From contig NZ_KV917371.1 in NCBI RefSeq assembly GCF_002019635.1, forward strand, positions 1,240,001 to 1,304,000: DNA of 64,000 nt. Reading direction: 5' to 3'. The position numbers and the translations under genes are program-made. This document shows positions 1 through 64,000 of the stretch, in pieces. The stretch comes from Metabacillus halosaccharovorans (GTDB taxonomy: Bacteria; Bacillota; Bacilli; Bacillales; Bacillaceae). The stretch's first letter is position 1. Each line of letters opens with the position of its first letter. The notes under the pieces are model-generated. The model was not told the origin of the DNA, made no database searches, and saw only the letters and a program-made list of their open reading frames with translations.

Positions 1-121
1 CTATGAACATTTTTAAAAAATCTACTATCCTCTTAACAAATTTGTATAAAACATCTTCAACTTGTCCATGCTTACTAACAGTTGCAAGTAAATAATCTAT
101 TTATATAGGGAGTTGGAAAAA

Positions 122-922
122 ATGAAACAAAGACAAGACGCATGGTCTGAAGAGAATGATTTATTACTAGCTGAAACCGTTTTACGTCATGTGAGAGAAG
201 GAAGTACTCAATTAAATGCTTTTGAAGAAGTAGGAGATAAATTGAATCGTACGTCTGCTGCTTGTGGTTTCCGCTGGAATGCCGTTGTTCGCCATGATTA
301 TGAGAAAGCTTTATCACTTGCTAAAAAACAACGTAAACAGCGGATGAGAGCTTTAGGAAAAGGTCAACCAGTGAAAAAGCAGCTTTTGTATACTCCTGAT
401 ACACCTACTATGGAGATGGAAATTGATGATTTTGATCAGCATGAAGAGCAATCCATGTTGGCAAGTTTAGAGAGTCATATGGCTGAAGTCATGCCGGCTG
501 ATGAAGACGTTAAAACACCATTCAGCAATCAAGCACCTGCAGCAACATCTGCAGCCCAACCAAAAGAAATGCCGCAAACGCCAATCAAGCAGCCTGTAAG
601 CACAAATAACAGATTAACAATGGATCATGTTATTGCATTCTTGCAGTCTTATAAAACAAACAATCTACAGTCAGAAGCATTACTAAGTGAAAATAAACGA
701 TTGAAGAAAGAAAACCAAGATCTATCTTTACAAAATGAAGAACTGATGAAAAAGGTTGGAAAACTAGAACAAGATACAGTAACCGTTCAAGAAGACTATG
801 AAACACTAATGAAAATCATGAACCGCGCTCGTAAGCTTGTCCTATTTGATGAAGAAGACCGCACAGCACCAACAACATTTAAAATGGACCGTAATGGAAA
901 CTTGGAAAAAATGGCAGAGTAA
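122..922 (+). CDS. rsfA: Prespore-specific transcription factor RsfA
   Basis: RsfA-family regulator; in B. subtilis it acts in the forespore and fine-tunes the SigF regulon. Residues about 4-70 form a Myb/SANT-like DNA-binding region (RQDAW at the N-terminus, then [14 protein letters not shown]), followed by a basic stretch, a low-complexity Pro/Ala/Gln linker and a coiled coil at about 185-235. A TTG start at 113 is possible, but the AGGGAG ribosome site at 107-112 is well placed only for the ATG at 122, giving 266 aa. A clear terminator follows at once, so it is probably monocistronic. Confidence 0.9.
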
Positions 923-941
923 TAACGAGTAATATCTAAAT

Positions 942-977
942 GGTGTGCCTATTTGTGGCACGCCTTTTCATTTTTTT
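942..977 (+). terminator. Intrinsic terminator of rsfA
   Basis: An 8-bp stem (GGTGTGCC at 942-949 with GGCACGCC at 957-964) is followed by a T-rich tract at 965-977. Confidence 0.8.
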
Positions 978-1042
978 GAAACTATTAAAGGACCTCCTAC
1001 GTATTAACTTTAACATCACATTTTGAAAAGGTTGGTTTGATC

Positions 1043-1864
1043 ATGGAAAATAAAGACTGGCTATTAACTGAGCTAAAAACAATAGAAAAATGGGAGCAGG
1101 ATCAGAAAGGAATATTTTTTTGGGAGAAAATTGGCAGACTTCCATTTAAACTATTAGATAAAATTACACCGGCATTTATCCAAAAGAAAATAGGTGTTCT
1201 TCTAGATGAACTGGGACAATTCGTACAAACTGGCGGTCAATATTTAACACAAGAAAAATTAATCTTAAAAAGGCTTCAGAAACAATCGAATCAACACCAA
1301 GAGCTGACTATACAAGATATCGCCTCCCTCCCTCTGTCAACTATGGATGAGATTAGTGATCAATTAAAAACGAATCGAGGAAACCTCGCTACCATTCAGG
1401 GGGCAACAACAGGTGTTGGAGGAATTTTCACCCTTGCCATTGATATCCCTGTCTTATTGGGTCTGTCGCTGAAAACATTGCAGGAAATTGCCATTACATA
1501 TGGCTACGATCCTAAAGATCGAGACGAACGTATCTTCATTGTAAAATGCCTGCAGTTTTCTTCTGCTGATATTGTTGGAAAACAGGCCATTTTAAATGAA
1601 TTATCTTCTTTTTATAAAAGAAAAGAAGTAACAAATAACGAAATGATTTCACAGCTCCAAGGATGGCGTGAGGTTGTCTATACGTACCGCGATCAATTCG
1701 GCTGGAAAAAGCTGTTGCAAATGGTTCCCATTGCAGGAATTTTATTTGGAGCGATTACAAACCGCTCTATGATCAATGATTTATCAGAAGTAGGTATTAT
1801 GTTGTATCGAAAACGAAGAATTCTGGAAAAACTTAATGAAAACGAAAAGGAGCTAGCTGAATGA
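1043..1864 (+). CDS. EcsC-family protein
   Basis: A 273-residue member of the EcsC family, named after the third gene of the ecs ABC-transporter operon; molecular function is not established. The conserved hydrophobic core lies at about 125-165 (GGIFTLAIDIPVLLG then LKTLQEIA.TYGYDP), and a second hydrophobic stretch near 230-245 suggests membrane association. The ATG at 1043 is preferred over a TTG at 1037 because the GGTTGG-type ribosome site at 1030-1035 lies 7 nt before it. It stands alone between two terminators, so the context gives no functional hint. Confidence 0.75.
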   Translation: MENKDWLLTELKTIEKWEQDQKGIFFWEKIGRLPFKLLDKITPAFIQKKIGVLLDELGQFVQTGGQYLTQEKLILKRLQKQSNQHQELTIQDIASLPLSTMDEISDQLKTNRGNLATIQGATTGVGGIFTLAIDIPVLLGLSLKTLQEIAITYGYDPKDRDERIFIVKCLQFSSADIVGKQAILNELSSFYKRKEVTNNEMISQLQGWREVVYTYRDQFGWKKLLQMVPIAGILFGAITNRSMINDLSEVGIMLYRKRRILEKLNENEKELAE

Positions 1865-1883
1865 TTATCGGCTAGCTTTTTTT
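1851..1883 (+). terminator. Intrinsic terminator overlapping the EcsC-family stop codon
   Basis: Perfect 7-bp stem AGCTAGC (1851-1857) with GCTAGCT (1871-1877), then a run of seven T. The left arm lies inside the final codons of the gene. Confidence 0.8.
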
Positions 1884-1936
1884 ACTTTAAGAAAGTTTAA
1901 CTATATTAAAGGATTAAAGGATAAGAAAAGACATCG

Positions 1937-1961
1937 ACTTCCGCCATTCTTGGCGGTAAGT
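1937..1961 (-). terminator. Possible terminator downstream of lipL
   Basis: Stem CCGCCA (1941-1946) with TGGCGG (1951-1956), extended by a few pairs across a bulged T. The tract on the minus-strand exit side is only moderately T-rich, so efficiency is uncertain. Confidence 0.4.
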
Positions 1962-1970
1962 TGTGTTTTT

Positions 1971-2813
1971 CTAAGAAAATACCTTTTCATTCCGATCAAT
2001 CATCCGAACCAAATTTTGCTGAAATAAAAGCTGTTCTTCAACAGTTAAAGATGAGGAAATTAGGTCCTGGCTGTGTTCTTTTAATGTAAAAAGCAACTGA
2101 TATAAGAGCTTTTCAACAGTAAGGTCGACTCCCAATAAATCACTGAGAGATGACATTGTCTCAGGCTTTATTGTTGGAAAAACAAATTTCGTTTGTTCCT
2201 TTTTAAGAGAGAGCTCGTAAAATTGACGAATAAGATCTGCGCGGTCTTCTCCACTGCCTGTTACACAAAGATAGATTTGAACCGCAACTCCGCCGCGAAG
2301 CCTTCTTTGTGAAATACCTGCAAACTTCTTTCCATTTATACTTAAATCATAGCTGCCCGGGCAATATGAGCCGACGATTTCTCTTGCTTCAATGTTTGCA
2401 TCATAATCTTTTAGCATATGCTTGATTAAATCGAGCATCGCGTCATATCCACGGTCTATATCAATTCCCTTTTCAGACTCAGGGAAGATGAGAGAAATGT
2501 TTAAAACATCCTTATCCAACACAACTGCCAGCCCGCCGGAATTTCGAACAATCGCTTGATAGCCCTGATCATGAAGAAACTGAAGTCCATCCTCTAAGAA
2601 TGGTAGTTTTGTATCCTGTATTCCTAACACGATCGTTTGATGGTGCACCCATGTTCGGACTGTCGCTGGTGATTCTTTTTTTCCGACACTCGCACAAAGT
2701 GTATCATCTATAGCAAACGAATGCTTAGCGTCAAACTGCGGTCCTAAGCTTGATTGATCAATGACTCTCCATTTTGGTTGGTTGATTAATGAGGACGGCT
2801 GTAATAGGTTCAT
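1971..2813 (-). CDS. lipL: Octanoyl-[GcvH]:protein N-octanoyltransferase LipL
   Basis: Amidotransferase of the lipoic acid pathway that moves octanoyl groups from GcvH to the E2 subunits of 2-oxoacid dehydrogenases. At 280 aa it has the usual LipL length and the biotin/lipoate protein ligase fold: RNSGGLAVV at about 90-98 and [16 protein letters not shown] around 148-163. Cys151 in GSYCPGSYD matches the catalytic cysteine that separates LipL from true lipoate ligases. ATG at 2813 is preceded by AAGGAG. It lies just downstream of gabD on the same strand, with no terminator seen between them, so co-transcription is possible. Confidence 0.88.
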
Positions 2814-2892
2814 GCTGTTTACTCCTTAACTTTTACTATCCCTTATTATATCACTATCAGCCTGACGGCAAAAACCTATTAAACAGAACCTC

Positions 2893-4317
2893 CTAAAGCC
2901 CCAATGAGATATATTTCACTTCCAAATATTCCTCAATTCCATAATGTCCGCCTTCACGACCAAGTCCACTTTCTTTAAAACCTCCGAATGGTGCTTGCGC
3001 AACAGATGGTAATCCATCATTTAGTCCAACAATTCCATATTCAAGGTCCTCTACAATTCTGATACCTTTGGAAATATTTTGTGTAAATACATATGCTGCT
3101 AAGCCATATGGAGATTGATTTGCCCGTTTGACCACTTCTTCAATTGTTTCAAATGTTGTGACTGGTGCAACAGGGCCAAATGTTTCCTCTTTCATACAAA
3201 GCATGTCATCACTGGCGTTACCGACTATAACAGGTGTCATAAAGTAACCATTCTCACTGTCTAATGATTGTCCTAAATAGGTAATATCTCCACCTTTATT
3301 CGATGCATCTTCTAAGTGGTTCTTTACTTTTTTTAGTGCATTACGGTCAATTAATGGTCCAATTGTCGTTTGATCTTGGAGCCCATCGCCAACACGGAGC
3401 TCTTTAAAGGCATCTTTCAGCTTGTTCATGAAAGGCTCATAGATTGATTGGTGAACATAGACTCTATTCGTACACACACATGTCTGACCGGCGTTTCGGA
3501 ACTTAGAGCTTATCACGCCTTCAACAGCCTGATCGAGATCAGCGTCCTCCAATACAATTAGTGGAGCATGTCCTCCCAGTTCTAAGGAGATTTTCTTAAC
3601 CGTATCAGCTGCTCCTCTCATTAACAGCTTTCCAACTTCTGTTGAGCCTGTAAAGGAGATTTTGCGTACGCGATCATCCTTTAACCAAACATCTCCTATT
3701 TCCTTTGCATCTCCGACAACTACATTGAGGACACCCTTTGGAATTCCTGCTTCATGTGCCAGTTCGATAAGTCGAATGGCTGTTAATGGCGTTTGTTCTG
3801 CCGGTTTAATAACTGCTGTACAGCCGGCGGCTAATGCAGGTGCTACTTTTCGGGTAATCATGGCAGCTGGGAAATTCCACGGTGTAATGGCTGCCATGAC
3901 GCCTACCGGCTGCTTACTCACAAACAATCTTTTATTCGGATGGGAGCTCGGTATGGTCTCACCGTAAATCCGTTTGCCTTCTTCTGCATACCATTCAATA
4001 AAACTATTAGCATATTGAACTTCTCCAAGGGCTTCCTTCAAAGGCTTTCCTTGTTCACTTGTCATGATTTTTGCGATTTCTTCTTTATGTTGATCAATTA
4101 ATTGATACCATTTTTTTAGGTAGCCGGCACGCTCTCCAGCGACAAGCTTTGACCAGCTTGAAAAAGCGTCATATGCAGCTTCGACTGCCATGGCTGCTTC
4201 TTTTTTTCCGCCATAGGCACTTTTTGCGATGATTTCGTTTGTTGCAGGGTTTTCTATATCAATTGTTGTGTCTGTTTGATGCCAGTTGCCGTTAATATAC
4301 ATTGGTTTGGTTTCCAT
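2893..4317 (-). CDS. gabD: NAD(P)-dependent succinate-semialdehyde dehydrogenase
   Basis: Aldehyde dehydrogenase superfamily, 474 aa, best fitting the GabD subgroup that oxidises succinate semialdehyde to succinate in GABA degradation. Visible motifs are the cofactor-binding TPWNFPAAM (about 145-153), FTGSTEVGK (222-230), general base Glu246 in LELGGHAP, and nucleophile Cys280 in GQTCVCTNR. Cys282, two residues on, is the vicinal cysteine used as a redox switch in some SSADHs. No gabT or gabR neighbour is present, so the true substrate remains inference. ATG at 4317 follows AGGTGA. Confidence 0.8.
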   Translation of the reverse strand: METKPMYINGNWHQTDTTIDIENPATNEIIAKSAYGGKKEAAMAVEAAYDAFSSWSKLVAGERAGYLKKWYQLIDQHKEEIAKIMTSEQGKPLKEALGEVQYANSFIEWYAEEGKRIYGETIPSSHPNKRLFVSKQPVGVMAAITPWNFPAAMITRKVAPALAAGCTAVIKPAEQTPLTAIRLIELAHEAGIPKGVLNVVVGDAKEIGDVWLKDDRVRKISFTGSTEVGKLLMRGAADTVKKISLELGGHAPLIVLEDADLDQAVEGVISSKFRNAGQTCVCTNRVYVHQSIYEPFMNKLKDAFKELRVGDGLQDQTTIGPLIDRNALKKVKNHLEDASNKGGDITYLGQSLDSENGYFMTPVIVGNASDDMLCMKEETFGPVAPVTTFETIEEVVKRANQSPYGLAAYVFTQNISKGIRIVEDLEYGIVGLNDGLPSVAQAPFGGFKESGLGREGGHYGIEEYLEVKYISLGL

Positions 4318-4498
4318 GTTTTCACCTCATGTCTTTTGTATGTAGCTCTTGTATACTATTATTCGCTGTTTTGTTTGAAGCTTCCTGTTACTATTTATTT
4401 AATTACCTTATGATTTGGTGGATAAACACCTTTTGGTAAGAAAAGGATTTTCCCACACACTTTGTTGTTATTAATGCAACTAAAGGTAAAATTTAGTC

Positions 4499-4514
4499 CG
4501 TTCCATTGCGCTCC
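4499..4514. repeat. Solo end fragment of an intergenic repeat
   Basis: The 16 bases at 4499-4514 (CGTTCCATTGCGCTCC) are the exact reverse complement of 7709-7724, the right end of the repeat upstream of gerQ. This suggests a deletion remnant of the same element. The rest of 4318-4630 is AT-rich and holds nothing else that I can recognise. Confidence 0.5.
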
Positions 4515-4635
4515 ACTAATATTTTTAAAATATATTCAAATTCAACTAACTTTACGAATACATAATTGCCCTCTATAAAAAGGCTCTTTTCTAAAAGATT
4601 GTTGTTTTTAATGTGCTTTGAAAAAAACTAAGTTA

Positions 4636-4765
4636 GTTGATTTGAGCGGAAGGCGCGAGACTCCTGTGGGAGCTGTGGGATAGGTGAGACCCCGCAAGAT
4701 GCATAGCGTTGAGGAGGCTCACCGCCCACCCCACGGAAAGCGAGCATCCTAGAGCTCAAATCAAC
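4636..4765. repeat. Palindromic intergenic repeat, family 1, copy A
   Basis: A 130-bp GC-rich element bounded by perfect 12-bp terminal inverted repeats (GTTGATTTGAGC at 4636-4647, GCTCAAATCAAC at 4754-4765). The interior carries paired blocks such as GAGACTCCT and GAGGAGGCTCACCGCCC. This is a common type of intergenic repeat in Bacillus genomes. An open frame across it is incidental. Related copies are at 8960-9053 and, diverged, 7630-7724. Confidence 0.8.
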
Positions 4766-4810
4766 CACCTCAACACTTATTACTGAGCAACAAAGTTTGC
4801 GAATACAGCC

Positions 4811-4840
4811 ATAAAAAAGAACCGACAAAAATGTCAGTTC
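4811..4840 (-). terminator. Intrinsic terminator of pta
   Basis: On the minus strand GAACTGACA pairs with TGTCGGTTC (4832-4840 with 4819-4827, one G-U pair) and is followed by TTTTTT at 4818-4813. Confidence 0.8.
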
Positions 4841-4860
4841 CTTTTCTGCTATTTATGAAA

Positions 4861-5829
4861 TTACGCCTGCGCAGCAGTAATCAACGCTAGCTTATAAACA
4901 TCCTCTGCATTACATCCGCGGGATAGGTCGTTTACTGGTTTATTTAAACCTTGCAGGATTGGTCCTACTGCTTCAAAATTACCTAAGCGTTGGGCGATTT
5001 TGTAGCCGAGGTTTCCAGCTTCAAGGCTTGGGAATACAAATACGTTTGCGTCACCTTTAATAACTGAATCCGGAGCTTTTTTCTCAGCTACAGATGGTAC
5101 AAATGCTGCGTCAAATTGGAATTCACCATCTAGAACAACACTTGAATCAAGTTCTTTTGCAATTTCAACTGCGTTTGCTACCTTTTCTGTTTCAGGAGAT
5201 TTAGCAGAGCCTTTTGTTGAGAAGCTTAGCATCGCAACACGTGGATCGATGTCAAACATTTTTGCTGTTTGAGCACTTGCGATTGCAATTTCTGCAAGAT
5301 CCTGGCTATCTGGTGCAATGTTGATTGCACAATCAGCGAATACATATTTTTCGTCACCACGGACCATGATGAATACACCTGAGGTCTTTTTAATGCCTGG
5401 TTTTGTTTTAATGATTTGAAGAGCCGGACGAACCGTATCAGCCGTTGAATGTGCAGCACCACTTACTAGACCCTGAGCTTTTCCAAGGTGAACAAGCATT
5501 GTTCCGAAGTAGTTTTCGTCTAATAAAATTTTGCGGGCATCTTCTTCTGTTGCTTTACCTTTACGTCTTTCAACAAACGCTGCAACAAGCTCGTCCATTT
5601 CCGGATAGTTTTGCGGATCATAAATGTCTACACCGTCTAATGTTAAGTTAAGTTCTGATGCTTTATTCGTAATTTCCTGTTGATTTCCAATTAAGATCGG
5701 TCGAAGGATGCCTTCACCTGATAAACGGTTTACTGCCGCAAGAATACGTTCATCTAATCCTTCCGGAAAAACGATTTTAATTTGTTGACCGCTCACTTTT
5801 TCTTTTAACGTTGCAAATAAATCTGACAC
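4861..5829 (-). CDS. pta: Phosphate acetyltransferase (phosphotransacetylase)
   Basis: Interconverts acetyl-CoA and acetyl phosphate in overflow metabolism. The protein is the short single-domain Firmicute form, 322 aa, with conserved blocks KIVFPEGLDERIL near the N-terminus, SGAAHSTADTVRPALQ mid-protein, FADCAINIAPDSQDLAEIA, and GNLGYKIAQRL plus VNDLSRGCNAEDVY near the C-terminus. The frame is open further upstream to 5949, but a GGAGG site at 5837-5841 with 7-nt spacing selects the GTG at 5829, which also gives the family N-terminus. It is divergent from hemQ, as in B. subtilis. Confidence 0.95.
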   Translation of the reverse strand: MSDLFATLKEKVSGQQIKIVFPEGLDERILAAVNRLSGEGILRPILIGNQQEITNKASELNLTLDGVDIYDPQNYPEMDELVAAFVERRKGKATEEDARKILLDENYFGTMLVHLGKAQGLVSGAAHSTADTVRPALQIIKTKPGIKKTSGVFIMVRGDEKYVFADCAINIAPDSQDLAEIAIASAQTAKMFDIDPRVAMLSFSTKGSAKSPETEKVANAVEIAKELDSSVVLDGEFQFDAAFVPSVAEKKAPDSVIKGDANVFVFPSLEAGNLGYKIAQRLGNFEAVGPILQGLNKPVNDLSRGCNAEDVYKLALITAAQA

Positions 5830-6048
5830 AAAAAAACCTCCTTGATTATGTATAAATAATGCTTCCTTTATTAGCATACTCCACTTATTTCTGTTTTCAA
5901 ACTGTTCTGTGACGCTATAACGCTTACATACTAATTTCTTTAATTTCAAAAAACTCTAACTTTTTTCACTATAGTTTTTTATCCTTTTTCAGTTTCTCAC
6001 AGATTTATTTTTTTACTCTCTTAGGTCATGATTGAAGTTCAAGTTTTA

Positions 6049-6077
6049 TTCACAAGGGTTCATGGACAAACTATGAT
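6049..6077 (+). promoter_or_regulatory. Candidate SigA promoter of hemQ
   Basis: TTCACA (6049-6054), a 17-bp spacer, and TATGAT (6072-6077), about 50 bp before the hemQ start codon. Confidence 0.5.
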
Positions 6078-6125
6078 ATAGTTAAACTGTGTACATAATC
6101 ATTAACTTTTTAGGAGTGAATATAT

Positions 6126-6878
6126 ATGAGTGAAGCAGCACAAACATTAGATGGTTGGTATTGTCTGCATGATTTCCGTTCGATTGACTGGTCTTCATGG
6201 AAACTTTTATCAAGTGATGAGAGACAAGCAGCAATTAATGAATTTTTAGGCTTACTTGAAAAATGGACTGTCACAGAAAATGCTGAGCAAGGTAGTCATG
6301 CACTGTATTCTATTGTTGGTCAAAAGGCAGATTTCATGATGATGATCCTGCGTCCTACAATGGAGGAGCTTAATGAGATTGAGCTTGAATTCAATAAAAC
6401 AAAGCTTGCTGAATTTACACTCCCTACATATTCTTATGTTTCAGTTGTTGAACTTAGCAACTATCTTGCTGGTGAAAGCAATGAAGATCCTTATCAAAAC
6501 CCGCATGTTCGCTCAAGACTTTATCCAAAGCTTCCACAGTCTAAGTATTCTTGCTTCTATCCAATGGATAAGCGTCGTCAAGGGAATGATAACTGGTACA
6601 TGCTTACGATGGAAGAGCGCCGTAATATGATGAGAAGTCACGGCCTGATCGGTCGTTCATATGCTGGTAAAGTAAAGCAAATCATTACCGGTTCTGTTGG
6701 TTTTGATGATTATGAGTGGGGAGTAACACTATTCTCTGATGATGTTCTTCAATTTAAAAAGCTTGTTTATGAAATGAGATTTGATGAAGTGAGTGCACGC
6801 TATGGAGAGTTTGGTTCCTTCTTTGTCGGAAACCTGCTGGATTCTGATAAGCTTCAAAACTTTTTTGAAATAAACTAG
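6126..6878 (+). CDS. hemQ: Coproheme decarboxylase HemQ
   Basis: Last enzyme of the coproporphyrin-dependent haem pathway of Gram-positive bacteria: converts Fe-coproporphyrin III to haem b with peroxide. At 250 aa it is a chlorite-dismutase-fold protein of the HemQ subgroup. Tyr145 and Lys149 in FYPMDKRR are at the positions of the catalytic tyrosine radical and propionate-binding lysine; His172 in [13 protein letters not shown] matches the proximal iron ligand. There is no distal Arg typical of true chlorite dismutases. An AGGAGTG site precedes the ATG. A hairpin repeat begins directly after the stop codon. Confidence 0.95.
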
Positions 6879-7010
6879 AAAAGCGTAAGCGCCTTGACCA
6901 GCCTAGGGCAAATAAGGCGATTTGGAATAGAAGGCGTTCATTGCCTTCAATTCCAAATTAATTCCAAATTGACTTATGACCTCGAGGGGCTAGGCGCTGT
7001 AGCTAGACAC
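6879..7010 (+). repeat. Hairpin repeat, family 2, copy 1
   Basis: Outer arms AGCGCCT and AGGCGCT plus AGCC/GGCT enclose a variable inner hairpin (TTTGGAAT/ATTCCAAA, GAAGGC/GCCTTC). It starts at the base after the hemQ stop codon. The right inner arm AATTCCAAATT is duplicated in this copy. Other copies: 24923-25038, 45856-45977, and inverted at 38597-38731. Confidence 0.85.
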
Positions 7011-7062
7011 TAAAACTTAGTACTAAAACGTTATAATTCCTTATCTTTAAAAACCATACAGT

Positions 7063-7106
7063 AAACAGACTCAGAATGTATAGGCTATTTTAGAGTCTGT
7101 TTTTTC
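7063..7106 (+). terminator. Terminator for hemQ, overlapping the acetyltransferase 3' end
   Basis: AAACAGACTC (7063-7072) pairs perfectly with GAGTCTGTTT (7093-7102), followed on the plus strand by more T. It lies partly within the coding end of the convergent gene. Confidence 0.55.
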
Positions 7107-7574
7107 TTTTATCACCTTTTCAAAGCAGTCTACTTTTTTCCCCTCTTTATAAGGCTTTGTTTCATACCTTCTATAGCCTAGCGATTCCCAAAAGGTTCTT
7201 GCTGAGATATTCTCTGTTAATACTGCTAAACGTAAGATTTGCATCCCTGCTTTTCTTGCTTCCGTTTCAAATAATGAGTAGGCCATTTTACCATATCCTA
7301 TCTCTTGATAATCATGATGAATCATAAGTAACCCAAGCCATGGATATTGGTCGTTAGGATTTTCAACTAAATAATCCAGAACACCAACATACTCATTGTT
7401 TAATTTTATAAAGAAGCTTTCTGTCATTTCATTTAAAAACTCTTCTTCCATCTCCTTCAAAGTGCGCTCTTCCCGCCCATTTTCAAGCACATTATACCTT
7501 TTATTAGAATTCACAATATCTCTTGCTATGTGAAGAGTTTCTGTTGAGATTTTTTCTAAAGAAAAGTTAGACAT
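7071..7574 (-). CDS. GNAT-family N-acetyltransferase
   Basis: A 167-residue single-domain GNAT protein; substrate unknown. The acetyl-CoA-binding motif A is visible at about 93-110 as HHDYQEIGYGKMAYSLFE (Q-x-x-G-x-G), preceded by the strand LGLLMI and followed by the motif-B region LAVLTENISARTFWESLGY. ATG at 7574 follows GAGGGATG. It converges with hemQ. No neighbour suggests an acceptor. Confidence 0.8.
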   Translation of the reverse strand: MSNFSLEKISTETLHIARDIVNSNKRYNVLENGREERTLKEMEEEFLNEMTESFFIKLNNEYVGVLDYLVENPNDQYPWLGLLMIHHDYQEIGYGKMAYSLFETEARKAGMQILRLAVLTENISARTFWESLGYRRYETKPYKEGKKVDCFEKVIKEKTDSKIAYTF

Positions 7575-7629
7575 ATTTCATCCCTCATCCGATTATTTTG
7601 TTGTTTTTGAACATTATTTTACCTTTATA

Positions 7630-7724
7630 GTGGGAGGTAGAGGAAAGGCTGAGACTCCACAGGCGAAGCCGAGGAGGCTCAGCTTCCTCCCCGGCGCATG
7701 GAGTGTCTGGAGCGCAATGGAACG
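7630..7724. repeat. Diverged palindromic intergenic repeat (family 1-related), copy B
   Basis: GC-rich block with GGCTGAGACTCCACAGGCG, GAGGAGGCTCAGC and TGGAGTGTCTGGAGCG, the same motif order as copy A but with a different right end (7709-7724). It sits between the acetyltransferase and the gerQ promoter. An open frame across it is not credible as a gene. Confidence 0.6.
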
Positions 7725-7798
7725 AAATAATTTCCACATTTAGCACTATATTAAAAGCAACAAAGCATGCAAAAAAAACCATTTTTTTCATGGATAAG

Positions 7799-7827
7799 TC
7801 ATAAGTTGTTTTTCTTTTACATACGTA
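7799..7827 (+). promoter_or_regulatory. Candidate SigE promoter of gerQ
   Basis: TCATAAG (7799-7805), a 14-bp spacer and CATACGTA (7820-7827) resemble the SigE pattern (-35 containing ATA, -10 CATAC). In B. subtilis gerQ is known to be SigE-controlled. The match is partial. Confidence 0.4.
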
Positions 7828-7937
7828 TGAATGAGCAAAGATTGAGTAATGAAATGTCTTTTCTTACAGCACCATCTTGCTTCATTTCTTTTTTCAAACA
7901 GTCCTTATGTTTATTAATATTTTAAGGAGGGGTCATT

Positions 7938-8402
7938 TTGGCAATGAACCAAAACCAGCAGTATGGATACCCAATGCAAGGCATGCAACAAGGAGCAGGC
8001 TACCAACAACCTTATCCTACATATGCCTATCCTAGTCCATATGGTCAATATGGTCAAAACGGAGTTCAACCACCTCAAATTCTACCGCAACAACAGCAGC
8101 AAGGGGTAGCTCAAAACATTCCCGGCATGCTGCCATTAGAACAGTCTTATGTTGAAAATATTTTGCGGTTAAACCGTGGGAAAGTTGCAACTGTTTATAT
8201 GACATTTGAAGGAAATCGTGAATGGAATGCGAAGATTTTCAAAGGTGTAGTTGAAGCTGCAGGAAGAGATCATCTCATTTTAAGTGATCCGCAAACAGGT
8301 AAGCGTTTCTTACTACTAATGGTGTACTTGGATTATGTAACATTTGATGAAGAGCTTAATTATGATCCGCAATTCACACTTCCTGCAGCTCCTCCAAGGT
8401 GA
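7938..8402 (+). CDS. gerQ: Spore coat protein GerQ
   Basis: Inner spore coat protein that is crosslinked by transglutaminase and is needed to localise the cortex hydrolase CwlJ. The 154-residue protein has an N-terminal Gln/Tyr/Pro/Gly-rich region (1-60), which supplies crosslinking glutamines, and the conserved C-terminal GerQ domain (YVENILRLNRGKVATVYMTF, then DHLILSDPQTGKRFLL). AAGGAGG at 7924-7930 with 7-nt spacing supports the TTG at 7938 rather than the ATG at 7944. Gene order with ywdK and ung matches B. subtilis. Confidence 0.93.
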   Translation: MAMNQNQQYGYPMQGMQQGAGYQQPYPTYAYPSPYGQYGQNGVQPPQILPQQQQQGVAQNIPGMLPLEQSYVENILRLNRGKVATVYMTFEGNREWNAKIFKGVVEAAGRDHLILSDPQTGKRFLLLMVYLDYVTFDEELNYDPQFTLPAAPPR

Positions 8403-8413
8403 TGGTAACAGCT

Positions 8414-8442
8414 AAAAAGCCGATCTTAAAGGATCGGCTTTT
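8414..8442. terminator. Bidirectional terminator between gerQ and ywdK
   Basis: AAAAGCCGATC (8415-8425) pairs with GATCGGCTTTT (8432-8442), giving A and T tracts on both sides suited to the two convergent genes. Confidence 0.85.
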
Positions 8443-8461
8443 AGATTTATGTATTTCTGCT

Positions 8462-8833
8462 TTATAAATATCGAATTGCCGCATATCCTACCAATAGCCA
8501 TCCGCCTAAAAACGCTAAGCCGCCAAGTGGAGTAATGGCACCTAAAATACTAATTTGTGTCACACTTAACACATAAAGACTTCCTGAGAACAAAATAATC
8601 CCTGCTAAAAATAACCACCCTGCAGTTGTAAGCGCCCCAATGTTTGTAAACTTATCTACTAAAAAGGCAACAACAAAAAGGGCTCCGGCATGAAACATTT
8701 GATATTGCACACCTGTTTGCCAAGTTTTTAAATATTTTTCAGGGATTTTCCCTTCTAATCCATGGGCACCGAAGGCACCTAATGCTACTGCTAAAAATCC
8801 ATTAATCACACCTAGAATAAGAAAAAGCTTCAT
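8462..8833 (-). CDS. ywdK: DUF423 membrane protein YwdK
   Basis: A 123-residue integral membrane protein of the DUF423 family, function unknown. It begins MKLFLILGVINGFLAVALGAF followed by the family signature GAHGLE, and has about four hydrophobic segments. The frame is open to 8857, but the GGGGGAGG ribosome site selects the ATG at 8833. It sits next to gerQ as in B. subtilis. Confidence 0.85.
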   Translation of the reverse strand: MKLFLILGVINGFLAVALGAFGAHGLEGKIPEKYLKTWQTGVQYQMFHAGALFVVAFLVDKFTNIGALTTAGWLFLAGIILFSGSLYVLSVTQISILGAITPLGGLAFLGGWLLVGYAAIRYL

Positions 8834-8959
8834 CAAAAACACACCTCCCCCTTTCATCTTACCCTACTATCTTTTAAATTCAACTTGAAATCTTGACTAA
8901 ATGATGGATTTTATTATTCTGTGAAGATAACGTTTTTGCTTTGTAATAGTGTTGGGTTA

Positions 8960-9053
8960 GTTGATCGGAGCTCCAGGATGCTCGCTTTCCGTGGGGTGGG
9001 CGGTGAGCCTCACAGCTCCCACTGAAGTCCTAGCACCTTCCGCTCCAATCAAC
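8960..9053. repeat. Palindromic intergenic repeat, family 1, copy C (shortened, inverted)
   Basis: Terminal inverted repeats GTTGATCGGAGC (8960-8971) and GCTCCAATCAAC (9042-9053), one mismatch. The interior reads as the reverse complement of copy A (TCGCTTTCCGTGGGGTGGG, GTGAGCCTC) with about 36 bp deleted. The remainder of the 303-bp gap between ywdK and the next gene shows nothing else. Confidence 0.8.
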
Positions 9054-9116
9054 TTACCTAGTTTCAATTGAAAGAACTTTTTAAAGGAAACAATTTAAAA
9101 AAAGCGGCCAATAATA

Positions 9117-9137
9117 GAAAAAGAGCCAAATAGGCCC
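9117..9137 (-). terminator. Short terminator-like hairpin after the 99 aa gene
   Basis: GGGCC (9137-9133) pairs with GGCTC (9127-9123) with one G-U pair, followed on the minus strand by a run of T. The stem is only 5 bp. Confidence 0.35.
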
Positions 9138-9437
9138 TTAACGATTTTGCAGATACACTTTTAGCACGTCTGCAACTTTGTGCTCGTTTTCGATTGCTTT
9201 TATATGATAGTGATCTCCATCTACTACCGATTGGAAATTTGAAATTCCTTCGTTTTTCAGGAAATCATCGATATCTTGAACAGATTCTTGCGCTGTTAAT
9301 AAATACTTTTGACCAACATAGTCTTGGTTTACATATACATCATATCGGTCATGAGAGAGCTTTGTTGAGGAAAAATCATCAAACGCTCCCATCGTAAATC
9401 TGCCTCTTCCTACATTTAAAAATTCATCATATGCCAT
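9138..9437 (-). CDS. Uncharacterised 99-residue protein of the ung-ywdI cluster
   Basis: I do not recognise this family. The start is set by GGAGG 8 nt before the ATG at 9437; the frame is open to 9533 but without a ribosome site. The protein is soluble and acidic (NVGRGRFTMGAFDDFSS, YDVYVNQDYVGQKYLL, VVDGDHYHIKAIENEHKV), with no signal peptide or cysteine. It is the last member of a compact minus-strand run with ywdF, ung, a Cys-rich small protein and ywdI, and is probably co-transcribed with them. Confidence 0.65.
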   Translation of the reverse strand: MAYDEFLNVGRGRFTMGAFDDFSSTKLSHDRYDVYVNQDYVGQKYLLTAQESVQDIDDFLKNEGISNFQSVVDGDHYHIKAIENEHKVADVLKVYLQNR

Positions 9438-9533
9438 TTCACTAACCTCCACTAATAATTTACTTATCATTGTGTCCTGATTAGTTTTAGAATATGATGG
9501 ATTTCTTTGGAGAGTATGAACAGCTATGTTCAA

Positions 9534-9833
9534 TTAAAAATCAAATAATGAGTCACCATTTGCATCATCTTCTTTTCTAGCCTCAGAGCTTGATGGATTT
9601 TTAACAACCGTTGCCATATTACCCATCATTTTTTGAAGTTCAGCTGGACTTATTGAGCTTGAAGAAGGAGAAGTGATCGTTTGTACCTGTGGTGATTTTT
9701 CATCTAAAATCAATTCACATAAAGATTGAATGACAACAATTCGCTCTCTTCTTTCCTTTTCTGATTGACTGTTTTTAGCTTTTGTTAATTCTGCTTCCAT
9801 TTTAGAAAGAAGCTTTGATATTGGTATATCCAA
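9534..9833 (-). CDS. ywdI: YwdI family protein (DUF5327)
   Basis: A 99-residue protein matching the YwdI/DUF5327 family, function unknown. It has a helical N-terminal half (ISKLLSKMEAELTKA, then RRERIVVIQSLCELIL), a Ser/Pro linker and a conserved acidic C-terminus ending GDSLFDF. TTG start at 9833 behind GGAGGG. It lies 13 bp after the small Cys-rich gene and probably belongs to the same transcript as ung. Confidence 0.75.
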   Translation of the reverse strand: MDIPISKLLSKMEAELTKAKNSQSEKERRERIVVIQSLCELILDEKSPQVQTITSPSSSSISPAELQKMMGNMATVVKNPSSSEARKEDDANGDSLFDF

Positions 9834-9846
9834 TCTTATCCCTCCA

Positions 9847-10029
9847 CTAAGCCTTCATGGACTTTTTTTCATATTTTAAGCAGGCCATTCCAGATGATTT
9901 CTTTACCATGATTGCCGGTCTTCCGGCAGATTTAAACCCGTATGCGCGGCAGCCATTTGGAAATCTATTATCCCATGTTACATAGAAATGCTTACACTTC
10001 ACACAATTTATTGGTGTTTCTTTCATCAT
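9847..10029 (-). CDS. Small Cys-rich protein next to ung
   Basis: A 59-60 residue protein with cysteines arranged CVKCKHF, NGCRAYGF and MACLKYE, plus His14 or so, suggesting a metal site. Similar small proteins sit beside ung in many bacilli and are sometimes mislabelled as uracil-DNA glycosylase. It lies 10 bp downstream of ung, so co-expression is likely. A role linked to Ung is inference from position only. Either of two tandem ATGs (10029, 10026) could be the start. Confidence 0.7.
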   Translation of the reverse strand: MMKETPINCVKCKHFYVTWDNRFPNGCRAYGFKSAGRPAIMVKKSSGMACLKYEKKSMKA

Positions 10030-10039
10030 CCATACTCCC

Positions 10040-10711
10040 TCATCTTAAGGTCCAGTCAATTTCACCTAACCCGTGTTGCTTTAAAAACTCATTTGCCTTT
10101 GAAAATGGTTTACTGCCAAAGAATCCTTTTCTTGCTGAAAATGGACTTGGATGTGCCGACTCGATGATGAAATGATTTGGTGAGGTTATCAATTGTTTTT
10201 TTGCTTGAGCATGTTTCCCCCATAAAATAAAGACAACCGGCTTTTCACGGTTATTTAATACATGTATGATTTCATCGGTTAAGATTTCCCACCCTTTTCC
10301 TTTATGGGAATTAGGCTGACCTTTCCTAACAGTGAGCACCGTGTTTAAAAGCAAAACACCTTGCTTTGACCATTTGACTAATGACCCATTTTCGCTTTTT
10401 TCACACTTTATATCTTCACAAAGCTCGGTAAAAATATTTCGCAGAGAAGGAGGAAGTTTTTCGCCTGGTTGAACAGAAAAACTTAACCCTTGTGCCTGCC
10501 CTTCTCCATGATATGGATCCTGTCCGATGATGACCACCTTCACATCTTCATAAGGTGTTTCATTTAAAGCGCGAAAAATATCCTCCCGCTTTGGAAATAT
10601 AGTTTGTTGCTTATATTCGTCATCTAAAAAATCTATTAGTTTTTTAAAATAGTCCATTTCAAATTGTTTACTTAGTAACTTGCTCCAGCTTTGTTCCATT
10701 TGCTCATTCAT
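10040..10711 (-). CDS. ung: Uracil-DNA glycosylase, family 1
   Basis: Removes uracil from DNA to start base-excision repair. At 223 aa it has the full family-1 signature: water-activating loop [20 protein letters not shown] with catalytic Asp65, [16 protein letters not shown] mid-protein, and the DNA-intercalating loop [14 protein letters not shown] with His187. ATG at 10711 behind GAGGTA. The upstream neighbour is the ywdF glycosyltransferase and the downstream neighbour is the small Cys-rich gene, 10 bp away. Confidence 0.97.
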
Positions 10712-10724
10712 CTTTTAGTACCTC

Positions 10725-11528
10725 TCATCTGCTATAACGGGTATGAATTGGTTGTCCATCCCATACAATCATCGTTTTTGCTTCACGCTCTTTCATTTCG
10801 GGCTCTTCAAGCAAAACAAAGAAATTTTTCTGTGGTAATGATCCTAAGTGATGTTTTTCACATAACTTATCCAGATAGGTTTTACGCTTGTCATTTAAGC
10901 TTGCTGACTGATTTGTTCCACTCTCTGCAAATGCATAAATGACACTGGCAACAGGCACTCTTTTCACCTGAAAAGCCTGTGCAGCTCTTAACATGAAATC
11001 CCAATCCCAATAGTTATGTACATTCGGATCAAACATTCCGATTTTATCATGCAATTCCTTTTTATACACACTGCCTGAGGGGACATAGGTGGAAAACTTC
11101 CTCATTCCCTGCTCATCATAGTGATAGGCAAACGTTCGCCTTGTTACAGGAATACGGGTTTTTCCATGCTTCTCAAAATTGACAATTTCCGCATCAAAAT
11201 AAACAAAGTCTGCTTCACGTAAGGCATCTTTTGCATATTCCATATGCTTTGGTGAAAGGAGGTCATCATCATCACAAAGCATGATATAATCTCCAGTCAC
11301 ATGACCAACCCCGATATTTCTTGCACGAACATGTTTCATATTTTCTTGTAATTCAATTGTTTTTATTGGCAGCTCTTTATAAAGATTAACGACTGGCTCA
11401 ATGCTCTCTCCACAATCATTGACAATAATGATTTCATATGGTGCCTCCGTTTGAAGGGAGATGGATTCAAGAAGCTCGGCTAATTCGTCCAGTCGATTAT
11501 GCGTCACAATCACAATGGATATTTTCAT
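10725..11528 (-). CDS. ywdF: GT2-family glycosyltransferase YwdF
   Basis: A 267-residue GT-A fold glycosyltransferase; donor and acceptor unknown. N-terminal SIVIVTHNRLDELAELLESI, nucleotide-binding VNDCGES, and the metal-binding acidic cluster MLCDDDDLLSP at about 90-100 are family hallmarks. There is no membrane segment. GTG and three tandem ATGs could serve as starts; the AGGTG ribosome site best fits the last ATG at 11528. It lies upstream of ung as in B. subtilis. Confidence 0.8.
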   Translation of the reverse strand: MKISIVIVTHNRLDELAELLESISLQTEAPYEIIIVNDCGESIEPVVNLYKELPIKTIELQENMKHVRARNIGVGHVTGDYIMLCDDDDLLSPKHMEYAKDALREADFVYFDAEIVNFEKHGKTRIPVTRRTFAYHYDEQGMRKFSTYVPSGSVYKKELHDKIGMFDPNVHNYWDWDFMLRAAQAFQVKRVPVASVIYAFAESGTNQSASLNDKRKTYLDKLCEKHHLGSLPQKNFFVLLEEPEMKEREAKTMIVWDGQPIHTRYSR

Positions 11529-11628
11529 CATCATCACCTGTTCTTTTATATTCTTTTATTTTAACAAAGACCTTACTGTCTTTTATAGTCAAAACATCTT
11601 TTTAGCCTGTAACTTATTTTCCCATTAT

Positions 11629-11654
11629 GTTTCATTTACTTTTAGAAGGGGTAC
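11629..11654 (+). promoter_or_regulatory. Candidate SigB promoter of the YflT-domain gene
   Basis: GTTTCA (11629-11634), 14-bp spacer, GGGTAC (11649-11654): close to the SigB consensus GTTTAA-N12-15-GGGTAT, and placed 33 bp before the start codon of a general stress protein. Confidence 0.65.
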
Positions 11655-11687
11655 AAGTTTATTAATCATGCAAAGGAGATGATGAAC

Positions 11688-12002
11688 TTGAAAACATATG
11701 TTGTAGAAAATGGTGTACAAGCAACTCAAATCATTCAGGAGCTTGAGGGTCAAGGATACGATAAAGATCACATCTATTTATTTGCACATGATACTACCCG
11801 CTCCAAGCATTTAACAGAACAGACAGATACTCGTCATATCGGATTAAAAGAAGAAGGTGTTTTTGATAAAATGGCCAATGTCTTCCGATCTCGAGGAGAT
11901 AAACTAAGAGAGAGAATGACATCTCTAGGAGTTTCACAAAACAAAGCAAATGAATTAGAGGAAGAGCTTGATGAGGGCAGAGTTGTTATTGTAGCTCAAT
12001 GA
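11688..12002 (+). CDS. General stress protein of the YflT / GSP17M domain family
   Basis: A 104-residue soluble protein resembling the YflT general-stress domain: an N-terminal beta-alpha unit (KTYVVENGVQATQIIQELEGQGY, DHIYLFAHD) followed by a charged helical part (FDKMANVFRSRGDKLRERM) and an acidic tail. Biochemical role unknown; members are heat- or SigB-induced. Ribosome site AAGGAG at 11673-11678 favours the TTG at 11688 over ATGs at 11679 and 11682, which are too close. The upstream SigB-like promoter agrees with the family. Confidence 0.75.
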   Translation: MKTYVVENGVQATQIIQELEGQGYDKDHIYLFAHDTTRSKHLTEQTDTRHIGLKEEGVFDKMANVFRSRGDKLRERMTSLGVSQNKANELEEELDEGRVVIVAQ

Positions 12003-12010
12003 TGATGATA

Positions 12011-12036
12011 GGGACAGTTCATAGCTGTCCCTTTTA
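12011..12036 (+). terminator. Terminator of the YflT-domain gene
   Basis: GGGACAG (12011-12017) pairs perfectly with CTGTCCC (12025-12031), followed by TTTTA. Confidence 0.8.
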
Positions 12037-12047
12037 GTTTTCTATCA

Positions 12048-12076
12048 AAAAAAATACCCCCTTACAAGTAAGGAGG
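12048..12076 (-). terminator. Terminator of the gal operon
   Basis: On the minus strand CCTCCTTAC (12076-12068) pairs with GTAAGGGGG (12065-12057), followed by TATTTTTTTT. It lies about 86 bp beyond the galT stop. Confidence 0.65.
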
Positions 12077-12161
12077 CAACATACATATATAAAAATTAGG
12101 GGGGGATTACTAGCATCATTGACACATTTAAGACATCTTATACTAGTAAATATACATTTTT

Positions 12162-13694
12162 TTATTTTAATGAAGTTTGTAATTGCTGAACAAAGCGCTT
12201 AAATCCTTGTTGACCGGCTTCATCCTGCTTAAATACTCCTGCATGCTCTAAAATGGTTGCAAAAACAAGTCCTACTTCTTTTAACAGCACATTATAAACA
12301 TTGGCTTCTGTTAGATCTGGGTATTTATTATATACCTGTTTCGCCCATTCATAATGTTTGTTAACCTCGTCATCTTTTTCAATCTTACCTAAGCCATCTG
12401 CTTCAACTAAGAATTCTGCTAATTTTTTCAGCTCATCCAGTAGTCTACCCGGCAATACAGCTAATCCCATTACCTCGATTAAGCCGATATTTTCCTTTTT
12501 AATATGATGAACCTCTTGATGAGGATGAAAAATTCCAAAAGGATGTTCATCACTAGTTCGGTTATTTCTTAACACCAAATCAAGTTCAAAAAGGTCGCCT
12601 CTTCTTCTGGCAATCGGTGTGATCGTGTTATGTGGAGTTTCACCGGAAAAAGCGTGTATATCTACAGTCTCGTCACTATAGGTCTTCCATTCCTGTAATA
12701 TATCATCTGCTGCTGCAATTAAGTCCTCTTGATTATTTCCTTGCAGACGCAGCACAGACATCGGCCACTTCACAATGGCGAAATCAATGGATGGATATTT
12801 ACTTACAGAAAAAGTATACATTTTTTCTGCTACTTCCATCGGGAAGGTATGATGTCCCCCCTGGAAGTGATCATGACTTAAAATAGAGCCTCCGACAATC
12901 GGTAAATCTGCATTTGATCCAAGGAAATAATGAGGATACTGCTCAACAAAATGCAGAAGCTTTTTGAATGAGTCTTTGGAAATTTTCATTGGCTTATGTT
13001 CACCCGAAAAGACAATCGCATGCTCATTGTAATACACATATGGTGAGAACTGTAGAAACCATTGCTCATCATCCAGTGTAACAGGAATAATGCGGTGATT
13101 TTGTCTTGCCGGGTGATCCAAACGACCTGCATATCCGACATTCTCTTTACATAACAGGCAAGCAGGGTACTCACTTTTTTGCATATTTCTTGCAGCCGCA
13201 ATGGCAACAGGATCTTTTTCAGGCTTTGACAAATTAATTGTCATTTGCAGATCACCATATTCCGTACCAACAAGCCATTTTTCATTTTTCGCAATGCGGT
13301 CTGTCCGAATATAATGAACATCCTGTGAAAACTGATAAAACCATTCTGTTGCTTGTTTAGGTCCGCCCTGAAAGACAAGCTCATCAAAACGACGTATGAT
13401 TTCCCCTTGTGAAGGAACAAGACAGCCCATTATTTTTGTGTCAAATAAATCACGGTAGGTAACAGTGTTATCTTCGATAAGTCCCTGTTCAGCAGCCCAA
13501 TCCAATATCGTTTCTAAAATGGTTACAGGAGAATCCGGTAGTTCCTCATCAACTGTTACAGCTTTCACATCAGAAAGCTGTAACACCTCTAAGATTTTAT
13601 TGCGGGCTAAATCCACGTCCCAGATTGTAATAATTTCCTTTTTTAAAGCAAATTGAAGTAATCTTTCTATTTCAGCATCAATATGAATAGACAT
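12162..13694 (-). CDS. galT: UDP-glucose:hexose-1-phosphate uridylyltransferase
   Basis: Leloir pathway enzyme exchanging UMP between UDP-glucose and galactose-1-phosphate. At 510 aa it is the long Firmicute type, distinct from the roughly 350-residue E. coli form. The nucleotidylated histidine region is visible as GGSILSHDHFQGG, with a further His motif in DEHPFGIFHPHQEVHHIKKENIGLIEVMG. Cysteines in PACLLCKENVGYAGR may form a metal site. The ATG at 13694, 8 nt after GGAAGGG, is preferred to the GTG at 13703. Last gene of galK-galE-galT. Confidence 0.93.
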   Translation of the reverse strand: MSIHIDAEIERLLQFALKKEIITIWDVDLARNKILEVLQLSDVKAVTVDEELPDSPVTILETILDWAAEQGLIEDNTVTYRDLFDTKIMGCLVPSQGEIIRRFDELVFQGGPKQATEWFYQFSQDVHYIRTDRIAKNEKWLVGTEYGDLQMTINLSKPEKDPVAIAAARNMQKSEYPACLLCKENVGYAGRLDHPARQNHRIIPVTLDDEQWFLQFSPYVYYNEHAIVFSGEHKPMKISKDSFKKLLHFVEQYPHYFLGSNADLPIVGGSILSHDHFQGGHHTFPMEVAEKMYTFSVSKYPSIDFAIVKWPMSVLRLQGNNQEDLIAAADDILQEWKTYSDETVDIHAFSGETPHNTITPIARRRGDLFELDLVLRNNRTSDEHPFGIFHPHQEVHHIKKENIGLIEVMGLAVLPGRLLDELKKLAEFLVEADGLGKIEKDDEVNKHYEWAKQVYNKYPDLTEANVYNVLLKEVGLVFATILEHAGVFKQDEAGQQGFKRFVQQLQTSLK

Positions 13695-13724
13695 GGTATA
13701 CACCCTTCCGTCTTTTCAAGAAAT

Positions 13725-14714
13725 TTATTTTTGATATCCCTTAGGATTCTTTTGAAACCAGTTCCAGGCGCTTTCAATCATTGTGTGAAGATCTGCATAT
13801 TTAGGTTTCCATCCAAGCTCATTGATCGCTTTTTCGGATGAAGCAATTAAAACAGCCGGGTCACCTGCACGACGCGGTGCAACTTCAGCAGGAATTGGAT
13901 GACCTGTTACATTTCGAGCAGTTTCAATTACTTCTTTTACCGAAAAGCCGTTTCCATTTCCAAGATTATACGTAGCACTCGTATTATCTTTACGCAGCTT
14001 TTCAATTGCTAAAATATGAGCATCTGCTAAGTCTGTCACATGAATATAATCTCTTATACATGTGCCATCTTCTGTGTTGTAGTCATCACCAAAGATCATA
14101 ATTTTCTCACGATCGCCTAATGCTACTTGTAAAATGATTGGAATCAAGTGTGTTTCCGGATCATGGTCTTCGCCAAGTTTTCCTTCCATATGAGCACCTG
14201 CAACATTGAAATAGCGAAGTACAACATATTTTAACCCGTATGCCTGTTCACTCCACTTCAGCATTTTTTCAACTGCAAGCTTTGTTTCGCCATATGGATT
14301 AGTTGGAACTGTAGGATCTGTCTCAACGATTGGAATATTTTCTGCTTCCCCATAGGTTGCCGCTGTTGATGAAAAGACAATTTTCTTTACACCAAACTCT
14401 TGTATCACCTTTAAAAGGCACATTGTTCCATACACATTGTTTTCATAGTATTGAAGTGGTTTTTCAACACTTTCGCCTACTAGTGAATCAGCAGCAAAGT
14501 GGATGACTGCTTCGATATCATTTTCTTGGAAAACGTTTTTTAAGAAAGCTTCATCACGTAAATCACCGTTGTAAAATTTCGCTCCTTCTAAAACAGCCGG
14601 TAGATGTCCCTTTTGAAGATTATCAACCACCACAACCTCTTCATTTCGATCTAACAGCTCGGAAACCGCGTGACTACCGATATATCCTGCTCCACCGCAA
14701 ACTAATACTGCCAT
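13725..14714 (-). CDS. galE: UDP-glucose 4-epimerase
   Basis: Interconverts UDP-galactose and UDP-glucose, closing the Leloir cycle. A 329-residue extended SDR: NAD-binding [13 protein letters not shown] at the N-terminus, DLRDE, the active-site segment SSTAATYGE with [12 protein letters not shown] (Tyr-x-x-x-Lys), and substrate region [22 protein letters not shown] with 8-nt spacing selects the ATG at 14714; a TTG at 14729 is in frame but lies in the ribosome site. It sits 19 bp after galK and 30 bp before galT. Confidence 0.95.
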
Positions 14715-14733
14715 CTTTTCATCCTCCAATTGT

Positions 14734-15909
14734 TTAGTTCATGTTTATTTCTTTTGCTCCATCGCCAACATTCGCTACATAAAAATCAGCCGTTAATCCT
14801 GTTTTTTCGTTATAGCGTTTGCCTACTTCTTGAATGAATTCTTCAATTTTATCATTTTTCACAATCGATACTGTACAACCTCCAAAGCCTGCTCCTGTCA
14901 TTCTTGAGCCGATAACACCTGCTTGGCTAAGGGCTGCTTCTACTAAAGTATCAAGCTCAAAACCGGTTACCTCATAATCATCTCGTAAAGATGTGTGAGA
15001 ATCACACATTAATTGACCAAAGCTTTCAATATCACCTTGTTGAAGTTTTTCAACTGCTAGAATCGTTCTCGCATTTTCATAAACAGCATGTTTTGCACGC
15101 TTTTGATCAACATCGTTTTCAATTAAATGGCGATGTTGTTCAAATTGCTCTGGTGATAAGTCGCCAAGAGATTGAATCGATAATTCCTTTTGTAATTGTG
15201 AAAGAGCACGTTCACATTCCGAGCGTCTTTCATTGTATTTCGAGTCTGCAAGTGTTCTGCGTTTATTTGTGTTGGCAATAACAAGTGAAGCATCCTCAAG
15301 TACTATCGGGCTATATTGATAGTCAAGCGTTTGACAATTTAACAAGATCGCATGGTCTTCTTTTCCCATTCCGATTGCAAATTGATCCATAATGCCACAG
15401 CTAACGCCGATAAATTCATTTTCTGCATGCTGACTCATTTTAACAAGATCCACACTGCTGAACGTTGTTTCCAAGATTGATTGTAAAGCAACTGCTGTAA
15501 CAAGTTCAATAGATGCTGAAGAAGATAATCCCGCACCATTCGGGATATTACCGTAGTATAAAACATCAAATCCTGTTTTAAGCTGATTGCCTCGATCAGT
15601 GAACTCTTTAATCACACCTTTTGGGTAGTTGGCCCAATCATGCTCTTTTTGAAATTCAAGCTGATCCTGAGTTGATAGTTCAATGATTCCTACATTTGGA
15701 AAATTGACCGAGTACAAACGAATAGATTGGTCATTTCTTGGTGCAACTAATGCGTATGTCCCAAACGTTAACGCACATGGAAACACATGACCTCCATTAT
15801 AATCTGTATGTTCTCCTATTAAATTCACTCGGCCTGGCGCAAAAAAAGTGCGTATAGGCTGATCTGTGTTGAATATCTGTTTAAATTGTTGTAGTAATTG
15901 TTCTGTCAT
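14734..15909 (-). CDS. galK: Galactokinase
   Basis: Phosphorylates galactose to galactose-1-phosphate, the committed step. The 391-residue GHMP kinase shows the galactokinase signature [22 protein letters not shown], the ATP-binding loop [13 protein letters not shown], and the C-terminal [17 protein letters not shown]. First gene of the operon; ATG at 15909 behind GAAGGGTGA. A promoter and a cre-like palindrome lie 34-78 bp upstream, and a divergent AraC regulator follows. Confidence 0.96.
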
Positions 15910-15942
15910 TGGAAATCACCCTTCATCTCGCGTTTTTGTTTG

Positions 15943-15956
15943 TGATAACGTTATCT
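15943..15956. promoter_or_regulatory. cre-like (CcpA/LacI-type) operator at the gal start site
   Basis: TGATAACGTTATCT matches the cre consensus TGWNANCGNTNWCA at all fixed positions except the last, and contains the perfect 12-bp palindrome GATAACGTTATC. It overlaps the predicted transcription start of galK, the expected place for repression. A dedicated LacI/GalR-type repressor is an alternative to CcpA. Confidence 0.65.
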
Positions 15957-15958
15957 TT

Positions 15959-15987
15959 ATTGTAAGTTCCATTTTCTCCTCGAACAA
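15959..15987 (-). promoter_or_regulatory. Candidate SigA promoter of galKET
   Basis: On the minus strand TTGTTC (15987-15982), exactly 17-bp spacer, TACAAT (15964-15959). The predicted start near 15952 falls within the cre-like palindrome. Confidence 0.65.
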
Positions 15988-16140
15988 TGGTAAAATTATT
16001 TTATAAATTAGCACTTATTTGCTTAGAAGTTTTATTTAAATACATTGAATATAGCTATATTTAATACGTTTTACGATCATACTTCAGTCTTTTTTTGCTC
16101 ACCTCAACGAAAAAGGGTAAGAAAGGGGGATTTTTTTGCT

Positions 16141-16995
16141 ATGGAAAAGAAAAAGGGCGCAATTGTTTTTCGGTTTAATGAACCCAATGTGAACAAAGTT
16201 GCACAAATTTGGTCTGTTGGTTGGGATGAACAGGATTCTTCTATTTATTCCTGGAGCGGTACGGAAAGAAAGGACCAAGATAAATACATTTTTCAATATA
16301 CGTTATCAGGACATGGTGAAATCAATATTGACGGAAAGATTCATCAACTAAAAGCAGGTCATGCGTTTATTGTGAACAGTCCAAGCAATTATCGTTATTA
16401 TTTACCTAAGCAATCAACAAAATGGGAGTTTCTTTATCTAACCTTATACGGAAATGAAGCAAAGCGCTGTTGGGAGCAGGTTAAAATATCAGACAACCAG
16501 GTTGTTCGCTTCCATCCAGAGTCAACACTCATTAAGCTGCTTAAGCAAATTTACGATGATTCAATTGAAAAAAAAATAACCAATGCCTACCATGGCTCAA
16601 GCATTGCCTATCAATTCTTAATGGAATTATCTTTATCCTTAAAAACAGTTGATAAATTTATGGAAGATTGGTCAGAAGGAATTATAAGCGCTGTTTTATT
16701 CGCCCAAAACTATTACCAGGATGATATTGGAGCAGAGGAAATGGCAGAGGCTTCAAAATTATCAAAGTATCACTTTACAAGATTGTTTAAAGAAGAAACC
16801 GGGACAACCCCTATTCAATATTTAACAAATATTCGCTTACAAAAGGCCATCGAGCTCTTGCAGCATACAAGATATACTGTTGATGAAATTGCACAATTAG
16901 TTGGTTATAAAAATGCGAATTATTTAAATAAGATAACCCGCAAGCTTACCGGAAAATCACCAGGAGAAATTAGGCAAGAGAGACATACTGTTTAG
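16141..16995 (+). CDS. AraC-family transcriptional regulator, divergent from gal
   Basis: A 284-residue regulator: N-terminal cupin-like ligand domain (SGHGEINIDGKIHQLKAG, about 50-75) and C-terminal double helix-turn-helix (EEMAEASKLSKYHFTRLFKE; then YTVDEIAQLVGYKNANYLNK) at about 185-280. The frame is open from 16045, but AAAGGGGGA at 16122-16130 supports the ATG at 16141. Its position, divergent from galKET, suggests it senses a sugar related to galactosides and controls that operon; this is inference. Confidence 0.85.
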   Translation: MEKKKGAIVFRFNEPNVNKVAQIWSVGWDEQDSSIYSWSGTERKDQDKYIFQYTLSGHGEINIDGKIHQLKAGHAFIVNSPSNYRYYLPKQSTKWEFLYLTLYGNEAKRCWEQVKISDNQVVRFHPESTLIKLLKQIYDDSIEKKITNAYHGSSIAYQFLMELSLSLKTVDKFMEDWSEGIISAVLFAQNYYQDDIGAEEMAEASKLSKYHFTRLFKEETGTTPIQYLTNIRLQKAIELLQHTRYTVDEIAQLVGYKNANYLNKITRKLTGKSPGEIRQERHTV

Positions 16996-17076
16996 GTTGA
17001 TTCACATGTTGCCGTTTGTAATTATTAGCAAAGGCTTCAAAATTTACCTAGTTTCCCCTGATGATAGCTTTTTCGG

Positions 17077-17106
17077 CAAAAAAATAGCCCCAGTAAATCA
17101 CTGGGG
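17077..17106 (-). terminator. Terminator of ribU
   Basis: CCCCAGT (17106-17100 on the minus strand) pairs with ACTGGGG (17094-17088), followed by CTATTTTTTT. Confidence 0.85.
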
Positions 17107-17120
17107 ATGTCATCGTTCTT

Positions 17121-17681
17121 TTATGCAACTTTCGTCATCCAACTTTTAATTCGAACAAATACCAATACAAACATAGTTGACATCAGCACACCTTTTATTA
17201 CATTAAACGGTAATATTGCAGGTATAACTAAATTGCGCATATCTGGTGCCTGCAGGAAGTAGGTATATGCTGGAAGGATAAATAAATAGTTTAATATACT
17301 CATAATTATTGCCATTGAAAGTGTTCCAACCGCCAGAGCAATCATCATTCCTTTTCTTGTTTCCATTCTTTTATATACAAAATAAGTAGGTAAAATAAAG
17401 ACAATTCCTGCTAAGAAGTTTGCAATGTGACCAACAGGCACTCCGGTTGGGCTCCCCATCATTAAGAAATTAATGATATTTTTAATTAATACGACTAAGA
17501 CACCTGCCAATGGACCAAACATAATGGTTGCAATTAGCGCAGGAATGTCACTAAAATCAATGAATAAAAAGGTAGGAAATAACGGCAACGGAAAAACTAA
17601 CAGCATTAATAAATACGATATACTGCTAAGCATTGCAACTGAAGCCATTGTTCTTACACTAAATCTTTCTGTTCTAATCAT
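17121..17681 (-). CDS. ribU: Riboflavin ECF transporter S component RibU
   Basis: Substrate-binding membrane subunit that imports riboflavin with the shared EcfAA'T energy-coupling module. 186 aa with about six hydrophobic segments; the N-terminal MASVAMLSSISYLLMLL and the FIDFSDIPALI and HIANFLAGIVF blocks are typical of RibU. An FMN riboswitch with terminator lies directly upstream, which strongly supports the substrate. ATG at 17681 behind GGAGGAG. Confidence 0.93.
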   Translation of the reverse strand: MIRTERFSVRTMASVAMLSSISYLLMLLVFPLPLFPTFLFIDFSDIPALIATIMFGPLAGVLVVLIKNIINFLMMGSPTGVPVGHIANFLAGIVFILPTYFVYKRMETRKGMMIALAVGTLSMAIIMSILNYLFILPAYTYFLQAPDMRNLVIPAILPFNVIKGVLMSTMFVLVFVRIKSWMTKVA

Positions 17682-17765
17682 TTGTCTTTCTCCTCCATGG
17701 ATCCATCGCGTTTGGAAGAGGTGTTCGCAAAGTAAGATACCTTATGCGGCCAAACATATATACCA

Positions 17766-17801
17766 CATAAAAAACTCCCTCACAAATGTATGAGGGAGTT
17801 T
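17766..17801 (-). terminator. Expression-platform terminator of the FMN riboswitch
   Basis: AAACTCCCTCA (minus strand from 17801) pairs with TGAGGGAGTTT (17782-17772), 11 bp, followed by TTTTATG. An upstream hairpin, AACGTTCA/TGAACGTT (17820-17827 with 17841-17848), lies between aptamer and terminator. Confidence 0.85.
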
Positions 17802-17854
17802 ATGAAGGCATCTTAAATAAACGTTCATCTAGTTAATTTTTGAACGTTAGCTGA

Positions 17855-17990
17855 ACCTCCATCTTCTCCCATCCAGACTATACTGTCGGCTTTGGAATCG
17901 CACCAAATCCTGCCTAAAAGGCTCGCGGGCTTAAAGAAAGTTTCTTAATACCGCCGATCGGGAATTTCACCCTGCCCCGAAGATAGATCG
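17855..17990 (-). promoter_or_regulatory. FMN riboswitch (RFN element)
   Basis: Read on the minus strand the conserved RFN blocks appear in order: ATCTTCGGGGCAGGGTG, AATTCCCGATCGGCGGT, AGCCCGCGAGCC, AGGCAGGATTTGGTG, ATTCCAAAGCCGACAGT, then GTCTGGATGGGAGAAGATGG. FMN binding is expected to favour the downstream terminator and shut off ribU. Confidence 0.96.
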
Positions 17991-18166
17991 TTATTTTGTT
18001 TATGTCTTCATTATACAGAAAACTTCATATTTTAAAAGATATTTGCATTTTATTCCTAAATATTTACTTGGTGAAAATTTCTCCTTTTTTCTTATCCGAT
18101 CATCCATAAAAATATTATGCTTTCTAATAGAATAAAATAAAGGCGTGTGTCGCAACGACTCTTCTC

Positions 18167-18421
18167 TCAATCATTTAGATCTATTTGAATGGTCCCTTTT
18201 TGATGCATAATCGTCATCTTTGTTCCAGGTGTCATGATATTTTCTAAAATATCCTTAGCCGCTTGCAAGGCAAATTCAACTCTTTCCAGCTTCTCTGTCA
18301 CTTCTTCAGATTGGGTGATTGGGTATTCTGAAAGCTTTTCTGTGTAGTCAAAAGACTTTTGATGATATTCAGCCAGTTTCTCATACACTTCATCGTACAA
18401 TTCCTCAATTTCCTTTTTCAA
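18167..18421 (-). CDS. Small coiled-coil protein of unknown function
   Basis: I do not recognise the family. An 84-residue, mostly helical acidic protein (KKEIEELYDEVYEKLAEYH; EEVTEKLERVEFALQAAKDI) ending in a short beta-like segment (TKMTIMHQKGTIQIDL). No membrane segment. Two in-frame TTG codons (18427, 18421) follow GGGAGAGG; the second has the better spacing. It lies 72 bp after the thioredoxin-reductase-like gene on the same strand. Confidence 0.6.
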   Translation of the reverse strand: MKKEIEELYDEVYEKLAEYHQKSFDYTEKLSEYPITQSEEVTEKLERVEFALQAAKDILENIMTPGTKMTIMHQKGTIQIDLND

Positions 18422-18493
18422 ATCCAACCTCTCCCTTATTGATTCCTATTCTCTCTATGATACAAAACATCACGAGGAAGGAAAACAGAGATT

Positions 18494-19408
18494 TCACTTA
18501 TTATTTTTCAATAGTCGTTTATGAATCCATATCGCTGCCTGACATCCATCTGCCATCGCGATCGTCACTTGCTCTGAGTGGGCAATAAGATCTCCTGCTG
18601 CCCATACATTTGTTATATTTGTTTCCTTTGTTCGAGGATTTACAAGGACATGTTTGTTTTCAAGTCTCTCCACACCTAATTGTTTTGCAAGCTCCGAATG
18701 AACAGCATTTCCGCCAAATCCGATAAATCCTTTTTCTCCATGAACGGTTTGTCCATTTTTTAATGTCACACCTTTAAAGTCTGATTCATTCTCAGTGATA
18801 ATCCCAGCAATCTCTTCATTGATAACAGCTATGTTTTTTTGCTTAAGCTCTTTTAATAATGACGGCTCTATTTCTCCATCATGATTAATGAACGTAATCT
18901 TGTCTGTCCAATAGGTAAGAGTCAGCGCCAAATTTGCACCTGTTTTCCCTGACCCTAACAGGAGAACACGCTGATTCCTTACCTCATAGCCATCACAATC
19001 CGGACAAACATAGATGGAAACACCTAAACACGGGTTTATGTTTTTAATCTCGGGTATTCGATCTTTTATTCCTGTGGATAACAAAAGTGTTGTGGATTCA
19101 TAGGTTTTACCTGATTTCGTTTTGACCGTTATTCTTTCTTGATCTTTTTTGGCTTCGATAACATAATCTTTTTTAAATTCAATTCCATACTGTGATGCTT
19201 GTTTCTTCCCCAATTCTCTAAGGGTTTCACCACTTACGCCATCCGGCCACCCCAAAATATTATGATAGCCTCTGCATAAGTTTGACCTTCCATCTTCAGA
19301 ATCAATTACTACTACCTTATGCATATATCTCCCTAATTGAATAGCCGCCTGCAAACCAGCAATTCCTGCCCCAACGATCACACATTCATATGTATTCTTT
19401 GACATCAT
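18494..19408 (-). CDS. Thioredoxin-reductase-like FAD/NAD(P) oxidoreductase
   Basis: A 304-residue two-domain flavoprotein. The N-terminal FAD-binding motif is VGAGIAGLQAAIQLG, the NAD(P) motif LGSGKTGANLALTL follows at about 150, and the C-terminal FAD motif is WAAGDLIAHSEQVTIAMADG. A redox pair CPDC (in YVCPDCDGYE) stands where thioredoxin reductase has CATC, so a disulfide-exchange role is plausible, but the partner is unknown. It is probably not the housekeeping TrxB. Its upstream region holds the DnaA-box cluster. Confidence 0.78.
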   Translation of the reverse strand: MMSKNTYECVIVGAGIAGLQAAIQLGRYMHKVVVIDSEDGRSNLCRGYHNILGWPDGVSGETLRELGKKQASQYGIEFKKDYVIEAKKDQERITVKTKSGKTYESTTLLLSTGIKDRIPEIKNINPCLGVSIYVCPDCDGYEVRNQRVLLLGSGKTGANLALTLTYWTDKITFINHDGEIEPSLLKELKQKNIAVINEEIAGIITENESDFKGVTLKNGQTVHGEKGFIGFGGNAVHSELAKQLGVERLENKHVLVNPRTKETNITNVWAAGDLIAHSEQVTIAMADGCQAAIWIHKRLLKNNK

Positions 19409-19470
19409 GACACGTCCTTTGAAGTAGATACTACTTATCGTGCGTCAAAGTAAAATTGTTCATTCAAATA

Positions 19471-19499
19471 TAAAAGGACCTTTTTATAATCGGTCCCCT
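19471..19499 (-). terminator. Terminator-like hairpin downstream of the SDR gene
   Basis: GGGACC (minus strand near 19498-19493) pairs with AGGTCC (19482-19477), followed by TTTTATA. It lies about 280 bp beyond the SDR stop, so a transcript ending here would cross the DnaA-box cluster. Confidence 0.45.
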
Positions 19500-19526
19500 C
19501 AAATACTTCAAATTTTATTTTTCAAT

Positions 19527-19748
19527 TGTGGATAACTACGCTTTCATTTGCGAATTGTTGATATTTCTTGAGGTATTTACCTTTTATAACGTAAAAATTT
19601 AGATATTAACAGCTTATTATCCAGTTAACAACAACTTATCCACAAAAGTTATCAACATATCCACAATTTCTATCCACATTTTGTGTGGGTACATTCGTTC
19701 GCCACAATATATATAGGACTATTATCTCCTATAAACAAGTTATTCACA
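19527..19748. promoter_or_regulatory. DnaA-box cluster
   Basis: Sites resembling TTATCCACA: 19527-19535 (perfect, minus strand), 19636-19644 (perfect, plus), 19649-19657 TTATCAACA, 19657-19665 ATATCCACA, 19670-19678 CTATCCACA (each one mismatch, plus) and 19740-19748 TTATTCACA (fits the relaxed TTWTNCACA). Four direct boxes occupy 43 bp. The 367-bp gap holds no gene. It resembles the DnaA-box clusters near the B. subtilis origin that modulate initiation. Confidence 0.75.
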
Positions 19749-19776
19749 GGGCGTTTTGTCGTAACTAAAGTTCTCC

Positions 19777-20682
19777 TTACGAAGTACGAAATTGACCTCC
19801 ATTTACGTGTAATACCTGACCTGTAACATAGCGTGAATCATCTGATGCAAGATACACATATGCAGGTGCAAGCTCAAAAGGTTGCCCCGGTCTTTTCATT
19901 TCCGAATCAGAACCAAAGGTTGATACATTTTTCGCTGAAAAACTCGCCGGAATTAACGGAGTCCAGATCGGACCAGGTGCTACACCGTTCACCCTTATTC
20001 CTTTATCCACAAGTGACAAGGATAAAGATCTTGTAAATGTTGTGATCGCTCCTTTTGTTGCAGAATAATCAATTAAAGTTTTATTTCCTTCATACGCTGT
20101 TACGGATGTTGTATTAATGATGGAGCTCCCCTTTTGTAAATAAGGCAAGCTTGCTTTTACCATGTAAAAAAAGGCAAAAATATTCGTTTTAAACGTTCTT
20201 TCCAGTTGCTCGGCCGAAATATCCAAAATACTTTTCTGCACAAATTGTACAGCATGATTATTTACCACAATGTCCAAGCGGCCAAAGGTTTCAATGGCCA
20301 ATTTTACAACTTCATAAGACGTTTGCTCCCGGGACAGATCTCCTGAAAATAATAAGCATTTTCCACCCAACTCCTCAATTCTGTGCTTCGTTGTCCTGGC
20401 ATCTTGATGCTCATTATAATAAGGAATCACAATTGCAGCTCCCTCTTTCGCAAATGCATAGGCAACTGCTCTTCCGATGCCACTATCTCCTCCGGTTATA
20501 ATCGCCACCTTATTCTTTAACTTTCCACTTCCCTTATACCCTTCCCATTCTGATATCGGCGGAGGATTCATTTCATATTCAAAACCAGGTTGGCGATTTT
20601 GATGTTGCGGAGGAAATACAATCGGCTGCATCTTTGTTTGTTGTTTTTGACCATAATACGGATAAACAGGATATGGATACAT
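19777..20682 (-). CDS. Short-chain dehydrogenase/reductase, general-stress type
   Basis: A 301-residue SDR of the extended-N-terminus group that includes Bacillus general stress dehydrogenases (YdaD/YhdF type). After a Tyr/Pro/Gln-rich leader (MYPYPVYPYYG) comes ITGGDSGIGRAVAYAFAKEGA, then NNHAVQF in place of the usual NNAG, the catalytic Ser and Tyr-x-x-x-Lys in NTTSVTAYEGNKTLIDYSATKGA, and NGVAPGPIWTPLIP. Substrate unknown. The ATG at 20682 behind GGGAGGG is preferred to the upstream in-frame start. Confidence 0.82.
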   Translation of the reverse strand: MYPYPVYPYYGQKQQTKMQPIVFPPQHQNRQPGFEYEMNPPPISEWEGYKGSGKLKNKVAIITGGDSGIGRAVAYAFAKEGAAIVIPYYNEHQDARTTKHRIEELGGKCLLFSGDLSREQTSYEVVKLAIETFGRLDIVVNNHAVQFVQKSILDISAEQLERTFKTNIFAFFYMVKASLPYLQKGSSIINTTSVTAYEGNKTLIDYSATKGAITTFTRSLSLSLVDKGIRVNGVAPGPIWTPLIPASFSAKNVSTFGSDSEMKRPGQPFELAPAYVYLASDDSRYVTGQVLHVNGGQFRTS

Positions 20683-20745
20683 GAACGGCCCTCCCTCATT
20701 CAATTACTTCGCTTAACTCTATTCACAAATAGCTTGTAAAAATAA

Positions 20746-20783
20746 CAAAAATCCTAAAGAAATGATTATTTCCTTAGGATTTT
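20746..20783 (-). terminator. Terminator of the beta-propeller membrane protein gene
   Basis: A 15-bp stem with one G-U pair (20769-20783 with 20748-20762, core AAAATCCTAA) followed by T residues; it overlaps the stop codon. Confidence 0.8.
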
Positions 20784-22072
20784 CCAGTAAATCTTTTTAT
20801 AATAAATGAAACCATTATAAGAAAGAGCGAACAAACAAACATCGTAATAGCCACAATACTCAAGCCTATTCCATACCATGGATTTGTCAAAAATCCAACA
20901 ACAAAGCTGCCAACAAACGTAAGTACAGAAAGAGCAAGACTAATCAATGAAGGCAAATAAACTCTCCCCGATCTTCTCTTGGCAACCAGGATCAGTCCGA
21001 CAAAAAAGAGAACATAGTACACGGCAATAGCTTGTTCACTTAACAAAAAATCTATTGTCTTAGGAATAATATACGTTTCACTTGAGACAGGAAGTTCAAG
21101 ATCAATTAACTCCGGCTTTACATCACCCTCGAGAGAGACTGACATTAATTGAAAATATTCAGGTTCCTCAGGCCAATTTTCATACTGCAGAAATGCAATA
21201 TGATCTGTCTTATGCAAAAAGACCGGTGATTGTACATTCGCTTGTAAATCTGTTAACTGCTTCACTTTATTACTTTCCACATTTTTTATGAACAACTCAT
21301 AATGAAACAAGCTACTATTCTTTGATTGCTCAGTTACTGCTGTATAAGCGAGTAAACTTCCATCTTCGGAAAACACAGAAGAATACATATCACCACTGAC
21401 TTGTGCAACAGGTGTTTCAGTTTTTTTCTCTAAAGAATAGGCAACAGGCTGTTCATTACTTTCAAATAAACCATAATACAAGGTTTCTCCATCAGTCGAG
21501 ATGGACAGATTATTCATTGAAAAATGGTCTTTATCTGTCAGTTGTTCAATTTGACCACTTTCACGATCTACTTGATAAAGATCATACCCTTCCTTTGTTT
21601 CACCTTCTAATTTTCCTACCTCAGAGGCTAGCATTGCAGTAAAGTATATTGTCTCATTGTCAGAGGCGAAGACAGCATCTGTTACGTGAAGACCATCCAG
21701 CGTCAATCTATTTGCGTCACTTCCATCATGATTCATGACTGTAATTGTTTGAATTCCTTGATCATCCTCTGATAAAAACAACAGTTCTTCTCCATCATGT
21801 GAAAATTTTGGTGAATGGGATCTTCCTTCTATTTTCTCACTTAATCTAGTAACATTAGATCCATCCAGATTTGACATATAAATGGCTTCATGTCCATCTA
21901 AAAAGTAAGAAAAAGCTAATTGTGAATCATCTGGGGCTATATCAAATTCCTGTCCCAAGCCTGTATAAAAACGATATGGGTCTCTGTCCTGTAGAGTTTG
22001 GTACAGGATTGAACCGAACATGAGAAGCAGACTTACCACTGTGAAGATTATGAGTATTCGCTGTTTTTTCAC
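20774..22072 (-). CDS. Membrane-anchored TolB/PD40-type beta-propeller protein
   Basis: 432 aa: an N-terminal membrane anchor (about 5-25), an extracytoplasmic beta-propeller built of PD40-like repeats (DDSQLAFSYFLDGHEAIYMSNLDGS; GEELLFLSEDD; DNETIYFTAMLAS; DGETLYYGLFES), and about three C-terminal membrane segments (345-432). Function unknown; such propellers bind proteins or peptidoglycan. GTG start at 22072 behind GAAGGAG. Flanked by terminators, so probably monocistronic. Confidence 0.72.
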   Translation of the reverse strand: MKKQRILIIFTVVSLLLMFGSILYQTLQDRDPYRFYTGLGQEFDIAPDDSQLAFSYFLDGHEAIYMSNLDGSNVTRLSEKIEGRSHSPKFSHDGEELLFLSEDDQGIQTITVMNHDGSDANRLTLDGLHVTDAVFASDNETIYFTAMLASEVGKLEGETKEGYDLYQVDRESGQIEQLTDKDHFSMNNLSISTDGETLYYGLFESNEQPVAYSLEKKTETPVAQVSGDMYSSVFSEDGSLLAYTAVTEQSKNSSLFHYELFIKNVESNKVKQLTDLQANVQSPVFLHKTDHIAFLQYENWPEEPEYFQLMSVSLEGDVKPELIDLELPVSSETYIIPKTIDFLLSEQAIAVYYVLFFVGLILVAKRRSGRVYLPSLISLALSVLTFVGSFVVGFLTNPWYGIGLSIVAITMFVCSLFLIMVSFIIKRFTGKS

Positions 22073-22193
22073 CAGTTCTCAACTCCTTCCTATTTTACGG
22101 GACGATCTCACTTGTACACAAAGTAAAAATCCACTTTTATCCAATTATACTATATTTACTAGTAACGGGACTTTTTAAAAGTGAAATTTATAA

Positions 22194-22225
22194 ATGAAAA
22201 AGCCAGATGCAAAAAGCACCTGACT
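22194..22225 (-). terminator. Terminator of nfrA
   Basis: AGTCAGGTGC (22225-22216 on the minus strand) pairs with GCATCTGGCT (22210-22201), followed by TTTTCATTT. Confidence 0.8.
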
Positions 22226-22234
22226 ATAATGAAT

Positions 22235-22984
22235 TTACCGCTTATTAAATCCTTTTTTCTCCACAAATTCTTTCATATACATTCTAGTCGGTCTAGATAA
22301 TAAGCGTGCCATTTGACCAGTCCATGTGTCTTTTCTTTCTCCATTTGTACGCTGTTCATAATACGCAGAAATTTGTTGATCATATTCTTTTAGTTGACTT
22401 AAATAGCTTGCCTGATCTTGCTGATACTCATCTTCATGGTACACATGTTCAAACGGAAGTCTTTGCTTTTGATCCGGCTCCTGTGCCGGGTATCCCACTG
22501 CAATACCGAAAAGCGGCAAAACATGTGAAGGCGTTTTTAATAAACTCGACACTTCAGATAGTTGGTTTCTTAAACCTCCAATATAAACCGCTCCAAGCTC
22601 CATTGATTCAGCAGCTAGCACAGCATTTTGCGCAGCAAGAGCCGCATCAATTACAGCAACCATAAACTTTTCAGTACTCTCGAGGATTTCACTTGCATCC
22701 TGATGATATTGATCAGCAATTAACTGATGTCTATGTAAATCTGCACAAAAGACAAAGAAATGGCCATTTTCCGCTACATAGTTTTGCCCTCCGGCTAACT
22801 CTGCTAATTTCCGCTTTTTCTCTTTATCTTTCACACCAATTATAGAATATGCCTGAATATAGCTTGAAGTTGATGCAGCTTGGGCACTTTGAACAATCAG
22901 TTTAATCTGTTCATCTGATAATATTTTATCCTCAAATTTGCGGATGGAACGATGATTTAAAATCGTTTTAATCACATCATTCAT
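22235..22984 (-). CDS. nfrA: NADPH-dependent nitro/flavin reductase NfrA
   Basis: FMN-dependent oxidoreductase of the NfsA/FRP family, 249 aa, closely following the B. subtilis NfrA (YwcG) sequence pattern: NHRSIRKFEDKILSDEQI, SAQAASTSSYIQAYSIIGV, NGHFFVFCADLHRHQ, VLPLFGIAVGYPAQEP and the C-terminal YYEQRTNGERKDTW. It reduces nitro compounds, quinones or free flavin. ATG at 22984 behind AAGGAGG. Its nearness to ywcE and qox matches the B. subtilis ywc region. Confidence 0.92.
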   Translation of the reverse strand: MNDVIKTILNHRSIRKFEDKILSDEQIKLIVQSAQAASTSSYIQAYSIIGVKDKEKKRKLAELAGGQNYVAENGHFFVFCADLHRHQLIADQYHQDASEILESTEKFMVAVIDAALAAQNAVLAAESMELGAVYIGGLRNQLSEVSSLLKTPSHVLPLFGIAVGYPAQEPDQKQRLPFEHVYHEDEYQQDQASYLSQLKEYDQQISAYYEQRTNGERKDTWTGQMARLLSRPTRMYMKEFVEKKGFNKR

Positions 22985-23052
22985 TGTTGCCGCCTCCTTT
23001 TTTCTATTATAAAAAGGATAACTCTTTTTTCGTTCATTACATACTGTTTTGC

Positions 23053-24261
23053 TTATACTAATTCTTTTTGCTTCGTTTCTTCGCCAAGCAGCAGGACAGC
23101 TAATGCCCCAATAATAATTGATATGGAAAAAATGAGGAAGATAGTGTTGATAGAGTAATCAGCCGCAACAAAATAGCCGACAACTAACGGTCCCAAAATA
23201 CCTCCAACTCTACCAAATGATGCAGCTAATCCTGCGCCGGTACCGCGCACCTCTGTTGGATAGTGCTCAGGTGTGTAGGCATAAAGCGCACCCCACGCCC
23301 CAAGGTTAAAGAATGATAAAAAGATACCTGATGTGAGTAATAATGGTAGAGTATCAGCATTTCCGAAGAAATAGGCACTAAGAGCTGTCCCTATCAGAAA
23401 CGAAATGAGAACAAACTTTCTTCCTGCACGTTCAATTAGATAGGCCGCAAGAAAATAACCCGGCAGCTGTGCAAGCGTCATAATAAGCACATACTGAAAA
23501 CTTTTAATTAAGCTAAACCCTTTTAACACCATCACACTTGGTAACCAAAGAAACATACCGTAATAAGAAAAAACAACACAAAACCATAGAATCCAAAGCA
23601 TGGTTGTTTGCTTAACATAAGGCTTCGCCCACACTTTCGCTATTTTTGTGAACGAGGATTCTTTTTGTTTTATCATTCCAACCGCTTGAAATCTTGGAGA
23701 GTCCGGGAGTTTCATTCTTAAATATAATGCATAGAATGCTGGTAAAGCACTTAATAATAGTGCAGCTTGCCAACCGTAAGTTGGAATAACAAAATAAGAG
23801 ATAAGTGCAGCAATTAACCAGCCGCCAGCCCAAAAGCTTTCTAATAAGACAACAACCTTTCCTCTCTCATTGGCTGGAACACTTTCAGACACTAATGTAG
23901 AAGCAACCGGAAGTTCTCCTCCTAAGCCAGCACCGATAAAAAATCGTAAAGTAAGAAATAGTGCATATGATGTGACAAATGCAGACAGTCCACTTCCCAC
24001 CGAGAAAAGTAATAAGGTAACAATAAATACTTGCTTACGACCAACTTTGTCAGCCATTAATCCAAACACTAAAGCCCCTACAGCCATTCCGATCGAATTC
24101 ATACTCCCTATCCAACCCATTTGAGAGGAAGTTAAATTCCATTCCACTTGTAGAGCAGCAATGATGAACGAAAGGATTCCAACATCCATGGCATCAAACA
24201 TCCATCCTAACCCCGCTATGCTCAGAAGCTTTCGTCTTGAAATTTCTTGAGTTGTGTTCAT
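23053..24261 (-). CDS. MFS transporter, NiaP (YceI)-like, probable niacin permease
   Basis: 402 aa, about 12 membrane segments, sugar/metabolite-porter branch of MFS: RRKLLSIAGLGWMFDAMDVGILSF, the inter-helix motif GLMADKVGRKQVF, GLGGELPVASTLVSE and LPGYFLAAYLIERAGRK. The sequence tracks B. subtilis NiaP (YceI) closely along its length, which suggests nicotinic acid uptake; no niacin-responsive site was identified to confirm this. The ATG at 24261, 5 nt after AAAGGTGG, is preferred to the GTG at 24270. Confidence 0.75.
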   Translation of the reverse strand: MNTTQEISRRKLLSIAGLGWMFDAMDVGILSFIIAALQVEWNLTSSQMGWIGSMNSIGMAVGALVFGLMADKVGRKQVFIVTLLLFSVGSGLSAFVTSYALFLTLRFFIGAGLGGELPVASTLVSESVPANERGKVVVLLESFWAGGWLIAALISYFVIPTYGWQAALLLSALPAFYALYLRMKLPDSPRFQAVGMIKQKESSFTKIAKVWAKPYVKQTTMLWILWFCVVFSYYGMFLWLPSVMVLKGFSLIKSFQYVLIMTLAQLPGYFLAAYLIERAGRKFVLISFLIGTALSAYFFGNADTLPLLLTSGIFLSFFNLGAWGALYAYTPEHYPTEVRGTGAGLAASFGRVGGILGPLVVGYFVAADYSINTIFLIFSISIIIGALAVLLLGEETKQKELV

Positions 24262-24638
24262 GTAATCCACCTTTCATTAAGGTCTTTTCCAAGTCAAATT
24301 CATGTTTCATCTTTTTCACTCAGGGAAACGTATAAGTAGATATACAAAAAGTGCATGAAATGGTAAAGGAAACACGACAAGGATCTTAGGAAAACCCGAA
24401 TTTTACAAACTAACAAAGCATATACTATTTTACTCTCCAACTTCACTTATACGCTATACAAATTCTTGTCGTCAATTCATATTGCTTAACATGCCAAATT
24501 CTTTTTTACTCCATGCACTTTTCTCTTTATTTCTTGTTGGCAAGTGTGTTATATTAAATGTAACAAAAAGTTCACAAAGTATTCTTTTTTTAGACACAGA
24601 CTTGTAAACGCAATCAATGTTAAAGGAGCGTGTCAAAT

Positions 24639-24917
24639 ATGGATGTATTTTTCGCTTATTTATTAATAGGAACAGCCACACCATTGTTTTTATGGAAAGA
24701 AAATAAAAAGCTAGCTATCTTACAAGTGCCACTTATTATTTTAATGTGGACAACATTAGTTCTCTATATGTACTCTGATTTCGGAACAGGCCACCTGGTA
24801 TTTGGGGCAATGTTCATCTTTAATATCGTTGCAGCCCACTTAACTGTCCTTTATGTCCTTTGGAAATCTGAACTACCGGAATTTTTACAAAGCAGATCTG
24901 AAGATTATTTGCATTAA
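24639..24917 (+). CDS. ywcE: Holin-like spore morphogenesis protein YwcE
   Basis: A 92-residue small membrane protein with three hydrophobic segments (MDVFFAYLLIGTATPLFLW; LQVPLIILMWTTLVLYMY; LVFGAMFIFNIVAAHL) and a short charged tail. It matches YwcE, a holin-like protein needed for normal spore structure and germination in B. subtilis, where it also neighbours qox. Ribosome site AAAGGAG at 24622-24628 selects the ATG at 24639 over a GTG at 24630. The 367-bp upstream gap (from 24262) shows no gene. A hairpin repeat begins 5 bp after the stop. Confidence 0.88.
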   Translation: MDVFFAYLLIGTATPLFLWKENKKLAILQVPLIILMWTTLVLYMYSDFGTGHLVFGAMFIFNIVAAHLTVLYVLWKSELPEFLQSRSEDYLH

Positions 24918-24922
24918 GAACT

Positions 24923-25112
24923 AAAGCGCAAGCGCCTTGATCAGCCTCAGGCAAATAAGCCAAATTAGAATTGAAGGCAAAGAACCCTTCTATTCTAAAT
25001 TGGCTTATGACCCTAGAGGGGCTAGGCGCTGGTAGTCAAAACACGCGACGTCCTTTCGCACTGACTGCACTTGCACATCCTGTGCTTCGGAGCTGGATGT
25101 CGTGCGCTTATC
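24923..25112 (+). repeat. Hairpin repeat, family 2, copy 2, with extra hairpin tail
   Basis: The core at 24923-25038 has AGCGCC and GGGGCTAGGCGCT outer arms and a nearly perfect 17-bp inner arm pair (ATAAGCCAAATTAGAAT with one mismatch to its partner). The tail at 25039-25112 ends GGAGCTGGATGTCGTGCGCTTATCC-like, the reverse complement of the outer edge of copy 4 (38597-38621), so the full element is longer than the core. Confidence 0.8.
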
Positions 25113-25149
25113 CAAATTTCAAGAATTTTATCGTTTCTTAAAGTATAAG

Positions 25150-25187
25150 AAAAGGGTATGACTCTAGTTGCGAGTCATACCCTTTTT
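25150..25187. terminator. Bidirectional terminator at the end of qoxABCD
   Basis: AAAGGGTATGACT (25151-25163) pairs with AGTCATACCCTTT (25173-25185); A and T tracts on both sides serve qoxD and the convergent ywcE. Confidence 0.88.
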
Positions 25188-25193
25188 TACTTT

Positions 25194-25478
25194 TTAGCCC
25201 ATATCCCAAACCATTGCTAGAAGTGTACCAAAAATAGTTACTAATGCAATGATTACTCCGTAGTAGATGTTTGTATAAATTGCCGCTTTGTCTTCAGTTT
25301 CTCCTGCGTGCATGAAGACAACAAGCTGAAGACCAGCTTGTATGAATGCTGTAACAAGAAGTACAGTCATTCCTACTTGAAACGACATATCAAAGAAGTA
25401 AACACCAAGTGCAATGACCGTTAGGACTAATGAAAAAACAAATCCCATAACTTGTTTAAGAGGAAATAATTCGCTCAT
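25194..25478 (-). CDS. qoxD: Quinol oxidase subunit IV
   Basis: Small assembly/accessory subunit of the cytochrome aa3 quinol oxidase, CyoD-like fold with three membrane segments. This form is 94 aa, shorter than B. subtilis QoxD because it lacks a C-terminal tail. The hallmark FIQAGLQLVVFMHAGE is present. The ATG at 25478 starts 2 bp after the qoxC stop, so translation is probably coupled. Confidence 0.9.
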   Translation of the reverse strand: MSELFPLKQVMGFVFSLVLTVIALGVYFFDMSFQVGMTVLLVTAFIQAGLQLVVFMHAGETEDKAAIYTNIYYGVIIALVTIFGTLLAMVWDMG

Positions 25479-25480
25479 GT

Positions 25481-26077
25481 TTACATCATTCCTTTCAGAT
25501 AGATGAAGCTGAAGATAAAGATCCAGACTACATCTAGGAAATGCCAATACAGTGAAAAGATAAACGATTTATTCGCTGTTTCCGGAGTTAAGCCACGCTT
25601 TTTCACTTGCATGACGATAAATAATCCCCAGAAAAACCCGAGTGTTACGTGGGCACCGTGCGTTCCTAATGTTGTCAATAAGATTGACGTAAAGGCACTT
25701 GCTCCGATACCTGCTCCTTCATGAGCATAATGGATAAATTCATAGACCTCAATGCCTAAGAATCCTAATCCAAGAATAAGTGTAAGAATAAAGAAATTGA
25801 TCATCGCCTTTTCTCTGCCAAGACGCATGGCATGAATACCAAGACCAATTGTAAAACTACTTGTTAAAAGTAAGAATGTTTCAAAGATAACAGGCGTGAT
25901 AACGAAGATTTCAGCTCCATCAGGGCCTGAACCTGTACGGTTATATAATGTAAAATAGGTTGCGAAAAGTGTTGCGAAAAGCATGATTTCCGCACCAAGG
26001 AAAATCCAAAACCCAAAAATCTTTAATCGATTTTCTTCTGTACTATATTCTAGTGGAAGCGAGTTATCAATTTTCAA
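25481..26077 (-). CDS. qoxC: Quinol oxidase subunit III
   Basis: 198 aa, five membrane segments, cytochrome c oxidase III family: FWIFLGAEIMLFATLFATYF, LTTLGTHGAHVTLGFFWGLF, and YWHFLDVVWIFIFSFIYL. It has the five-helix architecture typical of bacterial quinol oxidases. A TTG start at 26077 is preceded by GAGGTG within the end of qoxB, 2 bp away. Confidence 0.94.
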   Translation of the reverse strand: MKIDNSLPLEYSTEENRLKIFGFWIFLGAEIMLFATLFATYFTLYNRTGSGPDGAEIFVITPVIFETFLLLTSSFTIGLGIHAMRLGREKAMINFFILTLILGLGFLGIEVYEFIHYAHEGAGIGASAFTSILLTTLGTHGAHVTLGFFWGLFIVMQVKKRGLTPETANKSFIFSLYWHFLDVVWIFIFSFIYLKGMM

Positions 26078-26079
26078 GT

Positions 26080-28023
26080 TTAAGCACCTCGCAATTCTGA
26101 TTCAGTTTCTTCTACTTCTTTAGCAGTAATATATCGACCATGATCTTTTTCAAACGAACGAAGAGTCATAAAGACGAAAATTCCAATCGTTGTAATAATT
26201 GCCGGAATCCATAGACTAAAGATCAGCGAGAAGCCCCACGCAAAGAAGAAACAACTCATAATGAAAGGCATTCCACTGTTATTAGGCATATGAATTTTTT
26301 CAATTTTACCTTTAAATAGTTCATGACCATGTTTCTTCGCATCCCAGAATGCTTCACTAGTTTTTACTTCAGGTACAATCGCGAAGTTATATTCTGGAAC
26401 CGGAGTGTGTGTAGCCCACTCAAGTGTACGCGCATCCCATGGATCTGAACCGATGTTTCTAGGTGCATAACGAATACTGTAGTAGATGTTATATACAATT
26501 AAGGCAAATCCGATCATCATAATTGCAGCTCCGACAAATGAAACCATATTTAATGGACCGAATCCAGTTGATTCTGAATATGTGAAGCTACGACGAACTT
26601 GACCATCTAAACCAGTAATATACATTGGGATAAATGCTAGCACGAATCCGATAGAAAGTAACCATGCTGTCCATTTCCCAATTTTTTCGTTCAACATAAA
26701 GCCGAACATTTTTGGCCAGTAATATGTTAATCCAGCAAGCATAGCATAAACTACACCCGGAATAATAACATTGTGGAAGTGAGCAACTAAGAACATTGTA
26801 TTATGGTATTGGTAGTCAGCTGCAGACATCGCAAGCATAACCCCTGTTACCCCACCCAATGTGAAAAGCGGGATGAAAAGCATTGAATAAAGCATTGGCG
26901 TTGTCATGCGAATCTTACCTTTTCGCAGCGTGAACAGCCAGTTAAAGATCTTAACACCTGTCGGTACAGCAATCGCCATTGTTGTAATAGAGAAAATACT
27001 GTTTGTAAACGCACCTTGACCCATTGTAAAGAAGTGATGCGCCCATACTAAGAAAGAAAGAAGTGAAATTAACACCATAGACCAAACCATTGACTTATAG
27101 CCGTATAAGTTACGTCCTGAGAATGTTGAAATAATCTCACTGTAAAGACCAAATGCAGGTAAAATCAAGATATATACTTCAGGATGTCCCCAAACCCAGA
27201 AAAGGTTCGCCCAAAGCATATCCATACCACCGTTGCCTAATGTAAAGAAGTGAGTACCAAATAGGCGGTCCATTGTTCCCATCGCCAACGCTACTGTTAA
27301 AACAGGGAAAGCGAAAACGATGATTAAGTTTGCAATAAGTGCTGACCATGTGAACATTGGCATCTTCATTAAAGTCATACCAGGTGCTCTCATTTTCATT
27401 ATTGTCGTTATAAAGTTAATACCCGTCAGCAGGGTACCGATACCGGCGATCTGTATCGCAATCATATAATAATTCGTTCCAACAGATTTACTGAATTCCT
27501 CACTAGCCAGTGGGAAATACGAAGTCCAACCTGCGTCAGGTGATCCACCTACAACGAATGAAATGTTAAATAACATAGCTCCCATAAAGAACAACCAGAA
27601 GCTTAATGCATTTAGACGTGGAAATGCAACATCACGCGCTCCAATTTGCAGCGGAACAACCAAGTTCATGAAGAACATGATAAATGGCATTGCCATAAAG
27701 AGAATCATCACAACCCCGTGAGTTGTAAAAATCTCATTATAATGCTGTGAATCTAGTAATGTATTATCAGGAACGGCAAGCTGTGCACGCAACATTATTG
27801 CGTCAACGCCACCGCGGAATAACATAACTAATGCAGAAATTAAATACATAATACCGATACGCTTATGGTCAACAGTCGTTAACCATTCACGCCATAAATA
27901 ACCCCATTTTTTAAAGTATGTTAATCCAGCAAGGATGGCAATTGTTGTTAATCCAATCGCAACCATTGATGCATAGATCGCAAAACTAGGATGAGGCACG
28001 GCAAAACGATCAAAGAAATCCAT
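26080..28023 (-). CDS. qoxB: Quinol oxidase subunit I (cytochrome aa3, haem-copper)
   Basis: Catalytic subunit, 647 aa, with about 14-15 membrane helices; reduces O2 to water and pumps protons. His102 in FTTHGVVM is a low-spin haem ligand; His280 and Tyr284 in WVWGHPEVYILILPAFG are the CuB ligand and cross-linked tyrosine; WAHHFFTMGQ holds the two further CuB histidines; VAHFHNVIIPG holds the haem pair. The charged N-terminal helix and long C-terminus fit the quinol-oxidase branch. ATG at 28023 behind AAAGGAG. Confidence 0.97.
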   Translation of the reverse strand: MDFFDRFAVPHPSFAIYASMVAIGLTTIAILAGLTYFKKWGYLWREWLTTVDHKRIGIMYLISALVMLFRGGVDAIMLRAQLAVPDNTLLDSQHYNEIFTTHGVVMILFMAMPFIMFFMNLVVPLQIGARDVAFPRLNALSFWLFFMGAMLFNISFVVGGSPDAGWTSYFPLASEEFSKSVGTNYYMIAIQIAGIGTLLTGINFITTIMKMRAPGMTLMKMPMFTWSALIANLIIVFAFPVLTVALAMGTMDRLFGTHFFTLGNGGMDMLWANLFWVWGHPEVYILILPAFGLYSEIISTFSGRNLYGYKSMVWSMVLISLLSFLVWAHHFFTMGQGAFTNSIFSITTMAIAVPTGVKIFNWLFTLRKGKIRMTTPMLYSMLFIPLFTLGGVTGVMLAMSAADYQYHNTMFLVAHFHNVIIPGVVYAMLAGLTYYWPKMFGFMLNEKIGKWTAWLLSIGFVLAFIPMYITGLDGQVRRSFTYSESTGFGPLNMVSFVGAAIMMIGFALIVYNIYYSIRYAPRNIGSDPWDARTLEWATHTPVPEYNFAIVPEVKTSEAFWDAKKHGHELFKGKIEKIHMPNNSGMPFIMSCFFFAWGFSLIFSLWIPAIITTIGIFVFMTLRSFEKDHGRYITAKEVEETESELRGA

Positions 28024-28128
28024 ACGTTTGTGACTCCTTTCGGAAGTAAATTATTTTGGAAGAAGAAAACTGTGATTGAACCCGGTTTTCTTCGTAAAGG
28101 TAGTAAGACTTGGCGAAAGCCAAGTTTT

Positions 28129-29073
28129 CTAATGATTCATGTGTTCATGCTCTGATTGAGTCATGTCCTCATGTTCTGAATGATCCTCATGTGATTCTTC
28201 TGTTTCTGTTTCTTCATCTGAAGCTTCTTCTTCCTCATCCCCACCATGATGATGTTCATTTGGAGGTGAGAATTCTAAATGAGTTCCAGTATATGTTAAT
28301 TGCCCAAGATGTCCCGGCTCTAACAACTCTGTAAATTCTTGTTTTGTAAGAGGGTCAGCTGTTTCTTTTACCTCGTCAACCCAATCATCAAAGTCTTCCT
28401 GAGACATAGCTGTTACATTAAATGTATTTTCAGCAAATCCTTCACCACTAAAGTTTGAGTTACGTCCCATATACTCGCCTGGTGCATCTGCAGCAAGATG
28501 AAGTGTTGTAACGTGATCATTCATCGCATATTTTTGTCCACCAAGCTGTGGAATCCAGAAACTTGTAATCGGTCCATGTGAATATAACTTAAATTCAAGC
28601 GGACGATCAGTTGGGATATATAAGTAGTTAACTGTTTCAATGTTTTCCTCAGGATAGCTAAAATGCCATTTCCAGTTAGAAGATGATGCATAAACAACTA
28701 AAGGCTCTTTATCTCCGTAACCTTCAGGCTTTGCCTCTACAATATAGTTACTTTGAACAGATACAAAAGAAAGGTAAGCAACGATTAAAATTGGTACACC
28801 AACGCAAATCGTTTCAACCCATATATTCCCGTGAATATGAGGTGGCTCATAATCTGCAGGTTGCTTAGAAGCACGATATTTCACTAGCATGTAAATTAAA
28901 AGTCCAAATACAGCAAGAACAATAAATAGCATGATACCCATAGTTAATAGAATGTCACTTGCTAGTCTTTCAGCCTGAGGCCCCTTTGGATCCAAAACCA
29001 ATAATGGCTCACATCCAGTTAAAACAGCAGCAATTGTTAACATCATTGCAAACAAAGACCATTTTAATTTCAT
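28129..29073 (-). CDS. qoxA: Quinol oxidase subunit II lipoprotein
   Basis: 314 aa. Signal peptide with lipobox LTGC (Cys20), two membrane helices, then the extracellular cupredoxin domain. The CuA cysteines of cytochrome c oxidases are missing (the segment reads YMGRNSNFSGEGFAENTF), as expected for a quinol oxidase. The last 40 residues are a highly acidic, His-rich tail (EHHHGGDEEEE; SHEDHSEHED; EHEHMNH). The start at 29073 follows AAAGGAG; the frame is open to 29106. First gene of qoxABCD. The 326-bp upstream gap shows no convincing regulatory motif. Confidence 0.94.
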   Translation of the reverse strand: MKLKWSLFAMMLTIAAVLTGCEPLLVLDPKGPQAERLASDILLTMGIMLFIVLAVFGLLIYMLVKYRASKQPADYEPPHIHGNIWVETICVGVPILIVAYLSFVSVQSNYIVEAKPEGYGDKEPLVVYASSSNWKWHFSYPEENIETVNYLYIPTDRPLEFKLYSHGPITSFWIPQLGGQKYAMNDHVTTLHLAADAPGEYMGRNSNFSGEGFAENTFNVTAMSQEDFDDWVDEVKETADPLTKQEFTELLEPGHLGQLTYTGTHLEFSPPNEHHHGGDEEEEASDEETETEESHEDHSEHEDMTQSEHEHMNH

Positions 29074-29400
29074 AAAAGTACTCCTTTCTTTATCGCATAG
29101 ACTCAACAGGATCTATACTTTAGTTAGTTTGACTAACATGTAAGTTTAAATTGTTTTGAACTGCTTTTGTGAAAAATTGAACATAGTGAAACTCACACTT
29201 ACGAATGTCACAATGTTCTTTACCCACATCATAGCAGAGGACTAACCTGAAATTTACTTCTTTTAGGATTTGTCATGCAACGTTCAACGGTTGATCACGA
29301 TTTTGTAATACTTTCTTCATAAAACGTTCACTTTTTTGGAAAAGATATTGCTTACATGGGTGGGTAGAAGATATAGAGGTAAAATTGGGATTGTGTGAAA

Positions 29401-30381
29401 TTAACAATTTTGGAATTCTTTAAATGTTAATTCGTAGGTTTTACCTTTTGTTATACCTGAAGATGGCAATTTCATCGATTTTAGTATTCTTGAGACTAGA
29501 AAAGGTGAAGAGATCATTAAAAATTCTCTTGCGTGTTTGTTGGATATCTGTGATCCATATAAAAGATAATAATCTTTCAACGCTTGAACATGTGCATCTT
29601 TTTCACTTATTTTACATTGTTCACAATACCATGCTCCATTAACTCTTATCATAGGAAGATGGCTACACCCTGAACAAACTACTCCTTTACCTACTTCTGT
29701 CGAATTTATTTCATACTGATCAAGCACTGAAGTATCTAAAGGTGCATGTTCTTTTAGAAGCAATCTAGTTATTTTCTTTATATCTTTTGATGATAACATG
29801 TCTTTTGGATAGTTTCTTTCTATTTGATTGATTCGAGTGCTTAGATAATAGCGGTTTGCAACAATTTGATTGATGTTTTGATGTTTTGGAGACGTTTGGA
29901 TAATGGCATTGGGGTGGCTGACAACAACTAGCGGCACAATAGGAATCGCTGGAATTTGCTTATTAGTTAACCATTGCTTCAGTTGAAGCATTTGCCTCTT
30001 AATTTGAGTGATTGGATCAGGAAAGACTGCTTCCTCTCCGTTATGAGTTCTTATTAGTTGGTGAAACTCTTGATCGAAGAAAAGTGTACCAGTAATATTT
30101 TTCACTTCTATTATTAAAATGAATTTTTGAGAAATAACAAGTGTATCTATCTGAAAATAATGATCGGATATATTTAACCTCAAATCATGAAAGATAAAGT
30201 ACTCTTTTTCATCCAAGAAACTCAGAGGGTAGTTTAATGACAATTCACCTTGGTAACCTGCACTTCTTTTTGCTAAATTTTCTTTTATTAGGAGGTACTT
30301 TGGATGTGTAGTTGGAATTCTTCTTAATAATGCTTCTAATTTCAGTTTTATTAGAGGTACTTTTCGTTTTTTAACAATCAT
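29401..30381 (-). CDS. NERD-domain protein with C-terminal zinc-ribbon-like region
   Basis: 326 aa. A nuclease-related (NERD) domain occupies about 40-145: YFIFHDLRLN, DHYFQIDTLVISQKFILIIEVKN (the D...E-x-K nuclease-like core) and PDPITQIKRQM. It is followed by a helical region and a Cys pair motif (CSGCSHLPMI...WYCEQC, about 243-265), then an AREFLM segment. Function is unproven; NERD proteins are linked to DNA processing. It sits next to the tandem repeat array, but nothing shows a direct connection. Confidence 0.8.
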   Translation of the reverse strand: MIVKKRKVPLIKLKLEALLRRIPTTHPKYLLIKENLAKRSAGYQGELSLNYPLSFLDEKEYFIFHDLRLNISDHYFQIDTLVISQKFILIIEVKNITGTLFFDQEFHQLIRTHNGEEAVFPDPITQIKRQMLQLKQWLTNKQIPAIPIVPLVVVSHPNAIIQTSPKHQNINQIVANRYYLSTRINQIERNYPKDMLSSKDIKKITRLLLKEHAPLDTSVLDQYEINSTEVGKGVVCSGCSHLPMIRVNGAWYCEQCKISEKDAHVQALKDYYLLYGSQISNKHAREFLMISSPFLVSRILKSMKLPSSGITKGKTYELTFKEFQNC

Positions 30382-30633
30382 TGTACTATTCCACCTTTGT
30401 AAGTGACATGCTTTGTACCATTATAAGTAGGTTCACAGATTTTTGGTAACTTTTAAAACTGGATATTAGTTGTGTCTTCGTGGGGTGGAGCCTGATTTTG
30501 TTGAGTTTAATTACAGATTTTCCACTTTTATAAAGGTAATTTATTATTTTAGTAGGAAACTTTTGAATTGGATCTAAAAAGTGGGGCTATCTTGCTTTTG
30601 ACTAGTCTCTTTAGTCTGCAACTGTACTTAATT

Positions 30634-31613
30634 TTGCAGGTTTGCCTCGTTTTTTTGCAGCTTTGTCTGTTTTTTTGCAAGCCCGCTGCTCTTTTTTGCA
30701 GCGTACGAGATTATTCTTGCAAATTCCCTGTTTTTTTTGCAGACAGCAAATATGCGCTTATTTCAATGATGATTAACCTATTAAAATGGCTCCTATATTT
30801 AAGATAGACCTCAATTTGTCACTTTCAAGCTACGCGGTGCACTCTATTTTGCAGGTTCACCTTGTTTTTATGCAACTTTGTCTGTTTTTTTTGCAAGCCC
30901 ACTGCTCTTTTTTGCAGCGTACGAGATTATTCTTGCAAATTTCCTGTTTTTTTTGCAGACAGCAAATATGCGCTTATTTCAATGATGATTAACCTATTAA
31001 AATGGCTCCTATATTTAAGATAGACCTCAATTTGTCACTTTCAAGCTACGCGGTGCACTCTATTTTGCAGGTTCACCTCGTTTTTTTGCAACTTTGTCTG
31101 TTTTTTTGCAAGCCCACTGCTCTTTTTTGCAGCGTACGAGATTATTCTTGCAAATTTCCTGTTTTTTTTTGCAGACAGCAAATATGCGCTTATTTCAATG
31201 ATGATTAACCTATTAAAATGGCTCCTATATTTAAGATAGACCTCAATTTGTCACTTTCAAGCTACGCGGTGCACTCTATTTTGCAGGTTCACCTCGTTTT
31301 TTGCAACTTTGTCTGTTTTTTTGCAAGCCCACTGCTCTTTTTTGCAGCGTACGAGATTATTCTTGCAAATTTCCTGTTTTTTTTTGCAGACAGCAAATAT
31401 GCGCTTATTTCAATGATGATTAACCTATTAAAATGGCTCCTATATTTAAGATAGACCTCAATTTGTCACTTTCAAGCTACGCGGTGCACTCTATTTTGCA
31501 GGTTCACCTCGTTTTTTGCAACTTTGTCTGTTTTTTTGCAAGCCCACTGCTCTTTTTTGCAGGGTAAGATATTATTCTTGCAGATTTCCCGTCTTTTTTG
31601 CAATTCAGCTTTT
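30634..31613. repeat. Tandem array of a 216-bp unit with internal 20-21 bp periodicity
   Basis: Three complete copies start at 30786, 31002 and 31218, with a fourth (31434 to about 31613) truncated and diverged at its end and a partial copy at 30634-30785. Each unit holds six TTGCA motifs preceded by T-tracts of up to 8 bases, spaced 20-21 bp apart. Units differ by single bases and T-tract length. Open frames across it exist only because 216 is a multiple of three; T-tract indels break them. It fills the gap between the NERD and SRPBCC genes; the flanking 30382-30633 is AT-rich and shows nothing else. Confidence 0.92.
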
Positions 31614-31627
31614 GGCTATATCCAGCC

Positions 31628-31652
31628 TAAAAAGGGCCGCATTCAGCGGCCC
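31628..31652 (-). terminator. Terminator of the SRPBCC gene
   Basis: GGGCCGC (31652-31646) pairs perfectly with GCGGCCC (31640-31634), followed on the minus strand by TTTTTAGG; it overlaps the stop codon. Confidence 0.85.
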
Positions 31653-32104
31653 ACTCTCTCTTCAGCAATCTTCTTAATATACCGATTTCTGTTAATTAAA
31701 AATTCTTTCATATACTGCTCTAAAAACAGTTGGTCAGCAAGTCTACCAATGATGCCGAAGGGGGAGGTGTAGTCAAAAGTGTCGAGCATCAGGGTTCCGT
31801 TTTCTTTTTCGATAAATTCGTGGACGTGGTAGAAGCGTTTAAAGGCTCCTTTTTCCATTTCGTCGACAAATCTCTTAGGGAAATCGAATTCGGTGATACG
31901 TACGGTTAGGTTTTGCTTGACCCCAAAGTGTACAGCTTCCCATGTGACGGTTTCGTTTAAACCGATAAGGCCGCTAGTGACCCCTCCGACGGCACATTCA
32001 TTTGTTTGGCTTGTGGACTCTGTATGAATATCGATATCACGCGCAACGTCAAAGCAGATGTCGCGTGGTGCATAAATAAACATATCTGTTTTAATAATTG
32101 GCAC
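31643..32104 (-). CDS. SRPBCC (START-like) family protein
   Basis: 153 aa, single SRPBCC/polyketide-cyclase-like domain: FIYAPRDICFDVARDIDIHTES at the N-terminus, VTWEAVHFG, ITEFDFPKRFVDEM and the C-terminal long helix (GRLADQLFLEQYMKEFLINRN). Such folds bind hydrophobic ligands; no catalytic role can be assigned. GTG start at 32104 behind AAGGAAG. It lies 42 bp downstream of topB on the same strand and may be co-transcribed. Confidence 0.78.
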   Translation of the reverse strand: MPIIKTDMFIYAPRDICFDVARDIDIHTESTSQTNECAVGGVTSGLIGLNETVTWEAVHFGVKQNLTVRITEFDFPKRFVDEMEKGAFKRFYHVHEFIEKENGTLMLDTFDYTSPFGIIGRLADQLFLEQYMKEFLINRNRYIKKIAEERVGR

Positions 32105-32145
32105 GTTGGATCTTCCTTATCTTTTTCGTTTCACAATTGTGCAGG

Positions 32146-34323
32146 TTAATCTTTAAGGTTCAATTTTGCTAATGCATCTGCTAACGCATTATTTGAGAAG
32201 TTATCATCCTGCTTTTTCATATAGTTTGACACTTCACGTTTTGATACCTTACTATTTTGGTTCTTTTTTCGTCTTTCCTGGAAGGTAGACATTTTTTCGC
32301 GATGGCCGCATTTGCATACAAAGATTTGACCTTCTCCTTGACCTCGCAGCTCTAGTTTTTTATGACAGTTTGGGCAGCGGGCATTTGTGACCTTGGAAAT
32401 TCCTTTTCTATATCCACATTCACGGTCCTGGCAAACATGCATTTTCCCTTTTTTCCCGTTGACTTCCAGCATCAGCTTGCCACATTCAGGGCATTTACTT
32501 CCTGTAAGGTTGTCGTGCTTAAATTTTTGTTCACTATTTTTTATTTCATTTACTACTTCTTTCGCATATTGCTTCATTTCATTTAAAAAGACTTGTTTTG
32601 GCAGAGCACCCTTAGAGATTTTCGTTAGCTTTTGCTCCCAATCTGCTGTAAGGACAGGTGATTTTAACTCTTCCGGAACCAGGTTTAATAGCTGTTTTCC
32701 TTTTGATGTGATAAAAATCTCTTTACCTTTTTTCTCTATAAGAAAACTGCTATAAAGCTTTTCAATAATATCTGCTCTTGTCGCAACGGTTCCAAGTCCG
32801 CCTGTTTCCCCGATTGTTTTAATTAAATCCTTGCTTTCTCCAGCCATATATTTCGAAGGATTTTCCATAGCAGATAATAGTGTTGCTTCATTAAATCTGG
32901 CAGGTGGTTTTGTTTCTCCTGTTGTCTTGGAGATTGATCTAATTGCTAATGTATCCCCTTCTGTTATAGCAGGGAGAGTTTGATCATCTTCACTGTCTTC
33001 GTCTACGTGGTCACTGTAAACATCTTTCCACCCTAAGGAGATAACTCGTTTTCCTTTCGCTGAAAATGACTCATCACCAATTTTAGCGGTAACAACCGTT
33101 TGTTCATATTGGTAAGCTGGCGAAAGAACGGCAACAAAACGTTTTACAACAAGGTCATAGATTTTGCGTTCTTTATCTGTTAATGCACTTAATGGTACAG
33201 ATTCTTCTGTCGGAATGATCGCGTGGTGATCTGAAACCTTTGCATCATCTGCAAATGATTTATTCGCTTTAATAGGCTTGCTTAAAATTTTAGCAATAGC
33301 CGGAGCATATGGTTTAATTCGGCATGCTTCAAGACGATCCTTTAAGGTTGGTACGAGATCACTTGTGATATAGCGTGAATCTGTTCGCGGGTATGTTAAC
33401 ACTTTATGCTGTTCATAGAGTTTTTGCATGATGGAAAGTGTTTCTTTTGCTGAATAGCCAAAACGTTTATTTGCATCACGTTGCAGTTCAGTTAAATCGT
33501 AAAGTGCAGGTGAGTATGTCTTTTTGGGTGTAACCTTCACACTTACGATCTTCGCGTCTTTTCCATTTAAATGATGCAGCTTTTTATCAATGTTATCCAT
33601 ATCAAATGTTTTTGTATCATTTGACTTTTTATCCTGCCATGTAAATGATAGCCCCTTCTCTGTTACTGCTTTTATACCATAGTATTTTTTAGGCTTAAAG
33701 TTGCGGATTTCTTCTTCACGTAGAGCGATCATTGCAAGTGTTGGTGTTTGAACACGCCCTGAAGATAGCTGTGCATTGTATTTTGTTGTAAGCGCACGTG
33801 TTGCGTTTAAACCAACAATCCAGTCTGCTTCTGCTCTTGCAACTGCTGATGCATATAGATTTTCGTATTCTTTTCCGCTTCTAAGCTTCCGGAAGCCCTC
33901 TTTAATGGCTTTATCTGTAACAGATGAAATCCAAAGTCTTTTAATCGGCTTATTTACATGAGCCTTTTCCAGTATCCACCGAGCGACAAGCTCTCCTTCA
34001 CGCCCTGCATCTGTTGCAATCACAATGTCCCGCACATCCTTGCGCAATAACTGTGATTTGACAGCTTGAAATTGCTTGCCTGTTTTCTTGATAACCACCA
34101 GCTTAAGTGGTGAAGGCAGCATCGGCAAATCTTCCAAGCGCCAAGATTTATATTGATCTCCATAGCTTTCAGGATCAGCCAATGTCACAAGGTGCCCAAG
34201 TGCCCATGTAACAATATACTGATCTCCTTCAAGAAAACCATTTCCCTTTTTATGACAATTTAACACTCTAGCCAAATCCCTTCCGACTGACGGCTTTTCA
34301 GCTAGAACGACTGTTTTACTCAT
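32146..34323 (-). CDS. topB: DNA topoisomerase III
   Basis: Type IA topoisomerase, 725 aa. TOPRIM motifs: Glu near LAEKPSVGRDLARVL and DAGREGE (about 105-111). The catalytic Tyr311 lies in VLTYPRTDSRYI. Domain ending includes GLGTVATRADIIEKL. The C-terminus carries two zinc ribbons (CPECGKLM...CQDRECGYRKG; CPNCHKKL...CKCGHREK), then a basic tail. ATG at 34323 behind GAAAGGATG. Confidence 0.96.
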   Translation of the reverse strand: MSKTVVLAEKPSVGRDLARVLNCHKKGNGFLEGDQYIVTWALGHLVTLADPESYGDQYKSWRLEDLPMLPSPLKLVVIKKTGKQFQAVKSQLLRKDVRDIVIATDAGREGELVARWILEKAHVNKPIKRLWISSVTDKAIKEGFRKLRSGKEYENLYASAVARAEADWIVGLNATRALTTKYNAQLSSGRVQTPTLAMIALREEEIRNFKPKKYYGIKAVTEKGLSFTWQDKKSNDTKTFDMDNIDKKLHHLNGKDAKIVSVKVTPKKTYSPALYDLTELQRDANKRFGYSAKETLSIMQKLYEQHKVLTYPRTDSRYITSDLVPTLKDRLEACRIKPYAPAIAKILSKPIKANKSFADDAKVSDHHAIIPTEESVPLSALTDKERKIYDLVVKRFVAVLSPAYQYEQTVVTAKIGDESFSAKGKRVISLGWKDVYSDHVDEDSEDDQTLPAITEGDTLAIRSISKTTGETKPPARFNEATLLSAMENPSKYMAGESKDLIKTIGETGGLGTVATRADIIEKLYSSFLIEKKGKEIFITSKGKQLLNLVPEELKSPVLTADWEQKLTKISKGALPKQVFLNEMKQYAKEVVNEIKNSEQKFKHDNLTGSKCPECGKLMLEVNGKKGKMHVCQDRECGYRKGISKVTNARCPNCHKKLELRGQGEGQIFVCKCGHREKMSTFQERRKKNQNSKVSKREVSNYMKKQDDNFSNNALADALAKLNLKD

Positions 34324-34368
34324 AGAAACATCCTTTCACAACTACATTCTGATTTCTATTATAGATGA

Positions 34369-34470
34369 ATTTGGGACAAAGGGACAGTTGTCCTCGTCTG
34401 CCACGAACCTGACTTTTATGAAGACTGGGTAACGAAAGTATGGGATATTGAAGAGTGGGCTTCTAACTAA
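34369..34470 (+). pseudogene. Apparent 3' remnant of a decayed gene
   Basis: A 33-codon open frame without start codon (in-frame stop at 34366) encodes a protein-like segment with GTVVLVCHEPDFYEDWV and KVWDIEEWASN before TAA, and ends just before a terminator suited to the plus strand. The VLVCHEPDFY pattern resembles the H-loop and C-terminal end of an ABC ATPase (possibly ABC-F type), but this identification is weak. Likely the last fragment of a deleted gene. Confidence 0.4.
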
Positions 34471-34474
34471 AAAT

Positions 34475-34506
34475 AAAAAACGCAGATCTTTTGATCTGCG
34501 TTTTTT
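34475..34506. terminator. Bidirectional terminator after the RsbR-like gene
   Basis: AAAAAACGCAGATC (34475-34488) pairs perfectly with GATCTGCGTTTTTT (34493-34506), loop TTTT. Confidence 0.88.
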
Positions 34507-35347
34507 ATTTTTGTACATACAACTGATCCAAAGCATTTGCTAACGATGCAGTTGTTTTAATTTCTCCAAAATCAAGTCCAAGCTGAATTGCTGTTTGTGC
34601 AATTTCAGGTCTAATTCCGGATAAAATTGCTGTAATACCAAGTAATTTCAATGCTCTTATAAGACTAAATAACTCATGTGCAACCATTGTATCAATAATC
34701 ACAACACCTGATAAATCAATACACAAATATTCAACATCCAACGCGGCACATTGCTTTAATGTATTTTCAATAATTAGTTTTGCTCTTGCTGTGTCAATAT
34801 CTCCTATTAAAGGAAGCAGAGCTATTCTGTTTTGAAGGGAAATAACCGGTGCACTTAGTTCATTAATGACTTCTTTTTGTGCTGCAAGTTGCCTCATTGT
34901 ATTCTTATGTGCTTCATCAATATAAATGTAAATGGATAAATGGCATATCTTTCTCACTTTTTCTAACCAAAGGAAAAGTCTATCAACATCGATTTTATCC
35001 ATATTTTGTTTGTAGAATTCCTTAATATAGGATATATAAACTTCCTGTGTTCTACCAAACTCTCTTACAACATAATGAACAGGTGTATTTAAATGCTTCT
35101 GATCGCGTGCTAGTTCCTCTGACCATTTTGTAAACTCACTGAAAAACTTACCTTCTTCTTCTTTAAAAATTTTATGTAAATGTAGAAAATAATCTTGATT
35201 CTGTTCTTTTAATGCTTGTATTACCTTTGGGTCTTTTGATGAATAAACAGAATTTGGATCTTCATCTTCTACCAGTCTGTACCAATCTTCTGTCATTTGC
35301 CAGGAGTTTTTTACTAGATATTCGTATAGCTCTATATTTCTATGCAT
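34505..35347 (-). CDS. RsbR-type stressosome co-antagonist (STAS domain)
   Basis: 280 aa. The N-terminal ~150 residues are helical and resemble the globin-like sensor half of RsbR paralogues; residues about 160-275 form a STAS domain. Thr186 in GDIDTARA and Thr220 in LSGVVIIDTMVAHE correspond to the two threonines phosphorylated by RsbT in RsbRA. This points to a stressosome subunit controlling SigB activation. No rsbS, rsbT or rsbU is nearby. It follows liaR by 32 bp on the same strand, so it may be the last gene of the lia transcript. ATG at 35347 behind GGGAGAGA. Confidence 0.82.
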   Translation of the reverse strand: MHRNIELYEYLVKNSWQMTEDWYRLVEDEDPNSVYSSKDPKVIQALKEQNQDYFLHLHKIFKEEEGKFFSEFTKWSEELARDQKHLNTPVHYVVREFGRTQEVYISYIKEFYKQNMDKIDVDRLFLWLEKVRKICHLSIYIYIDEAHKNTMRQLAAQKEVINELSAPVISLQNRIALLPLIGDIDTARAKLIIENTLKQCAALDVEYLCIDLSGVVIIDTMVAHELFSLIRALKLLGITAILSGIRPEIAQTAIQLGLDFGEIKTTASLANALDQLYVQK

Positions 35348-35379
35348 TGACTGTCTCTCTCCCTACATTTTTTTCTTTT

Positions 35380-36012
35380 CTATTTTACAAGTGAATGTTT
35401 GAAAGCATATATGACTGCTTGTGTTCTGTCTTGTACATCAAGCTTGCTTAATATATTACTAACATGTGTTTTAGCTGTTTTCAAGGCAATAAATAATTCA
35501 TCGGCAATTTCCTGATTTGTTTTTCCCTCAGTCATGAGCATTAAGATTTCCATTTCTCTTGAGGTCAATTGATCGTGCAGATGAACCGTATCTTTTTGGC
35601 GCATTTTCATCATCATTTTCCCCGTTACTTCAGGCTCGAGTATGGACTGACCATGAAAGGTGGACCGAACTGCGTTAGCAATTTCACTCGCTTTTGATGT
35701 TTTTAACAGATAGCTTGTTGCGCCTGCCTCAAGAGCAGGATATACCTTTTCATCATCAAGAAAGCTTGTGACAATGATAATTTTTGCTTCCGGCCATGCA
35801 TTCATAATTTCCTTTGTTGCTTCGATTCCATCCATTTCATTCATGACTAAATCCATTAAAATTACATCCGGACGAAGCTCCAGACATAGCTCCACACCTT
35901 TACGTCCATTATCTGCTTCCCCAATTACTTCGATATCCGGCTGTGCAGATAGATAGGATGAAACACCGATTCTCACCATTTCATGATCATCAACAAATAC
36001 GACTTTAATCAT
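35380..36012 (-). CDS. liaR: Response regulator LiaR
   Basis: 210-residue NarL/LuxR-type regulator: receiver domain with acidic pair in VVFVDDHEMVRIG and phospho-acceptor Asp54 in VILMDLVMNEMDG, and C-terminal HTH (LTSREMEILMLMTEGKTNQEIADEL, then KTHVSNILSKLDV). It activates the lia promoter under cell-envelope stress. The ATG at 36012 overlaps the end of liaS by 8 nt, implying translational coupling. Confidence 0.93.
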   Translation of the reverse strand: MIKVVFVDDHEMVRIGVSSYLSAQPDIEVIGEADNGRKGVELCLELRPDVILMDLVMNEMDGIEATKEIMNAWPEAKIIIVTSFLDDEKVYPALEAGATSYLLKTSKASEIANAVRSTFHGQSILEPEVTGKMMMKMRQKDTVHLHDQLTSREMEILMLMTEGKTNQEIADELFIALKTAKTHVSNILSKLDVQDRTQAVIYAFKHSLVK

Positions 36013-37051
36013 TTTCTTCACCACACTCTTCTTCTAAAATTGGAACCTTTACTTCTAATCGTGTACCTTTATTTTTTAAGCTGACAATTTTCATTGTTCC
36101 GCCTATTTCCACTGCTCGCTCATACATATTTTGTAATCCATAAGAGCCGGATTTTCCATCTTCCTGATCAAATCCTATTCCATCATCTGTTACACGCATA
36201 ATTACAAATTCATCACGTTTTATCAGCAAAACATCTAGTGAAGTTGCTTTAGCATGGCGCAAAGTATTGGAGACAGATTCTTGTAAGATCCGAAATAAAT
36301 GGTCCTCTACCCCTTTGTCTAAAGGAATCGGTTCTACTTTCCATTTTATATTCATTGTGACCTTTTGCATTAGTTCTACTAAAAGCTCCTGAATTCCTTC
36401 TTGAAGGGACTTTCCTTTTAAAGCAACCGGGCGCAAATGGAGTAATAACGCTCTCATTTCAAGCTGTGATTGATGAATGGTTGCTTCAATCATTTTTAGT
36501 TGTTTTGTTTCCCAATCATCTGACAAAGGCTTTGACTCTGTAACAGCTGACATCATCATGGATGCAGCAAACAACTGCTGACTAACGGAATCATGCAGCT
36601 CTCTTGCCAGCCGGTTTCTTTCCTGGGAGACCATTTCCTGAACTCTTCTTTCATGGTCCTCTGCCTTTTCATTGGCAATCTTTTGTGATAGTTTTGTTTG
36701 CTCTAGCATTTGTTTTTGAATTTTTGTTAACTTTGTTTTCATTTCTTGGATATCCGGCAATGGGTGTTGTTCGGTTAGAATGGGTCTCCCCTTTGAAATC
36801 TCTTGAATATCCAAGTCAATCGAGCGTATATGTTTTTTCCAGCTAAATCCGGTAATAAACCCAAAGCATACACCCGCTAAAATACTCACACTCGGTACAA
36901 TATAAATAAACGGTAAATCCATTACGTTACGGGTCCATAATTCTCCCCATTCATGTAAAGGGAAGGCCATAAAAAAGAGAAGAGAAAAGATAACAAATGT
37001 AATAAGCGTAAAAATGGCACTGCTAATAATTTGCCGCTGAAGCATACTCAT
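36005..37051 (-). CDS. liaS: Sensor histidine kinase LiaS
   Basis: 348 aa, intramembrane-sensing HisKA_3 kinase. Two N-terminal membrane helices (about 10-30 and 43-68) with a short extracytoplasmic loop, then the dimerisation motif ERNRLARELHDSVSQQL with phospho-acceptor His153, and an ATPase domain (NTLRHAKATS; VTDDGIGFD; SYGLQNMYERA). Its ATG overlaps the liaF stop codon by 4 nt. It senses antibiotics that interfere with lipid II, together with LiaF. Confidence 0.94.
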   Translation of the reverse strand: MSMLQRQIISSAIFTLITFVIFSLLFFMAFPLHEWGELWTRNVMDLPFIYIVPSVSILAGVCFGFITGFSWKKHIRSIDLDIQEISKGRPILTEQHPLPDIQEMKTKLTKIQKQMLEQTKLSQKIANEKAEDHERRVQEMVSQERNRLARELHDSVSQQLFAASMMMSAVTESKPLSDDWETKQLKMIEATIHQSQLEMRALLLHLRPVALKGKSLQEGIQELLVELMQKVTMNIKWKVEPIPLDKGVEDHLFRILQESVSNTLRHAKATSLDVLLIKRDEFVIMRVTDDGIGFDQEDGKSGSYGLQNMYERAVEIGGTMKIVSLKNKGTRLEVKVPILEEECGEEND

Positions 37052-37782
37052 ACTCTTTTCACCTCAAGCTTTCCTGAAATAGCTGAAGTGAAGATCTTCA
37101 CCTTTTGATCGGCTTCTTTATATTGTGCAGTCTCGTAAATGACCGTCTCATTGACCACCCGCTGTTCAGATTCTTGAAAAATGGTGATCGTCCCTGCCAT
37201 TGTAGAATGATGGATATGAAGTTCCACCTCATACGGAATCAAAATTTGAACATTTCCCACTAAGCTACGAATGACAATAACAGCTTCTTCCTTCGGTAAA
37301 ACAGTATCACTTAAATCAATGACCGTATTTCCTATTCCGACTTGGATATTTATATCATTCCATTCATATGCATGTTCAGGTGACTTTTGGCTGGAAAAAA
37401 ATTTATTTTCAAAGATTTTTTTCCGTTGTATAAACTGACCGGTTTCAACGGTTTCTTGAGGCTCAATAATAACAGGTTTCACTTGCTTTGGATTTTTTTG
37501 TGTTTGAAAGAATTGGACTATAAAATAAATAAGCAGTACAAATAAAAAGTAGCGAAGAGTAATCATATTCAGCACGGTCATAACAAGCCAGATCCATCCA
37601 CCCCAATACAAGAGCTTGCCTAGAAAACGAGGTCGCCATTTCCGCCCTAAATAAATACTGCCGATCGAGAGGAGAAAGGTAACAATTAAGCCACCGTTAA
37701 AAAATAATACCTCTAAAAGAAGGAGGAGAAATCCTATTAAGATGATCCAATTTAAATAGTCTGAATTTATATTTTTAAACAC
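37048..37782 (-). CDS. liaF: LiaF, membrane inhibitor of LiaSR
   Basis: 244 aa: N-terminal membrane segments (WIILIGFLLLLLEVLFF; LIVTFLLSIGSIYLG; ...YFLFVLLIYFIVQFF) and a C-terminal beta-rich cell-wall-active-antibiotic-response domain (VQIGIGNTVIDLS is represented by NIQVGIGNTVIDLSD; IVIRSLVGNVQILIP; MAGTITIF). Negative regulator of LiaS in B. subtilis. GTG start at 37782 behind GGAGGA. There is no liaG between liaH and liaF, unlike B. subtilis. Confidence 0.9.
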   Translation of the reverse strand: MFKNINSDYLNWIILIGFLLLLLEVLFFNGGLIVTFLLSIGSIYLGRKWRPRFLGKLLYWGGWIWLVMTVLNMITLRYFLFVLLIYFIVQFFQTQKNPKQVKPVIIEPQETVETGQFIQRKKIFENKFFSSQKSPEHAYEWNDINIQVGIGNTVIDLSDTVLPKEEAVIVIRSLVGNVQILIPYEVELHIHHSTMAGTITIFQESEQRVVNETVIYETAQYKEADQKVKIFTSAISGKLEVKRV

Positions 37783-37845
37783 GCGGCATTCCTCCTTCCT
37801 GTTTATGAAGAGTTCCTTGAAGTTGAAGTTTATATCATATGAAAT

Positions 37846-37867
37846 AAGGCGCAGAGATCTACGCCTT
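37846..37867 (-). terminator. Weak hairpin between liaH and liaF
   Basis: AAGGCG (minus strand 37867-37862) pairs with CGCCTT (37851-37846); the T tract on the minus side is poor (ATTTCAT). It could act as a partial terminator separating abundant liaIH message from liaFSR, as is known for the B. subtilis locus. Confidence 0.4.
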
Positions 37868-37886
37868 TTTAGAATACCATGTTGTC

Positions 37887-38534
37887 TTATGATATTGCAT
37901 TTGTTTCTTCTGTTTTTAACTGTTTTTCTAATGTAGCAATTCGTGCATCGATTGTACTGCGGTGATAATCCTGATTCACTTTTTGCTCAAGGCGGTCAAG
38001 ATAGCTTTCCATTTCCTCAAAACGAGTGAAGGCTTTTGTTGAAAAGCTTCCTTGATCTACTACTTTGTTCATACGGTGATGTGCACGTGCAATATTTTCT
38101 CTGCCCATCAATTCCATTCTTTTTATATGCATATCCTTTACTTTATGCTTCATTTCCTCATACTTTTGTTCAAGCTCTTCAAGCTGGCGAGTCGTTTGCT
38201 GACGTGACTCCTCCAAGCGTGCAACTCTTTCCTCATAATGAGATTGTTCTTTTAAAGCAAATTCATATAGCTCTGTTTCCCCAGCTTTAAGCGCAATCTC
38301 AGCCTGGCGTTGACGTTTCTCAGCTAAATGAACAGCTTCATTATACTCCCGGTTGAACTCATCTTTTAATAAATATTGTCTTTCAACAAGTTTGCGCACT
38401 TTTTCTGTTTCAGCTTCACACTGTCTTAAATAATGATTTAGAACTGCGATTGGATTTTTTTGTTCCTTTTGATCTAAAGCCTCATGTAAATCTGCTGCAA
38501 TGGTTTCCTTTAGTCTTGTAAAAATATTTGCCAT
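37887..38534 (-). CDS. liaH: LiaH, PspA/IM30-family protein
   Basis: 215-residue, almost wholly helical phage-shock-protein-A homologue: N-terminal FTRLKETIAADLHEALDQKE, conserved NPIAVLNHYLRQCEAE, central long coiled coil (about 65-150), and RENIARAHHRMNKV. Forms large rings that protect the membrane under envelope stress. ATG at 38534 behind GGAGAG. It lies 200 bp after liaI, the gap being filled by an inverted hairpin repeat. Confidence 0.93.
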   Translation of the reverse strand: MANIFTRLKETIAADLHEALDQKEQKNPIAVLNHYLRQCEAETEKVRKLVERQYLLKDEFNREYNEAVHLAEKRQRQAEIALKAGETELYEFALKEQSHYEERVARLEESRQQTTRQLEELEQKYEEMKHKVKDMHIKRMELMGRENIARAHHRMNKVVDQGSFSTKAFTRFEEMESYLDRLEQKVNQDYHRSTIDARIATLEKQLKTEETNAIS

Positions 38535-38596
38535 TATAAATCTCTCCTTTTTAATATGTTGTTGACGCTTAAAAAATTATAAAATTCTTGAACCAT

Positions 38597-38731
38597 GGAT
38601 AAGCACATGACATCCAGCTCCAGTGCCTAGCCCCTCGAGGTCATAAGCCCCAAATGAATTGAAGACAAAGAACGTCTTCTATTCATTTGCGTCTTATGCT
38701 TGTCGGGACTTTTCAAGGCGCTTCCGCTTTT
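38597..38731 (-). repeat. Hairpin repeat, family 2, copy 4, inside the lia locus
   Basis: Read on the minus strand it has AAGCGCC and GGGGCTAGG outer arms, inner arms ATAAGACGCAAATGAAT / ATTCATTTGGGGCTTAT (two mismatches) and tip stem GAAGAC/GTCTTC. The element starts 5 bp after the liaI stop codon, so it is transcribed between liaI and liaH. Confidence 0.85.
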
Positions 38732-38735
38732 ATGC

Positions 38736-39083
38736 TTATAGATTTCCTTTTAAGTCATTCCATTCTTTTTCAAAGTTAGTGAATGGGTCAGTACTTTCTT
38801 TCACCTTTTTAGATGGTTTGTTCCAGTTTTTATACACTACGTATAAAACGTAGATCGCTACAAATCCTAAAATGGCTGGAAGATTTGAAGCTGAAGCAAA
38901 CAGGGCAATAACTCCAACGATTGCACAAACGACTTTCGTAAACGTTGAATCAGTTTTCAAAAATCCTTTGTACGCATAGTACATGATGAGAAGACTTATC
39001 CCTAAAGCAATCATCGGGGCCAAATTTGAAAGCAGCACCATAACAGCCACCCCACCAAGCAATACATAACCAAACTTTTTCAT
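38736..39083 (-). CDS. liaI: LiaI-like small membrane protein
   Basis: 115 aa with about three to four hydrophobic segments (YVLLGGVAVMVLLSNLAPMIA; LGISLLIMYYAYKGF; VGVIALFASASNLPAILGFVA) and a C-terminal motif DPFTNFEKEWNDLK that parallels the FDDEWEEFLKK end of B. subtilis LiaI. LiaI is the membrane anchor for LiaH; position directly upstream of liaH agrees. ATG at 39083 behind AGGAGG. Confidence 0.82.
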   Translation of the reverse strand: MKKFGYVLLGGVAVMVLLSNLAPMIALGISLLIMYYAYKGFLKTDSTFTKVVCAIVGVIALFASASNLPAILGFVAIYVLYVVYKNWNKPSKKVKESTDPFTNFEKEWNDLKGNL

Positions 39084-39107
39084 CTTTTTTCCTCCTTTTC
39101 TTTTTCT

Positions 39108-39133
39108 AGCATAAGAGTTTATGTTCTTATGCT
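39108..39133. promoter_or_regulatory. Inverted repeat upstream of liaI
   Basis: AGCATAAG (39108-39115) and CTTATGCT (39126-39133) form a perfect 8-bp inverted repeat with a 10-nt loop, 25-50 bp before the liaI start. It may be an operator or a leader hairpin; it does not obviously match the LiaR box I know of. Confidence 0.4.
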
Positions 39134-39310
39134 GTGCTCCGTTTCTATGTCTTTATCTTACCTACATTCCGAATTTCTCAAAACGAGCCACAGCTTTATT
39201 TTGATCTACGACTTGAGACGTAGTATTGATCAGACTCTCTTTGATTGCATGTTTGTTTTGACAGTAGTTGGGAAAAAATAAACTAAGAAATAAACATAGG
39301 AGGCCTTTCG

Positions 39311-40849
39311 ATGACAGAAGAATTCCCACAAGGAAAGATGCCATATGAGCCAGAGCCATTTTGGAGAGAATCTACTCAGGTCCATTCTTTTTCTCCTTTG
39401 ACCATTGATACGGAAGTTGATGTTGCAATCGTTGGAGGAGGTATCACAGGTATAACAACAGGCTATCTGCTTTCGAAGCAGGGCATGAAAGTCGCTATAT
39501 TGGAAGCTGATCAAATTTTAAATGGTACAACCGGCCATACAACCGCAAAAATAACCGCCCAGCATGGATTAATTTATGATGAATTTATTCAGCATCTGGG
39601 GGAAGAAAAAGCTAAGCAGTATTACCAAGCGAATGCCGATGCACTTGATTTTATTCGAAAAACGGTTGGAGAGCTTCAAATAGAATGTGATTTAACCGAA
39701 GAAGATGCCTATATTTATGCCATCAGTGATCAATACGCGAAAAAAGTCATGAAAGAATATGAGGCTTATCAAAGACTTGGTATACATAGTGAATTTGTTG
39801 ATCACATCCCTTTTTCTATTGATATAAAAGGGGCAGCAGTAATGAAAGCACAAAGTCAATTTCATCCTCTCAAATACTTAAAGGTACTTGTTGATGAAAT
39901 TGTGAAAGCTGGTGGTGAAATCTATGAAAAAACAACGGCTACTGACATCGATGAAACAACACCAAAACCGATGGTCATTACCCGTGAAGGTCGCCGAGTA
40001 ACTTGTAAATACGCGATTGCCTGTTCACACTTTCCTTTTTTTGATGGAAAAGGATTTTATTTTTCAAGATTACATGCAGAGCGTTCATATATACTAGGAA
40101 TTACCGCAAAACAAGACTTCCCGGGTGGAATGTATTATAGTGCCGATTCACCAACACGTTCTTTACGATACACGCCTATGAACGGTGAAAAGCTCATATT
40201 AGTTAGTGGAGATGGGCATAAAACAGGGCAAGGAACTTCCACACACAAGCACTACAAAGCACTTGAGCAATTTGCCGAAGATGTATTAGGAATTGAAGAA
40301 ATCAAATATAGATGGTCTGCACAGGATCTATACACATTAGATAAAGTTCCATATGTTGGGCCAATTACTTCCAACAAGCCTAACATCCTTGTCGCAACAG
40401 GTTACAGAAAATGGGGCATGACAAATGGTACAGCTGCAGCGCAACTCCTTGCAGATCTAGTTTTAGAAAAAGAAAATGCTTATCAGGAGCTCTATAGCCC
40501 TTCACGCTTTTACGCTGATCCTAGTATTAAAAAATTCCTTACGCAAAATCTCGATGTTGCAGGGCACTTAATTCAAGGGAAGATTGATATTGCAGATAAG
40601 CGCATTGAGGATATTAGATCTGATGAAGGCTCTGTTGTGGTGGTGAATGGCAAAAGAGCAGGTTGCTACAAAGACAAGGATGGAAATATTAACCTTGTTG
40701 ACACAACATGCACACATATGGGCTGTGAAGTAGAGTGGAATAGCGGTGACCGTTCATGGGACTGTCCTTGTCATGGATCAAGATTTTCAGTGACAGGAGA
40801 TGTACTGGAAGGTCCTGCGAAAAAACCGTTGAAAAAAGTGGATATGTAA
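39311..40849 (+). CDS. yhfW: FAD-dependent oxidoreductase with C-terminal Rieske domain (YhfW-like)
   Basis: 512 aa. The N-terminal D-amino-acid-oxidase-type FAD domain starts with VAIVGGGITGITTGYLL and carries NGTTGHTTAKITAQHG; the C-terminal Rieske domain (about 420-512) binds a [2Fe-2S] cluster through CTHMGC and CPCHG. This fusion is the YhfW family, found in bacilli; substrate unknown. ATG at 39311 behind AGGAGG. Divergent from the lia locus, with 227 bp between. Confidence 0.88.
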   Translation: MTEEFPQGKMPYEPEPFWRESTQVHSFSPLTIDTEVDVAIVGGGITGITTGYLLSKQGMKVAILEADQILNGTTGHTTAKITAQHGLIYDEFIQHLGEEKAKQYYQANADALDFIRKTVGELQIECDLTEEDAYIYAISDQYAKKVMKEYEAYQRLGIHSEFVDHIPFSIDIKGAAVMKAQSQFHPLKYLKVLVDEIVKAGGEIYEKTTATDIDETTPKPMVITREGRRVTCKYAIACSHFPFFDGKGFYFSRLHAERSYILGITAKQDFPGGMYYSADSPTRSLRYTPMNGEKLILVSGDGHKTGQGTSTHKHYKALEQFAEDVLGIEEIKYRWSAQDLYTLDKVPYVGPITSNKPNILVATGYRKWGMTNGTAAAQLLADLVLEKENAYQELYSPSRFYADPSIKKFLTQNLDVAGHLIQGKIDIADKRIEDIRSDEGSVVVVNGKRAGCYKDKDGNINLVDTTCTHMGCEVEWNSGDRSWDCPCHGSRFSVTGDVLEGPAKKPLKKVDM

Positions 40850-40990
40850 TTTGGAAAAGCCTGCTAGAAGAGTAAGATAGTGCAGTCCTTTATGTGAATT
40901 TTTAACAATGAAAAAATCTCTTCTCTCTTCATGTTCCTCCCCAATATGGATAAGCTAACATTAACACCATGAATAAGGAGATGACCCAGC

Positions 40991-41140
40991 ATGAAGAGAG
41001 AACAAATGGAAAAAAAACAACCACAATCGTATAAAGGAAAAGTATATCAAAGAAAATCTGAAGCCCTTTCGGAATATAATATTGCACTCGCAGACCAACC
41101 GCTTCCACAACCTAAGGATTATGAAGAAATCGAATATTGA
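40991..41140 (+). CDS. Small 49-residue hydrophilic protein
   Basis: ATG at 40991, 10 nt after AAGGAG at 40975-40980; the frame runs to TGA at 41140. The protein is charged and Gln/Lys/Tyr-rich (MKREQMEKKQPQSYKGKVYQ at the N-terminus, ending QPKDYEEIEY), without membrane segment. Good ribosome site, purine-rich codons and position after yhfW support coding; I do not recognise the family. Small spore or stress proteins of bacilli look similar, but that is inference. Confidence 0.55.
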   Translation: MKREQMEKKQPQSYKGKVYQRKSEALSEYNIALADQPLPQPKDYEEIEY

Positions 41141-41156
41141 CACCCTCTAAAAGGCC

Positions 41157-41358
41157 ATGAAGGACAATTATATTCCTTATTCTGTGAGTTTTGTCCTTCA
41201 TGTGCTTTATGAAGGATATTTCTGTCTTTGATTTGGATTGGCTTGTCTTTCATACACCTTATAATGGACATCTCTCCTTTTGGTCTGGACTATTTTGCCT
41301 TTCATATACCTCATGAAGGACGATTCCTCCTCTTAATTTAGCCTACTTCGTCTTTCAA
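41157..41358. repeat. Degenerate tandem repeat with exact 52-bp period
   Basis: Four units start at 41157, 41209, 41261 and 41313. Unit ends are conserved (ATGAAGGAY at the start; TYNTCCTTTCAT-like plus a 7-nt spacer at the end), so each junction forms a palindrome such as GTCCTTCAT...ATGAAGGAT. Interiors have diverged but keep length. It lies between the 49-residue ORF and the nasF terminator. Confidence 0.8.
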
Positions 41359-41366
41359 AAAATACC

Positions 41367-41397
41367 AAAACAAAAAGCAGCCCAATAAATGGACTGC
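41367..41397 (-). terminator. Terminator of nasDEF
   Basis: GCAGTCC (41397-41391) pairs with GGGCTGC (41383-41377, one G-U), followed on the minus strand by TTTTTGTTTT. Confidence 0.8.
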
Positions 41398-41413
41398 ATG
41401 CCAATATGTTTTC

Positions 41414-42841
41414 TTATAAAGATTCTATTAGTACATCTTTCTCATGTTTTCCTACTGCAAAACCATATTTCTTCAATGCTTCACATGCTTCAGCCGTTTC
41501 GCATACAAACTCTACCGATTGATTGATTTCCTTTGGAGAAATTCCATATTGGTTGCCTTTTTCCATCAGCAGCTTGACTGCTTCACTAGAAGTAAACACA
41601 ATTGTTGTAAGAGTTGCATCTTCTAATGACCGGTTTATAATGGTTTCGTATCTTTCATCAATGGTGGTCTCATATACGGATGCAAAATGAGCATTATTTA
41701 AACAAGAACCTATCTTTTCTTGTTCTTCGGATCCAACCGTCAACATGCGGCCTTGATGTGACAGTTTATCTACATGCTCAGCGTATAACCCTTTTTCTTC
41801 AAGGATAGTGATCGCTGAATGATTTTGGCAATAGAGCTCTGCCTGTATTTTACGTATATCCACTTTACTCTTTTTAAGTTGAGCAAAAAAGGCTTCTACA
41901 CTCTCTTTTGATAAAAATAAAATCTGTTCATAAACTGAAAGTTGGTCCAATACAGCAGAATCAATTGCCTTTTCTTTGACGATCCAACGTGGAAACTCAA
42001 TGACATCTGCTCCTTGTTCCATCCATTTACTTGCACGATTTTCTTCCTCGGCTTTCCCGCGAACATAGAGAACTTGTTTTCCAAATAATGGGCGGTTTTC
42101 AAACCATTTTACTTTATCCCTTGTTGACACAATATCGCCCACTAATGTAATGGCCGGATTTTCTATCTTTGCTTCGCGAACCTTCTCTACAATTGTAGAA
42201 AGCGTTCCGACTACACTTTGCTGGCGGCTCCAAGTTCCCCAGCGAATGATAATAACAGGTGTATCAGGAGACTTACCGAATTGAATAAGGTTTTCACAAA
42301 TATGCTCTAAATTTGAAACGCCCATATAGAAAGCGATCGTCTGAACACCTCTTGCTAACCCTTCCCAATCAATGTCCGGTTTGCCATTTTTAGATTTATC
42401 ATGGGCTGTAACGACAGCAAATGATCCTGCATAATCACGGTGTGTTACAGGAATGCCGGCATATAACGGGGCAGCTATACCTGATGTTATCCCTGGAACA
42501 ATTTCAAATGGAATTTGGTGTAATGCGAGCTCCTCCGCTTCTTCACCAACTCTTCCGAAAACACTCGGGTCGCCACCTTTAAGTCTAACAACAGTATGAC
42601 CTGCAATTGCCTTTCGAACTAATGTGGCATTGATTTCATTCTGTCTCATGAAATGGCGTGTTGGCAGCTTTCCACAATAGATCAGTTCACAATTTGGCGG
42701 AGCATCATCAAGTAGGGAAAAATTTACGAGTCGATCATAAAGGATGACATCTGCTTTTTTAATGGCTTCCCTTCCTTTTACGGTAATTAATTCGCGATCA
42801 CCGGGTCCTGCTCCAACAAGATATACTTTTCCTACACTCAT
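41414..42841 (-). CDS. nasF: NasF: uroporphyrinogen-III C-methyltransferase with C-terminal HemD-like domain
   Basis: 475 aa. Residues 1-245 form the SAM-dependent methyltransferase (VYLVGAGPGDRELIT; VRLKGGDPSVFGRVGEE; VPGITSGIAAPLYAGIPVTHR; YMGV) that makes precorrin-2 for sirohaem. Residues about 250-475 resemble uroporphyrinogen-III synthase (FENRPLFGKQVLYVRG; VFTSSEAVKLLMEKG), the same layout as B. subtilis NasF. Last gene of nasDEF, supplying the cofactor of NasD. ATG at 42841 behind AGGGAGG. Confidence 0.9.
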   Translation of the reverse strand: MSVGKVYLVGAGPGDRELITVKGREAIKKADVILYDRLVNFSLLDDAPPNCELIYCGKLPTRHFMRQNEINATLVRKAIAGHTVVRLKGGDPSVFGRVGEEAEELALHQIPFEIVPGITSGIAAPLYAGIPVTHRDYAGSFAVVTAHDKSKNGKPDIDWEGLARGVQTIAFYMGVSNLEHICENLIQFGKSPDTPVIIIRWGTWSRQQSVVGTLSTIVEKVREAKIENPAITLVGDIVSTRDKVKWFENRPLFGKQVLYVRGKAEEENRASKWMEQGADVIEFPRWIVKEKAIDSAVLDQLSVYEQILFLSKESVEAFFAQLKKSKVDIRKIQAELYCQNHSAITILEEKGLYAEHVDKLSHQGRMLTVGSEEQEKIGSCLNNAHFASVYETTIDERYETIINRSLEDATLTTIVFTSSEAVKLLMEKGNQYGISPKEINQSVEFVCETAEACEALKKYGFAVGKHEKDVLIESL

Positions 42842-42913
42842 TCTCTAAGTCCTCCCTTAACGTTATTCACGATTTAAGTAAGGGAAGATTGTTCTCTTAC
42901 TTTATTTATAATT

Positions 42914-43237
42914 TTAAACTAACAGAAATACCTCTCCGTCATCAATAACTGTTTCATATGTTTTGACACATCCAAAATCTGGTTCTTGTACTTTTCCATC
43001 TTCAAGGCAGATTTTCCAGTCATGCATTGGACAAAATACATGGTCTCCACTAACAATCCCTTCGCTTAGCACTCCACCTTTGTGAGGACATTTATTTTCC
43101 ACAGCTTTTATATTGCCGTTTGAAAGTTTGAAAACTGCTACTTCCTTATCCTTTTCTAGTATAACCGTTTTTCCTACTCGTTCGGGCAAATCAATTAATG
43201 CTCCAACATATACCTTTGCTTTTGTTAACTCCTTCAT
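42914..43237 (-). CDS. nasE: Nitrite reductase small subunit NasE (Rieske)
   Basis: 107-residue NirD-type Rieske ferredoxin: cluster motifs CPHKGG and CPMHDW at about 50-75. Partner of NasD in NADH-dependent assimilatory nitrite reduction. ATG at 43237 behind GGAGGAAC. Between nasD and nasF. Confidence 0.94.
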
Positions 43238-43331
43238 ATCTCTGTTCCTCCTTGACGGAATATTCCGATAGTTACAATCAAAATTGGGTTAGCTATTTTA
43301 ACATAGCCATTAGGTTAATAGAAAATTAAAC

Positions 43332-45743
43332 TTAAGACATCTCCACCGTCTCAAATAGTTCTTTTGTTGTTTTCTTATCTTCAATAATCTCTTTCCAAGG
43401 ATCTTTATAAACAGATAAGGTTTCATCCATGCGGGCATTTAGTTCAATGCGTTTTTGTTTATCGTCCAATACAGATTGGACATGTGCTAAGCCGACGCGT
43501 TCGATCCATGCAGATGTACGTTCTAAGTAGGTAGCTGTTTCACGATAGTATTGCAGATAAGCACCTGTGATTTCCATCGCTTCGTCATCTGTTTTAACTT
43601 TGTATAGTAAATCTCCACCACGTACGTGTGTACCACCATTACCACCGACATAAAGCTCCCAGCCACCATCAATTCCGATAAAGCCAATATCCTTAAAGCC
43701 GGATTCTGCACAGCTTCTCGGGCAGGCGGAGACAGCCATTTTGACTTTATGAGGTGTTTGCAGACCTTCAAATTTCTTTTCAAGACGAATACCCAAGCCC
43801 ATTGAATCCTGTGTACCGAAGCGACAGAATGTTTCACCAACACATGTTTTTACCGTTCGTAATGATTTTCCGTATGCATAACCCGAATTCATATCTAAAT
43901 CCTGCCATACTCTCGGTAGATCATCCTTTTTCACTCCAAACAAGTCAATGCGCTGTCCACCCGTTACTTTTACTAGTGGAATTTCATACTTCTCTACAAC
44001 ATCAGCAATTCGACGCAATTCACTGGCATTCGTTACACCGCCATACATTCTCGGAACAACTGAGTAAGTTCCATCCTTTTGAATATTGGCATGCATTCTT
44101 TCATTAACAAAGCGGGATTCCCTTTCATCTTCATATCCAATTGGGTTAACCATTGCTAAGTAGTAGTTAAGAGCCGGACGACATTTTGAACATCCTTCTG
44201 ATTCCCAGCCGAGTACATTCATAACTTCTTTGATATGCTTTAAGCCTTTGGCACGGATTTCTTCGACGACTTCATCACGGGATAATGTTGTACAGCTGCA
44301 GATTGCTTCTTTCTGAGAGGATGCATCAAAATCAGAGCCAAGTGTAAATTGAAGAACATCGGCAACTAATGGCTTACAACCTCCACAGGAACGGGAAGCA
44401 CTTGTGCAACCCTTAATTGCATCAACTGTAGTACAGCCCTGTTCTTTGATCGCTTGAACGATCGTTCCTTTAGATACCCCGTTACACCCGCAAATTATTT
44501 CATCATCAGGCATTGATGCAACTAAGCTTTCACCTGCTTCTTCTCCAATTGGCTGAAGAATGGTGATTTTTTCTGTATCTGAAATGTCTGCTTCCTTCTT
44601 AATCATGGAGAATAGGCGGCTTCCCTCTTTACTATCACCGAATAAAACAGCCCCGACAATCTTATTTCCTCTTAATACAATCTTTTTGTAGATTCCATCT
44701 TGTTCATCAAAGATCTTCAGAGACTTTTTGTCGTCTCCTTCCATAAAGTCACCGGCTGAAAATACTTCTACTCCAGATACCTTTAATTGAGTTGATAAAA
44801 CAGAGCCTTTATACCCGTCAGTTGCCTTTCCGCAAATATGCTTAGCTAACACCATTCCTTGTTCATATAGAGGTGCTACCAAACCGTATGGAATTCCGTT
44901 ATGTTCCGCACATTCCCCAACAGCGTACACATTTGGGATATTTGTTTGTAAAAAGTCATTTACAATAATCCCTCTGTTTACATCAAGGCCGCTTTCAACA
45001 GCTAATGAAATATTCGGCTTAATTCCTACTGCCATCACGACCAGGTCTGCTTCAAGTTGACTTCCGTCTTTAAACTTCAATCCTTCTACACGATCTTCTC
45101 CGTATATCTCGGCAGTACTTGCTTCTAATAAGAATTTCATACCTTGTTTTTCCAGTTCATTTTGAAGAAGCTTACCTGCTGTTTCATCTAACTGACGCTC
45201 CATTAAAGTTGGGGCAATATGGATAACCGAAACATCCATTCCTAAGTTTAGAAGACCGCGTGCCGCTTCTAATCCAAGTAATCCGCCACCAATAACCGCT
45301 GCTTTTTTGTACTTTTTTGAAGCATCAAGCATGATATCTGTATCTTTTATATCACGAAAAGCAGTAACGCCTTCCTTATCTGCACCGGGCAGAGGCAGGA
45401 TGAATGGAACAGAACCTGTTGCAATGATTACTTCATCATAAGGTACGATTCTTCCCTTATCCGAACGAACAACCTTCATATCTGAATCAATTTTTGTGAC
45501 AGTCTCGCCTGTAAACAGGGTAATATTGTTTTCCTCATACCAGTTCCAATCATTCAGGGTGATGTCTTTTACCTCTGTATCACCTTGCAGAACTTTTGAT
45601 AAAAGAATTCTATTGTAATTTGGATGTGGTTCCGTCCCAAAAATGGTAATATCGAAAGCATCCTTTGAGATTTTTAAAATTTCTTCAACAGCTCTTACTC
45701 CGGCCATACCGTTTCCTATTAATACAAGCTTCTTTTTATTCAA
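43332..45743 (-). CDS. nasD: Assimilatory nitrite reductase large subunit NasD
   Basis: 803 aa, reduces nitrite to ammonium. FAD domain (VLIGNGMAGVRAVEEIL), NADH motif (VIGGGLLGLEAARGLL), [2Fe-2S] BFD-like cysteines (ICGCNGVSKG; SCGGCKPL) and a second Cys set (CSCTTLSRDE; GCSKCRP). The C-terminal sirohaem/[4Fe-4S] domain has KTCVGETFCRFG and SACPRSCAESG. AAGGGGAGG with 8-nt spacing selects the TTG at 45743; the frame opens at 45776. First gene of nasDEF, with its own TnrA-like box upstream. Confidence 0.95.
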   Translation of the reverse strand: MNKKKLVLIGNGMAGVRAVEEILKISKDAFDITIFGTEPHPNYNRILLSKVLQGDTEVKDITLNDWNWYEENNITLFTGETVTKIDSDMKVVRSDKGRIVPYDEVIIATGSVPFILPLPGADKEGVTAFRDIKDTDIMLDASKKYKKAAVIGGGLLGLEAARGLLNLGMDVSVIHIAPTLMERQLDETAGKLLQNELEKQGMKFLLEASTAEIYGEDRVEGLKFKDGSQLEADLVVMAVGIKPNISLAVESGLDVNRGIIVNDFLQTNIPNVYAVGECAEHNGIPYGLVAPLYEQGMVLAKHICGKATDGYKGSVLSTQLKVSGVEVFSAGDFMEGDDKKSLKIFDEQDGIYKKIVLRGNKIVGAVLFGDSKEGSRLFSMIKKEADISDTEKITILQPIGEEAGESLVASMPDDEIICGCNGVSKGTIVQAIKEQGCTTVDAIKGCTSASRSCGGCKPLVADVLQFTLGSDFDASSQKEAICSCTTLSRDEVVEEIRAKGLKHIKEVMNVLGWESEGCSKCRPALNYYLAMVNPIGYEDERESRFVNERMHANIQKDGTYSVVPRMYGGVTNASELRRIADVVEKYEIPLVKVTGGQRIDLFGVKKDDLPRVWQDLDMNSGYAYGKSLRTVKTCVGETFCRFGTQDSMGLGIRLEKKFEGLQTPHKVKMAVSACPRSCAESGFKDIGFIGIDGGWELYVGGNGGTHVRGGDLLYKVKTDDEAMEITGAYLQYYRETATYLERTSAWIERVGLAHVQSVLDDKQKRIELNARMDETLSVYKDPWKEIIEDKKTTKELFETVEMS

Positions 45744-45774
45744 GAAAATTGCCTCCCCTTGGAAAGTTTCTTTC

Positions 45775-45780
45775 ACTATA
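45775..45780 (-). promoter_or_regulatory. Candidate -10 element of nasDEF
   Basis: TATAGT on the minus strand; a start site near 45768 would place the TnrA-like box centre (45818) 50 bp upstream, the spacing known for TnrA-activated promoters. Confidence 0.5.
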
Positions 45781-45809
45781 TCACGGTTAAATGAAATATT
45801 TTATATACA

Positions 45810-45826
45810 TGTTAGGTTTTCTAACA
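45810..45826. promoter_or_regulatory. TnrA-like box upstream of nasD
   Basis: TGTTAGGTTTTCTAACA matches TGTNANAWWWTNTNACA except at position 7. It is a near-perfect dyad. Confidence 0.7.
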
Positions 45827-45855
45827 AAGTTTATCAAGAATATTCACACGATACG

Positions 45856-45977
45856 GAAAGCGCAAGCGCCTTGATCAGCCCCGACAAGCATAAGCCAATT
45901 TTGAATAGAAGGCGCTCTTTGCCTTCAATTCAAAATTGGCTTATGACCTCGAGGGGCTAGGCGCTGAAGCTAGACAC
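45856..45977 (+). repeat. Hairpin repeat, family 2, copy 3
   Basis: Outer arms AGCGCC/GGCGCT, perfect 17-bp inner arms ATAAGCCAATTTTGAAT / ATTCAAAATTGGCTTAT, tip stem GAAGGC/GCCTTC. Located between nasC and the nasD promoter. A second, internally deleted remnant (left end AAAGCGGAAG joined to right end CTGGAGCTAGACACA) lies at 46018-46046. Confidence 0.88.
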
Positions 45978-46017
45978 AAACACTATGTACAAAGCTTTAT
46001 ACTTTCTACCTCTTTAT

Positions 46018-46046
46018 AAAAGCGGAAGGTCCTGGAGCTAGACACA
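46018..46046 (+). repeat. Deletion remnant of the family 2 hairpin repeat
   Basis: The left terminal AAAGCGGAAG is joined directly to the right terminal CTGGAGCTAGACACA, with the central hairpin lost. Only 40 bp from the intact copy 3. Confidence 0.6.
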
Positions 46047-46067
46047 AAAACTAATTATTATTCATAT

Positions 46068-46100
46068 TTAAAAAAGGAAATCAGCTATACACCAACTTCC
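46068..46100 (-). terminator. Terminator of nasBC
   Basis: GGAAGTTGGT (46100-46091) pairs with AGCTGATTTCC (46086-46076) with several G-U pairs, followed on the minus strand by TTTTTTAAA. Confidence 0.5.
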
Positions 46101-46112
46101 CTAAAAAACCAT

Positions 46113-48245
46113 CTATATTTGTCTAATATTTACCGTACTTACTTTAAACCCAGGCATTTTGCAGGTTGGGTCCAGGTCCTCTCCTACAAGCATGTTTACG
46201 TTTTGATCTTCTGCCCAGTGAAAAGGTACGAATACAGTATCTTGCCTGATTTTTTCAGATATTTTACTTCTTACGGTAATTTTTCCCCGCTTCGATGCAA
46301 CAGCGACAAGGCTATTTGGCTCAATTTCGTATTTTTTAGCTGTTTCCGGGTGAATTTCCAGGTAAGATTCAAAATTTCTTGCTGCAAGTGCTGAGCTTTT
46401 TCGTGTTTGCACTCCCGTTAAATAATGTGACATGATTCTGCCGGTTGTTAAGTACAACGGATATTCACTACAAGGCTTTTCTTTTGGTATTGCTGAAGTA
46501 TTCGACACTGGAATCAAATTGGCTTTTCCATTCGGTGTTGCAAATGAATGTTCAAAAAGTCGTTCTGTTCCTTGATGATTTACCTCTGGACACGGCCAAA
46601 GAATCCCCTGCTCTTTTCTAATGCGATCATAGGTAATGCCGTAGTAATCAGCGATGCCGCCCCTACTCGCCTCCCTTAATTCATTAAAAATATCCTCTGC
46701 CTTTTGATAAGGAAAGTATTTTTCTTTTCCTAATACTTTTGCAATCTCACAAATAATTTGCCAATCATTTTTCGCCTCACCGGGACAAGGGCGGCTCGCT
46801 TCGCGCAGTGTGACGCGCCCCTCCAAATTTGTCATTGTCCCTTCATCTTCTAGATAAGAAGATGCCGGTAATATTAAATCAGCAAACTTGGCTGTTTCAG
46901 AAACAAATAGATCCACTGCAACTAAAAACTTTAATTTCTTAAGAGCTTCTTTCACAAAGATTGCATTTGGATTGGAAACAACAGGATTTGAACAGACAAG
47001 AAACATGCCTGTGATCTCTCCATCATTTATTTTTTGAAACATTTCGTAAGCTGAAACACCTTTTCTCGGCAGCTCATCTTTGTCAATTCCCCATACTTTT
47101 GCAACATGTGCCCGATGCTCTTCATTTTCAATTAATCGGTATCCCGGCAATTGATCAGCTTTCTGCCCATGCTCTCTCGCTCCTTGTCCATTTCCTTGTC
47201 CTGTTATGGCTCCGTAGCCTGAATAGGGTTTTCCAATTTTCCCAGTTGCGATTACAACGTTTAGAAAATTCCTAACAGCAACCGTTCCGTCTATTTGCTG
47301 CTCAACTCCCCGGGCTGTGAAAAGCATTCCAGATTCTTCAGCCGCAAATTTTGTTGCAGCTGTTCTAATTTGCTCAATTGGAACGCCTGTGAGTTCTGAA
47401 ATCTCATCCAACGATAATGATTGAACATAGTCTTTAACCTCTTCAAATCCCGTTGCACGTTCATTAACAAAATCTTCATCAACTAAATTTTCGTCAATAA
47501 TAACCTTTAAAAAACCGTTCGCCAATGCAGCATCCATACCCGGTTTCACCTTCAAATGCAGATCAGCCAATTGCGTTGTAGGAGTTTCCCTTGGATCGAT
47601 CGCAATAATGTATGCACCATTTTCCTTCGCTTTTTCAAAGTAAGGCATGATTGTTGGCTGACACTCTGCAATATTTGTTCCCGCTAATATGATGACTCTT
47701 GTGGAAGGGATTTCCTTTAACGAGTTTGTCAGCCCGCGATCTAAACCAAACGTCTGATTTGCCGCAGTTGCTGCCGCAGACATACATAGGCGGCCATTAT
47801 AATCAATGTAGGGTGTCTTTAAGCCCACTCTGGCAAACTTTCCAAGTATATATGCTTCTTCATTAGTAATTGATGCACTTCCATAGATTGATAATGCCTC
47901 ATGCCCATCGACTGCTTGTATTTCCTCCACTTGTTTCTTGATATATTGCAAGGCTTCTTCCCATGAAATCCGAACAAACTCTCCATCTACTTTCAGCAAT
48001 GGATGTAGAACACGATCTTGATGGAAAGGATGCTGGTGAGCATTCATTCCTTTAATACATAAACGTCCTTGTGATGTCGGGTTATCTTTTCCTATTGTTT
48101 TATAGGTTTTCCTTGAGACAACAGATTGTTCGATTAACTGCATTTTGCATTGCATACTGCAAAACGGACATTGTGTATCATAGACTTTTTCAGATTGAAC
48201 CTCTTGTTGCTTCGTCCGGAAATACTTTAATAACAGATCAGTCAA
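46113..48245 (-). CDS. nasC: Assimilatory nitrate reductase catalytic subunit NasC
   Basis: 710 aa, molybdenum bis-MGD enzyme reducing nitrate to nitrite. The N-terminal [4Fe-4S] motif is CPFCSMQC...GRLCIKG (about 26-66). Typical molybdopterin oxidoreductase segments follow: YGSASITNEEAYILGKF, GTNIAECQPTIMPYF, TGQGNGQGAREHGQKADQLPG, and the C-terminal dinucleotide-binding TTGRIMSHYLTGVQTRKS. A TTG start at 48245 lies behind GAGGTG. It lies 31 bp after nasB, with which it works as electron acceptor. Confidence 0.95.
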   Translation of the reverse strand: MTDLLLKYFRTKQQEVQSEKVYDTQCPFCSMQCKMQLIEQSVVSRKTYKTIGKDNPTSQGRLCIKGMNAHQHPFHQDRVLHPLLKVDGEFVRISWEEALQYIKKQVEEIQAVDGHEALSIYGSASITNEEAYILGKFARVGLKTPYIDYNGRLCMSAAATAANQTFGLDRGLTNSLKEIPSTRVIILAGTNIAECQPTIMPYFEKAKENGAYIIAIDPRETPTTQLADLHLKVKPGMDAALANGFLKVIIDENLVDEDFVNERATGFEEVKDYVQSLSLDEISELTGVPIEQIRTAATKFAAEESGMLFTARGVEQQIDGTVAVRNFLNVVIATGKIGKPYSGYGAITGQGNGQGAREHGQKADQLPGYRLIENEEHRAHVAKVWGIDKDELPRKGVSAYEMFQKINDGEITGMFLVCSNPVVSNPNAIFVKEALKKLKFLVAVDLFVSETAKFADLILPASSYLEDEGTMTNLEGRVTLREASRPCPGEAKNDWQIICEIAKVLGKEKYFPYQKAEDIFNELREASRGGIADYYGITYDRIRKEQGILWPCPEVNHQGTERLFEHSFATPNGKANLIPVSNTSAIPKEKPCSEYPLYLTTGRIMSHYLTGVQTRKSSALAARNFESYLEIHPETAKKYEIEPNSLVAVASKRGKITVRSKISEKIRQDTVFVPFHWAEDQNVNMLVGEDLDPTCKMPGFKVSTVNIRQI

Positions 48246-48276
48246 GGTAGATCACCTCTTATTCTATTAATCTTAT

Positions 48277-50619
48277 TTATAATGACTTCTCAACATGTGA
48301 ATGTAGCTCTGCTTCCAACCGCTGAACGAGTTGTTCACATAATGTATCCTCAAATAATACTTCACGAATATGAATCATCCCTACCCGCTCAACCCAATCT
48401 CCCAGTTGTTCTAAATAGTTGGCTGTTTCTCTGTAATATTGAATGAGTCCGAAAATCATTTGCTTTGCCATCAACTCATGAGCAGCTACTGTGAAAAGCT
48501 CTCCCTGTTTTATCTTAGGAGATAAACTTCCTCCCACGTAAATTTCCCAACCTAGCCCGTCACCAATTACACATATATCCTTTGTTCTCATATCAACTTC
48601 TTTATGCTTGCAGCCTGACACACTGATGACAAGCTTGTGTGGTGTTAACAAAAATTCAAGCTCTTTTTCCAATTCAATTGACAGATTAAGAGAACGGTCA
48701 TCTGTATGACACTGACATTCTTGTTCACTAAAATATGTGTTTATATGGCGAACAGTATTTGTTGCCACAGAACTTAGTCTAAGTTCTGTGCAAACAGCAT
48801 GAATGCTTTCCTCTTTAATTCCTTTCAATTGGATTCGTTGTTCTGGTGTAATTCCGATGTCTGCTATTTTGTATTTATCCATCATATTTGCCAGTTTTTT
48901 CAACTCATCAGATGTTACTTTTCCTCCTAAAAGCTGTGGTGTGACGGAATACGTGCCATTACTCATCCTTTTTACCTTTACATCTTCAAATGGGTTTACA
49001 GCTTGGCTGATTCCCTCACGTTCAGGATAAATCATCGATAAATAATAGTGGATGGCCGGAACACAGCTTGAGCATCCTTCCATCGAGCGCCAATCAAGCT
49101 CAACAAAAACTTCTTGAATTGACGCTAGATTTTGTTGTTGAATTTGTAAAACAACTTCATCTTCTGTAAGAGCCGTACATGAGCAAAGTGACTTAATCTC
49201 GATAAATTCATCACATTCATCACTATGAATATAAGCAACCAGGTCTGTTAAAAGTAACTTACAACCGCCACATGAGCTTGATGCTTTTGTGCATTGTTTC
49301 ACTTCTTTAACAGTTGTTAGGCCATGCTGTTGGACAGCTTCCATAATGGCTCCTTTTGTTACACCATTACAGTTACAGATGATTTCAGATCGTTTCATTG
49401 ATTTGACTGTAGATGCGCCATTGTCTGTTGAGTGGAGAAGGCTGCGTTTGTCCTCATCATTTACATGCTTTCTTTTGACAATCATGTCTAGCACTTTCGA
49501 TTGCTGACCTGTTTCTCCATACAATATTGCACCGACAATAATATCTCCTCGAAGCACTATTTTTTTATAGATGTCTTCCACTTCATTTAAGATTGTTAAG
49601 GTTTTGGTTGACTCATTCTCTTCAAAATCACCGACAGAAAAAAGGTCAACCCCCGGCACTTTTAAACTTGTTGATAAAACAGAGCCTTTATATCCCTCAA
49701 CCGGTTTATCACAAATAAACTTAGCCAGAACTTTTCCTTGTTCATAAAGAGGTTTTACAAGACCGTAGACAATGCCATTATGCTCAACACATTCCCCAAC
49801 TGCATATATATCAGGAATACTTGTTTCCATGAAATCATTAACGACAATCCCTCTATTTGTAGTCAGACCCGATTCCTTAGCTAAGCTGATATTAGGTACA
49901 ACACCAACCGACATGACAACAAGGTCTGCTTCTACCTTTGTACCATCTGTGAATTCAACTTCCTCGACCCGATCGGTTCCACCTATTTCCTTTGTCACTT
50001 TTCCTAAAAGAAATCCGATACCTTGTTGCTCTAACTGCTTTTGAAGCATACTTGATGATTTGGCATCGAGCTGACGTTGCATGAGATAATCTGTATTGTG
50101 CACAACCTTTACATCCAATCCCAGATTTAACAATCCTCTAGCCGCTTCAAGCCCTAATACTCCGCCCCCGATTACAATTGCTTTTTTGAACCTCTTAGCC
50201 CCTTCAAGTATGGCTTCACAGTCTTCAATTGTCCGGAATGTGACAACTCCCGGTTTTTCAACCCCAGGAAGAGGTAGAACAAACGGTGAGGAACCTGTTG
50301 CAAAAATTAATTTATCAAACGAAATGGGCCGGTTTTTATCTGTTGTAATTCTTTTGAGCTTCGTATCTATTTTGGTTACTGTTTCACCCGAATATAATGT
50401 GATTTGGTATTTTTGGTACCACTCGATACTGTTAATTGTTATTTCCGGAAATGTTGTCTCACCCTGTAACACAGATGATAAGAGAATTCGATTATAGTTG
50501 ACGTGAGGTTCACTTCCAATAATTGTTATATCAAATTGATGTTTATTTTGTTTTAATATTTCCTCCACACATCGGACTCCTGCCATTCCATTCCCGATTA
50601 CTACCAATCTTTGCTTCAT
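48277..50619 (-). CDS. nasB: Nitrate reductase electron-transfer subunit NasB
   Basis: 780 aa, transfers electrons from NADH to NasC. FAD motif VVIGNGMAGVRCVEEIL, NAD motif VIGGGVLGLEAARGLL, BFD-type cysteines (ICNCNGVTKG; SCGGCKLL; CSCTALTEDE; GCSSCVP). The C-terminal ~180 residues align with the sirohaem domain of NasD but have lost cluster cysteines: KTCVGETFC becomes NTYFSEQEC and ACPRSC becomes GCKHKE, so no sirohaem centre is expected. The ATG at 50619 lies 5 nt after GGAGGG; the open frame extends to 50715. Confidence 0.9.
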   Translation of the reverse strand: MKQRLVVIGNGMAGVRCVEEILKQNKHQFDITIIGSEPHVNYNRILLSSVLQGETTFPEITINSIEWYQKYQITLYSGETVTKIDTKLKRITTDKNRPISFDKLIFATGSSPFVLPLPGVEKPGVVTFRTIEDCEAILEGAKRFKKAIVIGGGVLGLEAARGLLNLGLDVKVVHNTDYLMQRQLDAKSSSMLQKQLEQQGIGFLLGKVTKEIGGTDRVEEVEFTDGTKVEADLVVMSVGVVPNISLAKESGLTTNRGIVVNDFMETSIPDIYAVGECVEHNGIVYGLVKPLYEQGKVLAKFICDKPVEGYKGSVLSTSLKVPGVDLFSVGDFEENESTKTLTILNEVEDIYKKIVLRGDIIVGAILYGETGQQSKVLDMIVKRKHVNDEDKRSLLHSTDNGASTVKSMKRSEIICNCNGVTKGAIMEAVQQHGLTTVKEVKQCTKASSSCGGCKLLLTDLVAYIHSDECDEFIEIKSLCSCTALTEDEVVLQIQQQNLASIQEVFVELDWRSMEGCSSCVPAIHYYLSMIYPEREGISQAVNPFEDVKVKRMSNGTYSVTPQLLGGKVTSDELKKLANMMDKYKIADIGITPEQRIQLKGIKEESIHAVCTELRLSSVATNTVRHINTYFSEQECQCHTDDRSLNLSIELEKELEFLLTPHKLVISVSGCKHKEVDMRTKDICVIGDGLGWEIYVGGSLSPKIKQGELFTVAAHELMAKQMIFGLIQYYRETANYLEQLGDWVERVGMIHIREVLFEDTLCEQLVQRLEAELHSHVEKSL

Positions 50620-50662
50620 GTTAACCCTCCAGCACAAATGGTTAGACTTTTTCAATAAATCC

Positions 50663-50668
50663 ATTATT
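50663..50668 (-). promoter_or_regulatory. Candidate -10 element of nasBC
   Basis: AATAAT on the minus strand; the implied start near 50656 lies 50 bp from the centre of the TnrA-like box at 50698-50714. Confidence 0.4.
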
Positions 50669-50697
50669 TCATATATTAGTTCACAGAAAATTATTCT

Positions 50698-50714
50698 TGT
50701 CAGAAAAGCTAACA
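50698..50714. promoter_or_regulatory. TnrA-like box for nasBC
   Basis: TGTCAGAAAAGCTAACA matches TGTNANAWWWTNTNACA with one mismatch (position 11). Confidence 0.68.
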
Positions 50715-50781
50715 CAAATTCTCAGTTTCTTCTTATGTCCTTTTTTTCATTTCCTTTACTTTTCATTTGTTCATATTTTCA

Positions 50782-50798
50782 CGTTATATTTTCTTACA
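50782..50798. promoter_or_regulatory. TnrA-like box for nasA
   Basis: CGTTATATTTTCTTACA matches TGTNANAWWWTNTNACA with one mismatch (position 1). Confidence 0.65.
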
Positions 50799-50827
50799 AG
50801 TATCTTTTCTACTGCTTTTTTGACCCC

Positions 50828-50833
50828 TATAAT
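50828..50833 (+). promoter_or_regulatory. -10 element of nasA
   Basis: Perfect TATAAT; the implied start near 50840 is 50 bp downstream of the TnrA-like box centre at 50790 and 65 bp before the start codon. Confidence 0.6.
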
Positions 50834-50904
50834 AAGCGACATACAACAAGACAGAAAATTAGAATAACTTTTAACCAGGAATGGAAAATGAAAGGAGATT
50901 TACA

Positions 50905-52110
50905 ATGAAACTATCTGATTTAAAAACCAGCGGTCATCCAAAGACACTTTTTTCCTCTTTCTTGTATTTTGATGTAAGTTTTATGATCTGGGTAATGCTT
51001 GGAGCTTTAGGGGTATTTCTTACACAGGACTTCGGCTTATCTCCCTCACAAAAAGGGTTAATTGTTGCCACCCCAATTCTTGCAGGCTCATTTTTCCGAA
51101 TCGTGCTAGGGATTTTAACCGATCGATTTGGTCCTAAACGAACAGCTATTTTGGGAATGACGATTACTTCGATCCCGCTTCTATGGGGATTATTTGCAGG
51201 AACAACCCTGCCAGAACTTTATATGATCGGGATCTTATTAGGGGTATCAGGAGCCAGCTTCGCTGTCGCACTTCCAATGGCTAGTAGATGGTATCCTCCA
51301 CATCTTCAAGGTTTGGCAATGGGAATTGCAGGAGCAGGAAACAGTGGTACACTTCTTGCGACATTATTCGGCCCACGTTTAGCTGAACAATTTGGTTGGC
51401 ATATAACAATGGGGTTAGCCCTTATTCCATTATTTATTACGTTTATCATTTTTATTATTTTAGCGAAAGATGCACCATCACAACCTGCACCACAGCCGCT
51501 TGCGAATTACTTTAAAGTTTTTGCACATAAAGATACTTGGTTTTTCTGTATTTTATATAGTGTAACTTTTGGTGGATTTGTCGGATTATCTAGCTTTCTA
51601 AGTATGTTCTTTGTTGATGAATACAATTTATCATCTGTTCAAGCCGGAGATTTCGTGACTTTATGTGTAGCAGCAGGAAGCTTCTTCCGTCCTGTTGGAG
51701 GGTTTATCTCAGATAAAGTCGGTGGTGTAAAGGTACTTTCTTTTCTTTTTATCGGTGTTGCAGTGTGTATGCTAGGGGTTAGTCAATTACCTCCTTTATT
51801 TGCTATCACAGCATTACTTTTCGTTGGAATGATGTGTTTGGGAATGGGAAATGGCGCCGTATTCCAACTTGTGCCACAACGTTTTCAAAAGGAAATCGGA
51901 ATGATCACAGGAATTGTCGGAGCAGCTGGCGGGATTGGCGGTTTCTTCTTACCAAATATCTTAGGTACAATGAAAGAAATGACAGGTTCATACGCTTCTG
52001 GTTTCATCACATTTTCAATCATTGCATTGGTTGCATTTTCAATTCTTCTTTTGGTAAGCCATTCATGGAAGAAGGCTTGGAAGATGAAGGAAGATGCTGT
52101 GAAAATTTAA
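50905..52110 (+). CDS. nasA: Nitrate transporter NasA (NarK/NNP family MFS)
   Basis: 401 aa, about 12 membrane segments. The N-terminus [26 protein letters not shown] and the nitrate-signature-like segments [19 protein letters not shown] and [16 protein letters not shown] are typical of nitrate/nitrite porters; [14 protein letters not shown] is the MFS inter-helix motif. The ATG at 50905 behind AAAGGAG is preferred over an upstream in-frame ATG at 50881. Divergent from nasBC, as in B. subtilis, which favours assimilation over respiration. Confidence 0.92.
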
Positions 52111-52127
52111 TTAAGTATTTTAACACA

Positions 52128-52156
52128 AGCCCTGGCAATATTGTCAGGGTTTTTTG
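52128..52156 (+). terminator. Terminator of nasA
   Basis: AGCCCTGGCAA (52128-52138) pairs with TTGTCAGGGTT (52141 onward), followed by TTTTTTG. Confidence 0.78.
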
Positions 52157-52230
52157 TTTGCATTTTTTTGGATAAAATTACTTCTTTAGTAACAAATTAA
52201 ACCATAACTAGCTGTTAAGTGAGGGTTTAT

Positions 52231-53712
52231 ATGAATAATATGAACGTAATAATTCAATCTTCTTTAAAAGATAATCTATTTGAAATTAAAGAACTATTCG
52301 GAAACAGTTCTGACTTAAAGATCAGAGAACTTCTCCTTAATGGAAACCACACAAAAATAGCTATTGTTTATATTGATGGGATTGCTGATGATGAAAAAGT
52401 TGAGGAGCAGATTATTACTCCCATTTCATTATTTTCACCTTCTACTCATCAATCACCTTCTCAGCTAATCGGGCTATTTTTAAATCATGTCATTAAGACA
52501 AATCATGTAATGAAAATAATGGATATTCAAACATTAGCTGACAATCTAGTTAATGGAAATACCATGATCTTAATTGATAATCACAGAGAAGGCTTATGTG
52601 CCAATACATCAAAAATGCCTGAAAGAAGTCTGACACCCCCAGTTGCTCAACGAACACCTACGGGGCCTAACATAAGCTTTAATGAATCACTAACTTCTAA
52701 CATCTCTTTAGTTCGAAACTATATAAAAGATCCTATGTTAAGAGTAGATAACAGTCCTCTTCAAGGTCAATCGAAGACATCTGTGTCAGTGGTTTATCTA
52801 GAAGGAAAAGTAGATAAAGAAATCCTTAAAAATGTATATACAAAGCTAAAAGAAGTGAAGATTGATATTATCTTGGACTCAAATTACATTGTTGAAGTGA
52901 TTACAGCAGAGACAAAATCTCTATTTCCATTAACCTTTATGACAGATCGACCTGATGTGATTGCAGCGGAGATCATGGGAGGAAAGGTTATCATCTTTGT
53001 GGATGGAACTCCTTTTGCTCTAGCACTTCCTGCTGTACTTATACAGCTCTTTCAATCCCCTGATGACTACTATACGATGCACAAGGGAATTCAAAAGATA
53101 AGGATCGTGAGGATTTTCTTTTTCTTTCTTTCAGTCTTACTCCCAGCCTTTTATATAGCTTTTACCATCTATCATCCGGGTCTTGTACCTACACAATTAT
53201 TGGTTGGGATTTTAGCTCAAAGGGAATTTGTTCCCTTCCCTACTATTATTGAAGTTTTGGTTTTTTATTGGCTTATTTTAATTATTACCGAAAGTTCATT
53301 AAGACTCCCCCAAGGAGTTGTATTGACTGTCACCATTTTTGCATCCATTACACTTGGACAACAAGCTGTAGAAGCACAATTAGTCCAACCAACTACATTA
53401 GTTGTCTTAGGAGCTTCATATGTCATGTCAAGCGTTGTTCCTACCTATTCACTTAACACTGTATCTAGGATCCTGACCTTTCGTTTTATTTTTTTATCAT
53501 CTTTTTTAGGTCTGTTCGGGATCATGGTGGGACTTGTCGCTTTATTAATTCATCTATGCTCATTACGTTCATTTGGTGTTCCATACTTATCACCAATGGC
53601 TCCATTTAATCTTAAGGATCAGAAAGACGCCATTATCCGAAAACCAATACAGGATATTACTTCGAATGAAAAAGCATTTAAGCAAGAAGAACCAATGAAA
53701 AAACGAGATTAG
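52231..53712 (+). CDS. Spore germination receptor A subunit (GerA/GerKA family)
   Basis: 493 aa. Cytosolic N-terminal domain (about 1-280) with the family segments TKIAIVYIDGIADDEKVEEQI, FMTDRPDVIAAEIMGGKVIIFVDGTPFALALPAVLIQLFQSPDDYY, then four to five membrane helices (290-455) and a charged cytosolic tail. It forms the germinant receptor with the B and C subunits at the inner spore membrane. GTGAGGG at 52219-52225 supports the ATG at 52231. First gene of a three-gene operon. Which germinant it senses cannot be told. Confidence 0.92.
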   Translation: MNNMNVIIQSSLKDNLFEIKELFGNSSDLKIRELLLNGNHTKIAIVYIDGIADDEKVEEQIITPISLFSPSTHQSPSQLIGLFLNHVIKTNHVMKIMDIQTLADNLVNGNTMILIDNHREGLCANTSKMPERSLTPPVAQRTPTGPNISFNESLTSNISLVRNYIKDPMLRVDNSPLQGQSKTSVSVVYLEGKVDKEILKNVYTKLKEVKIDIILDSNYIVEVITAETKSLFPLTFMTDRPDVIAAEIMGGKVIIFVDGTPFALALPAVLIQLFQSPDDYYTMHKGIQKIRIVRIFFFFLSVLLPAFYIAFTIYHPGLVPTQLLVGILAQREFVPFPTIIEVLVFYWLILIITESSLRLPQGVVLTVTIFASITLGQQAVEAQLVQPTTLVVLGASYVMSSVVPTYSLNTVSRILTFRFIFLSSFLGLFGIMVGLVALLIHLCSLRSFGVPYLSPMAPFNLKDQKDAIIRKPIQDITSNEKAFKQEEPMKKRD

Positions 53713-53723
53713 GCAGGTTAAGC

Positions 53724-54932
53724 ATGAAAAAATTAAATTGGCACTTAGTTCTTTTTTACTCTTTTCTCACGATTCTGAGTTTTTTTATCGGAAGAAATGT
53801 GGAAAACTCAACATTGAATAATTTTTCCATGGTCTCAGCTGTTGGGATTGATCAGGATGAGGAAAATATTTACCATATCACCCTTCAATTCCTAAATCCT
53901 CCTGCTCTTCAACGTAATGCAACAGGGGACCAATTAGGAGCTATTGTGTATGAAGAAAGAGGCCGAACCATTTCTGAGGCCATTCGGAAATTATCAAAAC
54001 GGATATCAAGATCAGTTTTTTTAGATAATACAGATATCATTGTTGTAAGTGAAGAACTTGCCAGAAAAGGCATTACAGAGGTCGTCGATTTTTTAATTCT
54101 TGAACCAAATATTTCAGCAAACCTTAAATTTTTTGTTACAAAAGATGTTAAGCCTTCGGTAGTTCTACAAATGTTTACACCTGTTCATAAATTTTCAGCT
54201 TCTCGAATAAAAGAAACAATAGAAAATATAGAAGCAAATTATGGTTCAGCAAAGATTTTATATCCAAATAAAATTAAAAATTACCTAATGAATAAAGTTG
54301 TTGTAAATACTAGTATTCCATACTTGATTATTCAAGGGGATCCTTCTAAAGGAGTAACAAAAGAAAATATTAGCGCTTATTCATCACCCTCACAAATTAT
54401 CATTGGGGGTATGGGATTTTTCAATGGAGATAAACTAATAGATTTCTTAGATGATGAAGAGGGCAAAACACTACTCATATTAGAAGGAGACTTGTTAAAA
54501 AAGACCATTTGGGAAGCAACATGTCCTAAAGATGAAAAAAATAAATTTGCAGCAATGAACATCACAGATACGCATACGAAACTTCATTTTAAACAACAAG
54601 AAAATCATACCCTTGCATTTACGATCAATTCAAAAGTGGTGGGGGAAATTTATGAGTCAAATTGTAATGTGAATTTTGAGCATCCCAATAAAGATAAGTA
54701 TGAAGAACAATTTGAAAATGAAATTAAACAAAGCATGAAGGACCTAATTGAAAAGAGTCAAGAATATAACACTGATTTCATTGGATTCGCTAAAAACATC
54801 TACATGACTAAGCCTTCGCAATGGCATAATCTTAAAAATGATTGGAATTCTATTTTTCCTAATATGACTGTAGATGTAAATGTAGAAGTTAATATTACAG
54901 ATACCGGGGAATCGACTCAAATCCCAAAATAA
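53724..54932 (+). CDS. Spore germination receptor C subunit, without lipobox
   Basis: 402 aa Ger(x)C family: the N-terminal family block NNFSMVSAVGIDQDEENIYHITLQF, VYEERGRTISEAIRKLSKRISRSVFLDNTDIIVVSEELARKG, and the C-terminal domain with [21 protein letters not shown]. Family members are lipoproteins with TGCWD after the signal peptide; here the equivalent position reads FFIGRNVENSTLNN and contains no cysteine, so it may stay anchored by its N-terminal helix. It lies 11 bp after the A gene. Confidence 0.88.
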   Translation: MKKLNWHLVLFYSFLTILSFFIGRNVENSTLNNFSMVSAVGIDQDEENIYHITLQFLNPPALQRNATGDQLGAIVYEERGRTISEAIRKLSKRISRSVFLDNTDIIVVSEELARKGITEVVDFLILEPNISANLKFFVTKDVKPSVVLQMFTPVHKFSASRIKETIENIEANYGSAKILYPNKIKNYLMNKVVVNTSIPYLIIQGDPSKGVTKENISAYSSPSQIIIGGMGFFNGDKLIDFLDDEEGKTLLILEGDLLKKTIWEATCPKDEKNKFAAMNITDTHTKLHFKQQENHTLAFTINSKVVGEIYESNCNVNFEHPNKDKYEEQFENEIKQSMKDLIEKSQEYNTDFIGFAKNIYMTKPSQWHNLKNDWNSIFPNMTVDVNVEVNITDTGESTQIPK

Positions 54933-54955
54933 TTTTTTGTTAGGATGATCTTACT

Positions 54956-56056
54956 ATGAATACAGTGAAGATAAGCACATTCCAAGTGTTCTCCATGATA
55001 ACGCTGTTTCTTTTAGGGAGTACAATTGTGGTTGGACTAGGCCTTGAGGTTGAGGAGAACGCATGGATTCTTAACATCTTTTCCACAACTGTAGGTATTG
55101 GCATCTTCTTTCTTTATACCTCCATACTAAAAAAAAATGATTGGTCCGAATTTCATGTGTTACTTGAAAAAGGTTTTGGAAAATTTTTAGGAAAGTTCTT
55201 ATTACTTTTATATTCCATTTACTTTATCTATATTTCCAGCAGGGTGATAACGGATTTTTCTTATTTCATTAGTCAAACATTATTTTATCAAATTAAAAAC
55301 TGGGTCATCTCAATTATCTTTATTATGTTAGTTTGCTACGCCTGTCTTCAAGGGTTAGAGGCCATTGCTAGAGCATCAGAAATTCTCTTTTTTATCACGA
55401 TGATACTTGTTGTGATTTTATTAATTATTGCAGATATTTCCGAGGTCATTTCTTGGGAAAATATTCGTCCATTCTTTGACAAAGAGGACTTTAAGTTATC
55501 CTCACTCTTTACACGAATTACCTTTCCATATGGAGAACTAATTGTCTTTACCTTTCTCTTTCCTCATCTGAAAAACAAGAAGACTCTATTGAAAAGAGGC
55601 TGGGCAGCCATTTTATTAGCTGGATTTATTTTATTAATTATTTCAGAAACCATTATTGCTATTTTAGGAGCAAAAGTAGCTGCTATCTTTACCTTTCCAC
55701 TTCTCAAAGCAATTGAAATGATTGAGTTTATTGATATTATTCAGCATATCGAAATTATTTCAGTTTTTAGTTTTTTCATCGTTGGTTTTGTGAAGGTTGC
55801 CATCTTTTCAATAGTAGGAACAAAGGGTTTTAGTCTATTACTTCCAAAGAAGATAAAAGCACACTTAATTGTTTATCTCGTAGGAGTTATTACATTTCTT
55901 CTATCAACACTTATGGATCGCAATCTTCCCGAGCATCTATTTATTGGGCTTAAGATTATACCAATATATTTGCACCTTCCATTTCAATTCGTTATACCTA
56001 TTATTTTGTTTGTGACATTATTAGTGAAAAAGAAGTTGAGAATAATAAAAGATTGA
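54956..56056 (+). CDS. Spore germination receptor B subunit (GerB, APC-fold)
   Basis: 366 aa, ten membrane segments, amino-acid-permease-related germination protein: STIVVGLGLEVEENAWILNI near the N-terminus, VCYACLQGLEAIARASEILFFIT mid-protein and ENIRPFFDKEDFKLSSLFTRITFPYGELIVFTFLFPHL. The B subunit contains the germinant-binding pocket. ATG at 54956 behind TTAGGATG. Last gene of the A-C-B operon. Confidence 0.9.
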   Translation: MNTVKISTFQVFSMITLFLLGSTIVVGLGLEVEENAWILNIFSTTVGIGIFFLYTSILKKNDWSEFHVLLEKGFGKFLGKFLLLLYSIYFIYISSRVITDFSYFISQTLFYQIKNWVISIIFIMLVCYACLQGLEAIARASEILFFITMILVVILLIIADISEVISWENIRPFFDKEDFKLSSLFTRITFPYGELIVFTFLFPHLKNKKTLLKRGWAAILLAGFILLIISETIIAILGAKVAAIFTFPLLKAIEMIEFIDIIQHIEIISVFSFFIVGFVKVAIFSIVGTKGFSLLLPKKIKAHLIVYLVGVITFLLSTLMDRNLPEHLFIGLKIIPIYLHLPFQFVIPIILFVTLLVKKKLRIIKD

Positions 56057-56083
56057 CTGTTAAGAGAATGTCCCTTAACAGTC
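56055..56083 (+). terminator. Hairpin after the germination operon
   Basis: GACTGTTAAG (56055-56064) pairs with CTTAACAGTC (56074-56083), a perfect 10-bp stem overlapping the stop codon, but no T tract follows. It may be a factor-dependent or RNA-stabilising end. Confidence 0.45.
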
Positions 56084-56173
56084 TGGAAGGAGAAGAATCT
56101 AAACTGCCTTATCTTTTCTTTCACCATGAAACCTCTTTACAAACCACCGCTTTTTCTGGTATGTTTATATAGA

Positions 56174-56191
56174 TATTTACCTAGGTAAATA
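56174..56191. promoter_or_regulatory. Perfect 18-bp palindrome, probable MarR operator
   Basis: TATTTACCTAGGTAAATA is a perfect palindrome 17 bp before the MarR-family start codon, overlapping the expected promoter region. MarR proteins bind such sites and commonly repress their own operons. Confidence 0.7.
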
Positions 56192-56207
56192 AATTGAGGT
56201 GATAACA

Positions 56208-56627
56208 TTGATCGAAACAAATAAGCTTTTCCATATGCTCTATCAAAAAACAAGACATATGACAAAGGACGTAAATGAATACTTACAAAAACATGGACTA
56301 TATAGCTCACAATGGTCCATTCTTTATTGTCTAAAATCAAACGGTCCAATGACGCAAAGTGATATTTGGCGCTATTTAAATGTTGAAGCACCAACTATTA
56401 CAAGAACACTAGTTAAATTAGAGGAAAGCGGATGGGTAAAACGAACACCCGGAAGTGACAAGAGGGAAAGACTTGTTTCTCTTACAGAAAAGGCACTCGA
56501 TCTTCTCCCTGAGGTTGAGAAAGATGTAAAGAACTTCGAACAAACTATGGTTGCCAACTTAAAAGATGATGAACAAGAGCTTTTATATACTCTCTTGAAA
56601 AAACTTGGCAAATCAAATGAAAGTTAG
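56208..56627 (+). CDS. MarR-family transcriptional regulator (YwoH-like)
   Basis: 139 aa winged-helix regulator: LYSSQWSILYCLKSNGPMTQSDIWRYLNVEAPTITRTLVKLEESGWVKR (recognition helix and wing start, about 33-82), PGSDKRERLVSLTEKA in the wing, and helical dimerisation ends. The ribosome site GAGGTGAT supports the TTG at 56208. It lies 14 bp before an MFS pump, as ywoH precedes ywoG in B. subtilis, so it probably represses that pump through the upstream palindrome. Confidence 0.87.
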   Translation: MIETNKLFHMLYQKTRHMTKDVNEYLQKHGLYSSQWSILYCLKSNGPMTQSDIWRYLNVEAPTITRTLVKLEESGWVKRTPGSDKRERLVSLTEKALDLLPEVEKDVKNFEQTMVANLKDDEQELLYTLLKKLGKSNES

Positions 56628-56641
56628 GTGGAATGAAACAT

Positions 56642-57850
56642 ATGAATCAAACTGAAAAACAACCGATATGGACAAAAGGATTTATCAGCATTTTTCTCAG
56701 TAACTTCTTTATATTTCTGGCATTTTACGGATTACTCACTTCATTACCGATATACGTTGTGAATGATTTAGGCCGTTCAAGTGTTGATGGAGGACTAATT
56801 GTCACGATTTTCTTATTATCTGCTATTTTTGTTCGTCCTTTTTCAGGTAAACTTCTCCAGGATTTCGGCAAAAAACGCATGTTAATGATTAGTATGATTC
56901 TCTTTACAGTTTGCTCTTTTATGTATCTATGGATCGACAATTATGCATTGCTTCTTATTTTACGTTTTGTTCATGGCATTTGGTTCAGCATTGCCACAAC
57001 TGCTACCGGGGCTATAGCTGCTGATATGGTACCTGTAAAAAGACGTGGTGAAGGACTTGGTTATTTTGTCATGTCAACGAACTTCGCCGTTGTTTGCGGA
57101 CCTTTTCTTGCTCTTACTCTTTTACAATTCACATCGTTTACAACTCTTTTCTTTATTTTCGCATTTTTAATCACAGTCGGTGTATTGTTTACAGCTTTAA
57201 GTAAAGTAAATGAAGTAACCAGAACGGTTCCGGTCGAAAAGAAACGTCTTCAGGTACAGGATTTATTAGATGGAAAAGCACTGCCGATTGCCTTGGTAGG
57301 AAGCTTAGTTGCTTTTGCATATTCAAGTGTTTTATCGTTTATTTCAATGTATGCCAATGAATTAGAGCTATTAGATGCAGCGAGCTACTTCTTTGTTGTC
57401 TTTGCTGTTGTGATGATTGCGTCCAGACCTTTTAGCGGTCGTTTATTTGATACAAAAGGACCAAATATCGTCATCTATCCGGCAATCGCCTTTTTTATAG
57501 TCGGACTTTTATTATTAAGTATTTCTCACAATACTTTTATGTTCCTTTTAGCCGGTGCCTTCATCGGATTAGGATATGGAACCATTGTCCCTTGCTTCCA
57601 AACTCTTGCGGTACAATCAACCGAACATCATAGAAGTGCACATGCAACCGCCACATTCTTTACCCTTTTCGATTCAGGTATTGCTGCCGGATCTTTTGTG
57701 CTTGGAATCGTTGCTGCTCAATTAGGCTATCAAACTCTTTATTTATTAGCCGGTTTGTTTTTAATTTCAGTTGTGTTTATGTACAAATATGTGCAAAATC
57801 GAAAGAAGGTTTCTACTTCAGCAATGGAATTGAAAGAATCTAGCTTATAA
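56642..57850 (+). CDS. MFS efflux transporter (YwoG-like)
   Basis: 402 aa, 12 membrane segments, drug-efflux-type MFS: FLSNFFIFLAFYGLLTSLPIYVV, inter-helix motif GKLLQDFGKKRML, LRFVHGIWFSIATTATGAIAADMVP, and GLGYGTIVPCFQTLAVQ. Resembles YwoG; substrate unknown. The ATG at 56642 (10 nt after AGGTGG) is preferred to the ATG at 56633. Co-transcribed with the MarR gene. Confidence 0.85.
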   Translation: MNQTEKQPIWTKGFISIFLSNFFIFLAFYGLLTSLPIYVVNDLGRSSVDGGLIVTIFLLSAIFVRPFSGKLLQDFGKKRMLMISMILFTVCSFMYLWIDNYALLLILRFVHGIWFSIATTATGAIAADMVPVKRRGEGLGYFVMSTNFAVVCGPFLALTLLQFTSFTTLFFIFAFLITVGVLFTALSKVNEVTRTVPVEKKRLQVQDLLDGKALPIALVGSLVAFAYSSVLSFISMYANELELLDAASYFFVVFAVVMIASRPFSGRLFDTKGPNIVIYPAIAFFIVGLLLLSISHNTFMFLLAGAFIGLGYGTIVPCFQTLAVQSTEHHRSAHATATFFTLFDSGIAAGSFVLGIVAAQLGYQTLYLLAGLFLISVVFMYKYVQNRKKVSTSAMELKESSL

Positions 57851-57858
57851 GATACTGG

Positions 57859-57894
57859 AAAAACTGCTTACCACTGTTGGTAGGCAGTTTTTTT
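57859..57894 (+). terminator. Terminator of the MarR-MFS operon
   Basis: AAACTGCTTACC (57861-57872) pairs with GGTAGGCAGTTT (57879-57890, one G-U), followed by TTTT. Confidence 0.85.
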
Positions 57895-57920
57895 GTGGCA
57901 ATAACCGATACAAGCTTCAG

Positions 57921-57976
57921 AATCTATCAACTTTTTCCGAAAATCTATCAACTTTCTCAAATAATCTATCATTCGA
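57921..57976. repeat. Three short direct repeats at exact 21-bp spacing
   Basis: AATCTATCAACTTT-like motifs start at 57921, 57942 and 57963 (the third AATCTATCATTC). The period is 21 bp. Located between two convergent terminators. Confidence 0.7.
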
Positions 57977-57987
57977 CAAATTTCACA

Positions 57988-58027
57988 CAAAAAAAGGTTA
58001 AAGCACATGTTTCGAATGCTTTAACCT
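57988..58027 (-). terminator. Terminator of the aldo/keto reductase gene
   Basis: AGGTTAAAGC (58027-58018) pairs with GCTTTAACCT (58004-57995), followed on the minus strand by TTTTTTT. Confidence 0.85.
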
Positions 58028-58041
58028 CAACTTGCTTATTA

Positions 58042-59025
58042 TTAGTAAACCCCGCGTATATTCGGGTGGATCTCTTCTGCATAGAAATCAGTTAATCTCT
58101 TCAGTTCCTCTTCACTAAAAGAAGGTACCTGAGTCGCCTGTAAGTTATCCTCAACTTGTTTCACTGTTTTGAAACCTGGAATAACCGTTGTGATCTCCTC
58201 ATGATCTAAAATCCAGCGAAGGGCCGCTCGTGCCATATTTCCACGATCTTCAGCGATCCAGTTAAGCTTTTGACTTAGCTCCACTCCTTTTGAGAACTCG
58301 ACACCTGCAAATGTTTCACCAACATTAAATGCCTCACCATCTTTGTTAAAGTTGCGGTGATCATCAGCTTCAAATGTAGCATTTGTTGAGAACTTTCCTG
58401 TTAGCAGCCCGCTCGCTAAAGGAACACGTGCCAATAAGCCGACACCTTTTGCTTTTGCCTGTGGAAGCAATTCAGGAATGGCCTTTTGGCGGAAAATATT
58501 AAAAATAACTTGAAGTGCTTTCACATTAGATTGATCTAAGCAGAATAGACCTTCTTCCACTGTTTCAACACTCACTCCATAATGGCGGATTTTTCCTTGT
58601 TGCTGAAGCTTATCGAGCACTTCAAAAACTTGTCCATTTTTAAGAATTTCCATTGGAGGACAATGAATTTGATATAGATCAATTGTGTCGCGTTGAAGTC
58701 TTTTCAAACTTGCTTCACAGTACTCTGTCACTGCTTTTTCAGAATAAGTTTCCGGATTGAAAATATCTCCTGCACGGCAAAACTTTGTTGCGATATGGAT
58801 TTCATCTTCTTTTCCCTTTGTTGCCTTTGCCAAAAGCTCTTCACTATGGCCATCTCCATACACATCCGCTGTATCAAAAAAATTAACACCAGCATCCATT
58901 GCACGATCAAGACCTTTTAGTGCTTCTTCATCATCTGATTTTCCCCATGAGCCTCCGATCGCCCATGTTCCAAAGCTTAGCTCACTTATATGTAGATCTG
59001 TATCACCAAGTTGACGATATTTCAT
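58042..59025 (-). CDS. Aldo/keto reductase
   Basis: 327 aa TIM-barrel NADPH-dependent oxidoreductase. Catalytic tetrad regions: Asp and Tyr in FFDTADVYGDGHSEELL (about 48-65), Lys in HIATKFCRAGD, His in DLYQIHCPP; the C-terminal cofactor segment is TTVIPGFKTVKQVEDNL. Resembles the AKR11/YccK-type enzymes of bacilli; physiological substrate unknown. ATG at 59025 behind GGTGGA. Monocistronic. Confidence 0.85.
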   Translation of the reverse strand: MKYRQLGDTDLHISELSFGTWAIGGSWGKSDDEEALKGLDRAMDAGVNFFDTADVYGDGHSEELLAKATKGKEDEIHIATKFCRAGDIFNPETYSEKAVTEYCEASLKRLQRDTIDLYQIHCPPMEILKNGQVFEVLDKLQQQGKIRHYGVSVETVEEGLFCLDQSNVKALQVIFNIFRQKAIPELLPQAKAKGVGLLARVPLASGLLTGKFSTNATFEADDHRNFNKDGEAFNVGETFAGVEFSKGVELSQKLNWIAEDRGNMARAALRWILDHEEITTVIPGFKTVKQVEDNLQATQVPSFSEEELKRLTDFYAEEIHPNIRGVY

Positions 59026-59119
59026 TTTGCTCCACCATCCCTTTTGAGAAATCGTTTTCCATACAATTTAGACAAACTTTATTATAGTACAAATAAAGCG
59101 CTAACAAAATTAATTTGCT

Positions 59120-59881
59120 TTATATTAAAGAAAAAGAGTGTGAACACATTGGTTGCTCACTCTCTGCCACCAATGCATCCAACGCAACAAGTGCTTCCTG
59201 CTCAATTGCCTTTGTGACGACATCAGTATGGGGATTATATTCATTACTCAAATCCGCATCTGCAAATCCATCGATAGCTAAGATCGCCCCCGTTTTTACT
59301 CCACGTATAGCTCCGATTGTAAATAATGCTGAATTTTCCATTTCTACCGCTAATACACCGGCCTGTTTGTATAGTTCATGTGAAAAAGGAACAACCCCTG
59401 AGTAAAACACATCCAATGTTAATGTGATTCCTTCATGAGCGTTTTGTTGTCGAATTGATGCTGCCTGAACCAATTTATCCACGATCTGACGATTCGCAAT
59501 CGCAGGGAACCCCTCAGGCACAAGCTGGCGTGTTAAGCCATCCATTCTGACTGCTGCTGTGCTGATCACTAGATGTCCCGGCTGAATGTCTTTTTGGTAA
59601 GATCCGGCTGTTCCAACACGAATGAGAACCTCCGCTCCACCTTTTATTAATTCTTCAAAACAAACTGCTGCTCCCGGTGAACCAACACCATGACTCACAA
59701 TCGCCACTTCAACACCATTCCAGCTGCCTCTATAACTGTGATATTCGCGATTTTTTGCAAGAGGCTGTCCATTATCTAGTAAACCAGCCATTTGTTCCGC
59801 ACGGCCAGGATCACCACAAACGATGATTCTTTTCGGTAATTCCTCAGGATTTATTTTTAAATTAGGAAGCATATCAGTCAT
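59120..59881 (-). CDS. Uridine phosphorylase-type nucleoside phosphorylase
   Basis: 253 aa, NP-I family: phosphate-binding IIVCGDPGRAEQMAGLL, SHGVGSPGAAVCFEELI, RVGTAGSYQKDIQPGHLVI, and the ribose-binding VEMENSALFTIGAIRGV. The pattern fits uridine phosphorylase better than PNP/DeoD, but purine activity is not excluded. The ATG at 59881 overlaps the 3' end of the molybdoenzyme gene by 8 nt (GGGAGAG ribosome site inside it). Downstream of a nucleoside ABC importer, consistent with nucleoside salvage. Confidence 0.82.
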   Translation of the reverse strand: MTDMLPNLKINPEELPKRIIVCGDPGRAEQMAGLLDNGQPLAKNREYHSYRGSWNGVEVAIVSHGVGSPGAAVCFEELIKGGAEVLIRVGTAGSYQKDIQPGHLVISTAAVRMDGLTRQLVPEGFPAIANRQIVDKLVQAASIRQQNAHEGITLTLDVFYSGVVPFSHELYKQAGVLAVEMENSALFTIGAIRGVKTGAILAIDGFADADLSNEYNPHTDVVTKAIEQEALVALDALVAESEQPMCSHSFSLI

Positions 59882-60536
59882 AATCTTTTCTCTCCCATTC
59901 ATCCTCCGGAATCGGTAAATCTTCACCGGAAAATCTCTCTTCTTTGAACGGGTCTCCGTTTATATGAAAGCCATTTTGTTCCCAGAATCCGGGTTGATTT
60001 TCATCGATAAATTCAATTCCTCTAATCCACTTCACACTTTTCCAGAAATAAAGATGTGGAACAACAAGGCGCAATGGCCAACCATGTTTATCCGTTAACG
60101 GCTCATTTTCAAACGAATGGGCAAGCAGGACGTCATCCCGGTCAAGATCTGATAAAGCTAAGTTAGCCGTATAATCTTGATCTGCATGCAGCATGACATA
60201 TTTCCCTTTTGCTTCAAGACCTAACTCCTTCATGAAATCTTGAAATTTCACACCTGTAAATGTGTTATCAAAACGGGACCATCTTGTCACACAGTGGATA
60301 TCACTTGTAACCGATGATTGTTTCATCTTCATGATATCGTCATACGAAAGAGTCACTTCTTTATTAACAGCTCCAAAGATTCGAAGTGTCCATTTAGCCA
60401 TGTCATAGGTGGGGACTTCTCCCTCGTGCAGTATTGGAAAACGCTCGGTTAGCACCTGACCAGGTGGGAGACGCTTCGCTAGTTTTGGGTCAACTGCCGG
60501 TACTTTCATACGTTTAATTCGATCTGCTTTTTTCAT
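59874..60536 (-). CDS. Molybdopterin oxidoreductase of the sulfite oxidase fold (YuiH-like)
   Basis: 220 aa, one molybdopterin-binding domain of the sulfite oxidase/MsrP family. The molybdenum ligand Cys82 lies in DIHCVTRWSRFDNTF; LPLRLVVPHLYFWKSVKWI-type segment (WPLRLVVPHLYFWKSVKWIR) is the other family block. No signal peptide or membrane helix is visible, so it is probably cytoplasmic. It sits between nupQ and the nucleoside phosphorylase, an unexpected place for such an enzyme. ATG at 60536 behind GGAAGGG. Confidence 0.85.
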   Translation of the reverse strand: MKKADRIKRMKVPAVDPKLAKRLPPGQVLTERFPILHEGEVPTYDMAKWTLRIFGAVNKEVTLSYDDIMKMKQSSVTSDIHCVTRWSRFDNTFTGVKFQDFMKELGLEAKGKYVMLHADQDYTANLALSDLDRDDVLLAHSFENEPLTDKHGWPLRLVVPHLYFWKSVKWIRGIEFIDENQPGFWEQNGFHINGDPFKEERFSGEDLPIPEDEWERKDYD

Positions 60537-60554
60537 GTTTCCCTTCCTTTCTAT

Positions 60555-61472
60555 CTATCTTCCGCTCTGTTGGTTACCTTGTTGTGATCCCATTCCACGA
60601 TCTCTTAATAGGAACATAGCAATGATTGTGATGGCATACGGAAGCATTTGTGTAAATTGGGTTGGTAAAGAAAATCCTTGAAGTCTTATGCTCATCGCAT
60701 CCATGAATCCGAATAATAAACTGGAGCCAATAATCCCAATTGGGTGTGATTGACCTAGCATTGTCGCTACAAGTGCGATAAATCCGCGCCCTGCTGTCAT
60801 ACCTTCAGTAAACATTGTCACTTGCCCTAGTGACAGCTGTGCACCTGCAAGTCCGCATAAAATACCGGACAAAGCGATAGCCATATATTGAAGTGATCCT
60901 ACTTTTAGCCCTAAACTCCTCGCTGCCACAGGGTTTATTCCAACAGATAATACCCGAAAACCCGTTACCGATCTATATAAGAAAATATATAACAAAATGG
61001 CAATTAAAAATGATAAATAGACAAGTGGAGAATGTCCTGAAAATAAGGAACCGATGACTGGAATATCCTCAATAACCGGGATATCCCATTTTGGAAGTCC
61101 CTGCATGTTTTTATCATAATAAGCACCTTTCACATCGAATATTGTCCGAAGAGCAAAGGTGGTTAAACCAAGGGCTAAGAAGTTTATAGCTACACCGACA
61201 ACGATATCATTTGCTTTCAGATTGATCGTCATAAAAGCAAATAGCATTGAAAACAACAATGACATGAACGCTGCGAATACGACAGCCAGAAACACACTAC
61301 CTGTTACATGATTTCCTACGATAGCCGAGAAGGCACCGATTAAGATTAACCCTTCCAGCCCAACATTGAATAATCCTACACGTGCACATAATGCTCCACC
61401 TAATGCAGCAAGGAGAATGGGTGTTACCATGCGAATGGTCGAGCTTAATAGTGTTAAATCAAATAGTTCCAT
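60555..61472 (-). CDS. nupQ: Nucleoside ABC importer permease NupQ-like
   Basis: 305 aa, BmpA-linked permease of the branched-chain/monosaccharide ABC class with about eight or more membrane segments; ALGGALCARVGLFNVGLEGLILIGAF is the family hallmark. In B. subtilis NupNOPQ imports guanosine and other nucleosides. The ATG at 61472 behind GCGGGTGG is preferred to the GTG at 61481. The gene overlaps the end of nupP by 14 nt. Confidence 0.87.
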   Translation of the reverse strand: MELFDLTLLSSTIRMVTPILLAALGGALCARVGLFNVGLEGLILIGAFSAIVGNHVTGSVFLAVVFAAFMSLLFSMLFAFMTINLKANDIVVGVAINFLALGLTTFALRTIFDVKGAYYDKNMQGLPKWDIPVIEDIPVIGSLFSGHSPLVYLSFLIAILLYIFLYRSVTGFRVLSVGINPVAARSLGLKVGSLQYMAIALSGILCGLAGAQLSLGQVTMFTEGMTAGRGFIALVATMLGQSHPIGIIGSSLLFGFMDAMSIRLQGFSLPTQFTQMLPYAITIIAMFLLRDRGMGSQQGNQQSGR

Positions 61473-62535
61473 TTGAGCCACCCGCTTTCGATTTTCGTTT
61501 CCACCACTTCAACGTGATTTTTGCAGATATAAATAAGATTAAAACAGATTGAATAATACTGGAAACCTCAAGAGGAACCTGTGTATTTCTCTCCAGTCCC
61601 ATTGCCCCTGTTTCAAGTGCAGCCAAAAAGATCGAGGTAACCGCCGTACCAATAGGATGAGAGTTTGCCAGAAGTGTTGCCATTAAACCTGTCCACGCTA
61701 ATCCAGGTCCTGTTAGTGCACCATCAACAAAGCGGTATTGTGTTCCCAATACCTCTACCGTACCGGCAAGACCTGATAATGCTCCACTGATAAACATACT
61801 CGTCAGCATCACCTTGATTTTGTTCACACCGCCGTATGAAGCGAAAAATGGGTTGAATCCAAGCATTTTCACTTCATATCCTGCTGAAGTTGTCCTAAAA
61901 ATGATATACATGATAAGAGCAGCTGCAACCGCAATAACAAAGCCCCAATGAACACTCATCCCTTGAAACAACTTTGGCAGCCTAACACTTTGATCAAGCA
62001 TGGCCGTTTGTGCAAGTGCCGCTGAACCTGTTTTATCTTGGAATGGGTCTGAAACTAAGTAGCTTGCAAATAACACAGCTATATAGTTTAAAAGCAAGGT
62101 AGAAATTAATAGTTGAACTTTAAATTTAGCTTCTAGCCAGCCTGCAAACAATGACCATAGTCCGCCAGCAATAATTCCAACAAGTAAAACAAGAATCATT
62201 TTTCCAATTCCACTACCAGGCAAATAGACACCTGCAAGGGCGGCACTGACAGCCCCCAGTACCATTTGTCCCTCAGCACCTAGATTAAATACCCCTGCAC
62301 GGAACGCCAGGGCCACACCTAATCCAATCAACATAATCGGAGTTGCTCTTGCCAATGTTGATGTAAGGAAATAAAAGTTACCAAAAGCACCGTTCCACAT
62401 CTCTTTATATGAAGCAAGTACAGGCTCACCAGCAATGCTGATGGCAATGGCTCCTGTTATCAACCCGATAAGAATGGCAATGAACGGCTGAAGTAACGGG
62501 CGAAGTAATGGTATGAGACTAGTTTTTACTTTCAT
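61459..62535 (-). CDS. nupP: Nucleoside ABC importer permease NupP-like
   Basis: 358 aa second permease: N-terminal membrane helix, then ATPIMLIGLGVALAFRAGVFNLGAEGQMVLGAV (family hallmark), several helices, and GVNKIKVMLTSMFISGALSGLAGTVEVLGTQYRF. It forms the channel with NupQ. It overlaps nupO by 17 nt. Confidence 0.88.
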   Translation of the reverse strand: MKVKTSLIPLLRPLLQPFIAILIGLITGAIAISIAGEPVLASYKEMWNGAFGNFYFLTSTLARATPIMLIGLGVALAFRAGVFNLGAEGQMVLGAVSAALAGVYLPGSGIGKMILVLLVGIIAGGLWSLFAGWLEAKFKVQLLISTLLLNYIAVLFASYLVSDPFQDKTGSAALAQTAMLDQSVRLPKLFQGMSVHWGFVIAVAAALIMYIIFRTTSAGYEVKMLGFNPFFASYGGVNKIKVMLTSMFISGALSGLAGTVEVLGTQYRFVDGALTGPGLAWTGLMATLLANSHPIGTAVTSIFLAALETGAMGLERNTQVPLEVSSIIQSVLILFISAKITLKWWKRKSKAGGSNGTI

Positions 62536-64000
62536 GATGATTCCCTCCTGCCATTAAAACACTGATTGCTTCTTCTGTTGCGTTCTGACGATCCATTTCC
62601 CCGGCAATTTCTCCTTCATACATGACGAGAATGCGATCAGATAATGCCATGATTTCACTTAATTCTGAAGAGACGAGCAGAACAGCTTCTCCTTTATTTC
62701 GCTTTTCAATAAGTGCTTCATGAATATACTCCATCGCACCAATATCCACTCCACGAGTTGGTTCTGCTGCAATTAAAATTGGTGTTTCCTGACCAAGCTC
62801 TCTTGCAACGATAAGCTTTTGCAGATTACCGCCTGATAAATTTCCTGCCTTTTCCTCAAGCGAGCCTGCTTTGATTTCAAACTTCTCAATCCAGCTGTTA
62901 ACCAGCTTTCGGAATGGAGCCTTTCTTAAAAAGGAATAAGATCGATATTTAGTTTTTTTGTGATAGCCCATCAGACCTGTTTCTTCAACAGTCGCTTGTT
63001 TCGCTGCTCCCCATAAATAACGGTCCTCCGGAATATGGGACAACCCTGCATCGCGAATTGAAAGAACCGATTGGTTTGTCATATCCTTTCCGTCTAAATG
63101 AATGGACCCCTTTTTCACTGATCGTAATCCGGATATAACTTGAAGAAGCTCTGATTGGCCATTTCCTGAAACACCGGCAATTCCAACAATTTCTCCGCGA
63201 TTCACAGTCAGAGATATATCATCTAATAAAGGCTTGTTGTCCTTTTCCTGTACCGTGACATTTTTCATTTCAAGAATTGCTTCCCCATTCATTTGCACAC
63301 GTTCAGTTAAATCATGGAGCTCACGTCCTACCATTAACTTTGCCAGCTCATCAACAGATGTTTGTTCTTTTGTCACATTCCCTGTGACTTTTCCGTTGCG
63401 AAGAACGGTTATAGAATCGGCAACTTCCATTACTTCACGAAGCTTATGTGTGATAAGGATAATACTCTTTCCTTGATCAGCCAGCTGGCGAATTGTTTTT
63501 AACAGACCTTTGACTTCAATAGGAGTTAGCACGGCAGAAGGCTCATCTAAAATAATGATATCAGCACCCTGATACAGAACTTTTAAGATTTCAATCCGCT
63601 GCTGCTCTCCAATCGAGCAATTAGCTGTTTTCGCGTTCGGCCTAACTGGAATCTGATATGTTTCTACTAGTTCTTGTACCAACTCGGTTGCTTTTTTCCG
63701 ATTAAAAAATCCTGCCTGCTTTGGTTCATGACCAATCACAATATTTTCAGCTGCAGTAAAATCAGGAAACAACATAAAATGCTGATGCACCATACCAATT
63801 CGATTTTTGATTGCATCTTTCGGATTGGCAAAAGTCACACGCTTGCCATCTATTAAAATTTCACCTGAGGTTGGCTGCTCCATTCCGTACAGCATTCTCA
63901 TTAGAGTTGTTTTTCCAGCACCATTTTCACCAACTACTGCATGGACCTCCCCAGCTTTAAGCGAAAGTGAAATTGAATCATTAGCAATAAAGCTTCCGTA
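62519..64000 (-). CDS. nupO: Nucleoside ABC importer ATPase NupO-like (5' end beyond the window)
   Basis: Partial: the reading frame continues past 64000, so the true start is not seen. Two fused ATPase domains. First domain: Walker A GENGAGKTTLMRML (63940-63899), signature CSIGEQQRIEIL, Walker B DIIILDEPSAVLTP. Second: GIAGVSGNGQSELLQVISG as degenerate Walker A, NLSGGNLQKLIVAREL, and ILIAAEPTRGVDIGAMEYI. This is the sugar/nucleoside importer type. The BmpA-like binding protein is expected upstream, beyond the window. Confidence 0.92.
   Translation of the reverse strand, partial: YGSFIANDSISLSLKAGEVHAVVGENGAGKTTLMRMLYGMEQPTSGEILIDGKRVTFANPKDAIKNRIGMVHQHFMLFPDFTAAENIVIGHEPKQAGFFNRKKATELVQELVETYQIPVRPNAKTANCSIGEQQRIEILKVLYQGADIIILDEPSAVLTPIEVKGLLKTIRQLADQGKSIILITHKLREVMEVADSITVLRNGKVTGNVTKEQTSVDELAKLMVGRELHDLTERVQMNGEAILEMKNVTVQEKDNKPLLDDISLTVNRGEIVGIAGVSGNGQSELLQVISGLRSVKKGSIHLDGKDMTNQSVLSIRDAGLSHIPEDRYLWGAAKQATVEETGLMGYHKKTKYRSYSFLRKAPFRKLVNSWIEKFEIKAGSLEEKAGNLSGGNLQKLIVARELGQETPILIAAEPTRGVDIGAMEYIHEALIEKRNKGEAVLLVSSELSEIMALSDRILVMYEGEIAGEMDRQNATEEAISVLMAGGNHHESKN

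Follow-up and report, generated by a model that had tools for sequence, protein, structure and literature searches.

A conserved DnaA-box module upstream of dnaA in Metabacillus halosaccharovorans, a probable counterpart of the Bacillus subtilis ywcI/vpr cluster

The cluster and its chromosomal setting

The window analysed here is a 64 000-nucleotide stretch (C1:1240001–1304000) of the 5.4-Mb genome of Metabacillus halosaccharovorans. Within it, a gene-free gap bounded by the start (19408) of an FAD/NAD(P) oxidoreductase gene and the stop end (19777) of an SDR family oxidoreductase gene carries a dense cluster of putative DnaA boxes (table 1). The original prediction called the first of these genes thioredoxin-reductase-like; the likeness stands, but the product misses the thioredoxin-reductase cut-off (137.8 vs 343 bits). 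It is 96% identical to a protein of Metabacillus niabensis EaN21-8. Just upstream of this gene, at 19421–19438, lies a palindrome, GAAGTAGATACTACTT, perhaps the operator of a local repressor.

The dnaA gene, whose product has all three Pfam DnaA domains, is found at C1:1456641, 197 kb to the right of the cluster, which lies upstream of it. With dnaA so distant and carrying box clusters of its own, the cluster is not the standard origin, as had been proposed. In one of the other genomes surveyed (G002), about 20 weak Bac_DnaA-domain matches were seen, several with the same score; these are probably copies of an IstB-type transposition ATPase.

Table 1. Coordinates of the DnaA-box module, its component sites and the genes around it (window positions).
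Feature	Position	Strand	Basis or remark
Galactokinase, synteny marker	14734–15909	−	profile match
FAD/NAD(P) oxidoreductase, thioredoxin-reductase-like	18494–19408	−	profile match; 5′ end towards element
DnaA-box cluster as first described	19527–19748		six boxes, ≤1 mismatch
Outlying DnaA box, exact match to TTATCCACA	19527–19535	−	motif scan
Conserved DnaA-box module	19591–19753	+	collinear with yyzF–rlmH region, profile positions 1–153 of 170
Weak box ATATTAACA	19603–19611	+	2 mismatches to TTATNCACA; in rlmH start-codon register
Weak box TTAACAACA	19625–19633	+	2 mismatches
DnaA box, exact TTATCCACA	19636–19644	+	motif scan
DnaA box TTATCAACA	19649–19657	+	motif scan; 1 mismatch
DnaA box ATATCCACA	19657–19665	+	motif scan; 1 mismatch; one base in common with the 19649 box
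DnaA box CTATCCACA	19670–19678	+	motif scan; 1 mismatch
Weak box GTACCCACA, inverted	19684–19692	−	2 mismatches
yyzF C-terminus fossil register	19694–19711	−	codons YIVAN; includes weak box TTCGCCACA at 19698
DnaA box TTATTCACA	19740–19748	+	motif scan; 1 mismatch, fits TTATNCACA
SDR family oxidoreductase	19777–20703	−	profile match; 3′ end towards element
NfsA-type nitroreductase, synteny marker	22235–22984	−	NF008033, above cut-off
QoxB, ywc-region synteny marker	26080–28023	−	TIGR02882, above cut-off

All six boxes of the original prediction are present where it placed them, with no or one mismatch in 222 bp, and the starts of the four direct repeats among them are 13, 8 and 13 bp apart, spanning 43 bp. 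The box at 19636 is exact in 15 of 18 aligned relatives of the genus, while the one at 19527 reads TGTGGATAA in 13 and TGTGGGTAA in five of 20 genus loci (own locus counted). The isolated flanking boxes that had also been described exist as exact matches at 19073 (minus strand) and 20003 (plus strand), each within the codons of a flanking gene; they are exact in 7/17 and 7/15 aligned genus loci, respectively, and probably lie outside the element. At a tolerance of two mismatches to TTATNCACA, 11 sites fall within the 163-bp module, 10 of them on the plus strand, against a mean of 2.4 per 163 bp in window DNA; other tiles reach at most nine, and no 163-bp stretch of the window exceeds 11. Two-mismatch sites are frequent in DNA this rich in AT, which leaves the weak sites uncertain.

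The density of the stronger sites is well above chance, as had been claimed. The maximum per 222 bp is six, compared with one (75 shuffles), two (216) or three (9) in 300 dinucleotide shuffles of the window, and the maximum per 43 bp is four, compared with no more than two. Across the window there are 34 sites with ≤1 mismatch (shuffle mean 20.6), a total reached by one of 100 shuffles; it is thus only mildly raised, and the clustering is the notable signal. These shuffles, the matches in all 20 genus relatives searched and the constant position of the element make a chance grouping, or the remnant of a plasmid or prophage origin, scarcely credible, and nothing was found that speaks for either. 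A plasmid collection produced four matches only, all of them short (records of 410, 476 and 569 kb and 2.9 Mb); both of those inspected lie at rlmH.

Genome-wide, exact TTATCCACA occurs 115 times, compared with 90 for the reversed control, and pairs of the form TTATNCACA-N1-31-TTATNCACA occur six times at four places, compared with once in the control. The window cluster is absent from those six pairs because its tight boxes carry mismatches. Among the matches listed, dense DnaA-box clusters are few in this genome. Other clusters of exact boxes among these matches lie at tsaC/ywlC (C1:1174.4 kb) and tsaD/gcp (2648.5 kb), both named by Pfam, at rlmH/yydA (1421.1 kb, the gene identified by likeness to the annotated RlmH of locus L003) and at oriC. 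The gene at a further cluster (1702.1 kb) matches Pfam only as HAD-like and is presumably yqeG. Two more clusters of three exact boxes each, both over 1.1 Mb from dnaA, lie beside a peptidoglycan amidase gene (C1:2950781–2951017, L123) and between esterase-looking and GNAT-looking genes (C1:2609455–2609599, L121). According to Table 1 of PMC4447404, tsaC/ywlC, tsaD/gcp, rlmH/yydA and yqeG are all neighbours of B. subtilis clusters; the regions in that table include no counterpart of the clusters at 2609.5 and 2950.8 kb.

Conservation, position and synteny

DNA of the gap was matched in 47 of 59 relatives, including 20/20 of the same genus; those from outside the window's family, where they could be placed, proved mostly to be the rlmH homologue treated below. 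The 13 genus loci that carry both the FAD and the SDR gene match the window with a mean identity of 0.94 at 19631–19710, 0.89 at 19591–19718 and 0.84 over the module, compared with 0.76 for SDR codons and 0.70 for FAD-gene codons. The gap outside the element is far less conserved (0.49 in the left 182 bp between element and FAD gene, 0.32 on the right). An earlier profile of 17 loci, which omitted the near-identical L086 and L087 and the cut locus L091, had given SDR bins of 0.63–0.77, because three loci without the SDR gene lowered them; the element leads in conservation in the 13-locus profile also.

On the left, the element borders on the FAD gene in 19 of 20 genus loci; a contig end cuts the remaining one. 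The SDR gene is the right neighbour in 16/20 and is absent from three others in which the element is nevertheless in place. Elsewhere, the element stands beside a SacT/LicT-type antiterminator gene (Pfam PRD and CAT) or beside genes that we take to be vpr, a thiD-type kinase, a nitroreductase or qox genes. Conservation thus shows that the element itself, rather than any one neighbouring gene, is what selection keeps.

The suggestion that DnaA could regulate the adjacent redox gene is weakened by this pattern, because the element persists in genera with quite different neighbouring genes and the stretch between element and FAD gene is so poorly conserved. In its broader form, the cluster would mainly be a transcriptional operator through which DnaA represses or activates the FAD gene (or the SDR gene) according to replication status, and we consider this distinctly unlikely. 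The FAD gene does turn its 5′ end towards the element wherever it was seen in the genus, but the SDR gene presents only its 3′ end, three species keep the element with no SDR gene, and the region has about as many promoter-like matches as chance would give (7 vs 5.6). Repression by DnaA of vpr and of ywcI–sacT, which appears to occur at the homologous B. subtilis site (PMC4447404), speaks for such a role; the constancy of the module beside differing neighbours speaks against it as the main one.

The position relative to the origin is also constant. In 16 of 16 genomes (circular closure assumed in seven), the ywc-type element lies upstream of dnaA, on the strand of dnaA and 124–290 kb away, which, like the 197 kb in the window's own genome, is origin-proximal but outside oriC. 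The original prediction had proposed a counterpart of the DnaA-box cluster in the ywc region of B. subtilis, and the surroundings agree: the cluster is enclosed by galactokinase, an NfsA-type nitroreductase and QoxB, and relatives add a Vpr-like neighbour. We take these galactokinase, nitroreductase and qox surroundings to be those of ywcI/vpr in B. subtilis, with the nitroreductase presumably in the nfrA1/ywcG slot. In three Bacillus-group genomes (loci L132, L220 and L223 of G031, G028 and G034), the homologous element immediately precedes the 5′ end of a Vpr-like gene, whose product at L223 is a subtilase by Pfam. An intergenic box cluster beyond chance density, proximal to oriC and, by gene order and the three Bacillus-group genomes, in synteny with the known ywcI/vpr cluster, would belong with the Bacillus DnaA-box clusters outside oriC, and its identity as the ywc counterpart is supported by both gene order and homology. 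It is not adjacent to dnaA and does not belong to oriC.

In B. subtilis, the sites ‘upstream of ywcI; upstream of vpr’ are among the strongest DnaA regions outside oriC in the account of Smith and Grossman (PMC4447404), whose abstract states that binding in vivo was seen only at the eight strongest regions. Table 1 of that paper gives 11 sites by the authors' matrix and apparent Kd values of 0.13 µM for ATP-DnaA and 0.17 µM for ADP-DnaA, the lowest in the table. The Metabacillus element resembles this region in being intergenic, in lying upstream of dnaA, in its 11 sites (here with ≤2 mismatches), in its nfrA1–qox–gal surroundings and in the homologous sequence beside a Vpr-like gene in the three Bacillus-group genomes; it differs in its immediate neighbours, which are the FAD oxidoreductase and SDR genes instead of vpr and ywcI. 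Dense DnaA boxes are likewise a feature of Bacillus oriC (dnaA promoter and dnaA–dnaN boxes), but the window element has no adjacent dnaA, and the oriC of the same genome, 197 kb off, scores at most 9.7 bits with the profile of the module introduced below.

A collinear module at yyzF–rlmH

A module model built from 29 sequences of both types (ywc and rlmH), using sequence only, matched 291 of the 299 genomes sampled from the order. In the class, 116/299 genomes were matched; 28 of these belong to the window's order and many of the others are weak matches. At 26 of the best 30 loci of the order, the module begins with the rlmH start codon, and at rlmH loci the module fills the space between rlmH and yyzF, which encodes a CxxH/CxxC protein. 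A profile of 56 rlmH loci, all from outside the window's genus, matched the window element with 90.7 bits (E 7e-28, profile positions 1–153), compared with 45.7 bits for the rlmH cluster of the same genome and no more than 9.7 bits for its tsaC, yqeG, tsaD, 2609-kb and 2950-kb clusters and oriC.

How much of this match is owed to the boxes was gauged by shuffling. The element alone scores 88.4 bits; with the 66 bases outside the 11 sites shuffled, the mean falls to 48 bits (maximum 64 in 500 shuffles), and with those 66 bases kept and the sites scrambled it falls to −7 bits. When every site with ≤3 mismatches is kept (129 of 163 bases, 34 shuffled), the shuffles average 69 bits and reach 84.8. 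The likeness between ywc and rlmH copies therefore exceeds their shared boxes, which nonetheless carry much of it.

Traces of the coding ends survive at the ywc address. Translated from the minus strand, the right block gives [YD][IL]V[AG]N, as do the last codons of yyzF, in all 25 readable copies among 26 of the ywc type, and no yyzF gene was found at these copies. The rlmH start register reads GTT in 13 and GTG in 11 of the 26 (two unaligned), followed by Asn-Ile-stop in 12 of 14 readable copies. In the window, the rlmH start register lies at about 19599–19610, where it reads GTT AAT ATC TAA on the minus strand at the weak box, and the yyzF register continues after YIVAN with E, where about half of the rlmH loci carry a stop. 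A LexA site was considered for the right block, which often reads G[AT]A[CT]-N4-[GA]TTC, and rejected. The window has GTAC-N4-GTTC, no position of the element is within one mismatch of the LexA box CGAACNNNNGTTCG, and the LexA pattern occurs 40 times per strand genome-wide, compared with 133 in the reversed control; the block is better explained by the C-terminal yyzF codons.

Two features of the yyzF–rlmH loci may be recorded here. A DnaA box, TTGTGGATAA, is kept inside yyzF codons in 21/21 rlmH loci of the genus (L192–L212), so that protein and DnaA sites overlap. At L226 (G114:C1:3605500–3615500), about 4.3 kb of DNA with an ORF of 773 residues separates the two halves of the module, and profile positions 27–77 have a match in either half, so that the array is partly duplicated.

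These comparisons suggest that the ywc cluster stems from an ancient duplication or relocation of the yyzF–rlmH cluster; on the simplest reading, the former coding bases would have been kept since they serve DnaA. Three points favour rlmH as the source and ywc as the copy: the module is order-wide and at rlmH in most of its best loci, it is present in further orders of the class, and the fossils derive from codons of rlmH and yyzF. A tree of 165 columns, in which the ywc copies need two changes and a single grouping is not rejected (p-AU 0.58), is compatible with a single ywc origin and too weak as proof. The idea that the ywc copy is confined to the window's family was dropped, as non-rlmH copies also occur in G066, G068, G108, G139 and G165 (families f32 and f34), near genes that we take to be qox, nitroreductase or galE-type genes. 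A limited literature search found no description of the shared module and its two addresses.

Selection by DnaA for the same long sequence at both places, in other words convergence, could also yield extended identity, and both are DnaA arrays whose sites alone preserve much of the score, the shuffles that keep ≤3-mismatch sites coming close to the intact element. We nevertheless regard convergence as improbable, in view of the collinear match over 163 bp, the yyzF codons persisting where no yyzF was seen, and the very low profile scores of five other clusters and oriC in the same genome. Common descent remains our reading of the two clusters. The B. subtilis yydA (rlmH)/yyzF cluster shares with the window element the collinear, order-wide module with its rlmH start and yyzF end registers; unlike the window element, it overlaps the yyzF and rlmH coding ends, lies about 30–85 kb from dnaA where measured, and has a box core further from canonical in the 32 genomes with both copies.

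In those genomes, the 45-bp box core is nearer canonical at ywc in 32/32 (median identity 0.89 vs 0.60 at rlmH), with a near tie in G022 (0.82 vs 0.80); the 32 were picked for a detected canonical ywc-type copy, so degenerate ywc copies would be missed, and 21 belong to one genus, three of them near-identical. Nine further genomes with a ywc-type or likely copy lie outside the set. At 22 rlmH loci without a known ywc copy, from which the canonical core was itself derived and some of which were checked for second copies, the median core identity is 0.91. Drifted rlmH clusters at L221, L225, L230, L232, L234 and L236 have a head-to-head pair of the TTATCCACA-NN-TGTGGATA type, which replaces the canonical same-facing row.

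Scores for the whole module are less clear-cut. In 30 genomes from other families, 27 of which gave several matches to the module model, no two matches in one genome exceeded 60 bits; the same model gave two above 75 bits in each of G023, G027 and G030, all of the window's family. Scored by the rlmH profile, G031, G028, G066 and G068 have the higher value at rlmH and the lower at ywc, partly through the coding ends of the rlmH copy. Nine genomes (the seven just named plus G139 and G108) have two good copies by whole-module score. One canonical copy per genome is thus a pattern that, in these alignments, holds for the box core and not for the whole module.

Titration and other possible roles

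The best-supported explanation, with a probability of about 0.82, takes the element for the equivalent in Metabacillus of the ywcI/vpr cluster and for a putative DnaA-titrating array that would hold back re-initiation; titration is favoured because the cluster is the syntenic counterpart of the B. subtilis one. The comparisons directly display the array, its conservation beyond the boxes, its fixed side and orientation relative to dnaA, its independence of neighbours and its homology with yyzF–rlmH. Beyond these, the non-coding array of strong and weak putative DnaA sites, mostly same-facing and upstream of dnaA, would have arisen as a copy of the yyzF–rlmH cluster. DnaA would most likely fill it cooperatively and largely regardless of the bound nucleotide. 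Being copied soon after initiation would strengthen titration, and the copied array would withdraw DnaA from oriC and so hold back re-initiation. Deletion of six such clusters in B. subtilis leads to early initiation (Okumura 2012, as cited in PMC5295017 and PMC13220808). Titration by the window element is plausible.

It is not obvious why the spacing and the non-box bases should be conserved in a pure sink. Both features, together with the order-wide matches of the module model and the ywc copy being nearer the canonical core wherever the two addresses were compared, would suit a specific DnaA nucleoprotein switch, similar to datA or DARS in altering the nucleotide state or the oligomer form of DnaA and present as one canonical-core copy per chromosome, in place of a passive sink. 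Like the window element, the E. coli loci datA and DARS are arrays of DnaA boxes in non-coding DNA at a distance from oriC; they regulate initiation, as the window element would, but they change the nucleotide state of DnaA. The B. subtilis region has almost no nucleotide preference (0.13 vs 0.17 µM, PMC4447404), and such near-equal affinities for ATP-DnaA and ADP-DnaA argue for a sink; moreover, datA requires IHF, which B. subtilis lacks according to PMC5295017 and PMC13220808, no site for an architectural co-factor such as IHF or Fis came to notice in the element, and nine genomes have two good whole-module copies. A switch of this kind is thus unlikely.

We would still entertain, as doubtful, a wider proposal in which the Bacillales keep one canonical-core DnaA complex of about 125–160 bp as an active DnaA regulator at either of two addresses: yyzF–rlmH, about 30–85 kb from dnaA, or, following an ancient duplication, ywc/qox, about 120–290 kb from it. 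The rlmH and yyzF codons would survive at ywc as their bases are DnaA contacts, and the fixed architecture would make the complex an active regulator of the state or assembly of DnaA, the functional Bacillota counterpart of datA/DARS and no mere sink. Its probability was set lower because some genomes have two good whole-module scores.

DnaA binding at the B. subtilis ywcI/vpr cluster, one of six clusters outside oriC, is already known. What appears new in these comparisons is the conserved unit of about 160 bp at 19591–19753, collinear with the yyzF–rlmH cluster, and the two-address pattern. By conservation and synteny, the B. subtilis DnaA-binding site would thus extend to Metabacillus. According to a 2026 review (PMC13220808), whether B. 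subtilis possesses regulators that balance DnaA-ATP and DnaA-ADP is still an open question, and the strict architecture of the element makes it a candidate worth testing for such a regulator. The two homologous clusters, between which the canonical array has apparently moved, offer natural variants for study, which bear on whether DNA elements of the Bacillota may actively control DnaA beyond binding it.
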